Shown here in pieces: positions 1 through 29,381 of a DNA stretch of 29,381 bases. The DNA lies in the IMG/VR virus record IMGVR_UViG_3300025070_000159, positions 1 to 29,381 of that record; one strand, written 5' to 3'. The DNA comes from a virus. The notes below the pieces were generated by a model. The model made no database searches. It was not told the origin of the DNA and saw nothing but the letters and a program-made list of their open reading frames with translations. Numbering within the stretch: position 1 is the first letter of the stretch; every line of letters starts with the position of its first letter. The position numbers were made by a program, and so were the translations under genes.

Positions 1-223
1 TGTAAGTTATGTTTTGTGGGCGGTCAATATATGTAATCTGACTGCCTAAAATATCACCCAAAGGCATAGTGGGGGCATCAACCAGAGATGGCATACCGAC
101 TGTAGTTGGCGCACCCATAAACTCTATTTGGGGCATGGCAGGAGGTGCAGATACGCCAGTGGGTGCAGATACATTTAGCATGTCCTGCAAGTCCTCAAAT
201 GACAGCATCTCTGGCAGAGCCAT
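1..223 (-). CDS. hypothetical protein downstream of portal (3' end outside window)
   Basis: An open frame begins with ATG at 223, two bases after the portal stop, and runs without a stop to the window edge (74 codons). The product starts MALPEMLSFEDLQDML and is rich in Pro, Met and Ala. I do not recognise it. Its position just after the portal in a minus-strand structural operon suggests a head-assembly role (a scaffold or small structural protein usually follows), but that is inference. Confidence 0.7.
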   Translation of the reverse strand, partial: MALPEMLSFEDLQDMLNVSAPTGVSAPPAMPQIEFMGAPTTVGMPSLVDAPTMPLGDILGSQITYIDRPQNITY

Positions 224-225
224 AG

Positions 226-2226
226 TTAGACCCTCGGCAGATTAACAGATGTCTCAATATCTGAGCGCAGCTTCTCCAAACGCAACTGACGCTCAAACTC
301 CAACTCTTGACGGCGCAAGTCTAACTCAGCAGCCATCTTCTCACGCTCAAACTGCAACTCAAGTTGCATCTTCTCGCGCTTGAGGGCTAAGTCTTGTTCG
401 GCCTTAGCCATCTCCATTTGCATTTCCGGATTCGGGCCTTGCTGTTGCGGTGGAGGCGGTGGAGCATTACGCGGGTCTTGGAAGAACTCGCTGGCATCTT
501 TGAAGCCAGAAAGCTCTGCAATCTTAGACAGCGTATTGCGATACTGGATGGGCGTAACAATCGGATTGTTTGGCCCCATTGTCGCCATGATTCCTTCTTG
601 CTTGGCAGCAATCTGGAACAGGGTAGCAAGCTGTTGCTCACGCTGACCGGTGCCAAGACCTACGTTAATCTGCACGTCGTACATATTGTCCCACTGACGC
701 GGATCCATTGTCACGAACTGATTACGCAGGCGAATGATTTTCTCTTTGTTTTGATACTTCGTAACCAAGTGCAGGATGCCACGGAACAAGGCTCGCACAC
801 CTGTCTCAGCAAACACACGGGCAATCATCTCAATCTTGCCTTGCGAAGCAGCTTGCATCGCAGCCACAGCAGTGGCGGTAGTGGACTGCAATGAGTCCGC
901 ATCCAAGCCCATTGACTGTTTGCTAATGCCGGTTCGCTGCTCCTTAACGCTGTCCATGTAGTTCAGCGCGGGGAAGACAGACGATGAAACATCTGGAACT
1001 TGCAGGGGTTGCACGGCACCGGCGGTGCGTGTGCGGATGATACCTGCCGGACGGTTGGTCAGCAGGTCATCGAGGTTTACCTGACCCTCAACCGCCACGA
1101 CGCGAGAGTTGTTAGTGTTGTAGATGTTGTCGAGCAACTGACGCATCAGGGTAGACTTGATAAGCTGCACGTCCATCACAAGCTCTGCAACCGAGCGACC
1201 AATCGCACGGTGCGGCATCAGGATGGGAGAAAGAATGGCAAATGGAAGCTGATCACACTCTTCATTTTCAAGAATGTGGTAGCCATTGCCTACTGTAAGA
1301 ACGCGACGGAACTCAGCCACCCCGTCACCATCATAGTCAGAACGAATATAACATTCCGTAACGAGAACATCTCGCATAGTCGGGTCAAGGCTGTCGTAAG
1401 GAGCGCCGCCTTCGAGGTCTTCAAATCGGCTGGTACGTTCTTCTGATGTTTCGACATCTGACACCCCTGCATATTTCTCAATCTCGTCTCGGCTGTGACC
1501 CATCTGCACAAGGTCGCTGACAGACATTGACGAGCGATGCGCTACAAAGTCTGCATCCTCAAGAGACTTGGCGCGGCTCGTAATCAAAAACTCTTCCGGC
1601 GGCACATTCTCAATGCAGACCTTGCCGTCTGTCTTGGTGCGCCTGACCTTGATGTCATAGAGAACCGGAGCCGGAATCATCATCCCGTCGGGGGTAATCA
1701 TGTCCCCACCGAGAGTACGCTCGTCTTGCTCGACAATCTCAACCTCTGGGTCGGCAAGGATGATGGTCAGTTCTTCATCATTGAGGTCGGCATATTCTTC
1801 TGTCTCAATATCTGTCTTCTCATCCCAGTAAAACTTCACAACACCAGTCTTCAGGATAAGCGCATCCTTAAACCAGTTGTGCATGATTTCAAAGCCACGG
1901 TTATCATTATTGATAACCCAGTTGCAGTAATCACTGGCTTGTTCAGCTACAGCTATATCCTCCGGCCCGTGAGGTGCGAAACGCACATACTCTTCAGACT
2001 GCGTAAAGATACGCATCAAGGACGGCATGACGTGTTCAATCGTGTCGGATACTTCAGTGCTTACAACCTGAGACCGGTCTGGCTGTTCATTTCCAAACGG
2101 TTCGCCCAAGTAATAGTCCATCGCGTCGATACGGTCTTGCGAGTACTCCGTATCGTAGTGACCTAGCGCTTGTTCAATCTCATTGCGAACAATGCCCTGA
2201 AACTCAATGTCGTCCATTTTAGCCAT
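226..2226 (-). CDS. portal protein
   Basis: The 666-aa product is a podovirus-type portal: twelve copies would form the ring at the capsid vertex through which DNA is packaged and ejected, docking TerL and then the tail. The size, the acidic N-terminal part with the DAMDYYLGEPFGNEQP segment, the central LPFAILSPILMPHRAIG segment and the following long helix region (VMDVQLIKSTLMRQLLDN) are typical of this class. After a PPPPPQQQ linker, residues from about 600 to 655 form a Glu/Lys/Gln/Arg-rich coiled coil, as expected for a long C-terminal barrel. It is the last complete gene of the TerL-to-portal block. The start ATG at 2226 lies two bases after the stop of the zinc-ribbon gene, so translation is probably coupled. 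Confidence 0.93.
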   Translation of the reverse strand: MAKMDDIEFQGIVRNEIEQALGHYDTEYSQDRIDAMDYYLGEPFGNEQPDRSQVVSTEVSDTIEHVMPSLMRIFTQSEEYVRFAPHGPEDIAVAEQASDYCNWVINNDNRGFEIMHNWFKDALILKTGVVKFYWDEKTDIETEEYADLNDEELTIILADPEVEIVEQDERTLGGDMITPDGMMIPAPVLYDIKVRRTKTDGKVCIENVPPEEFLITSRAKSLEDADFVAHRSSMSVSDLVQMGHSRDEIEKYAGVSDVETSEERTSRFEDLEGGAPYDSLDPTMRDVLVTECYIRSDYDGDGVAEFRRVLTVGNGYHILENEECDQLPFAILSPILMPHRAIGRSVAELVMDVQLIKSTLMRQLLDNIYNTNNSRVVAVEGQVNLDDLLTNRPAGIIRTRTAGAVQPLQVPDVSSSVFPALNYMDSVKEQRTGISKQSMGLDADSLQSTTATAVAAMQAASQGKIEMIARVFAETGVRALFRGILHLVTKYQNKEKIIRLRNQFVTMDPRQWDNMYDVQINVGLGTGQREQQLATLFQIAAKQEGIMATMGPNNPIVTPIQYRNTLSKIAELSGFKDASEFFQDPRNAPPPPPQQQGPNPEMQMEMAKAEQDLALKREKMQLELQFEREKMAAELDLRRQELEFERQLRLEKLRSDIETSVNLPRV

Positions 2227-2228
2227 AA

Positions 2229-2390
2229 CTATGCTTTCTTAGATACTTTAGCCTTTTTAGCCGTTTTAGCTACTTTAGCTACTTTGGGCTTTTCCTTAAC
2301 AACAGGAGCTTCACTTAGCGGCTTGCGACAGCCTTTGCAACGCTCTGTATAACCATTTGGATTGGGGTATCCGCAGTGTGGGCAAATCAT
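2229..2390 (-). CDS. small zinc-ribbon protein with Lys/Ala tail
   Basis: This 53-aa protein begins MICPHCGYPNP and has a second pair, CKGC, at residues 18-21, giving a CxxC-N12-CxxC zinc ribbon. The second half is a low-complexity basic tail of repeated KVAK/KTAKK units that resembles histone H1-type tails. The start ATG overlaps the upstream stop (ATGA at 2387-2390), so it is probably translated by coupling. It lies directly before the portal. A nucleic-acid-binding role is likely from composition; the exact role is unknown. Confidence 0.8.
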   Translation of the reverse strand: MICPHCGYPNPNGYTERCKGCRKPLSEAPVVKEKPKVAKVAKTAKKAKVSKKA

Positions 2391-2515
2391 TTCTCTGTCC
2401 TCTGTTTGCGTGGGCGACCACGTTTCTTAGGTGCAGCCTTCTTAGCTACCTTCTCCGCTTCCAATGCTGCTGCTTTCTCGGCAGCACGGTTACGCGTGTA
2501 AACAGTAACATACAT
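2387..2515 (-). CDS. 42-aa AT-hook protein
   Basis: The 42-aa product carries a canonical AT-hook, KKRGRPRK, at residues 30-37, preceded by an Ala/Glu/Lys helix-prone stretch (residues 11-28). AT-hooks bind the minor groove of AT-rich DNA. The start overlaps the upstream stop as TAATG (shared base 2515) and the stop overlaps the next start as ATGA, so it sits inside a tightly coupled string of tiny genes between TerL and portal. The reading frame is supported by these overlaps and the motif. Whether it acts in packaging, in genome condensation or on host DNA cannot be told from sequence. Confidence 0.78.
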   Translation of the reverse strand: MYVTVYTRNRAAEKAAALEAEKVAKKAAPKKRGRPRKQRTEK

Positions 2516-2691
2516 TATGACCGTTTCCTTGCCTTTTTCTTAGCAGTATTTGAAAGGTCGCCAAAGTGGTAAAGTTTCTTACTTGATTCAGTGTGTCGAG
2601 CGCCACTGTGCAGTTCGCCATTTGACATCTTGTGCATACCGCCTTTATGACGAGTGCCATCTCGGAAGTAATGAGCCATACCCTTAGCCAT
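2515..2691 (-). CDS. small basic phage protein (58 aa)
   Basis: MAKGMAHYFRDGTRHKGGMH begins a 58-aa, His/Lys/Arg-rich protein ending KKKARKRS. I recognise no named domain. Both ends overlap neighbouring genes by one base in TAATG junctions (2691 and 2515), which supports real translation. It is probably a nucleic-acid-associated or minor virion protein, by composition only. Confidence 0.72.
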   Translation of the reverse strand: MAKGMAHYFRDGTRHKGGMHKMSNGELHSGARHTESSKKLYHFGDLSNTAKKKARKRS

Positions 2692-2798
2692 TATGCCGTC
2701 CTCTTCTTCGTCGTCTTCTTGGCAACTTTTTTCTTTTTGCTATTTTTACTCTTAGGTCTTCCAACCTGCGAACCATAAGTTCCTTTTCCGTAAGGCAT
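2691..2798 (-). CDS. small Lys-rich phage protein (35 aa)
   Basis: The 35-aa product starts MPYGKGTYGSQVGRPKSK and ends in a run of Lys, Thr and Arg. I recall similar MPYGKGTYGS-type mini-proteins near portal and terminase genes of other phages; their function is not known. GRPK at residues 13-16 is an AT-hook-like core. The stop overlaps the next start in TAATG at 2691. Confidence 0.72.
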   Translation of the reverse strand: MPYGKGTYGSQVGRPKSKNSKKKKVAKKTTKKRTA

Positions 2799-2807
2799 AT
2801 CTAACTC

Positions 2808-3083
2808 CTACCACTTGACCTTATGTGACCAGTATTTTGCAGACAACTTACTTGTCGGCTTACCTTGTGCGTTATGACGAGCATAATAAGAACGCTTACG
2901 CGCCTTGTCTTTTGCAGTCTTTGGATTTTTGCCAGCACCACGCACACCTTGCTGACCAAAACGAATGAGGCGAATCTTGTCACCTTCTTTTGCTAGAACC
3001 GCATGGCTCTTCTTCGGATGCTTGGGGGTACGCTTCGGCTTGTTGTAACCAGCAAAACGCTCACCACGATAGACGATAGCCAT
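2808..3083 (-). CDS. conserved basic phage protein (91 aa)
   Basis: The 91-aa product is strongly basic and has the recognisable order GYNKPKRTP - SHAVLAKEG - IRLIRFGQQGV - RKRSYYARH - AKYWSHKVKW. This pattern recurs in a widespread phage family of unknown function, which I recall as a DUF without being sure of its number. The start ATG at 3083 shares its first base with the upstream stop (TAATG). It is the largest of the small genes between TerL and portal. A DNA- or virion-associated role is plausible. Confidence 0.85.
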   Translation of the reverse strand: MAIVYRGERFAGYNKPKRTPKHPKKSHAVLAKEGDKIRLIRFGQQGVRGAGKNPKTAKDKARKRSYYARHNAQGKPTSKLSAKYWSHKVKW

Positions 3084-3202
3084 TAGCGAATCCTCATATT
3101 GCTTTTCGGGCCGAGCTTCTTACGAATGTGCAGACCACGTTTTTTATGACGGCGACGCACTGGTGTTCGCACCTCAAACGTAGTTACAACCTTCTTAGCC
3201 AT
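3083..3202 (-). CDS. small Arg/Lys-rich protein (39 aa)
   Basis: This 39-aa protein contains TPVRRRHKKRGLHIRKKLGP, with more than a third basic residues. No domain is recognised. The start overlaps the upstream stop as TGATG (base 3202) and the stop overlaps the next start as TAATG (base 3083). The overlaps make it a credible gene despite its size. Confidence 0.7.
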   Translation of the reverse strand: MAKKVVTTFEVRTPVRRRHKKRGLHIRKKLGPKSNMRIR

Positions 3203-3423
3203 CAAGCCTCTCCGTAAATGCCATCTTCCGTAACGCGGATGGACGAAACAATCTCCATGTATTCGTCAGGCGAAATCTCCGCCATTTGACCACAATATGC
3301 AGACGCAAGCAAGGTCAAGTTAAGCAGGTCGTCCCAGTCAGTGCCAAGCTCGTTTAGCCCCTCTAGCGTGGTAACAAGAATGTCAAAGTCATCTGTATCT
3401 TCTTCAAACTCAATATAGGCCAC
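3202..3423 (-). CDS. small acidic protein after TerL
   Basis: The frame encodes about 73 aa, rich in Asp/Glu and Leu (EFEEDTDDFDILVTTLEGL), unlike the basic proteins that follow. I chose the GTG at 3423 because it overlaps the TerL stop as TAGTG, mirroring the other junctions in this operon. An in-frame ATG at 3468 would add 15 residues inside TerL and has no visible Shine-Dalgarno. Function unknown; charge opposite to the neighbouring proteins could suit a partner role, but this is speculation. Confidence 0.62.
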   Translation of the reverse strand: MAYIEFEEDTDDFDILVTTLEGLNELGTDWDDLLNLTLLASAYCGQMAEISPDEYMEIVSSIRVTEDGIYGEA

Positions 3424-4820
3424 TACACAACCCAATCCGATTTGCCATAGTTTATTGGTCGGTTCCATTTATGTGCGCTGCCGGACTTGGCGATGCTGGC
3501 TCTGCTGCCAAAGGTCAGGCAGAAGGAGTCTGCAAGGTCAGGCGAGTTTAGGCCACGACGTTTCATCTCGTCCTTGCCCTCAACTTTCAGCTTACCATTG
3601 GAGGTAAACTTAAAGCGCGGCTTAGACAGGTCGTCTATCAGTTCTTCTTGCAGAGGGATTGTGCAGTCACGAGACTCGAACCATTCTTTTGCAAGAAACC
3701 ACAACTCATCTCGCAGGCGTCCGTATCGGTCACCCATTGCGGGAGATTCAGCGACGTTGATACCGCGCACAGGTAAATCAAGTTCCATGAGACGGTCAAC
3801 AACGCCAGCACCCAGACCGATGCTGTCAACAAGTATCTCGGCGGGCCGGTCACCCCAGCGGGTCGTTTCGTATTCATTGAGGATAATCCCGCATATTTCC
3901 ATTAGGTCTTTGTTGCGCCACGTCTTGATCGGCTCGGTTACGACATTACCCTTACGTTTGCACAGAGCAGTTTTGTCCGTACCGAAACGTGCCACGTCAA
4001 GCCCCCAGACGACGGGAGTGGTTTCTGCTGCTTCCTGCTCTCGCGAGGATGCTGACTGCAAGAGGTGCAGTGGTATAACCACGTCGTCGTCGGCTTCAGG
4101 CCACTCTCCAAGAACACGAACTCTGTAGATGTTGCTGTCTTCGCCATACTTGAGCTTCATATCTTCCATGAAGGTTTCGCTTACCTGAGTACTATCAGAT
4201 GATGCGACCTTCATTGTAAAGAACCTATCGCGCATTTTATTGAAGGCTTCATAGAAGTAGCCGGACGTGCGCGTCGGGTTGCCGGTCATGACAGTCTTGG
4301 CACCCTCGGTGGACATCGCACCCTCTCCGACCTCGAAGATGATGTCGTCCACACCAGATGCCTCATCAATCAAGAACAGCATATTGGCTGAGTGGAAACC
4401 TTGCAGCGCCTCTGGAGTTTCACGACGTGCAGTTCGGGCGACAGCAAAGCTATCCTGTCCCGTAAGCTCAACTTTGTCAGACTTCACTTCAATTAGTTCT
4501 TTCAGGCCCTCTGGCATACGACGATGCCACTTTGCGACCTCTGCCCATAAAATGTCTGACAACTGACTAGCAGTGTTGGCAGTACATGCTATCCGACTGG
4601 GTGAGCGTGTCAATACCCACCAGAGTATCAACCATGAAAGAAATGCAGTCTTTCCGATACCGTGACCAGAGCGGATGGCTACGCGGTCATTGTCCCGCAC
4701 CGCATACAATGCTTTGCGCTGCCACTCTTCCGGACTGGCCTGCAGGATAGACTCAACGAATAACACGGGGTCAAGCGCAATCGCGGTGAGTAGCTCCTCT
4801 ACACTCTTTGGCTCTGACAT
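3423..4820 (-). CDS. terL: terminase large subunit (TerL)
   Basis: The 465-aa product is the ATPase/nuclease motor that packages phage DNA through the portal. Visible motifs are the Walker A loop SGHGIGKT (51-58), Walker B LFLIDE (148-153), a coupling-type MTGNP (178-182), and a RNase-H-fold nuclease with acidic residues in GLDVARFG (D275), ILVDSIG (D332) and SPDLADSF (D428/D431). The ATG at 4820 is preceded by AAGGAG seven bases upstream; an in-frame start further upstream (4892) lacks such a site. It leads the minus-strand packaging operon. Unusually, the putative small subunit is not adjacent: it lies about 850 bp upstream beyond an opposing gene. Confidence 0.95.
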   Translation of the reverse strand: MSEPKSVEELLTAIALDPVLFVESILQASPEEWQRKALYAVRDNDRVAIRSGHGIGKTAFLSWLILWWVLTRSPSRIACTANTASQLSDILWAEVAKWHRRMPEGLKELIEVKSDKVELTGQDSFAVARTARRETPEALQGFHSANMLFLIDEASGVDDIIFEVGEGAMSTEGAKTVMTGNPTRTSGYFYEAFNKMRDRFFTMKVASSDSTQVSETFMEDMKLKYGEDSNIYRVRVLGEWPEADDDVVIPLHLLQSASSREQEAAETTPVVWGLDVARFGTDKTALCKRKGNVVTEPIKTWRNKDLMEICGIILNEYETTRWGDRPAEILVDSIGLGAGVVDRLMELDLPVRGINVAESPAMGDRYGRLRDELWFLAKEWFESRDCTIPLQEELIDDLSKPRFKFTSNGKLKVEGKDEMKRRGLNSPDLADSFCLTFGSRASIAKSGSAHKWNRPINYGKSDWVV

Positions 4821-4918
4821 AGTCTCTCCTTGTTTATGGTGGGGCAGGCAACGAAAGGGAAAGGAAACCCGCCCCACCTTCGGGAGCGCCAAGGAGGAGT
4901 ACGCTCAACCGATCTCAT
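4799..4918 (-). CDS. possible 39-aa leader ORF before TerL
   Basis: An ATG at 4918 sits three bases after a strong GAGGAG site and opens a 39-aa frame (MRSVERTPPWRSRRWGGF...) that overlaps the TerL start by 22 bases. It could be a leader peptide or a small gene translationally coupled to TerL. Composition is not distinctive and no homolog is recognised, so it may be chance. Confidence 0.3.
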   Translation of the reverse strand: MRSVERTPPWRSRRWGGFPFPFVACPTINKERLCQSQRV

Positions 4919-4933
4919 TTTCTCCTCTTCTGT

Positions 4934-4964
4934 ATTTATGCCACAGTGTCGGGGCAGTCTGCAA
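4934..4964 (-). promoter_or_regulatory. possible minus-strand promoter for TerL operon
   Basis: On the minus strand TTGCAG (4964-4959) is followed after 18 bases by CATAAA (4940-4935), a weak sigma70-like match about 115 bases before the TerL start. A similar CTTGCAG occurs before the small-terminase gene near 6091-6096. Weak support. Confidence 0.3.
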
Positions 4965-4991
4965 GGGGGGTTATTTTTTTGAAAATATCTC

Positions 4992-5020
4992 TTGACTAAT
5001 GTTTGCCTAGCATCTATATT
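4992..5020 (+). promoter_or_regulatory. early promoter 1 with palindrome in spacer
   Basis: TTGACT (4992-4997) and TATATT (5015-5020) are separated by 17 bases. The spacer carries the imperfect inverted repeat ATGTT-N5-AGCAT (4999-5013), placed where a bound repressor would block polymerase. It belongs to a family of six promoters in this window. Confidence 0.85.
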
Positions 5021-5026
5021 AGCAGG

Positions 5027-5048
5027 GTAACAAAGGAAAGGGAGTTAC
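5027..5048 (+). promoter_or_regulatory. 5' leader hairpin with SD in loop (unit 1)
   Basis: GTAAC (5027-5031) pairs with GTTAC (5044-5048) around a 12-base loop AAAGGAAAGGGA containing the Shine-Dalgarno. The G at 5027 is seven bases after the -10 hexamer, so the stem would begin at the very 5' end of the mRNA. Confidence 0.7.
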
Positions 5049-5051
5049 GAA

Positions 5052-5399
5052 ATGGCAAACGGACGCACACGCGCAGTAAACTACAAACCACGCTATACAT
5101 CTATGGAGGCATACGACCTCCTGCCAGAGATCATCCGCGACGCACTCAAGGAGGGGCCGCAGCCGTGGGGTACAAACAGTATCCTGCGCCGGTTCAAAGC
5201 CTATTCAAAAAAGATGGGCGAGGACTGGGCAATCAAAAAAATATTGAGGTCTATCCGGTCTTGGCATGACATCGAAATTGAGGAGGGCAAGTGCTGGCGC
5301 AATCGCAGGGTCGGGCAGAAATGGGATGATACACCGCCATCACCTCACATGCAGGCAAACGCAACAATGCAGCAGGCTTACGGGCCGTATAAGGGTTAG
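5052..5399 (+). CDS. early phage protein, possibly DUF6525-like
   Basis: The 115-aa product is basic, with a central helical stretch (AYDLLPEIIRDALKEG, then RRFKAYSKKMG and IKKILRSIRSWHDIE) and a C-terminal His/Met/Gln-rich tail. The AYD-LP...PW... pattern recalls the DUF6525 family of alphaproteobacteria and their phages, but I cannot confirm this. It has its own promoter and hairpin leader and lies as a lone plus-strand gene between TerL and the putative small terminase, both on the minus strand. Its stop codon overlaps the first iteron-like repeat. A DNA-binding role is possible. Confidence 0.85.
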   Translation: MANGRTRAVNYKPRYTSMEAYDLLPEIIRDALKEGPQPWGTNSILRRFKAYSKKMGEDWAIKKILRSIRSWHDIEIEEGKCWRNRRVGQKWDDTPPSPHMQANATMQQAYGPYKG

Positions 5400-5521
5400 G
5401 GTGGACTGTCTGTCCGTTTAGGGTGGACTCTCTGCCCGCCTCCCCCCTGACACACTGCCCACCTAATATATAAGAAAGAATAAATCATCTAATATATCTT
5501 TAGGTGGACTCTCTGCCCACC
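5399..5521 (+). repeat. iteron-like cluster A (four repeats around AT-rich block)
   Basis: Four copies of a roughly 20-base element lie in one orientation: 5399-5415 (GGGTGGACTGTCTGTCC), 5421-5440 (GGGTGGACTCTCTGCCCGCC), 5448-5464 (TGACACACTGCCCACCT, diverged left half) and 5502-5521 (AGGTGGACTCTCTGCCCACC). The unit is itself an imperfect palindrome (GGTGG...CCACC). Copies three and four flank an AT-rich stretch (5463-5501) in which TAATATAT recurs. Three related copies lie inside the replication-initiator-like gene at 10082-10184. The layout resembles a replication origin or initiator-binding site. Confidence 0.75.
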
Positions 5522-5532
5522 CTCAATTAGAA

Positions 5533-5568
5533 CAAAAAAAATCAAAAACAGGCTAGGGTACCTTAACC
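5533..5568 (-). terminator. intrinsic terminator after small terminase
   Basis: Read on the minus strand, GGTTAAGG (5568-5561) pairs with CCCTAGCC (5558-5551) around a two-base TA turn, with one wobble and one mismatch, and is followed by a T-rich run (complement of 5533-5549). It would end transcripts from the small-terminase gene before they run antisense into the 5052-5399 gene. The very tight loop and the mismatch lower confidence. The rest of the gap to 5667 holds G-runs and C-runs that can pair (5618-5644) but no gene. Confidence 0.5.
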
Positions 5569-5666
5569 GTCTTGAAAGAGAGGGGGGGTGTTTTGGATGT
5601 GTGTACAACTAAACCTGCCCCCGTCCGCCTGAGAGAAGGGGGGGGTCTATAAACCTATTAGTATTA

Positions 5667-6032
5667 CTATTCTGCTGGAGAATCGTCTGGACTGACCTCT
5701 ATTACGTCAGCCTCGATGATGTCCGGCTCTTTCTGCTTGGATATAGCTAGTTGAACATTGCTTAGGGCAGCAGCGAGAGTATCTGATGGGCTTACCTCGA
5801 CGTTATGCTGGATATTCTTCGGCATCATGGTGGATAGCAGACGCATCGCCTCTAAGGGACGCTGAGATATCTCCTCAGACAAGGTCAGAGCCAACGCTTC
5901 CTTACCCCCGTGAAGCTCGATTGCCCTATCAAATGTGGATGCAAGCTGACTAGACAACCTCTGCCAGCCTCCTCCCTTGCCTCCATTTTTGTAAGCCGGA
6001 CGCCCTCTTTTTTCCTCAACCTTATTAGTCAT
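5667..6032 (-). CDS. putative terminase small subunit / DNA-binding protein
   Basis: The 121-aa product begins with a basic, Gly-rich segment containing an AT-hook-like KRGRPAY (8-14), followed by a helical core (AIELHGGKEALALTLSEEI...EAMRLLSTMMPKNI) and an acidic C-terminus (EADVIEVSPDDSPAE). Size, basic N-terminus, acidic tail and closeness to TerL on the same strand fit a small terminase that recognises the packaging site; this is inference, and another DNA-binding role is possible. AGGA lies about nine bases before the ATG. An opposing gene separates it from TerL, which is unusual. Confidence 0.6.
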   Translation of the reverse strand: MTNKVEEKRGRPAYKNGGKGGGWQRLSSQLASTFDRAIELHGGKEALALTLSEEISQRPLEAMRLLSTMMPKNIQHNVEVSPSDTLAAALSNVQLAISKQKEPDIIEADVIEVSPDDSPAE

Positions 6033-6100
6033 ACTTTATATCCTCAAACCCCTTGATTCCGTTACAACTTTACCCCACTAAAAAAAGTACTGCAAGCCCC

Positions 6101-6129
6101 TTGACTAATGCTAACTTAGTATGTATATT
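6101..6129 (+). promoter_or_regulatory. early promoter 2 with palindrome in spacer
   Basis: TTGACT (6101-6106), 17-base spacer, TATATT (6124-6129). Half-sites ATGCT (6108-6112) and AGTAT (6118-6122) lie in the spacer. It is back to back with a weak minus-strand TTGCAG (6096-6091) that could serve the small-terminase gene. Confidence 0.87.
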
Positions 6130-6135
6130 AATCAT

Positions 6136-6158
6136 GTAACAAAGAGAAGGGGAGTTAC
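6136..6158 (+). promoter_or_regulatory. 5' leader hairpin with SD in loop (unit 2)
   Basis: GTAAC (6136-6140) pairs with GTTAC (6154-6158), and flanking T/A extends the stem to TGTAAC/GTTACA. The 13-base loop is AAAGAGAAGGGGA. The first stem base is at the predicted +1. Confidence 0.7.
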
Positions 6159-6160
6159 AA

Positions 6161-6397
6161 ATGAAAAGCTACAAGATCGAATTGATTGACTACACCGAGG
6201 GCGACTTGGAGACCGGCGTCAAAGTCCGCGTCAATGGCACCAAGTTCCCCAGAGAGCTAGGCCAGAGCTACATCACAAAGGATGAACAGCAGGCCATCAA
6301 GTGGGCCGTCGCAGAATATGATGGAAAGTATCTGTCCCGTGGCGGCGTGATATATGACAGCCGCGAGGACTATCTCAAGGCGATGGATATGGACTAA
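6161..6397 (+). CDS. early phage protein (78 aa), unknown function
   Basis: MKSYKIELIDYTEGDLETG starts a 78-aa acidic, mixed alpha/beta protein of unknown function. It forms a self-contained unit: promoter 2 and its hairpin leader precede it, and an intrinsic terminator follows three codons' distance after the stop. Such single-gene cassettes are typical of early, host-directed phage genes that can be gained or lost independently. No motif is recognised. Confidence 0.85.
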   Translation: MKSYKIELIDYTEGDLETGVKVRVNGTKFPRELGQSYITKDEQQAIKWAVAEYDGKYLSRGGVIYDSREDYLKAMDMD

Positions 6398-6402
6398 AAA
6401 AT

Positions 6403-6437
6403 GCGGGGTAACTTTCTTGGTTATCCCGTGCTTTTTT
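6403..6437 (+). terminator. intrinsic terminator
   Basis: GCGGGGTAAC (6403-6412) pairs with GTTATCCCGTGC (6420-6431) with wobbles or a one-base bulge around a 7-base loop and is followed directly by TTTTTT (6432-6437). It ends unit 2 just before promoter 3 begins at 6441. Confidence 0.85.
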
Positions 6438-6440
6438 CTC

Positions 6441-6469
6441 TTGACTAATGCTAGTCTAGTATGTATTAT
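6441..6469 (+). promoter_or_regulatory. early promoter 3 with palindrome in spacer
   Basis: TTGACT (6441-6446), 17-base spacer, TATTAT (6464-6469). Half-sites ATGCT (6448-6452) and AGTAT (6458-6462). It starts four bases after the preceding terminator T-run. Confidence 0.88.
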
Positions 6470-6475
6470 AATAGT

Positions 6476-6496
6476 GTAACAAGGAAAGGGATTTAC
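6476..6496 (+). promoter_or_regulatory. 5' leader hairpin with SD in loop (unit 3, weaker)
   Basis: GTAA (6476-6479) pairs with TTAC (6493-6496); an outer T-A pair (6475/6497) is possible and the loop-side C-T pair (6480/6492) is mismatched. The loop holds AAGGAAAGGG. It is the weakest of the five leaders. Confidence 0.55.
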
Positions 6497-6498
6497 AA

Positions 6499-6927
6499 AT
6501 GATGAGCATTCACCAAGCAAACCTCGGCGCACTGAGCGGCGGCATCAAACCAAACTGCGGCCCGACAGCAGTCGCAAACCTGATGAACTGGAAAACCAGC
6601 GCCGTCATGGGCATCTTCCGCAAGGAGTTCGACTACGGCCCACGCTGGCAGGGTCGGAGCCGCCTCAGCCAATGCGTCAAGGTACTCAAGTGGCAGTGCA
6701 TGATGCCCAAGGCTATGGGCAATGAACGCGGCAGACTGCCTCGCAAAATGTCGCTCAAGAACTTTGTCGAGATGCACTGCAAGCAGCAGGGCCGGTATTT
6801 AATCCGCGTCGGCGGTCACATCGTCGCCGTTATCGACCAAGTCGTCTATGACCAGCACGAGATTGCACCCATCGCCGAGAGCAAGTGCGCTCGCAAAATG
6901 GTCAGCCACGCATTCGAGATCAAATAG
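6499..6927 (+). CDS. papain-like-fold (C39/transglutaminase-like) candidate
   Basis: The 142-aa product has the hallmarks of a small papain-like cysteine protein: NCGPTAVANLM (19-29) supplies a helix-start Cys20, GRYLIRVGGHIVAVID (98-113) supplies His107 on a beta strand, and D113 or D118 could complete a triad. CGPTA...-GH-x-VAVI is the order seen in C39-type peptidases and related phage proteins. A host-directed protease or an amide-bond hydrolase/transferase is possible; activity is inference. It heads unit 3 and is followed 13 bases later by an HTH regulator. ATG ATG at the start leaves a one-codon ambiguity. Confidence 0.8.
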   Translation: MMSIHQANLGALSGGIKPNCGPTAVANLMNWKTSAVMGIFRKEFDYGPRWQGRSRLSQCVKVLKWQCMMPKAMGNERGRLPRKMSLKNFVEMHCKQQGRYLIRVGGHIVAVIDQVVYDQHEIAPIAESKCARKMVSHAFEIK

Positions 6928-6940
6928 GAGGATACAAACA

Positions 6941-7309
6941 ATGACACCCGAAAGAGTGAAAACAATTCGCCACGCCCTGCGGCGCAGTGACGGACGCAAA
7001 CCAACGCAAAGGCAGGTTTCTAAATTCCTGAGAATGGGCGAGGTTTCCGTGCCGCGTTATGAGTCGGGAGCGCAAATCCCCACCGAGTCTCATGCCTTGC
7101 TTTTGGAAATGTTGACCGACAGGCGCACCGTTGATCGCATAGCGAGAGCGAATGAGCGCGAGGGTATCTTTTCAGATATTGAGCTTCCTCAAAGGTGCTG
7201 GCGCTGTCAGGGGCGTAACACCAAGCTTGAAATGGTTGAAGAGCAGCGCCTTGTCATTTGCCAAGATTGCGATGAGGCTTGGTATGCGAACAGAAAAAGG
7301 CAATGGTGA
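6941..7309 (+). CDS. HTH regulator with C-terminal zinc ribbon
   Basis: The 122-aa product pairs an N-terminal XRE-like helix-turn-helix (about residues 22-60, PTQRQVSKFLRMGEVSVPRY then ESGAQ) with a C-terminal zinc ribbon (C86WRC89 and C107QDC110). It resembles the DNA-binding half of MqsA-type antitoxins joined, in unusual order, to a zinc domain at the other end. AGGAGG lies ten bases before the ATG and overlaps the stop of the preceding gene. It is a candidate repressor of the palindrome-bearing early promoters, including its own. No toxin partner of the MqsR type is visible. Confidence 0.85.
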   Translation: MTPERVKTIRHALRRSDGRKPTQRQVSKFLRMGEVSVPRYESGAQIPTESHALLLEMLTDRRTVDRIARANEREGIFSDIELPQRCWRCQGRNTKLEMVEEQRLVICQDCDEAWYANRKRQW

Positions 7310-7320
7310 AACACTATTGC
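7300..7320 (+). other. hairpin over the stop codon of the HTH gene
   Basis: GCAATGGTG (7300-7308) pairs with CACTATTGC (7312-7320), nine pairs including one wobble, around an AAA loop. It covers the TGA stop at 7307-7309. No T-run follows, so it may protect a 3' end or mark RNA processing rather than terminate. Confidence 0.45.
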
Positions 7321-7381
7321 AGTGCCGGTTCCGCCCAGTATCGAGCGCAGAAAAAAATGATAAAAGAAATAAATAAAGTGC

Positions 7382-7410
7382 TTGACTAATGCTAGGTGAG
7401 TATGTATTAT
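7382..7410 (+). promoter_or_regulatory. early promoter 4 with palindrome in spacer
   Basis: TTGACT (7382-7387), 17-base spacer, TATTAT (7405-7410). Half-sites ATGCT (7389-7393) and AGTAT (7399-7403). Confidence 0.88.
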
Positions 7411-7416
7411 AATGGT

Positions 7417-7440
7417 GTAACAAAGAGAGAAGGGAGTTAC
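7417..7440 (+). promoter_or_regulatory. 5' leader hairpin with SD in loop (unit 4)
   Basis: GTAAC (7417-7421) pairs with GTTAC (7436-7440), extendable to TGTAAC/GTTACA. The 14-base loop AAAGAGAGAAGGGA carries the Shine-Dalgarno. The first stem base is the predicted +1. Confidence 0.7.
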
Positions 7441-7442
7441 AG

Positions 7443-7817
7443 ATGACAAACCAAATCAAATGGAAGCGGATTTTCTCAGGCCGGTATGTCAGTCAATGCG
7501 CTCGGTATGAGCTTGAGTTGATCGAGGAGTACGGCAGGTTCTCCGAGTGGCACATCACGGAGCGTGGCGGCTATGGCGACTTTGTCGGCACATTCGATCC
7601 GGAGTATACCATGCGAGACGCAAAGCAGGTCTGCGAGTGGCACAACCAAAACAACCCGCTGACCGATGAAGAACGCACCGAGATGATCGAAGGCCAGATT
7701 GAAACCGCCAAGAGTGTCTTGGAGTTTTTCAAGAGAAACGACGAGCAGGACTCCATCAAGATTGTCAAAGCCATAATGGACATCGACAAATCGGCACTAA
7801 AAAGAATTGCAGCATAA
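7443..7817 (+). CDS. early phage protein (124 aa), unknown function
   Basis: The N-terminal half looks like a small beta-rich domain (WKRIFSGRYVS, YELELIEEYG, WHITERGGYGDFVGTF), ending in an EYTMRDAKQVCEWHNQ helix. The C-terminal half (76-124) is an amphipathic, charged helical region. No family is recognised. It is expressed alone from promoter 4 with a hairpin leader; promoter 5 starts nine bases after its stop. Confidence 0.86.
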   Translation: MTNQIKWKRIFSGRYVSQCARYELELIEEYGRFSEWHITERGGYGDFVGTFDPEYTMRDAKQVCEWHNQNNPLTDEERTEMIEGQIETAKSVLEFFKRNDEQDSIKIVKAIMDIDKSALKRIAA

Positions 7818-7825
7818 AAAAACAC

Positions 7826-7854
7826 TTGACTAATGCTGGACAAGCATCTATATT
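7826..7854 (+). promoter_or_regulatory. early promoter 5 with perfect palindrome in spacer
   Basis: TTGACT (7826-7831), 17-base spacer, TATATT (7849-7854). Half-sites ATGCT (7833-7837) and AGCAT (7843-7847) are a perfect inverted repeat with a five-base gap, the best form of the operator candidate. Confidence 0.88.
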
Positions 7855-7860
7855 ATTAGT

Positions 7861-7883
7861 GTAACAAAAGGAAAGGGAGTTAC
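7861..7883 (+). promoter_or_regulatory. 5' leader hairpin with SD in loop (unit 5)
   Basis: GTAAC (7861-7865) pairs with GTTAC (7879-7883), extendable to TGTAAC/GTTACA. The 13-base loop AAAAGGAAAGGGA carries the Shine-Dalgarno. The first stem base is the predicted +1. Confidence 0.7.
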
Positions 7884-7885
7884 AA

Positions 7886-8212
7886 ATGGAAAACATCAGC
7901 CACCCAGAATTTCTCATCCGTCGCGGCAGCGTGGCACCGGTCAAGTTATCACCGGCCCGACGCAAGCGTCGCAAGAAGTTCAAGCTCGTGCCGCCAAGTC
8001 ATCTTGGCAAGACATGGGCCGCTCGCTTCAAGAGTGCAGTTTATGTTCGGATGCACTTCAATAATGAGCATTCACAACTGAGCGGTGTGCATTGCATGTG
8101 GTCATTTGTGGGCCGGAAGTGGGTTCACCTGTCAACAGCGCGAGGCACCGTACGGTTCAAAATGAAACGCGCAGACTATGAGCGCATGAAACCAGAGGAG
8201 CTTTCACGATGA
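7886..8212 (+). CDS. basic early phage protein (108 aa)
   Basis: The 108-aa product is strongly basic, with an Arg/Lys cluster at 23-34 (SPARRKRRKKFK) and a predicted beta-rich part around WSFVGRKWVHLSTARG. No named family is recognised. It leads a polycistronic unit from promoter 5; its stop overlaps the next start (ATGATG at 8209-8214). A nucleic-acid-binding role is possible from composition. Confidence 0.83.
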   Translation: MENISHPEFLIRRGSVAPVKLSPARRKRRKKFKLVPPSHLGKTWAARFKSAVYVRMHFNNEHSQLSGVHCMWSFVGRKWVHLSTARGTVRFKMKRADYERMKPEELSR

Positions 8213-8376
8213 TGGAGCAATTCGAATTTGGTGGGGAGACTTATCTCCTCACCATTTACCCCGACGGAGAGATCGAAATGATCGAGCGTCTGGGTGACAA
8301 GCCAGCGGTGATAGAAGAGGGCAGCCGATTGCACCTCGCCATAGCATCCGCATTTTACAACCAAACCAGTCTGTAG
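8209..8376 (+). CDS. small acidic protein (55 aa)
   Basis: The product MMEQFEFGGETYLLTIYPDG... is 55 aa, acidic and probably alpha/beta. The first ATG overlaps the upstream stop (bases 8210-8212); the adjacent ATG at 8212 is an equal candidate. AGAGGAG upstream (8194-8200) is a usable Shine-Dalgarno. Unknown function. Confidence 0.7.
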   Translation: MMEQFEFGGETYLLTIYPDGEIEMIERLGDKPAVIEEGSRLHLAIASAFYNQTSL

Positions 8377-8385
8377 GAGGACATG

Positions 8386-8538
8386 ATGAAAGAGAAAAAC
8401 CCATTCCCACGCGGCAAGGACATCCTTTGGGACAGTGTACGCGCAACCAAATGGGACGCAAAGATGCGTCGTCGCCACCGGCGGCAGCTTGCTTGGAAAG
8501 CATTTAAGGATTATCTAAAAGAGCTTTGGGGAAACTAA
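8386..8538 (+). CDS. small basic protein (50 aa)
   Basis: AGGAGG (8375-8380) overlaps the previous stop and lies five bases before the ATG at 8386; an in-frame ATG at 8383 is too close to it. The product contains PRGKDILWDSVRATKWDAK and an Arg/His-rich stretch (MRRRHRRQLAWKAF). Trp-rich and basic; unknown function, possibly nucleic-acid binding. Confidence 0.7.
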   Translation: MKEKNPFPRGKDILWDSVRATKWDAKMRRRHRRQLAWKAFKDYLKELWGN

Positions 8539-8579
8539 AAAAGCATGATACTGTCGTGCCATTGAAAAGGAGAAATACA

Positions 8580-8792
8580 ATGCACTTAAAAGTTTACTTA
8601 AACGAAAACGGGATTTCAACCTACGCCTTCTCTCGCATCATCGAGGAGAAGACCGGCAGAGCCTTTGACCAATCGGTCATCTGGCGCTGGGCTGCTGACA
8701 AGCAACGTCCGGACTGGGGCAGCATCCCATACATCACTAAGGCAACGGACGGGCAGGTCACAGCAATGGACTTCGTGCCAGAAATTGATTGA
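8580..8792 (+). CDS. Cro-like small HTH regulator
   Basis: The 70-aa product has the layout of a compact Cro-like DNA-binding protein: helices around NENGISTYAFSRIIEE, a recognition-helix region DQSVIWRWAADKQRPDW, then IPYITKATDGQVTAMDFVPE, a form common in phage regulators. AAGGAG precedes the ATG by eight bases. It is the last gene of unit 5 and lies before a terminator, so it could repress the early promoters once it builds up. Its operator is not proven. Confidence 0.78.
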   Translation: MHLKVYLNENGISTYAFSRIIEEKTGRAFDQSVIWRWAADKQRPDWGSIPYITKATDGQVTAMDFVPEID

Positions 8793-8878
8793 GGTTGTAG
8801 TAATCACTGGCTGGATACTGGCGTGGGGTGACGAGAGAAGTCTCAAATACTCGCAACCATTTCCAACAGCACAATTAT

Positions 8879-8917
8879 GTGACGAGGCAAAGAAAACATT
8901 GCCGCCTCACTATTTTT
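8879..8917 (+). terminator. intrinsic terminator
   Basis: GTGACGAGGCAA (8879-8890) pairs with TTGCCGCCTCAC (8899-8910) at ten of twelve positions around an 8-base loop, followed by TATTTTT. It closes the unit that ends with the Cro-like gene. The 86 bases between that gene and the stem contain a small GAGA-GAAG-TCTC hairpin and no gene. Confidence 0.75.
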
Positions 8918-8932
8918 CGAAAGGGTGTTTTT

Positions 8933-9373
8933 ATGTCCAGAATGGCTCGCGCAAAGGGCGCAAATTTTGAACGCAAGGTAATATCAGAGTTGCGGCAAAT
9001 CATGGGTGACATGGTCATTCCGCAAGATCTACGGCGAAACTTGTCTCAATTCCAAGAGGTAGACTTAGCCGACATCGAACTGGAACCGTTCTCCATTGAA
9101 TGCAAGAATTACGCTAAGGGGAACTGGTACCAAAAGGACTGGCTGGAGCAATGCAATCGCGCCGCTGCCAAGTCTAACATGATACCGGTCTTAATATGGA
9201 AATACAACCGGCTACCCATCAGGGTCACGATGCCGATTTATGCGGTCAACTCGGAGTGGGCTGTCGGTCAATCAGACCAATATAGCTGGCCCACTGAGGG
9301 CAACGCGATGTTGCCGGTCACCTTCACCACGCTTGAGGACGCTTGCAGTGTCATGCGGGAGTGGTTGGTATGA
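8933..9373 (+). CDS. PD-(D/E)XK nuclease, resolvase-like
   Basis: The 146-aa product follows the order of small phage Holliday-junction-resolvase-like nucleases: KGANFERKVISELR (8-21) with E13, then D44/D47, then FSIECKNY with E56 and K58, and a helix LEQCNRAAAKSNMIPVLIW. These residues would bind the metal ion and cut DNA. The ATG at 8933 is preceded by GAAAGG eight bases upstream; an alternative ATG is at 8942. The stop overlaps the next start (ATGA). It opens the replication block after a terminator, with no clear promoter of its own seen. Confidence 0.82.
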   Translation: MSRMARAKGANFERKVISELRQIMGDMVIPQDLRRNLSQFQEVDLADIELEPFSIECKNYAKGNWYQKDWLEQCNRAAAKSNMIPVLIWKYNRLPIRVTMPIYAVNSEWAVGQSDQYSWPTEGNAMLPVTFTTLEDACSVMREWLV

Positions 9374-9819
9374 GGCGAGATAAATATGAAAGCCAATCAG
9401 ACCTAGATGGTGAGCTTCGGATTGTCGAGCGCATTAAGAAGAAGTGGAACTGTGGTGCTGTCAAGATGCCCCACGAGTATTATACCGACTTCTTTTTGAC
9501 CGAGACCGGCGACAGCAAGCGGGTCATGGCAAAGGCAATGTGCGAGATACGCTGCCGCAGCCACCGCTTCGGAGCCTTTGACAGCGTCTTCATCAGCCTT
9601 AACAAGGCCAGAAACCTTCTGGAGATGTCCGAGTTCACCGGCCTACCCGCTCTGTTTGTCGTGCAGTGGACTGATCAGTGCGGTTACATCAAGCTCGACC
9701 CGCCGCTGCCGGAGGTCACCATCGGGGGCCGGAACAATATGCGGGACAAGTACGACACCGAACCAGTTGTAAATCTTCCGGTGGCAAACTTCATCAAGCT
9801 CTGGGAGGGGCAAGCCTAA
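9370..9819 (+). CDS. nuclease-fold-like protein, possibly inactive
   Basis: The 149-aa product resembles a recurrent phage family with HEYYTDFFL, then CEIRCR-HRFGAFDSVFISLNK, then TGLPALFVVQWTD and GYIKLD. In relatives as I recall them the EIKxR position has Lys; here it is Arg (CEIRCR), so catalytic function is doubtful. It may be a structural or DNA-binding relative of PD-(D/E)XK nucleases. Start and stop overlap neighbours (ATGA at 9370; TAATG at 9819), so it is coupled to the resolvase-like gene and to the initiator-like gene. Confidence 0.75.
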   Translation: MRRDKYESQSDLDGELRIVERIKKKWNCGAVKMPHEYYTDFFLTETGDSKRVMAKAMCEIRCRSHRFGAFDSVFISLNKARNLLEMSEFTGLPALFVVQWTDQCGYIKLDPPLPEVTIGGRNNMRDKYDTEPVVNLPVANFIKLWEGQA

Positions 9820-10244
9820 TGAGCTACGCCGCAATGGACTGGGTCTGTGAGCAGACGATAAAAGACCCACAAGCAAAGTATGTGCTGCTGATGGTGGCAA
9901 AGCACGTCAATGACCGGTGGCAGGCATGGCCCAGCGCACAGCGTCTTGCCGAGCTTACCGGCCTGAATGAACGCACAGTGCGGCGCAAGCTGGTGGAGCT
10001 AAAGAAAGATGGCTACCTATTTGTCGAGACCAGAAACGTCGGCGGCAGGCAGTCAAGCAACATGATGACTATCCAACGTAAGGGTGGGCAGACAGTCAGG
10101 CGAGGACGGGCAGAACGCCCACCTAATATATCAGAGAATAAAAATAATAGTTCTTCTGTTATTAGGGGGGCAGAAAGTCCACCCAACAAAGAGGGGATAG
10201 ACTTCTCCGCAATGGCGGCAAAATCAATGAGGAAAGGAAACTAA
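9819..10244 (+). CDS. HTH replication-initiator-like protein (lambda O-like)
   Basis: The 141-aa product has an N-terminal winged HTH of the HTH_36 kind: MSYAAMDWVCEQTIKDPQAK, then WPSAQRLAELTGLNERTVRR (37-56) and a wing DGYLFVETRN. Phage replication initiators of the lambda O type often start this way. The C-terminal part (88-125) is low-complexity and charged because its codons carry three iteron-like repeats and an AT-rich block (10082-10184), as lambda ori lies within gene O. The predicted role is to bind these repeats and open the origin. The start ATG overlaps the preceding stop (TAATG). No helicase or loader was identified with confidence. Confidence 0.8.
   Translation: MSYAAMDWVCEQTIKDPQAKYVLLMVAKHVNDRWQAWPSAQRLAELTGLNERTVRRKLVELKKDGYLFVETRNVGGRQSSNMMTIQRKGGQTVRRGRAERPPNISENKNNSSSVIRGAESPPNKEGIDFSAMAAKSMRKGN
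10082..10184 (+). repeat. iteron-like cluster B, candidate replication origin
   Basis: Three elements lie inside the initiator-like gene: 10082-10102 (starts GGGTGGGCAGACAGTC), 10104-10124 (GGACGGGCAGAACGCCCACC plus T) and 10165-10184 (GGGGGGCAGAAAGTCCACCC). They match the reverse complement of the cluster A unit (consensus GGTGGGCAGANAGTCCACCC). An AT-rich block (10123-10164, about 80% A+T) lies between the second and third. Iterons beside an AT-rich stretch within an initiator gene is the lambda ori plan; origin function is inference. Confidence 0.7.
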
Positions 10245-10245
10245 A

Positions 10246-10953
10246 ATGGAAACCCAAAACACAAAAGAAAAGATGACCTATGACAGCCGGATGCAAGTCG
10301 CATCTGAGTTCACGTCAAAAATGTCTATCATGTTTCAGCCGCACGTCAGGCTGAGAGATGAGACAGCAGGTGGCATGTACCTGAAGGAGATATGCGAAGC
10401 CATAAACTCTAGGATGCCATCAGAGATACCGAACCACGAAGTCTACCGAGAAGCCTGCCGAGAGGTGTGGAAGGGTGTCGTTGCCAAACACCGTAGCTCG
10501 TACTGGTTTTCTTTGGCAGATGTGATCTCAGCAACAAACAAAGTCAGTGCCAAGTATCAGGGAATGTATGGAGACAAAAAGAAAAAGGTATCCTACCAGC
10601 ATGAGGCCAGCGACCAAGAGAGCCGACCCCGTGGTGAAGGATGGACTCTCGAAGGTGCTATCAAGCAACTCAAGATGACGGATGAAATGATCGCCCGTGG
10701 AGAGCTTGGCGCATTTGGTTCCACCTTGAGAAAAATTCCGCTCAAGGCCATAGAACGTCTTGGAGGCGACCCGAACATACCTCTACCGGCCCGTGAAGCT
10801 GTGCCAGCAGAACACCTGCCAGATGAAAATGGAAACATAAACATGGACTTAATCAAGGCCGGTCACCAGCCGCCAAAGTTCACGGAGGATGAAGACCTAG
10901 ACCGGTTGTTTGATTTGGGCGGTGACCCGATTCCGGATTTTGGCAATCTCTAG
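10246..10953 (+). CDS. replication-associated protein of unknown function (235 aa)
   Basis: The 235-aa product follows the initiator-like gene by one base (AAAGGAAA precedes the ATG). The N-terminal part is helical (SRMQVASEFTSKMS, YLKEICEAINSRM, YREACREVWKGVVAKHRSSY), ending in a WFSLADVISATNK segment. A charged linker (KKKKVSYQHEASDQESRPRG) and an acidic C-terminus follow. Its place after an O-like gene suggests a helicase loader or replisome partner, as lambda P follows O, but I see no ATPase motif and no diagnostic similarity. Confidence 0.8.
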   Translation: METQNTKEKMTYDSRMQVASEFTSKMSIMFQPHVRLRDETAGGMYLKEICEAINSRMPSEIPNHEVYREACREVWKGVVAKHRSSYWFSLADVISATNKVSAKYQGMYGDKKKKVSYQHEASDQESRPRGEGWTLEGAIKQLKMTDEMIARGELGAFGSTLRKIPLKAIERLGGDPNIPLPAREAVPAEHLPDENGNINMDLIKAGHQPPKFTEDEDLDRLFDLGGDPIPDFGNL

Positions 10954-10969
10954 TATTGCTAAAAAAGAA

Positions 10970-10997
10970 TTGACATGACTATCGCCCTGTGCATAAT
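10970..10997 (+). promoter_or_regulatory. promoter of the recombination operon
   Basis: TTGACA (10970-10975) and CATAAT (10992-10997) are 16 bases apart, 21 bases before the nuclease ATG. It lacks the spacer palindrome and hairpin leader of the early family, so it is probably controlled differently. A DnaA box overlaps the -10 element. Confidence 0.75.
10988..10996 (-). promoter_or_regulatory. DnaA box overlapping the -10 element
   Basis: On the minus strand the sequence reads TTATGCACA, a full match to the relaxed consensus TTATNCACA. It covers most of the -10 hexamer of the operon that encodes a stand-alone DnaA DNA-binding domain 2.4 kb downstream. A single 9-mer can be chance. Confidence 0.5.
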
Positions 10998-11017
10998 GGG
11001 GAAACAAGGGAAACGAA

Positions 11018-11878
11018 ATGGAACAATTATTCAAACCAATACCTGACTACGCCAAGCGTGACGGAGAAATCTGGCTGGAGCATTACTCGCCCAGCGCACT
11101 GGAAACTTCAGTTGCCTATTGGGTGTGGAACTACTGCCACCTCGGCCCGCGTCGTCGTGACGTTCCGATTGGCGCACCAGCACCAGCCGGAGGCGCAGCG
11201 CATGATGCCATCCAAGCTGTCGTCTGTGACAATGTAAACATAGATGACGCCGTGGCTGAGGCACAACAGCGCATGATGGATCACAACCCCAAGAACGAAC
11301 TTGACGCGACAAAGGTTCAGCGTTACATCGACGAGATGGGTGCGATGGTCTACAACGGCGTTGAGGCTATGACCCATTTTGGAGATATTGAAAAAAAGAA
11401 AGAACAGGTACTGGGTTATGAACATCCTCGACTTGACTTACCTATCATTGGTTACGCTGATTTTTGCAGCAGCGATAACATCATCGAGCTAAAGACCAAG
11501 TGGTCTAGGGCTGGCGCAGTTCGCAAGAATGGGAGCAGGGGCTTCTCTGTCCCATCTCTTCCAAAGAAACCAGACGCCGCACATGCTCGGCAGGTTGCGT
11601 TCTACTATGCAGCCTCCGGCAAGATGCCCAGCATTGTCTACATTAGTTCAAACAACTATGTGATTTTCGACGAGACCAACTGCGATGACCTGAAGGTTCC
11701 GGCGCTACAGGCGCGGATGGAGCAGTTGCTGTCAAACGCATTTATACGGCAAAACCTACTCAAAATCAGTAACGACCCCAAGGTCTTGGCTGGCTACTGT
11801 CAGCCGGATTGGAATGATTTCCGCTGGGATATTGGGGATGAATTTCTAAAGGAAGCAAAGGAGCTATGGAAACTATGA
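11018..11878 (+). CDS. RecB/Cas4-like PD-(D/E)XK exonuclease
   Basis: The 286-aa product has the order of RecB-like nucleases of phage recombination systems: HYSPSALET (22-30), H62 in GAAHDAI, D148 in IIGYADF, E157-L-K159 in IIELKTKW, and Q192 in RQVAFYY. Such enzymes resect double-strand ends so that an annealing protein can load; here an ERF protein is two genes downstream. It is the first gene after the promoter at 10970, with AAGGGA as ribosome binding site. Overall length fits the family. Confidence 0.85.
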   Translation: MEQLFKPIPDYAKRDGEIWLEHYSPSALETSVAYWVWNYCHLGPRRRDVPIGAPAPAGGAAHDAIQAVVCDNVNIDDAVAEAQQRMMDHNPKNELDATKVQRYIDEMGAMVYNGVEAMTHFGDIEKKKEQVLGYEHPRLDLPIIGYADFCSSDNIIELKTKWSRAGAVRKNGSRGFSVPSLPKKPDAAHARQVAFYYAASGKMPSIVYISSNNYVIFDETNCDDLKVPALQARMEQLLSNAFIRQNLLKISNDPKVLAGYCQPDWNDFRWDIGDEFLKEAKELWKL

Positions 11879-12129
11879 GTGAACAACCACATGAAGAATG
11901 GGCAGCGGCAGAGGCGCTGGGAAAGATGAACGAAAGGCAGAATATTGTTGAGGGCTTATTAACTCACCCGCAAAAGAAAGCCTTAAACAGAACATTCGAC
12001 ACGTTGTTTTATATTCTCGAAAATGAAGAGTGCGACTTTGACGATGTGCGTGGGGCTTACGAAAGTTTGGTAAACTTCTTCCCCCATACAATTAGAGAGC
12101 ATTGCCAAAAGGTAGAGGAGATAAACTAA
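11875..12129 (+). CDS. small acidic protein in recombination operon (84 aa)
   Basis: A mostly helical acidic protein (EEWAAAEALGKMNERQN, then FDTLFYILENEECDFDDVRG) of unknown function, lying between the nuclease and ERF genes. I chose the ATG at 11875 because it overlaps the nuclease stop (ATGA); an ATG at 11866 would add three residues but sits only two bases after GGAG. The stop overlaps the ERF start as TAATG. Confidence 0.75.
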   Translation: MSEQPHEEWAAAEALGKMNERQNIVEGLLTHPQKKALNRTFDTLFYILENEECDFDDVRGAYESLVNFFPHTIREHCQKVEEIN

Positions 12130-12761
12130 TGGAAAATCTAGCAAAAGCATTATGTGCGGCACAGTCAGAATTTGGCACGGTGCCTCAATCGGGTCACAAC
12201 CCGTTTCACAAATCAAAGTACAGCACGTTGAAAGATTGCTGGGACACGGCGCGTCCGGTTCTGGCAAGGCACGGCCTGTCTGTCTTGCAAATGCCGGACA
12301 CCGGAGAAGATGGTCGCATGTTCTTGCTGACTATTCTTATGCACGAAAGCGGAGAACACATCTCGGCACGTCAGCCGGTCATGGCTGCAAAGCAGGACGC
12401 CCAGTCTTTCGGATCGGCGCTGTCCTATGCGCGGCGCTACGGCCTAACATCAGCCCTCGGACTTGTCTCCGGCGATGAAGACGACGACGGAAACGCTGCC
12501 ACCAATGTACCCACAAAGCAGGCTAACCCTCCCAAATCACAGAAGCCTGCTACGTCCCCTGCTCCCGTAACTCCCTCAAAAGCGGAGCGGGGGACACCCA
12601 ATTCAACCATCGAGGAGCGTGTAAACGCTGCGCCTCACCTCGGTGGATTGACAGCCCTCTACGACGGTTTGAAGGGGGAGATTGAGGCAATGGATGAGGC
12701 CAAGCGCAATGAAGTGCTTGCCCTCTTTGGTAAACGTAAAACAGAACTCACGAAAGGATAA
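12129..12761 (+). CDS. erf: ERF-family single-strand annealing protein
   Basis: The 210-aa product belongs to the ERF superfamily of phage recombinases, which bind single-stranded DNA and anneal complementary strands. Visible marks are the NPFHKSKYSTL segment (24-34), LMHESGEHIS (70-79) and the signature FGSALSYARRYGLTSALGLV (94-113) followed by SGDEDDDG. A Pro/Lys/Thr-rich linker (129-160) leads to a helical C-terminus, as in P22 Erf. The start ATG overlaps the previous stop. It works with the upstream RecB-like nuclease and probably the SSB-like protein downstream. Confidence 0.93.
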   Translation: MENLAKALCAAQSEFGTVPQSGHNPFHKSKYSTLKDCWDTARPVLARHGLSVLQMPDTGEDGRMFLLTILMHESGEHISARQPVMAAKQDAQSFGSALSYARRYGLTSALGLVSGDEDDDGNAATNVPTKQANPPKSQKPATSPAPVTPSKAERGTPNSTIEERVNAAPHLGGLTALYDGLKGEIEAMDEAKRNEVLALFGKRKTELTKG

Positions 12762-12766
12762 TTGAT

Positions 12767-13030
12767 ATGAGTCAGACTTACGACAACACAGGAACAGCCG
12801 CTCTCTGGAGCAATGAAAAGTATGAAGCAGGTGGCTCACACCCACGCCTCAAAGGTAGCTTCTACGCACACCGCGACATCAAGGCCGGTGAGCAAGTTGA
12901 CATTGCACTGTGGGACAGCAATAGCGAGAACCCAAAGGCTCCGACACTGAAGGGCAAGGTCTCGGATAAGTTTGTAGCCGATGGTGGCGCTCCTGCTGGC
13001 ACTCAAGCCGCAGACAGCGTACCGTTTTAA
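12767..13030 (+). CDS. SSB-like small protein
   Basis: The 87-aa product starts MSQTYDNTGTAALWSNEK and is a compact beta-rich protein (SHPRLKGSFYAHRD, GEQVDIALWDSN, TLKGKVSDKF). It ends ADSVPF, close to the DDIPF tip that bacterial SSBs use to recruit replication and repair partners. The body resembles a recurrent phage family (DUF736-like in pattern). A single-strand-binding role beside ERF fits well but is inference. AAGGAT precedes the ATG. Confidence 0.75.
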   Translation: MSQTYDNTGTAALWSNEKYEAGGSHPRLKGSFYAHRDIKAGEQVDIALWDSNSENPKAPTLKGKVSDKFVADGGAPAGTQAADSVPF

Positions 13031-13042
13031 GGAGATAATAAG

Positions 13043-13381
13043 ATGAGCGGAACAGCCTACAAATGCGGTCAATGCAATGGGCAGGGTGTTCTGCTCATCA
13101 ACATATCATCAGACGGGGAAGGCAACAGCTTCGTGGAGAAGCCCTGCCCTCTCTGCGAGGGGAGAAAAATGATTACAAAAGCGGAGTTAATGACGTGTGC
13201 GGCAGATGCCACGTTTGAACCCAGCGAAATGATTGCCATACCGATGACAGGCGCAATGCGTGTCTATGTCGATGGCGAGGTGTTCCAACGCCCTATGTCA
13301 TCACGTCAGCTATACAAGCTGGCACACTATGCGCTTGGCGTTGCGATGGAAACAGAAGCATATGAAAAGGAAAACAAATGA
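13043..13381 (+). CDS. DnaJ-type zinc-finger protein
   Basis: The 112-aa product has two Cys pairs, C8GQC11 followed by GQG and C33PLC36 followed by EG, the CxxCxGxG-like arrangement of DnaJ-type zinc domains with about 21 residues between them. The remainder (ELMTCAADATFEPSEMIA and following) has no recognised fold. AAGGAGA sits before the ATG, and the stop overlaps the next start (ATGA at 13378). It may stabilise a protein or nucleic-acid complex of the replication operon. Confidence 0.8.
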   Translation: MSGTAYKCGQCNGQGVLLINISSDGEGNSFVEKPCPLCEGRKMITKAELMTCAADATFEPSEMIAIPMTGAMRVYVDGEVFQRPMSSRQLYKLAHYALGVAMETEAYEKENK

Positions 13382-13884
13382 AGCTAGATATTAAACTTGA
13401 GGTTACAGAAGATAAGCAAGATGCCGATGAGTTTACCATGTCAACCTGTGCAGATGCAGTCTGCCGTGTCTGGGGAATCAAACGCTCTACATTGCTGTCA
13501 AAGACACGCCCCAAATGGGTTGTAGAGCCACGCCATGCCTTCATGTATCTCGCCTATTACATGACGGGCAACAGCACCCCTATCATTGGTAGGTTTCTTG
13601 GTGGGCGTGACCACACCACAATCATTCATGGACATCGCAGGGCAACCGAGCTGAAGAAGGTTGATAAAGAGTTTGCTCACAAGCTGGAGAAGGCATATCG
13701 TCTTGCACGGTTTTATGAAAAAAAAAGACGACGGAAAGTAGAGGCACTGAGAAATGAAATCACGCAGACCATTGGGCGTCACGTCGAGAGAGGAGAGCTT
13801 GAGGCCGCTGTCGAAAGAAGAGTGGCGCGAAAGGGCTATCTTCGCGGAGACCAAGTTGTCTTCAATAGCGTGTATCCCGAATGA
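13378..13884 (+). CDS. stand-alone DnaA domain IV (DNA-binding) protein
   Basis: Residues 22-105 of this 168-aa protein match DnaA domain IV: CADAVCRVWGI, RHAFMYLAYYMTG, IIGRFLGGRDHTTIIHGHRR, with the DnaA signature GRDHTT at 76-81. The AAA+ ATPase domain is absent, so it could bind DnaA boxes without unwinding DNA. It could help recruit host DnaA, compete with it, or regulate. The last 50 residues are a basic coiled-coil-like extension. A match to the DnaA-box consensus lies in the promoter of its own operon. Its 3' end overlaps another open frame by 131 bases. Confidence 0.88.
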   Translation: MKLDIKLEVTEDKQDADEFTMSTCADAVCRVWGIKRSTLLSKTRPKWVVEPRHAFMYLAYYMTGNSTPIIGRFLGGRDHTTIIHGHRRATELKKVDKEFAHKLEKAYRLARFYEKKRRRKVEALRNEITQTIGRHVERGELEAAVERRVARKGYLRGDQVVFNSVYPE

Positions 13885-13972
13885 CAGCATTGGCTGGGTC
13901 AACCTCCGGCGCGATAAAGCAAGAGAGGCGCTCAGGGAGATATTGAAGAAGATCGATAAAGACCTTGACTAA
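13754..13972 (+). CDS. overlapping small protein (72 aa), start uncertain
   Basis: This frame overlaps the last 131 bases of the DnaA-domain gene and then continues alone to 13972. Its later part (SKEEWRERAIFAETKLSSI, then LRRDKAREALREILKKID) looks like a real helical protein, so a start inside the DnaA-domain gene is likely; ATG 13754 has only a weak Shine-Dalgarno. It could also be a displaced continuation. The stop TAA overlaps the -35 element of the next promoter. Confidence 0.5.
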   Translation: MKSRRPLGVTSREESLRPLSKEEWRERAIFAETKLSSIACIPNDSIGWVNLRRDKAREALREILKKIDKDLD

Positions 13973-13993
13973 TGCTTGTCTAGCAAGTAGTAT
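13965..13993 (+). promoter_or_regulatory. promoter 6, operator family without hairpin leader
   Basis: TTGACT (13965-13970), 17-base spacer, TAGTAT (13988-13993). Half-sites ATGCT (13972-13976) and AGCAA (13982-13986, one mismatch). The leader GTTTTATCAATCAGGAAGGG lacks the GTAAC/GTTAC stem of the other units. Confidence 0.8.
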
Positions 13994-14019
13994 GTTTTAT
14001 CAATCAGGAAGGGAACCAG

Positions 14020-14268
14020 ATGACCATAAAAATTATGCCAACACCAGCAAGCAAACCGGACGCTATACTCAATCGGCTCGTAGACGCTTTCTTTGAAGCC
14101 GAGGGGGAGCTTGAGATAAGCCTAGGCCTTGCGCCAGCCTCTTACAACCCCACCACATATGAGCTTAAAGCCTATGAAGATCCGGTAAATGACGAGGTGT
14201 ACGAAAAGTTCCAAAAAGTATATGGAGATTTATGCGATCTCGCTAAGGAGGTGGAGAGCCTAAAATGA
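14020..14268 (+). CDS. small acidic phage protein (82 aa)
   Basis: The 82-aa product contains DAILNRLVDAFFEAEGELEI and ends in a helical VYGDLCDLAKEVESLK. No family is recognised. AGGAAGGGA precedes the ATG, downstream of promoter 6. The stop TGA overlaps the next ATG at 14265. Confidence 0.8.
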   Translation: MTIKIMPTPASKPDAILNRLVDAFFEAEGELEISLGLAPASYNPTTYELKAYEDPVNDEVYEKFQKVYGDLCDLAKEVESLK

Positions 14269-14486
14269 AAGACGAGATAGAATATGAGCCAGTAACTCTG
14301 GCATATCTGAGGGCATCAGCAGACAAGGACTGGGCAGCGGAGCTAGTCGTGAAGGACAAGGATAACTATTACACAGTCATATCTATGTCTGACAGGGCTT
14401 TGCTGAACATGGCAAGGGACGCTACCAAGCTGGTAGCACAGAGGGGATTTTTTAAACTAGAGGAGAATGAAGATGGACTTGATTAA
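14265..14486 (+). CDS. small acidic phage protein (73 aa)
   Basis: MKDEIEYEPVTLAYLRASAD starts a 73-aa acidic protein of unknown function. AAGGAGGTGG lies nine to twelve bases before the ATG, which overlaps the previous stop. The next gene starts within its last codons. Confidence 0.78.
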   Translation: MKDEIEYEPVTLAYLRASADKDWAAELVVKDKDNYYTVISMSDRALLNMARDATKLVAQRGFFKLEENEDGLD

Positions 14487-14709
14487 GATTGTTGAGCAGC
14501 ACACTGAGACTGCACTAAGAGAAGCGGAAGAGATAAAGAGGGTGGCGGAAACCATGAGCGGCTTTGCTGCCATGCAGAACGATAGAATTAAAGCCCTGCT
14601 GGATGATACCAGTTCTATTCTTTATCAGGTGGCGCAGTCGCTAGACGATGCACAAGATGAGGATGGCCCTACTAAAATTATCCGCCCTGACCCAGAGACT
14701 TGGCGTTAA
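14473..14709 (+). CDS. small helical phage protein (78 aa)
   Basis: A helical, acidic protein (VEQHTETALREAEEIKRVAE, then FAAMQNDRIKALLDD) of unknown function. The ATG at 14473 is eight bases after GAGGAG; an ATG at 14467 is too close to that site. Its TAA stop forms one TTAA palindrome with the stop of the convergent minus-strand gene. Confidence 0.78.
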   Translation: MDLIKIVEQHTETALREAEEIKRVAETMSGFAAMQNDRIKALLDDTSSILYQVAQSLDDAQDEDGPTKIIRPDPETWR

Positions 14710-15122
14710 GACTTCTTACGCAGGCGAGACGTTTTCTTTGCAATCTTCTTAGGCTGTTTGGAGAACTGCTTGCCTGCCTTAGTATCGCGCCGCTTCTTGG
14801 CAGATGTCGCCAGATACTCAGCAGCAGATAGTTTCTCTCGTGTCCTCTTGGGCAGATAACGCTCACCAGTAGCCTTCTTACCTTGCGTAGATGGCTTGCC
14901 AGACTTCGTTCCCCATTCTTCTTTTGTCCATTTGGAGAGGCTCTTTTGTTTCTTGCCCTTGCCACCACGGTATCCACCGCCTGCTTTCTTGTAGGCAGCA
15001 GCAAGCATCTGAGCCTTACGCGCAGACCACTGACCTGCCTTGCCACCCTTACTGCCAGCCATGATGCGGTTTTTAATCCGCTCACGCAGTTTAGGCTTGG
15101 TATATTTACTCTTCTCTGCCAT
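14706..15122 (-). CDS. DUF5872-like basic protein
   Basis: The 138-aa product is rich in Lys/Arg/Gly and has the recognisable order KPKLRERIKNRIMAGSKGGK, GQWSARKAQMLAAAYKKAGG, then Lys-rich segments ending KTSRLRKKS. I recall this as the DUF5872 family, found in phages and large viruses, of unknown function. GGAGAAAG lies just before the ATG. It converges with the early region with a four-base overlap. Its charge suggests nucleic-acid binding, perhaps in the virion. Confidence 0.82.
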   Translation of the reverse strand: MAEKSKYTKPKLRERIKNRIMAGSKGGKAGQWSARKAQMLAAAYKKAGGGYRGGKGKKQKSLSKWTKEEWGTKSGKPSTQGKKATGERYLPKRTREKLSAAEYLATSAKKRRDTKAGKQFSKQPKKIAKKTSRLRKKS

Positions 15123-15199
15123 TCATCTTTCTCCAAAGCCAACCCTGAAACCTTGAAAGCCTTTGAGTGAACCTAAACATGAACTTACTACGCCAAAAA

Positions 15200-15670
15200 T
15201 TACGCTTCATCCAGTCCCGATACATAGCGTTTCCCATCATAGCTCAAGCACTGCTTGCGATTATTGCCGTCAGCACGATAGCTGACATGCACCCAACCAC
15301 TGTTCGGGTCGATACCATCATAGAACTCTAGGATAAGCTGGTCAAACTCCAGATTGTCCCGAATCCACTTAGCTAAGTCGATGTTGGCAACTGTGCGAAT
15401 CTCGAAGTCAGCAGCCTCACCTTTGGCGTGTTGGCTCTTGGCAGAGCTACCGATGGCCTTACACAGCGCCTTGCTACGGAAGCCAGAGGACGGCACGAAG
15501 GCACGTTTGAAATGCTTTCTGCAAGGCTCTAGCACGTTCTCGCATAGCGCCTTGAGTGACTTAACCTGCTCTGCATTGGGCGTGTTGTCGATGTTGAAAC
15601 GCAGCGCCGTCTGGCTCTTTGTCATCTCCTGCAAGGTGAAGTGCGGTGAAAGGCGCATATCGGACGGCAT
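15200..15670 (-). CDS. endolysin-type M15 peptidase
   Basis: The 156-aa product is a zinc D,D- or L,D-carboxypeptidase-like protein of the M15 group that would cut peptidoglycan peptides at lysis. It starts with LSPHFTLQEMTKSQTALRF, then SSGFRS (61-66), the metal motif SQHAKGEAADFE with H81 and D88, and WVHVS with H128. A holin-like gene is immediately upstream (17 bases), which fits a lysis cassette. No signal peptide is present, so a holin is needed for release. An in-frame ATG at 15658 is an alternative start. Confidence 0.9.
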   Translation of the reverse strand: MPSDMRLSPHFTLQEMTKSQTALRFNIDNTPNAEQVKSLKALCENVLEPCRKHFKRAFVPSSGFRSKALCKAIGSSAKSQHAKGEAADFEIRTVANIDLAKWIRDNLEFDQLILEFYDGIDPNSGWVHVSYRADGNNRKQCLSYDGKRYVSGLDEA

Positions 15671-15687
15671 CTGCTTTACAGGAGTTG

Positions 15688-16080
15688 TTACTTTTTTCCG
15701 GACTTATTCCGGAACATGTCAGTGGCCTTGATTCCGAATGAAGCCGTTACGCATATATAGAGGAGGTTCTGGTACCAAGACGGGAGCGTCTCCAGCACCT
15801 TAAAACCCTCTCGTATGTGATCTGTCATGCTGGGTACAAAAAGCAAGATAGCAGGAAGGGTCAGCACCACGGTAAGATATTCATCTTTCCAAGACCCCTT
15901 TGTAGCGTCTGCCATATTGGCCTCCCAGTCAATGTCGCCGGATGCAATCTTCTTTTGCACCTCTGCGTCGGCCTTTGCCTTCTCTACCTTGACTGCTGCT
16001 TTCGCTTTGGTTTCTTCTACTTTTCCGTCAACCCAGTTGCCAGCAATATTTGCAACCGGCCCCAATAACATCTTTAGCAT
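15688..16080 (-). CDS. holin (holin_3TM-like)
   Basis: The 130-aa product has a charged Lys/Ala/Glu helix (21-45), a conserved DWEANMADATKGSWKDEYLT segment and two hydrophobic segments, about residues 69-87 (LTVVLTLPAILLFVPSM) and 101-117 (WYQNLLYICVTASFGI). This is the layout of the holin_3TM (PF11351) type. It sits between the endonuclease and the endolysin, overlapping the former by seven bases. It would form the inner-membrane lesion that releases the M15 peptidase. Confidence 0.85.
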   Translation of the reverse strand: MLKMLLGPVANIAGNWVDGKVEETKAKAAVKVEKAKADAEVQKKIASGDIDWEANMADATKGSWKDEYLTVVLTLPAILLFVPSMTDHIREGFKVLETLPSWYQNLLYICVTASFGIKATDMFRNKSGKK

Positions 16081-16493
16081 TTCCTGCTCCTGTATTTCTG
16101 TATAGCCTTACGGATCTGCGTCGCCTCGCTGGCACTATCAAGAAAGTGACCGGTGCCGAGGCTCGTGCGCTTGTGCTTCAAATCCATTACGTCACGCACA
16201 ACAACACGGCGCAAATCAATAGCTACCATTACCACTATATCGCAATCGTCCGGAGACAGCAATTTCTTGTTCTTTGAACCGGAGGCTGTTGCAAACTTGT
16301 AAGACTTTTCGTAGGCGCGGGATGAGCTTTTAACCTCCACTTTTATTGGGAGGCCATCGTCGTCAAAAACCAGCAAATCAAAGCCCTCGTGATTTACACG
16401 AGCCGTCTTGTAGCCATTCTCCTCAAAGACCGCCTGAGCAAATAGCTCACCGACCCTTCCGATTTGGACTGCGTTACGCACAGTCTTGTACAT
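16074..16493 (-). CDS. PD-(D/E)XK endonuclease-like protein
   Basis: The 139-aa product has IGRVGELFAQAVFEENGY with E16, GFDLLVFD with D39, and KVEVKSSS with E53 and K55, the complete acidic/Lys set of a PD-(D/E)XK nuclease. A C-terminal basic helix follows. I chose ATG 16493, which overlaps the preceding stop as TGATG; a GTG one codon upstream is possible. Its place inside the lysis cassette is odd; a role in host DNA breakdown or packaging-end processing is possible but unproven. Confidence 0.82.
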   Translation of the reverse strand: MYKTVRNAVQIGRVGELFAQAVFEENGYKTARVNHEGFDLLVFDDDGLPIKVEVKSSSRAYEKSYKFATASGSKNKKLLSPDDCDIVVMVAIDLRRVVVRDVMDLKHKRTSLGTGHFLDSASEATQIRKAIQKYRSRKC

Positions 16494-16900
16494 CACTTCA
16501 ATGGATTACTCGCCGCATCTAAGCCACGCCACAAGTCATCTATCTCCCTGTTAATCTTCGAGAATCTACTGTCGATTGATTTGACCTTCTCGTCAAACTG
16601 TTTGACCAACAAGTCATTCTCCACAGTCGTCTTCTCTACCTCTGCAATGCGGTCACGCAGGTCTAGCAACTGCTTCTGGTTTTCCATAATCGTTTCGAGA
16701 TTCGTGCCAAGCACGGTGAGCTTCTCTGCCGTGTCGCCATTGCCAGATACCGCCGACTCTACAGCCTCTATGCGTCCGTAGAACTCTGCTACTGCCCAGA
16801 TGCCACCAGCCATAGTCGTGGCAATAGACAGCACAATGGCTATCCATACGCCGCGCAGCTTAGTGCCGCCGATTGTAAGCTCTGTATCTTCTAGGCTCAT
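16493..16900 (-). CDS. membrane-anchored coiled-coil protein, spanin-like candidate
   Basis: The 135-aa product has one membrane segment at about 17-38 (VWIAIVLSIATTMAGGIWAV) followed by a long coiled coil (41-130, with repeated leucines and acidic/basic heptads such as NLETIMENQKQLLDLRDRI). The type II membrane plus periplasmic coiled coil resembles an inner-membrane spanin, but no o-spanin lipoprotein was found. It overlaps both neighbours by four or fewer bases. Confidence 0.75.
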   Translation of the reverse strand: MSLEDTELTIGGTKLRGVWIAIVLSIATTMAGGIWAVAEFYGRIEAVESAVSGNGDTAEKLTVLGTNLETIMENQKQLLDLRDRIAEVEKTTVENDLLVKQFDEKVKSIDSRFSKINREIDDLWRGLDAASNPLK

Positions 16901-17694
16901 TGGTACATATACGCTTGCTGGTCACTGTAGATAGCTTCACCCTGACCCAGCACCTCACTGGCGGTCACATAGTCACCCATCAGGAAGTCGTGGAACTCAA
17001 TATGCCCGACATTGGTAGCCCACTGCACACTCAGGATGTCATTGGTAGCTGAGTAGGAGATAGATGCCTCTGCCATAGAGTTGCCATAGTCTTGTGCGTG
17101 TTGGTCAGAGATGCTGGTCAACTGCTCATTCTTGGATGCAGCGAGGAACGCCCCCGCCTCCCTAGAATTTTGGGCGATAGATTCTAGGCTCTGATTATAT
17201 TCAACGACTACTTCTTGGCTAATGCTTACGTCATTCTGTTCGACATACTCTTGTACGGCAATCTGGTCTTCAACTGCGTTAGTCTCTTGAGCGACTTCAG
17301 CCTTATCGGCAACCTCTTCGACAACACTAAGCTGAACACTGGCGACAATAAAGTTGTCTACGGCCTCAGATACCTTGACCATTGACTCTTCATATTTCTC
17401 TTCCAAAGCCATCTTGGTGGTGAAATACAAAGCGTTCTGCACTCCTGCAAGAGCTTCATTGTAGGCAGTTATGTCGCCCTCATTGATGATGTATTGCTCG
17501 TCATCCACTGCGCTGTAGTCGATGATGCCGCCGACTGAGGCGTAGTGTTCTGCGCCATACACGGCGTACCGACCTTGCTCTAGCTTGGCTGCGATGGTCT
17601 TGCTGGCATTGACTAGGTTATCAATCGTCGTCTCTGCTTGTGCTGCGGAAACGCTCAGAAATGCTGAGGTTAGAATCGCTATCTTCTTCATCAT
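16897..17694 (-). CDS. exported protein of unknown function (265 aa)
   Basis: A clear Sec signal peptide (MMKKIAILTSAFLSVSAAQA, probable cleavage after AQA) precedes about 245 residues rich in Glu, Gln, Val and Ser with alternating helical segments. No family is recognised. ATG at 17694 or 17691 is likely, with codons further upstream only non-ATG. It overlaps the 3' end of the next exported-protein gene by about 74 bases in another frame. A secreted protein in a lysis region might act in the periplasm or outer membrane. Confidence 0.75.
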   Translation of the reverse strand: MMKKIAILTSAFLSVSAAQAETTIDNLVNASKTIAAKLEQGRYAVYGAEHYASVGGIIDYSAVDDEQYIINEGDITAYNEALAGVQNALYFTTKMALEEKYEESMVKVSEAVDNFIVASVQLSVVEEVADKAEVAQETNAVEDQIAVQEYVEQNDVSISQEVVVEYNQSLESIAQNSREAGAFLAASKNEQLTSISDQHAQDYGNSMAEASISYSATNDILSVQWATNVGHIEFHDFLMGDYVTASEVLGQGEAIYSDQQAYMYQ

Positions 17695-18250
17695 CACTTT
17701 CACCAATTCTTAATATCTTGTCGTAATACTCTTGTCGGTCTTTGTAATCAGGTATGAAAGTCACAGGGTCGCGCTTCATAAGAAGGGTAGCCGCTCGACC
17801 CACAACGAGCTTGCCATTTACCGATATTGGGCAGGGTGTTGCACTAGCAAACATCGCCTTCCAAGTCTCCAGAGATTGACACAGCCTAGCCACAGATGCA
17901 ATAGACATGCCCTGTTCTTTCAATGCTTTTGCATCTCTGCGCCTGTTGCACTCTGCATCCTGCTTATAGCCGCCCATAGACAAGCCAAGCACGTTGACCT
18001 GCACACCCATGCCACGCCCTATGAGGCAGCTTTCAGAGCCACCAGACGGTGCGCTAGGCGACACAGCGGTAGGCGGTGGCGTTACATTAGATGCAGCACC
18101 GGCGCCGTTGTAATTGTTTGTGGTAGATGTGGAGGGGTTGTTACTGCTGACAGTGCTATTTAGGTTGCTCGTGTTCAGGTCGCCAGTCTGCTCATTCTGC
18201 GCCAACACAGGCGTGGCAGCCAGCAAAAGCGCAGCAACAATCAAGCGCAT
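17621..18250 (-). CDS. exported Asn/Ser/Thr-rich protein (209 aa)
   Basis: The start is set at ATG 18250, giving a signal peptide MRLIVAALLLAATPVLAQ. A low-complexity Asn/Ser/Thr linker (TSNLNSTVSSNNPSTSTTNN) follows, then a Pro/Ser segment and a domain with Cys residues (ESCLIGRGMGVQVNVLGLSM, AECNRRRDAKAL, ARLCQS, ATPCPIS). Even Cys spacing suggests disulphides in the periplasm. The C-terminus (DDEEDSDS) is acidic where it overlaps the next gene. Function unknown; I recall similar proteins in marine phages. Confidence 0.78.
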   Translation of the reverse strand: MRLIVAALLLAATPVLAQNEQTGDLNTSNLNSTVSSNNPSTSTTNNYNGAGAASNVTPPPTAVSPSAPSGGSESCLIGRGMGVQVNVLGLSMGGYKQDAECNRRRDAKALKEQGMSIASVARLCQSLETWKAMFASATPCPISVNGKLVVGRAATLLMKRDPVTFIPDYKDRQEYYDKILRIGESDDEEDSDSNLSISERFRSTSRDDD

Positions 18251-18258
18251 GACGCATC

Positions 18259-18435
18259 CTAACTCATCTTCAAGAGAATAGTAATAACTGTGCCAAAGAT
18301 TGCAGACATCATAGTGCCACCAAGAACCGACAGCCAAGTAATGCGCCAATGAAGGTTTTTCAACTGGGCATCGACCAGTTTGCGGAACATAGCACACTCT
18401 CTTTCGTGTGCCTCAAGCTGTGCCTGCGTGGACAT
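18259..18435 (-). CDS. small single-TM protein (58 aa), XhlA/holin-accessory-like
   Basis: The 58-aa product has an N-terminal helix (MSTQAQLEAHERECAMFRKL then VDAQLKNLHWRITW) and one C-terminal membrane segment (about 35-55, SVLGGTMMSAIFGTVITILL). The layout recalls haemolysin XhlA-type phage proteins. It lies between exported and membrane genes, with stop eight bases before the next start. Probably part of the lysis group. Confidence 0.7.
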   Translation of the reverse strand: MSTQAQLEAHERECAMFRKLVDAQLKNLHWRITWLSVLGGTMMSAIFGTVITILLKMS

Positions 18436-18436
18436 A

Positions 18437-18586
18437 TTATTTATCCTTACGAAGATTTATAGCCAACTTCTGAATGAAGTCATCAATCTTGGCGAGAATC
18501 TCATTGTCTCGCATAGAGGGGGTTACGTTAGCAATCACCGAGGCGGCTGCTACGATGGCAGTGATATATGTAATTACAGTTTCCAT
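18437..18586 (-). CDS. small single-TM protein (49 aa)
   Basis: METVITYITAIVAAASVIAN starts a 49-aa protein with an N-terminal membrane segment (about 4-22) and a charged amphipathic helix (MRDNEILAKIDDFIQKLAIN). AGGAAG lies before the ATG, which overlaps the previous stop as TAATG at 18586. It could be a holin or antiholin; the sequence alone does not decide. Confidence 0.72.
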   Translation of the reverse strand: METVITYITAIVAAASVIANVTPSMRDNEILAKIDDFIQKLAINLRKDK

Positions 18587-18762
18587 TATTCTGCTTCCTG
18601 TATGGTTAGAGTTCCAGCTTCTACTTGTCGCATGATTTCGTCGTAGTGAGCGTTTCCTACTTGCATAGGAACACACCACCCCTTGCCATCTATTACCGCT
18701 TTAATAGAAATATTTTCACTGTCTTCTTTCACGTATTGAGCTGATGTAATAATTGAGTCCAT
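18586..18762 (-). CDS. conserved small phage protein (58 aa)
   Basis: The start at ATG 18762 is fixed by GGAG seven bases upstream. The product MDSIITSAQYVKEDSENISI... ends EIMRQVEAGTLTIQEAE. I recall this type (ITSAQY...IKAVIDG...VP...YxEIMRQVEAGxLTI) from other phages, often beside tail-fibre genes; function unknown. Confidence 0.8.
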   Translation of the reverse strand: MDSIITSAQYVKEDSENISIKAVIDGKGWCVPMQVGNAHYDEIMRQVEAGTLTIQEAE

Positions 18763-18763
18763 T

Positions 18764-19846
18764 TTATAACTCCGCACTAATTTCTAAATCGCCACTATAA
18801 GCCCATACGCTTCCCACATTATTGCCTAGACCTGTTACATTTGAACAACTTAAAACAATCCTGTTGGTGTCCAAACTATTACTGGTAACACTTATACTAC
18901 CATCAGTGCTGACAATAGCATTTGAGCCATTATTCCACCAAAAACGTAGAGTTGGTTGATTAGTTGAGTTTATGCTTGGAAGCGTTCTCAAGGGGGTAGG
19001 GCATATTAATGTAATACGACCTGAATTTGTTGTGCCTCTAAATGCAGTCCCAATAGTGTTCGTAATAGGAAAGTCAAGTTTGAAAAAATACCTCTGACAC
19101 AACGCCAACTCTTCACCAAAGCTGCGATGCTCAAACTCAGTGGCTACTGTGCCGACTTCGAGTTGAACGCCTGTGAGGTAGAACTCGTTGCTTGTGCTAG
19201 ATGCAATATTAACACTTAAACCAACTGCCCTATCTGTATTGTCCTGTGCTTGCCAAGTTGTTGCTAAAGTTCCACTAGTCCAGTTTGAACCAGCAGCCAA
19301 CCACCAACGAATTTGTAGGCTTGCACCGTTGTCGTTTCCAAATGCACCAGTGGTATCTGCATCAATTAGTATTTCTTTCTTTTCCCAAGTATCAGCAGAA
19401 GAAATAGAATAAGATTTGTTAATATGTCTTGAATTATCTACATCAAAAAGTTCAACAATATATGTTCCAGTAACACTAGACTTAACCCAAAAAGACAAAG
19501 TTACTTGTTTAGCCGTAGAAAGCCCTTTTTGAATTTGTTGTAAATCTTGACCTTCTAAATAAGTATCAATGTTTACTTTACCTGCTGCCGCTAAACTTGT
19601 GTCTGCTGTAGTGCAATCAAGTTTGTAAGAATTAGCAAATCCTGCGGGGGCTTCCGAAGATTGACTAACAGTAAATGTTCCTTCGTTTGTAAGGGTCTTA
19701 AATCTATCTAAGGAAGCATAAGTATTAGAATTAACTCCAGTAGTTGAAGTCCCACGCTGCGCCACTTGCATAGCACCATTGATAATCAGGTTGCGCCGCC
19801 CAGAGGGGGTGCTGGGGATTTGCGCTAGTTCTCTTGCGTTACTCAT
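18764..19846 (-). CDS. tail fibre / receptor-binding protein
   Basis: The 360-aa product begins with a pattern common in phage tail fibres (RRNLIINGAMQVAQRGTS, then YASLDRFK). A beta-sandwich carbohydrate-binding-like part follows (QVTLSFWVKSSVTGTYIVEL, then DTWEKKEILIDADTTGAF), then FYLTGVQLEVGTVATEFEHR and an Asn/Ser/Thr-rich C-terminus. It probably contacts the host surface glycan. It overlaps the S74-type fibre gene by one base (TAATG). Base composition is clearly AT-richer than neighbours, consistent with swapping of host-range sequence. Confidence 0.85.
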   Translation of the reverse strand: MSNARELAQIPSTPSGRRNLIINGAMQVAQRGTSTTGVNSNTYASLDRFKTLTNEGTFTVSQSSEAPAGFANSYKLDCTTADTSLAAAGKVNIDTYLEGQDLQQIQKGLSTAKQVTLSFWVKSSVTGTYIVELFDVDNSRHINKSYSISSADTWEKKEILIDADTTGAFGNDNGASLQIRWWLAAGSNWTSGTLATTWQAQDNTDRAVGLSVNIASSTSNEFYLTGVQLEVGTVATEFEHRSFGEELALCQRYFFKLDFPITNTIGTAFRGTTNSGRITLICPTPLRTLPSINSTNQPTLRFWWNNGSNAIVSTDGSISVTSNSLDTNRIVLSCSNVTGLGNNVGSVWAYSGDLEISAEL

Positions 19847-21843
19847 TATTCAGCCTCCAGTGCGGTCAATCGTGTTTCGATGTTAGCCAAGCGTTGCTCT
19901 GTAGCTGCACCAACAAAGGCCAGCAGTTCAGGGTAGCGGATGCCAAGACGGGTGCGTTCTGTTGCACCTTCTGGTGCTTCTTCGGCTGTCTCATAGGTGT
20001 CTGTGCGGGTGTATGCGTCAGCAGCCTCAATGCCGTTTTCTTCGTCAGCTTCAACCGCTGGCACTTCGGTCTGTGTTTCCCACCAAGTCGTAGAGATGAA
20101 GAAGGCATAGTCACCAGCGTCCAATCCAGCACCAGTCATAGCTTGCTGAACGTCTTGTGCAATTACGCCAGTGTGTGTTCTGGCTGCATCGCCTTTGGCT
20201 TCAACCTTGTCATTCCATTTGAATGTCTTAAACAGTGTGCTGATTGCTTTGGCGGCAGTAATCTCTGCGTCAGTTAGACTGGAAATCTGTTGCTTTTCGT
20301 TTTGGTCAGATGTTTGGATAGTGCCGTTGGTAGCATATACGTCATCAAAACGGGCAGAGCCGTTGCCTAAATCTATTGCATTATTACGAAAACCTGATGT
20401 GGTTGATGGAGCAACGTAATTGTTAGCAAAATATAGATAAGCATCAGAAGCAGCAGGGCTGCCGATATAAAGCCCTCCGCCCCAAGTCCCAATCGACCCG
20501 ACAGTTGTGCCGTCTTTGGCGAACTGTACGATAGCTCCATCGTTTGTTTCTCTGTTAAACCGACCAGCTTTGTTGCCAGAGCGAGATGCTTCCACCAAAC
20601 CCGATTGGTTTATTGTTGTAGTGCCTGCCCCAAAAGCAGTAGTGCCGCCGACAATCACATTCCCGCTGCTGTCGATGCGCATAGCTTCTGAAAAATTACC
20701 GCTTCTTAACCGAAGAACACCGCCGCTTGTTGCTGTGCCAATATCAAAAGTTGCACCAGACTGATTGTATTCAATAATTGACCCAGTAGTATCGGTTGGG
20801 GATGAAAAGATAATCCCACTATAGTTTGCGTCAGGGCTTGCAATAGTAATACCAGCGTTTCCATTACTTTCAACAACAAGGTCATCTGCCGCAGAGTTTG
20901 GGGTCAAAGTTCCTGCCGACCCTGTGTGAACGTGTAGTCCTGTAGCATCTGGCAAACTCGTGCCGATGCCGACTTTATTATTCGTGCTGTCAACATACAG
21001 CGTGTCAGTGTCAACAGTCAGGTCGCCATTGACTGCGACATTGCCATTAAACGTGCCGCCCGTGCTGGCAGCAACCGTGTCAGACACAGTAAAGGATTTG
21101 AACGCAATGACATTCAACTCGTCACCCGCAGCAGCACCTACAGTCAACACAATGCTAGTTCCGTTAGAGGCCGTATAGTCAGTGCCGTTTTCTAGGGTGA
21201 TACCGTTTAGCGTGACAATTATATTCGACGCTGTGTATGCGAGTGTTGCGCTATTATCGTCAGAGCCAGAGAAAGTAGTCTGCCCAGAGGTGGCAGTGTA
21301 GCTATACAACAAAAACGATGTCTCACCACCACCAGCAATAGCACCCCACTCACCGTCAGCATATCCCTCAAATTGTGCGTCATCAGAGTTGTAGCGGAGC
21401 ATCCCGTTTACACCCGTTGGACGCTGTGCGTCTGTGCCAGCGGGGAGTTTAACTGCCGTAGTGCCGTTGAATGTAGCGTCAGGGGCGGTTATGCTACCAG
21501 TAAAGGTAGCCCCTGTGAGCATAGCAGCGCCAGCAGCAGTGACGTTTGTGGTGTCCGTAACATCAGCAGAAGCCTCAACGCCATCCAGCTTTGTGCCGTC
21601 TGTTGCCACATCACGCCCATCAACCGTACCGCCAACTGTGATGTTTCCTGTAACACCAATAGAGCCAACAGCGGGGCTGGTCAGGGTAACAGTACCGTCA
21701 TTCATGTCAGCCAAGTCAGCCATAATCTCACGAATGGCGTTGTTAATGCCGCTAGGCAGGCAGCCCTCCGCTATGTCAACCGACTGAATGTCCGTGTTTG
21801 ACGCGGCTGTTTTGCTGTAATCTGTAATACTGTTCTTTGCCAT
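19846..21843 (-). CDS. tail fibre with C-terminal S74 intramolecular chaperone
   Basis: The 665-aa product is a fibre or spike subunit. Residues 1-40 (SITDYSKTAASNTDIQSVDI...) may anchor to the tail. Ser/Thr/Gly-rich beta repeats fill the middle (for example NVAVNGDLTVDTDTLYVDST). Residues 511-665 form a peptidase_S74 domain that trimerises the fibre and cuts itself off: TSDQNEK gives the Ser512-Asp513 site and Lys517, with HTGVIAQDVQQ and GIRYPELLAF following and a C-terminal coiled coil. AGGAAA precedes the ATG. It is followed directly by the receptor-binding gene. Confidence 0.92.
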   Translation of the reverse strand: MAKNSITDYSKTAASNTDIQSVDIAEGCLPSGINNAIREIMADLADMNDGTVTLTSPAVGSIGVTGNITVGGTVDGRDVATDGTKLDGVEASADVTDTTNVTAAGAAMLTGATFTGSITAPDATFNGTTAVKLPAGTDAQRPTGVNGMLRYNSDDAQFEGYADGEWGAIAGGGETSFLLYSYTATSGQTTFSGSDDNSATLAYTASNIIVTLNGITLENGTDYTASNGTSIVLTVGAAAGDELNVIAFKSFTVSDTVAASTGGTFNGNVAVNGDLTVDTDTLYVDSTNNKVGIGTSLPDATGLHVHTGSAGTLTPNSAADDLVVESNGNAGITIASPDANYSGIIFSSPTDTTGSIIEYNQSGATFDIGTATSGGVLRLRSGNFSEAMRIDSSGNVIVGGTTAFGAGTTTINQSGLVEASRSGNKAGRFNRETNDGAIVQFAKDGTTVGSIGTWGGGLYIGSPAASDAYLYFANNYVAPSTTSGFRNNAIDLGNGSARFDDVYATNGTIQTSDQNEKQQISSLTDAEITAAKAISTLFKTFKWNDKVEAKGDAARTHTGVIAQDVQQAMTGAGLDAGDYAFFISTTWWETQTEVPAVEADEENGIEAADAYTRTDTYETAEEAPEGATERTRLGIRYPELLAFVGAATEQRLANIETRLTALEAE

Positions 21844-21861
21844 GATTTATTTTCCTGAATA

Positions 21862-23745
21862 CTATTCTGATGGATCTAAAACTTCCATCGCCGCAACACC
21901 AACTTTAGAGCCAGATTCAGCGCCTGCGCCGGTTCCCGCAAGACGAAGAGTGTTTGCTATTTTGTTCGCAGCACTTAAAGCCGCAGCATACGCGCCTTTA
22001 TCAGTAAGCGCACGTTCAATAACGTCTGGGTTCTCCTCAAGCAACAACTCAACAACCCTCCGGCTCTGTTTATCGGAAAACTTTCCACCCAAGTCCCTAG
22101 CCAATCGACGTAACAGTCTAGCGGCAGCCATTGGGTTGTTGTACCTAACCGCCTCGGCCACGTCAGTCACGACCCCGCCCATCATTCCGCGAGTCTGCTG
22201 CCTAGATGTGCGCTCCTGAGTCCGAGACTGACCAAGCTCTCCGGCAGTGAGTTGTGATCTTTTGGCCCTGTCAAGCATATCAATCACTTCGTCATATGAG
22301 TCCTCTGGGAATATAGTTCTAAATATCTGAGCTTCTTTTCGATCCATATTTGTAAGCAAGTTTGGAAGCGAAACACCTGATCCTTGACCGCTTTTGCGAC
22401 GTATGGCATCGGCAAGACCGGCGCGAAATGCAGCCAGAGCGTCATCCCCCGCCGCCGAGATGTCTTCAAAGGCAATCTCAACTTCATCGGCAGATTTTCC
22501 AAACACTTTTCGACCAGTATCAAAGTGCTGGGCATTTTTCTCAATCTGAGACCATACTGCGCGGGTCTGAGCTAACTCAGGAGACGCATCGTCAATCAAT
22601 CCGCGCAACATCTTCTCGGTTGCGTCGTATTTATCGCCAGCCAATGGCATGTCACCTTTGTAGAAAGACCTAGACTTGTTGGCGATTGCTCGACGGATAG
22701 ACTCGGCCTCACGCAGGGTCGGAACTCTGTTTAGTTTTATCAAGCCCTTAGCGCCCACAGTAAACAGGTCTCCCTTCATTACTTTCTTCAGTTCAGTGAG
22801 AGCCTCTGGCGCGTCATTTAAGGCCCTTTGAACGGAAGCCCTAACGGGAGCTTTTAGTTTTGGCGCAGCCTCAAATGCTTCGTCATAAGCCTTGCTTGCG
22901 TTTTTCTTAGCGACGGCAACACCCTCACTTATGTTTGCGAGAACATTTTCGTCGGTGTTTCCAGAGAGTATCTGCTGCGTTCTACTCAAAGCTCCGGTGC
23001 GAGCCTGAACAGCCCTCTCGCGCATCCTAGCTCTCTGAGGGTCGCTAATATATTGTGCATACGCGCCAAGCTCCCTACGCAGATTCTCGCTTACGTCAGC
23101 AGGTATCATGCCCCGCCGCGCACCATCAATAATCTCCTCAACGCTTGTTCCACTTGTTCTGGCAAGCTCTTGAATCTCCGCCTCAACCGCACGAGATGCT
23201 CTCTCGCCCCCTGTTCGACGCACACGGTCAACAAGACCACCCAACAGACCAGCGGCCTCTCTAACTACAGTCCCGCCGACAGCGCCGCCGATGCCGCCAG
23301 CCATCGCACCGAGAGGCGCATCTTGCAATCTTTCAAAGCCTTCACGCTCACTCGCGCCGGTTCCATAAACCGCACCCTCAGCAGCACCCAAAGCCCCCAT
23401 TCGAGCAGCGGCAGCGCCACGACCCATCGTCGCCGGAATGGAAAGCCCACCAGTCAACAGGCCGAGGCCAAGGCTTGGGAGAACAGCCCCGCCTAATTCA
23501 GTCGCCAATGAGCGATATGGGTATGCCTGTCTCGCGGCAGCAATTTCTCGGCGGATTCTATCACGCTCTGCCTCATAATCACCCCTCATTCCGCCTAGGG
23601 TTTTAGCAAAAGCCTCAATCTCTTCTCCATAGCCCAACAGCCCGCCCTGCAAGCCAATACGGACGGTCTGCGGGTCTACAGTCCTCTCCGTCGGGGCTGG
23701 GGGCGGGGTCGCTGCGCTTGGTTTACTTATGATTCTTGGGGCCAT
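21862..23745 (-). CDS. internal virion / DNA ejection-type protein
   Basis: The 627-aa product is largely helical and Ala/Arg/Glu-rich. A Gly/Ala-rich hydrophobic stretch at about 84-175 (ELGGAVLPSLGLGLLTGGLS, MAGGIGGAVGGTVVREAAGL) could insert into or cross membranes. Repeated Arg/Glu helical segments follow. Size, composition and position after other virion genes fit an ejection protein that leaves the particle with DNA, though no named family is certain. Start overlaps the previous stop as TAATG. Confidence 0.72.
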   Translation of the reverse strand: MAPRIISKPSAATPPPAPTERTVDPQTVRIGLQGGLLGYGEEIEAFAKTLGGMRGDYEAERDRIRREIAAARQAYPYRSLATELGGAVLPSLGLGLLTGGLSIPATMGRGAAAARMGALGAAEGAVYGTGASEREGFERLQDAPLGAMAGGIGGAVGGTVVREAAGLLGGLVDRVRRTGGERASRAVEAEIQELARTSGTSVEEIIDGARRGMIPADVSENLRRELGAYAQYISDPQRARMRERAVQARTGALSRTQQILSGNTDENVLANISEGVAVAKKNASKAYDEAFEAAPKLKAPVRASVQRALNDAPEALTELKKVMKGDLFTVGAKGLIKLNRVPTLREAESIRRAIANKSRSFYKGDMPLAGDKYDATEKMLRGLIDDASPELAQTRAVWSQIEKNAQHFDTGRKVFGKSADEVEIAFEDISAAGDDALAAFRAGLADAIRRKSGQGSGVSLPNLLTNMDRKEAQIFRTIFPEDSYDEVIDMLDRAKRSQLTAGELGQSRTQERTSRQQTRGMMGGVVTDVAEAVRYNNPMAAARLLRRLARDLGGKFSDKQSRRVVELLLEENPDVIERALTDKGAYAAALSAANKIANTLRLAGTGAGAESGSKVGVAAMEVLDPSE

Positions 23746-24803
23746 TATTCATTTATTCCCTTGCTTCCATCGGGGAGAACAAAGTATGTGTTTTTGGGTA
23801 GCAGTGCAGCTTGCTGCATATTGGAGACGGGAGCAGGGATCCTCTCCGTGCCTAAATATCTCTGGCTCAGGCCGTTTACGACCTTTTTCGGATCAACGCC
23901 GTAATTGGAACTTAGCGTTCTATATCGATCTTCCAGTTCTGATTGAGTTCTCTGTAGTGAGGCGAACTGATTTGAGGCCGCATTAACAAAGTATTCTCTC
24001 ATTTTCGGTGTCAGGCGCTGACCATCGATAACATTTTGTATATATGCCTTCGCGGTATCTGGTGCGCCGCCAGTGTCTTGCGCCAAGTCAAACTCACTTT
24101 CACGAACCACGGAGGTCGGGTCAATGGTTTTCATGAAGCCAAAGATGAGGGCGATGTCATCAGCGCCAGACGGATCCGTAGCAGTTCCGGCAGCCAAAAC
24201 CTTTTCATAGCCAATAGCAGATTCTCTGTAGTTCTTGGATAGCTGGTCAAACTCACTCCGGAGATCTTTTTCTTTTCCAAACTCAACCTTAGACACTTCC
24301 CGCTCTTCCTTTGCGGCGGCACGGGTTTCTGCCTCTGTTTCTTGACGGGCTTGACGCTCAAGGAGGCCGCGCTTAAACCTACGCTCCTCCTCCTGCTGTG
24401 CAGCAACATTGCCAGCCAACAAGCCCTGAGCCAAGCTAGAGCCAAGAGAAATAGGTGTGCGGCTTGGGCCTTGCAGCAGAGAGGCACCCAAAGCAGACAG
24501 ACGAGCGCTTGCACTGGGGTCAGAAAAGAAACGATCAGATGTCCTTGCGAGGCTAGACCCTACACCGCCAATGCCACTTGATATTCCACCACCAATACGG
24601 CCCAGCAAGCTCTGGGGCTGTTGTGGGGTAACTGGAGGGGCTGGTTGCATACGCTGCTGAAGCTGCAATGCCATCGGAGACGGTGCTGGCATACGCACGG
24701 GCTGCCCCATCAAAGACTGGCCTCGAAGTGGGTTAACGCCGCCAACCATATTCATTGGCTGACGAGGCGAAAGAAGACCACGGGGATTGTAGGGATTAGC
24801 CAT
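23745..24803 (-). CDS. virion structural / internal protein (352 aa)
   Basis: A Pro/Met/Gln-rich N-terminus (1-65), a Gly/Ser-rich segment (LLGRIGGGISSGIGGVGSSL), a charged coiled coil (about 135-200) and the recognisable ALIFGFMKTIDPTSVVRESE segment are seen. The last is frequent in structural proteins of marine podoviruses that lie between hub and ejection proteins. AGGATATAACAATG gives the start. Exact role unknown; ejection or internal virion protein is likely. Confidence 0.75.
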   Translation of the reverse strand: MANPYNPRGLLSPRQPMNMVGGVNPLRGQSLMGQPVRMPAPSPMALQLQQRMQPAPPVTPQQPQSLLGRIGGGISSGIGGVGSSLARTSDRFFSDPSASARLSALGASLLQGPSRTPISLGSSLAQGLLAGNVAAQQEEERRFKRGLLERQARQETEAETRAAAKEEREVSKVEFGKEKDLRSEFDQLSKNYRESAIGYEKVLAAGTATDPSGADDIALIFGFMKTIDPTSVVRESEFDLAQDTGGAPDTAKAYIQNVIDGQRLTPKMREYFVNAASNQFASLQRTQSELEDRYRTLSSNYGVDPKKVVNGLSQRYLGTERIPAPVSNMQQAALLPKNTYFVLPDGSKGINE

Positions 24804-24812
24804 TGTTATATC

Positions 24813-25649
24813 CTATTCATAACTACCCAGCGCACCGCCAAGAATACCATAGCCGATACGCTCGCTTGAGCTAAGGTTTTCTGAGCCAAGAGCGCCAAGC
24901 AGTGAGGCAGCACCGCCCAAGAACTGTTGACCGCGACTTGGTTCGTAAAGCGGTGTAACTTGCGTTGAAACCTGACCCATCGGGAATCCAGAAATAATGT
25001 TTTGATAACGAGCCAACTCCTCCATCGGAGATGTCTGCTCATACTGATAGCGCTGGATAGCCTCTTGGATGCCACGTTGCTCTTGGGCTTCACGAGCAGC
25101 ACCGACCTGTTGCAGGCGAGCAATGTCAGAATAGTCAGCAGCAGCCATAGCTGGGGCCATCTGTGCAGCTTGCAGGCCAAGACCGCGCTGCGTAGCAAAG
25201 TCACGATAGGCGACATCAGCAGCTACATCACCCAATGCACGGGCTGTAACGTCAGCAGCAGCACCAGAACCCAAGCGACCACGTTGAGCCAGTTGGCTCT
25301 GCACACGGGCTTGTACGGGGTCTAGCGCACGTTGGATAGCACCAGTAAGCAAACCAGACTGTGCAGGCGGTACATACTGACCCTCCGCTCCAGTGCTGCC
25401 AAGAAACGAACCAACAGTCGATTGCGCTTGTTGTGTCAGTGGGCTACCAGCTACAGCGCGTTGCTCCTGTGCGCGCAGCGCCTGTTCTGTCTGTGGTGCA
25501 AAACCAGCGTAAGTCTGCCCTTGATAAAACTGCGGAGCGCCTTGTTGATACTGGCGCAATGCCTCAGACATACCATACTGCAAGAAGGGTTGACCAAACT
25601 CGCCACCAAATTCTGTCTGGGTTACTGTTTCTGTAGTTCCGTCTGCCAT
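24813..25649 (-). CDS. virion structural protein, Ala/Gln-rich (278 aa)
   Basis: The 278-aa product is Ala/Gln/Arg-rich and helical, with QRGRLGSGAAADVTARALGD, QMAPAMAAADYSDIARLQQVG and a Gly-rich C-terminal patch (QQFLGGAASLLGALGS). These segments recur in structural proteins of many marine phages, usually next to the Gly-rich internal proteins. AGAGG precedes the ATG. Likely internal or tail-tip structural protein. Confidence 0.72.
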   Translation of the reverse strand: MADGTTETVTQTEFGGEFGQPFLQYGMSEALRQYQQGAPQFYQGQTYAGFAPQTEQALRAQEQRAVAGSPLTQQAQSTVGSFLGSTGAEGQYVPPAQSGLLTGAIQRALDPVQARVQSQLAQRGRLGSGAAADVTARALGDVAADVAYRDFATQRGLGLQAAQMAPAMAAADYSDIARLQQVGAAREAQEQRGIQEAIQRYQYEQTSPMEELARYQNIISGFPMGQVSTQVTPLYEPSRGQQFLGGAASLLGALGSENLSSSERIGYGILGGALGSYE

Positions 25650-25699
25650 TTTATTTACCTCTGGCCTTAATTTATACGGTTATCCACCGTTTGTAAACG

Positions 25700-26017
25700 C
25701 TATCCTAGAACAGCATAATGAAAAAGAATATCACTCGTATTTGAGTTACTGCGATGTGTAAGTGTAAAGGTTTGCTTGCCTACGCTGCTAAGATAGAGAT
25801 GAGATAGCTCTTGGGCTGCGTTAGATGACTTGGGTGTCCAAAGAATCACGCTGTTAGGATTTACACGCAAATCACTAACCGTTGTTGTCGTAGAGCTTGC
25901 AGTCAACTGAAACGCACCAGTAGAGTTTATCTTACCCTCTACAAGGTTGTTGACCACCTCCGCGACCTCACGAGGCGTACCACCCATATTCGGAAGTCTG
26001 CGGTATTGGTTAGCCAT
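25700..26017 (-). CDS. small virion structural protein (105 aa)
   Basis: MANQYRRLPNMGGTPREVAE starts a 105-aa protein with an N-terminal helical arm and a beta-rich remainder (TTTTVSDLRVNPNSVILWTP, KQTFTLTHRSN). The pattern of arm plus 'NPNS-VILWTP' strands recurs in phage structural genes beside the hub protein. Start overlaps the hub gene stop as TAATG. Function unknown, probably a tail component. Confidence 0.75.
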   Translation of the reverse strand: MANQYRRLPNMGGTPREVAEVVNNLVEGKINSTGAFQLTASSTTTTVSDLRVNPNSVILWTPKSSNAAQELSHLYLSSVGKQTFTLTHRSNSNTSDILFHYAVLG

Positions 26018-27489
26018 TACCTGCGTCCTATCGTGTTGGCATCAACGTCAATGCCCTGCGCCTTCTTCCACTCACCGCTCAAGTTCAAACGCACCCGATG
26101 GTAGCGTCCGTTAGAGCGTACGGGGCAGAAGTTGTCATTGTTTAGGGTAGATGCGCTGCCAAACGTAAATGTATCAATCTGACGATTGCGCGATGCAACC
26201 TGTGCCGTCACTGTGCCAGTAGAGTTTTCACGCAAGGTAACATATGGAATGACATTGTTTAGCAGCGAGTGAGAGCCTGTGCGAACCTCAAACTCAGCAG
26301 TCTCTACTGTTGCGCTCAATGTACTTCCTGTGAAGGTTTGGATTTTTTTGTCTTTAGAAGCGGCAAATAGAAACTCGCCGCCGCGATAGACAGCACCATC
26401 GAGAGAAGCAGGTAGAACGTCAAGATTACCAAAAGCAGCATCAAGAGCTTCAAGAGTGTAGCCAGCGGTATAAATAGGTGCAACCATATCCACAGCAACA
26501 GACGCGGTACTCCACTTATCAAGCGCATAGTTATAGATAATAAGTTTGTCAGGTGAACCATTCGTAGCCGCCGTACTTGCATAAGACCAAACAATAATCT
26601 GGCGGAGCGGGTCAGCAGAGGCTGTCATATTCTTAGCATATGCACCGTCCCAGTCTTCCAAGAAGAAACGGTTTACCTTTTCTGCACCGATGGCGCGAGA
26701 ACGCTCACCATCAAACATATAGAAGCCGTCATCAGCCAGATAGAAGACACTGTGACCAACATTACAAACGCTGCCAGCAACCTTACAACCACGCACCGTT
26801 TCCACCTTATCGAACTGGAATATCAGTGGCGCACCGATGTAGCTACCGCGTACAATGCCCTTCTCCATAAGAATAGTGGCATATTCACCGCCGACAAGTC
26901 CAGTCACATCACCCATATCTTGGATGTCTTGGAAGTCAGCTTGGGTTGTAGGAGACACAGCCCAGCTTGTGTAATCACCCAGCGCAGACCAGCGTACACG
27001 ATAGGGCTTGTTGCCGTCTGTTGAGTCATGCGTAAAGCCGGTCATTACAAAGTCACGCACAACAGCAAGATACTTGGCCTTTGGCGCATCAGCAGAAAGG
27101 TCAGCAAATAACCCAGCGCCAGCAGCAGTAGCTGTTTGAATGGGGTCGGCAAAGTTTGTGCTAATCACAGCTTCGCCAAACTGAACAAAGCGAGGGCGGT
27201 CTTCTGCGCCAGTGCTGTAATTTCCAGACTTGCTAACATTATCAAGCGAACCATCAGTCGTATCAAACTTGTAAATCTTTGTGCGATCAGCAGCATACAG
27301 ACCAACATTGCCATCATCATCAGCAGCAGCAAACATACCGACAATCACCTCATCAGCGACGCCACTAATAGGAGAAATGCTTTGCATACTCTCATAGCCA
27401 GCAGCCGCAGGAATGACGTTGTTGGCTACTGTAACACCCGCATTACCAAAATCTGATTGGTCAGGTAAAAATTCCCCAAAGCTAATCAT
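26017..27489 (-). CDS. hub / packaged-DNA-stabilisation-like tail protein
   Basis: The 490-aa product is beta-rich, with repeated propeller-like blades (VGLYAADRTKIYKFDTTDGS, HSVFYLADDGFYMFDGERSR, KLIIYNYALDKWSTASV). It resembles tail hub or stabilisation proteins (P22 gp10-like or T7 gp12-like nozzle) in size and motif order. The start FGEFLPDQSDFGNAGVTVAN is common in this group. GGAG lies six bases before the ATG. It probably closes the tail and keeps DNA in the head. Confidence 0.82.
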   Translation of the reverse strand: MISFGEFLPDQSDFGNAGVTVANNVIPAAAGYESMQSISPISGVADEVIVGMFAAADDDGNVGLYAADRTKIYKFDTTDGSLDNVSKSGNYSTGAEDRPRFVQFGEAVISTNFADPIQTATAAGAGLFADLSADAPKAKYLAVVRDFVMTGFTHDSTDGNKPYRVRWSALGDYTSWAVSPTTQADFQDIQDMGDVTGLVGGEYATILMEKGIVRGSYIGAPLIFQFDKVETVRGCKVAGSVCNVGHSVFYLADDGFYMFDGERSRAIGAEKVNRFFLEDWDGAYAKNMTASADPLRQIIVWSYASTAATNGSPDKLIIYNYALDKWSTASVAVDMVAPIYTAGYTLEALDAAFGNLDVLPASLDGAVYRGGEFLFAASKDKKIQTFTGSTLSATVETAEFEVRTGSHSLLNNVIPYVTLRENSTGTVTAQVASRNRQIDTFTFGSASTLNNDNFCPVRSNGRYHRVRLNLSGEWKKAQGIDVDANTIGRR

Positions 27490-27650
27490 TGCGAACTCCA
27501 GCTTTCATTTCCAGCAGACACGTTTGTCCAAGTCTCAGAACCGGCAGTAATCGGTGTCCAGCTTTCACCTCCGGCAGGCACCTCAGTCCAGCTTTCACCT
27601 TCATCTGCTACCTCAGACCATACCTCACCTTCCGGCGCAATAATACCCCA
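27486..27650 (-). repeat. tandem 30-base repeats (10 aa each, Trp at every tenth residue)
   Basis: Five 30-base units at the 3' end of the gene, recognisable in the DNA from repeated CCAGCTTTCA on the plus strand. Trp recurs at exact 10-residue spacing with Gly and Ser/Thr fixed nearby. Confidence 0.8.
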
Positions 27651-28367
27651 CAATTCGCCTAGTTTTTCAGCCTCTACGGCTACTGTGGCGATGGGCTGCG
27701 GGTTAGCAGTCCCTAATACCTCAAAGTTAGCGGTAACATCTGGGATGGTGGCAAAGGCTTGCAGGCTGGCTGTAGCGGTTGCAAGTAGGCCACCTTCTGC
27801 ATTGACTGACGCAGAAGTAGATGCAGAGCTATCACCAACCCGCACACGGATCCCAGCAGAACTAACACTTGCAGAAGAAGAGATAGAGGACGCGCCAAGC
27901 TGGATGCGAATACCGTCAGCAGATACGGAGACATTTGCAGACAGTGAAGATGCACCAATGACAACCCTAATAGCTTCTGCTGTTGCTGTAGCAGTCGCAG
28001 ATGGTTGAGCGGCACCAACAACAATACGCACACCCTCTGCTGACATTGTAGACGGCCCAGCAAGTGCAGACGCACCAAACTGGATACGAATACCATCAGC
28101 AGCAACAGTGCTGGTAACATTTATGTTACTCGCGCCAAGCCGTATGCGTACGCCTTCAGAAGTTACGGTAGATGCTGTAGATGCTGCGGCAGCACCCTCA
28201 AAAATACCAAAGCCAACAGCGGCTACAGATGCAGATGTGGATGGGGTGGATTCACCCTCACGCAGAGCGGCAGTCAGCCAGATAGAACTATCTAGCGAAT
28301 AGGGGAGACTGTCTAAGTCGCCCCAGTTATCTAACTGCTCAAGTGTTGGCCCTACGATGTCAGCCAT
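27486..28367 (-). CDS. structural protein of exact 20-aa and 10-aa repeats
   Basis: The 293-aa product is built of repeats. Residues 59-198 are seven 20-aa units of the form ASSLSANVSVSADGIRIQLG, with hydrophobic residues at fixed steps. Residues 240-290 are 10-aa units with Trp at 240, 250, 260, 270, 280 and 290 (for example WTEVPAGGES). Such regularity suggests a beta-solenoid or fibrous decoration/tail protein. It overlaps the hub gene by four bases and is two bases after the next structural gene, so it belongs to the virion operon. Exact role unknown. Confidence 0.82.
   Translation of the reverse strand: MADIVGPTLEQLDNWGDLDSLPYSLDSSIWLTAALREGESTPSTSASVAAVGFGIFEGAAAASTASTVTSEGVRIRLGASNINVTSTVAADGIRIQFGASALAGPSTMSAEGVRIVVGAAQPSATATATAEAIRVVIGASSLSANVSVSADGIRIQLGASSISSSASVSSAGIRVRVGDSSASTSASVNAEGGLLATATASLQAFATIPDVTANFEVLGTANPQPIATVAVEAEKLGELWGIIAPEGEVWSEVADEGESWTEVPAGGESWTPITAGSETWTNVSAGNESWSSQ
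27774..28193 (-). repeat. seven tandem 60-base repeats (20 aa each)
   Basis: The DNA repeats in steps of 60 bases with marked divergence between copies, so selection appears to hold the protein pattern (Gly at position 20, Ile/Val-Arg-Ile/Val before it) more than the bases. Confidence 0.8.
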
Positions 28368-28369
28368 GA

Positions 28370-28759
28370 CTAGGCCGCCGTAATGTCAACGCCTGAAGCT
28401 GCTACCTTAAAGATGTCACCATCATTGATTGTCTTAGAAGCCGTCAATGCTGCGTGGAACAGCAGGTTGCCAGAGGACGAAGCATCGTAAATACCGATGT
28501 GCGTAATCGTACCCCAGTTACCGCCAGAGGCAGCAGGGAACTCAACAGCACCGCTATTAGAGGCAGTGCCGGATGACGACGCACCAAACGCCATAGCCTG
28601 ACGCGCGTAGCCGTTGCCGCTTACTTCAGCGCCGGTGCCAGCATCAGTCGGGTCAGCAGTGTGCAGCCCAATATAAACAGCGGCAGGAGCAGAGGTGCTG
28701 CTTGTGCCTAAGAAGTGGTCAAGGAAGGCATCTTCCAAGTAATCGCTCATTGCGCTCAT
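28370..28759 (-). CDS. virion structural protein (tail-fibre-like small family)
   Basis: The 129-aa product has the pattern of a common small phage family: MSDYLEDAFLDHFLG, AAVYIGLHTADPTDAG, EVSGNGYARQAM, then GGNWGTITHIGIYDASSSGN and LLFHAALTASKTI. It is often annotated as a phage tail fibre or structural protein. GGAGAA precedes the ATG. It lies between the adaptor and the repeat protein. Confidence 0.82.
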   Translation of the reverse strand: MSAMSDYLEDAFLDHFLGTSSTSAPAAVYIGLHTADPTDAGTGAEVSGNGYARQAMAFGASSSGTASNSGAVEFPAASGGNWGTITHIGIYDASSSGNLLFHAALTASKTINDGDIFKVAASGVDITAA

Positions 28760-28761
28760 GT

Positions 28762-29381
28762 CTATTCTCCGTAATCAGATTTCATTTGAAGAGCAGAGCC
28801 AGCAAACTGACCCTCAGCTTCTTCACGTTTAATCTCTGTAATTGCGCGTGTAAACAACTGCTCATACAAAGCAGTTTTCTGGTCATCCATCAAATATACA
28901 CCAGCAGCGCCCAAAGAGCCATATAGATATGCGTCAGGATGACGAGTTAAGATTGTATTGCTAGTGTTACTGTCAGACAGCCCATCAACACCCTCACCGT
29001 AAATAAGCTCTGCCGTGTAGGCGCTATCAGGTGTAGGTGCAAACTTAATTTCGCTACCAAAGATTGTGTAGGCGCGAGGCTTGCCTGTTGCATTAGATGT
29101 GTAGTGGCTGTCAAGCGCCATAGGTGTGTAATACTCAAGCACCTCAGTCGGTGTTGTGTTTAGCTTGACGGAGCGAATGGAACGCATATCAGTCGGCAGA
29201 GAAACAAATGCGTCACCGGCAGAAAGGGTTGCATTGGCTCGTTTTGTTTGGGAGCGTGTACCAAGTTCGCGGCTCATACGCGCCTCTGCAAGAGAGATAA
29301 ACTCAGGGATACGGTCAGTCAAATCATCACGAGCTAAGAAGTTCGCAATCGCCGTTTTAAGTTCTGCGTAAGTTCCGATTG
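28762..29381 (-). CDS. head-tail adaptor-like protein (5' end outside window)
   Basis: The frame is open to the window edge; residues GTYAELKTAIANFLARDDLT precede the TTG codon at 29322, so the true start lies outside. The pattern (YAELK...ANFLxRxDLTDRIPEFISLAEARMSREL, then SLPTDMRSIRSVKLN and a YLYGSLGAAGVYLMDD helix) fits short-tailed phage head-tail adaptor proteins of the gp4/gp6-like kind. Its position before tail genes in the minus-strand operon agrees. At least 206 aa are present. Confidence 0.82.
   Translation of the reverse strand, partial: IGTYAELKTAIANFLARDDLTDRIPEFISLAEARMSRELGTRSQTKRANATLSAGDAFVSLPTDMRSIRSVKLNTTPTEVLEYYTPMALDSHYTSNATGKPRAYTIFGSEIKFAPTPDSAYTAELIYGEGVDGLSDSNTSNTILTRHPDAYLYGSLGAAGVYLMDDQKTALYEQLFTRAITEIKREEAEGQFAGSALQMKSDYGE

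Follow-up and report, generated by a model that had tools for sequence, protein, structure and literature searches.

Organisation of the early units

The window, i.e., the whole stretch of 29,381 bases analysed here, is a tailed-phage contig from a group represented by IMG/VR contigs. The named record closest to it by terminase is Phage C72C1, with 58% identity. Five promoters of the same type lie on the + strand from 4992 to 7854, each composed of TTGACTAATG, 7 nt, AGnATn and TATATT or TATTAT, and each unit precedes one or two small accessory early genes. A RusA-like resolvase is encoded farther downstream of the unit region. The features of the five units are the following:

4992..5020, + strand, unit 1 promoter: TTGACT, 17 nt, TATATT, with the inverted repeat ATGTTTGCCTAGCAT between the boxes
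5027..5048, + strand, unit 1 leader: GTAAC AAAGGAAAGGGA GTTAC, 5 bp, loop of 12 nt, predicted +1 at 5027
Start at 5052, + strand, unit 1 gene: DUF6525
6101..6129, + strand, unit 2 promoter: contains the inverted repeat ATGCTAACTTAGTAT
6136..6158, + strand, unit 2 leader: GTAAC AAAGAGAAGGGGA GTTAC, loop of 13 nt, 6 bp with the outer U-A; gene start at 6161
6441..6469, + strand, unit 3 promoter: contains the inverted repeat ATGCTAGTCTAGTAT
6476..6496, + strand, unit 3 leader: GTAAC AAGGAAAGGGA TTTAC, loop-side pair lost; gene start at 6499
7382..7410, + strand, unit 4 promoter: contains the inverted repeat ATGCTAGGTGAGTAT
7417..7440, + strand, unit 4 leader: GTAAC AAAGAGAGAAGGGA GTTAC, loop of 14 nt; gene start at 7443
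7826..7854, + strand, unit 5 promoter: contains the inverted repeat ATGCTGGACAAGCAT
7861..7883, + strand, unit 5 leader: GTAAC AAAAGGAAAGGGA GTTAC, loop of 13 nt; gene start at 7886

The promoters are of the sigma70 type, and they are near-identical across the five units. A palindromic operator-like site with fixed half-site spacing, ATGCTAnnnTAGCAT, lies between the −35 and −10 boxes. In all five units the order is TTGACT, 17 nt, TATATT or TATTAT, 6 nt and GTAAC. Because the −10 box ends 6 nt earlier every time, +1 is predicted to fall on the G of GTAAC, which is the standard geometric expectation and agrees with the start proposed by the earlier, sequence-only reading for all five units. At 13965 lies another promoter of this type, the sixth, which carries the operator-like repeat without the hairpin; thus, promoter and hairpin are separable.

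The sequence-only reading had described a hairpin in each leader, with GTAAC and GTTAC bracketing a purine loop of 11–14 nt. This holds exactly for four units and with the variant TTTAC for unit 3, which, as had been noted, keeps the outer pairs and loses a single C-G pair on the loop side. The loops of units 1–5 are 12, 13, 11, 14 and 13 nt long, and every one of them consists of purines only. An outer U-A forms a sixth pair in units 2–5, with G.G at that place in unit 1. The window has four occurrences of the exact pattern GTAAC-N9..20-GTTAC, all on the + strand and within the units, as compared to a mean of 0.11 in dinucleotide shuffles of the window. The distance from GTTAC to the start codon is 2–3 nt in the five genes. 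The claim that the hairpin presents the Shine-Dalgarno sequence (SD) in its loop was accurate for most of the SD, but the 3' arm starts with the final G of GGAG, which places part of the SD outside the loop.

Distribution of the cassette and exchange of genes

Queries of IMG/VR based on the terminase, on the promoter and on the hairpin motif yielded many contigs of the wider group. In these searches, the cassette was found in only two further contigs, L012 with five copies and L093 with four. The hairpin-pattern scan returned 47 stretches, among which the true cassettes were those of L093 and of L099, the same contig as L012 and counted once; the other matches were chance occurrences within unrelated sequence. 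A structure model of the leader, run against 61 sources, gave no copies past the 14 compared here (5 from the window and 9 from the two sister contigs, amounting to 12 distinct sequences). Searches for proteins related to those of units 2 and 4 and to the helix-turn-helix (HTH) protein revealed no additional cassette-bearing genomes, and DNA comparison against phage records gave no match.

The genes behind the cassettes are not constant. Unit 1 of L012 has kept the cassette and precedes a gene for MQYNDTQY... in place of the MANGRTRA... of the window, and units 3 and 5 of L012 precede MTKGIKRE... and MTRKIDF..., both of which differ from the window genes. L093 has the sequence that lies upstream of unit 4 in the window fused to the unit 5 operator and leader; the junction falls inside CTTGACTAATGCT and the unit 4 gene is lost. 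These gene swaps and the junction indicate that the cassettes serve, or have served, as places of exchange. The leader is retained in front of differing genes, and the hairpin is a feature of the cassette rather than of any single gene. Most likely, the leader is part of a mobile promoter/operator/leader cassette.

Conservation of the leader

Across the 14 copies, the arms of the stem differ at 0.029 per site in pairwise comparison, as against 0.026 for the −35 box. The loop (0.188), the discriminator (0.326) and codons 2–4 (0.538) vary faster. In the same copies the lengths around the fixed arms also vary, from 11 to 14 nt for the loop and from 2 to 5 nt for the spacer between SD and ATG, and such variable distances on both sides of the kept arms fit a hairpin more readily than a DNA site for a dimer. 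Two pentamers conserved in this way would be complementary by chance in about 0.1% of cases, and in shuffled leaders a stem beginning at the first two bases reached at least 5 bp in 0.46% and at least 6 bp in 0.05%. The case for the hairpin rests mainly on this conservation and these odds, which should be discounted for the fact that 29 kb had been searched for patterns beforehand.

Covariation across relatives, which the sequence-only reading had named as a check, did not bear the stem out: among the 12 distinct sequences, zero pairs were altered on both sides. The arms show only two changes in total, namely an A-to-G change in L012 unit 5, where a G-U pair remains, and a G-to-T change in window unit 3, where the pair is broken; the L093 copy before the orthologous gene has kept this pair and its stem is intact. 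When only orthologous copies are compared, we count about two changes in the arms and two in the loops. Since orthologous arms and loops thus change about equally, the slow rate of the arms rests on paralogous comparisons, and the orthologous comparison gives no support for selection on the arms at short range. Likewise, as the copies are paralogous, the five units do not amount to five independent observations but to roughly one event. The pattern itself is real and recurs in two sister phages, but the copies show no compensating changes that would prove the folding to be of consequence.

Predicted folding and ribosome pairing

At 37 °C, the predicted energy of the isolated stem is −1.1 to −2.2 kcal/mol, or about −2.7 to −3.8 kcal/mol when the neighbouring bases on each side are included. 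At 20 °C, the corresponding values are about −3.1 to −4.6 and about −5.0 to −6.5 kcal/mol. With the outer pair, the isolated hairpin comes to about −3 kcal/mol at 37 °C and about −5.5 kcal/mol at 20 °C; window unit 3 is excepted from all of these figures. For the folding probabilities, 30 nt of coding sequence was appended to each leader, and at 37 °C the predicted probability of the stem was 0.54–0.99 in 11 of the 14. With the downstream coding sequence, alternative folds were preferred at 37 °C by units 3 and 5 of the window and by L093_4015, the orthologue of unit 5, and at 20 °C and below by unit 4. Co-transcriptional folding would favour the 5' hairpin.

Pairing of the SD with the anti-SD, calculated with what we take to be the 3' end sequences of 16S rRNA, amounts to about −6.5 to −12.7 kcal/mol at a distance of 4–8 nt to the AUG. 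As this is far stronger than the stem, the ribosome should outcompete the hairpin, and repression by the hairpin is therefore unlikely. Initiation must open the stem in any case, because the last G of the SD and the SD-to-AUG spacer make up its 3' arm.

Hairpins at other gene starts

Stems of at least 5 bp with the SD in the loop were present at 42 of 816 distinct SD-bearing gene starts in the related contigs, as compared to 31.4 (standard deviation 4.6) of 816 expected when the upstream parts were exchanged among the genes. Copies of the cassette account for nine of the 42, which leaves about 33 against 31 expected, so there is no excess of such hairpins outside the cassette. A hairpin at the late gene encoding MDEG... 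(L018, L023, L030, L044 and others) showed apparent covariation and was rejected, as it is broken in other homologues. Hairpins ahead of the exonuclease gene are present in L016, L066, L072 and L051 and absent in the window, L012, L093, L027, L028 and L068.

The hairpin proposed by the sequence-only reading thus stands in part. In its favour are the inverted repeat at the predicted 5' end, the kept arms, the survival of gene swaps and the folding of most leaders. On the other hand, covariation is zero, one unit is broken, unit 5 and L093_4015 refold, and other gene starts show no excess.

Comparison with known systems

The ompA and papA 5' stem-loops, which stabilise mRNA in E. coli, resemble the present element in having a short leader before a strong SD and a stem at the 5' end of the mRNA, where promoter geometry predicts it to be in all five units. 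Protection through pairing of the 5' end would be expected to work alike here. The ompA and papA stems are more stable, and their SD lies downstream in single-stranded RNA, whereas most of the present SD is in the loop, with the SD-to-AUG spacer forming the 3' arm. Another hairpin in a phage translation initiation region is that of the split ribosome-binding sites of T4 genes 25 and 38. That hairpin lies 3' of the SD, before the AUG, and reduces a spacing that would otherwise be too long; in our units, the linear spacing is normal (4–8 nt) and the hairpin brackets the SD. The hairpins bound by CsrA/RsmA share with the leader a GGA in the loop that overlaps the SD, but the present loop is longer and variable, and neither GGA nor the fuller ANGGA is constant across the copies (GGGGA in window unit 2, GGGGG in L012 unit 4).

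There is also a close likeness to the Start Associated Sequence (SAS) of cluster K mycobacteriophages, 5'-GGGATAGGAGCCC, a short element repeated at the start codons of many non-structural genes of different families (PMC3203893), like the leaders. It contains an SD and has conserved outer bases unable to pair with 16S rRNA. It is 13 bp in size, of fixed length and present in 11–19 copies; about half of the copies have 17 bp inverted repeats upstream, for which the authors doubted RNA hairpins, and that part of the account describes no hairpin for the SAS itself (PMC3203893). We infer that the SAS may nevertheless be a small hairpin with the SD in its loop, since GGG and CCC bracket ATAGGAG. 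An SD-containing repeat 2–3 nt before the ATG is likewise found in front of five window genes, but the SAS word is absent from the five units, whose leaders read GTAAC...GTTAC and have no sequence similarity to it. The leader is therefore close to the SAS in anatomy and not a member by sequence.

The sequence-only reading had further known of no named element of this form. Rfam gave only sub-threshold chance matches for 4800–8200, none covering a leader hairpin, with no family at the gathering score. The similar plan of the cluster K SAS qualifies that statement.

Alternative explanations

The sameness of the leaders could also be due to homology of the cassettes. The leader would then be a primary-sequence word, consisting of the initially transcribed region, the SD and the spacer, that was copied with the promoter and upheld by duplication and exchange at the cassette ends, with the complementarity of GTAAC and GTTAC incidental or minor. 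We regard this as the main alternative, somewhat less likely than the hairpin: the copies are plainly paralogous, the L093 junction between the unit 4 flank and the unit 5 leader falls inside CTTGACTAATGCT, the stem shows no covariation, and about 4% of the gene starts in the group carry an SD-in-loop stem of at least 5 bp by chance. Moreover, the sister contig L013 repeats a different start word, GGACGTTTAAACATG, at eight gene starts with no bracketing hairpin at stake. However, homogenisation alone predicts that loop and spacer should be as alike as the arms, and both differ. In addition, the GTTAC arm is conserved like the −35 box although it is not part of the promoter, the SD or the start codon.

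The presence of the same hairpin over the ribosome-binding sites of five early genes could point instead to a translational operator, at which an RNA-binding protein or nuclease would shut off the five mRNAs together. Models for this are CsrA/RsmA at GGA loops, T4 gp43 at its own leader and T4 RegB cutting GGAG. ANGGA is present in most loops, and GTAACAAGGA resembles the CsrA SELEX consensus RUACARGGAUGU (PMC7652899); furthermore, RegB is reported to cut without S1 where the GGA is unpaired and the fourth G paired (PMC3014915), which is the geometry seen here. We nevertheless consider such an operator quite unlikely. The recognition base is not fixed, since L012 unit 4 lacks GGAG and window unit 2 lacks ANGGA; the loops have 11–14 nt as opposed to six in most CsrA ligands; and the scanned small products of the unit region included no RNA-binding or nuclease family, most being without any family. 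A DNA operator with GTAAC and GTTAC as repressor half-sites just past +1 is highly improbable. The inverted repeat does adjoin the promoter, and the phage encodes an HTH-like protein (6941–7309, weak HTH_31 match), but the half-sites are 11 to 14 bp apart, which would rotate them by up to about 100 degrees, and a superior operator with fixed spacing already lies between the −35 and −10 boxes.

Proposed role of the leader hairpin

The explanation that we favour, with a probability of about 0.5, is that a 5'-terminal hairpin carried by paralogous cassettes would modestly protect the 5' end of the mRNA, offer the SD and yield to the 30S subunit. The five cassettes, each with a sigma70-type promoter, a palindromic operator-like site and a short leader, would drive early genes. 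Transcription would start from the G of GTAAC, and the RNA would immediately form a 5'-terminal hairpin of 5–6 bp, the all-purine and presumably unstructured loop of which would display most of the SD. Until ribosomes load, the paired 5' end would be a poor substrate for 5'-end-dependent decay of the RppH/RNase E type. The anti-SD of an arriving 30S subunit would bind the exposed loop, and the weak stem would open, as the SD-to-AUG spacer is its 3' arm. In E. coli, bla mRNA is stabilised when a 5' hairpin is added to it, and RppH is impeded (PMC3997798).

A broader reading, which we consider rather doubtful, is that SD-presenting 5' hairpins constitute a class of elements that includes the SAS, and that the mobile cassette gives any inserted gene repressor control, 5' protection and quick loading of ribosomes.

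If the hairpin is inactive, these leaders would be an example of how repeated cassettes can mimic a structured RNA family without covariation. If, on the other hand, the proposed role is true, 5'-end protection and ribosome presentation would be combined in a compact part of about 22 nt that travels with its promoter, and the conserved outer bases of the unexplained mycobacteriophage SAS repeats might be accounted for.

Operator-Like Repeats and a Candidate Regulator

The promoters of units 1-5, the five paralogous promoter and leader cassettes that precede small early genes, share an inverted repeat with a sixth promoter.

Window 4999-5013, 6108-6122, 6448-6462, 7389-7403, 7833-7847 and 13972-13986: inverted repeat ATGCTAnnnTAGCAT, between -35 and -10
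Window 13965-14022: sixth promoter, of the type in units 1-5, upstream of the gene at 14020
Window 6941-7309: small protein in the unit 3 operon, weak HTH_31 match

The spacing of ATGCTAnnnTAGCAT is fixed in all six promoters, with 1-2 mismatches, and 7 matches were counted in the window while 1.16 were expected. The repeat is likely to be a repressor operator, with a regulon defined by its sites. The promoter at 13965 carries the operator-like repeat without the leader hairpin. A candidate regulator of the cassettes is the 6941-7309 protein, which has a zinc-ribbon-like stretch at its C-terminal end and a homologue of 86% identity in the sister contig L013.

Cassettes and Start-Associated Elements in Related Phages

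The sister contig L093 carries four cassette copies. Comparison of its positions 4110-3950 (minus strand) with window 7320-7440 and 7800-7890 showed that the upstream flank of unit 4 continues into the unit 5 operator and leader, the switch lying within CTTGACTAATGCT. The junction reads as loss of the unit 4 gene through a deletion from one repeated cassette to another.

Window 5396-5520: TTAGGGTGGACTGTCTGTCCG and its variants, a direct repeat present three times in the gap that follows the unit 1 gene
L013 5925-5780, minus strand: repeats GGTATAGTCAGGATGACTATAGGG, in the corresponding place
L013 4970-4900, minus strand: early promoter TATAAT AAAGAG, then TGTAGGG AATGAC CCCTACA
L013 955-2971, minus strand: GGACGTTTAAACATG, common to eight gene starts

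The repeats after unit 1's gene are, by appearance, putative iteron-like elements; those of L013 are equivalent in location but differ in sequence.

In the exonuclease gene leader, four contigs of the wider phage group (L016, L066, L072 and L051) have AACGAAAGGGACTTCGT-ATG and CACAAAAGGAGAGATTTGTG, which are hairpins with the Shine-Dalgarno (SD) in the loop at predicted 5' ends; other homologues lack such a hairpin. After the early promoter of L013 comes a strong hairpin that is 5'-terminal, at the predicted +1, and does not include the SD. At the GGACGTTTAAACATG gene starts, the 8 bp palindrome GTTTAAAC (13 sites in 13.3 kb of L013) sits between SD and ATG. This sister phage has, in GGACGTTTAAACATG, its own repeated start-associated element, different from the leader hairpin of the window.
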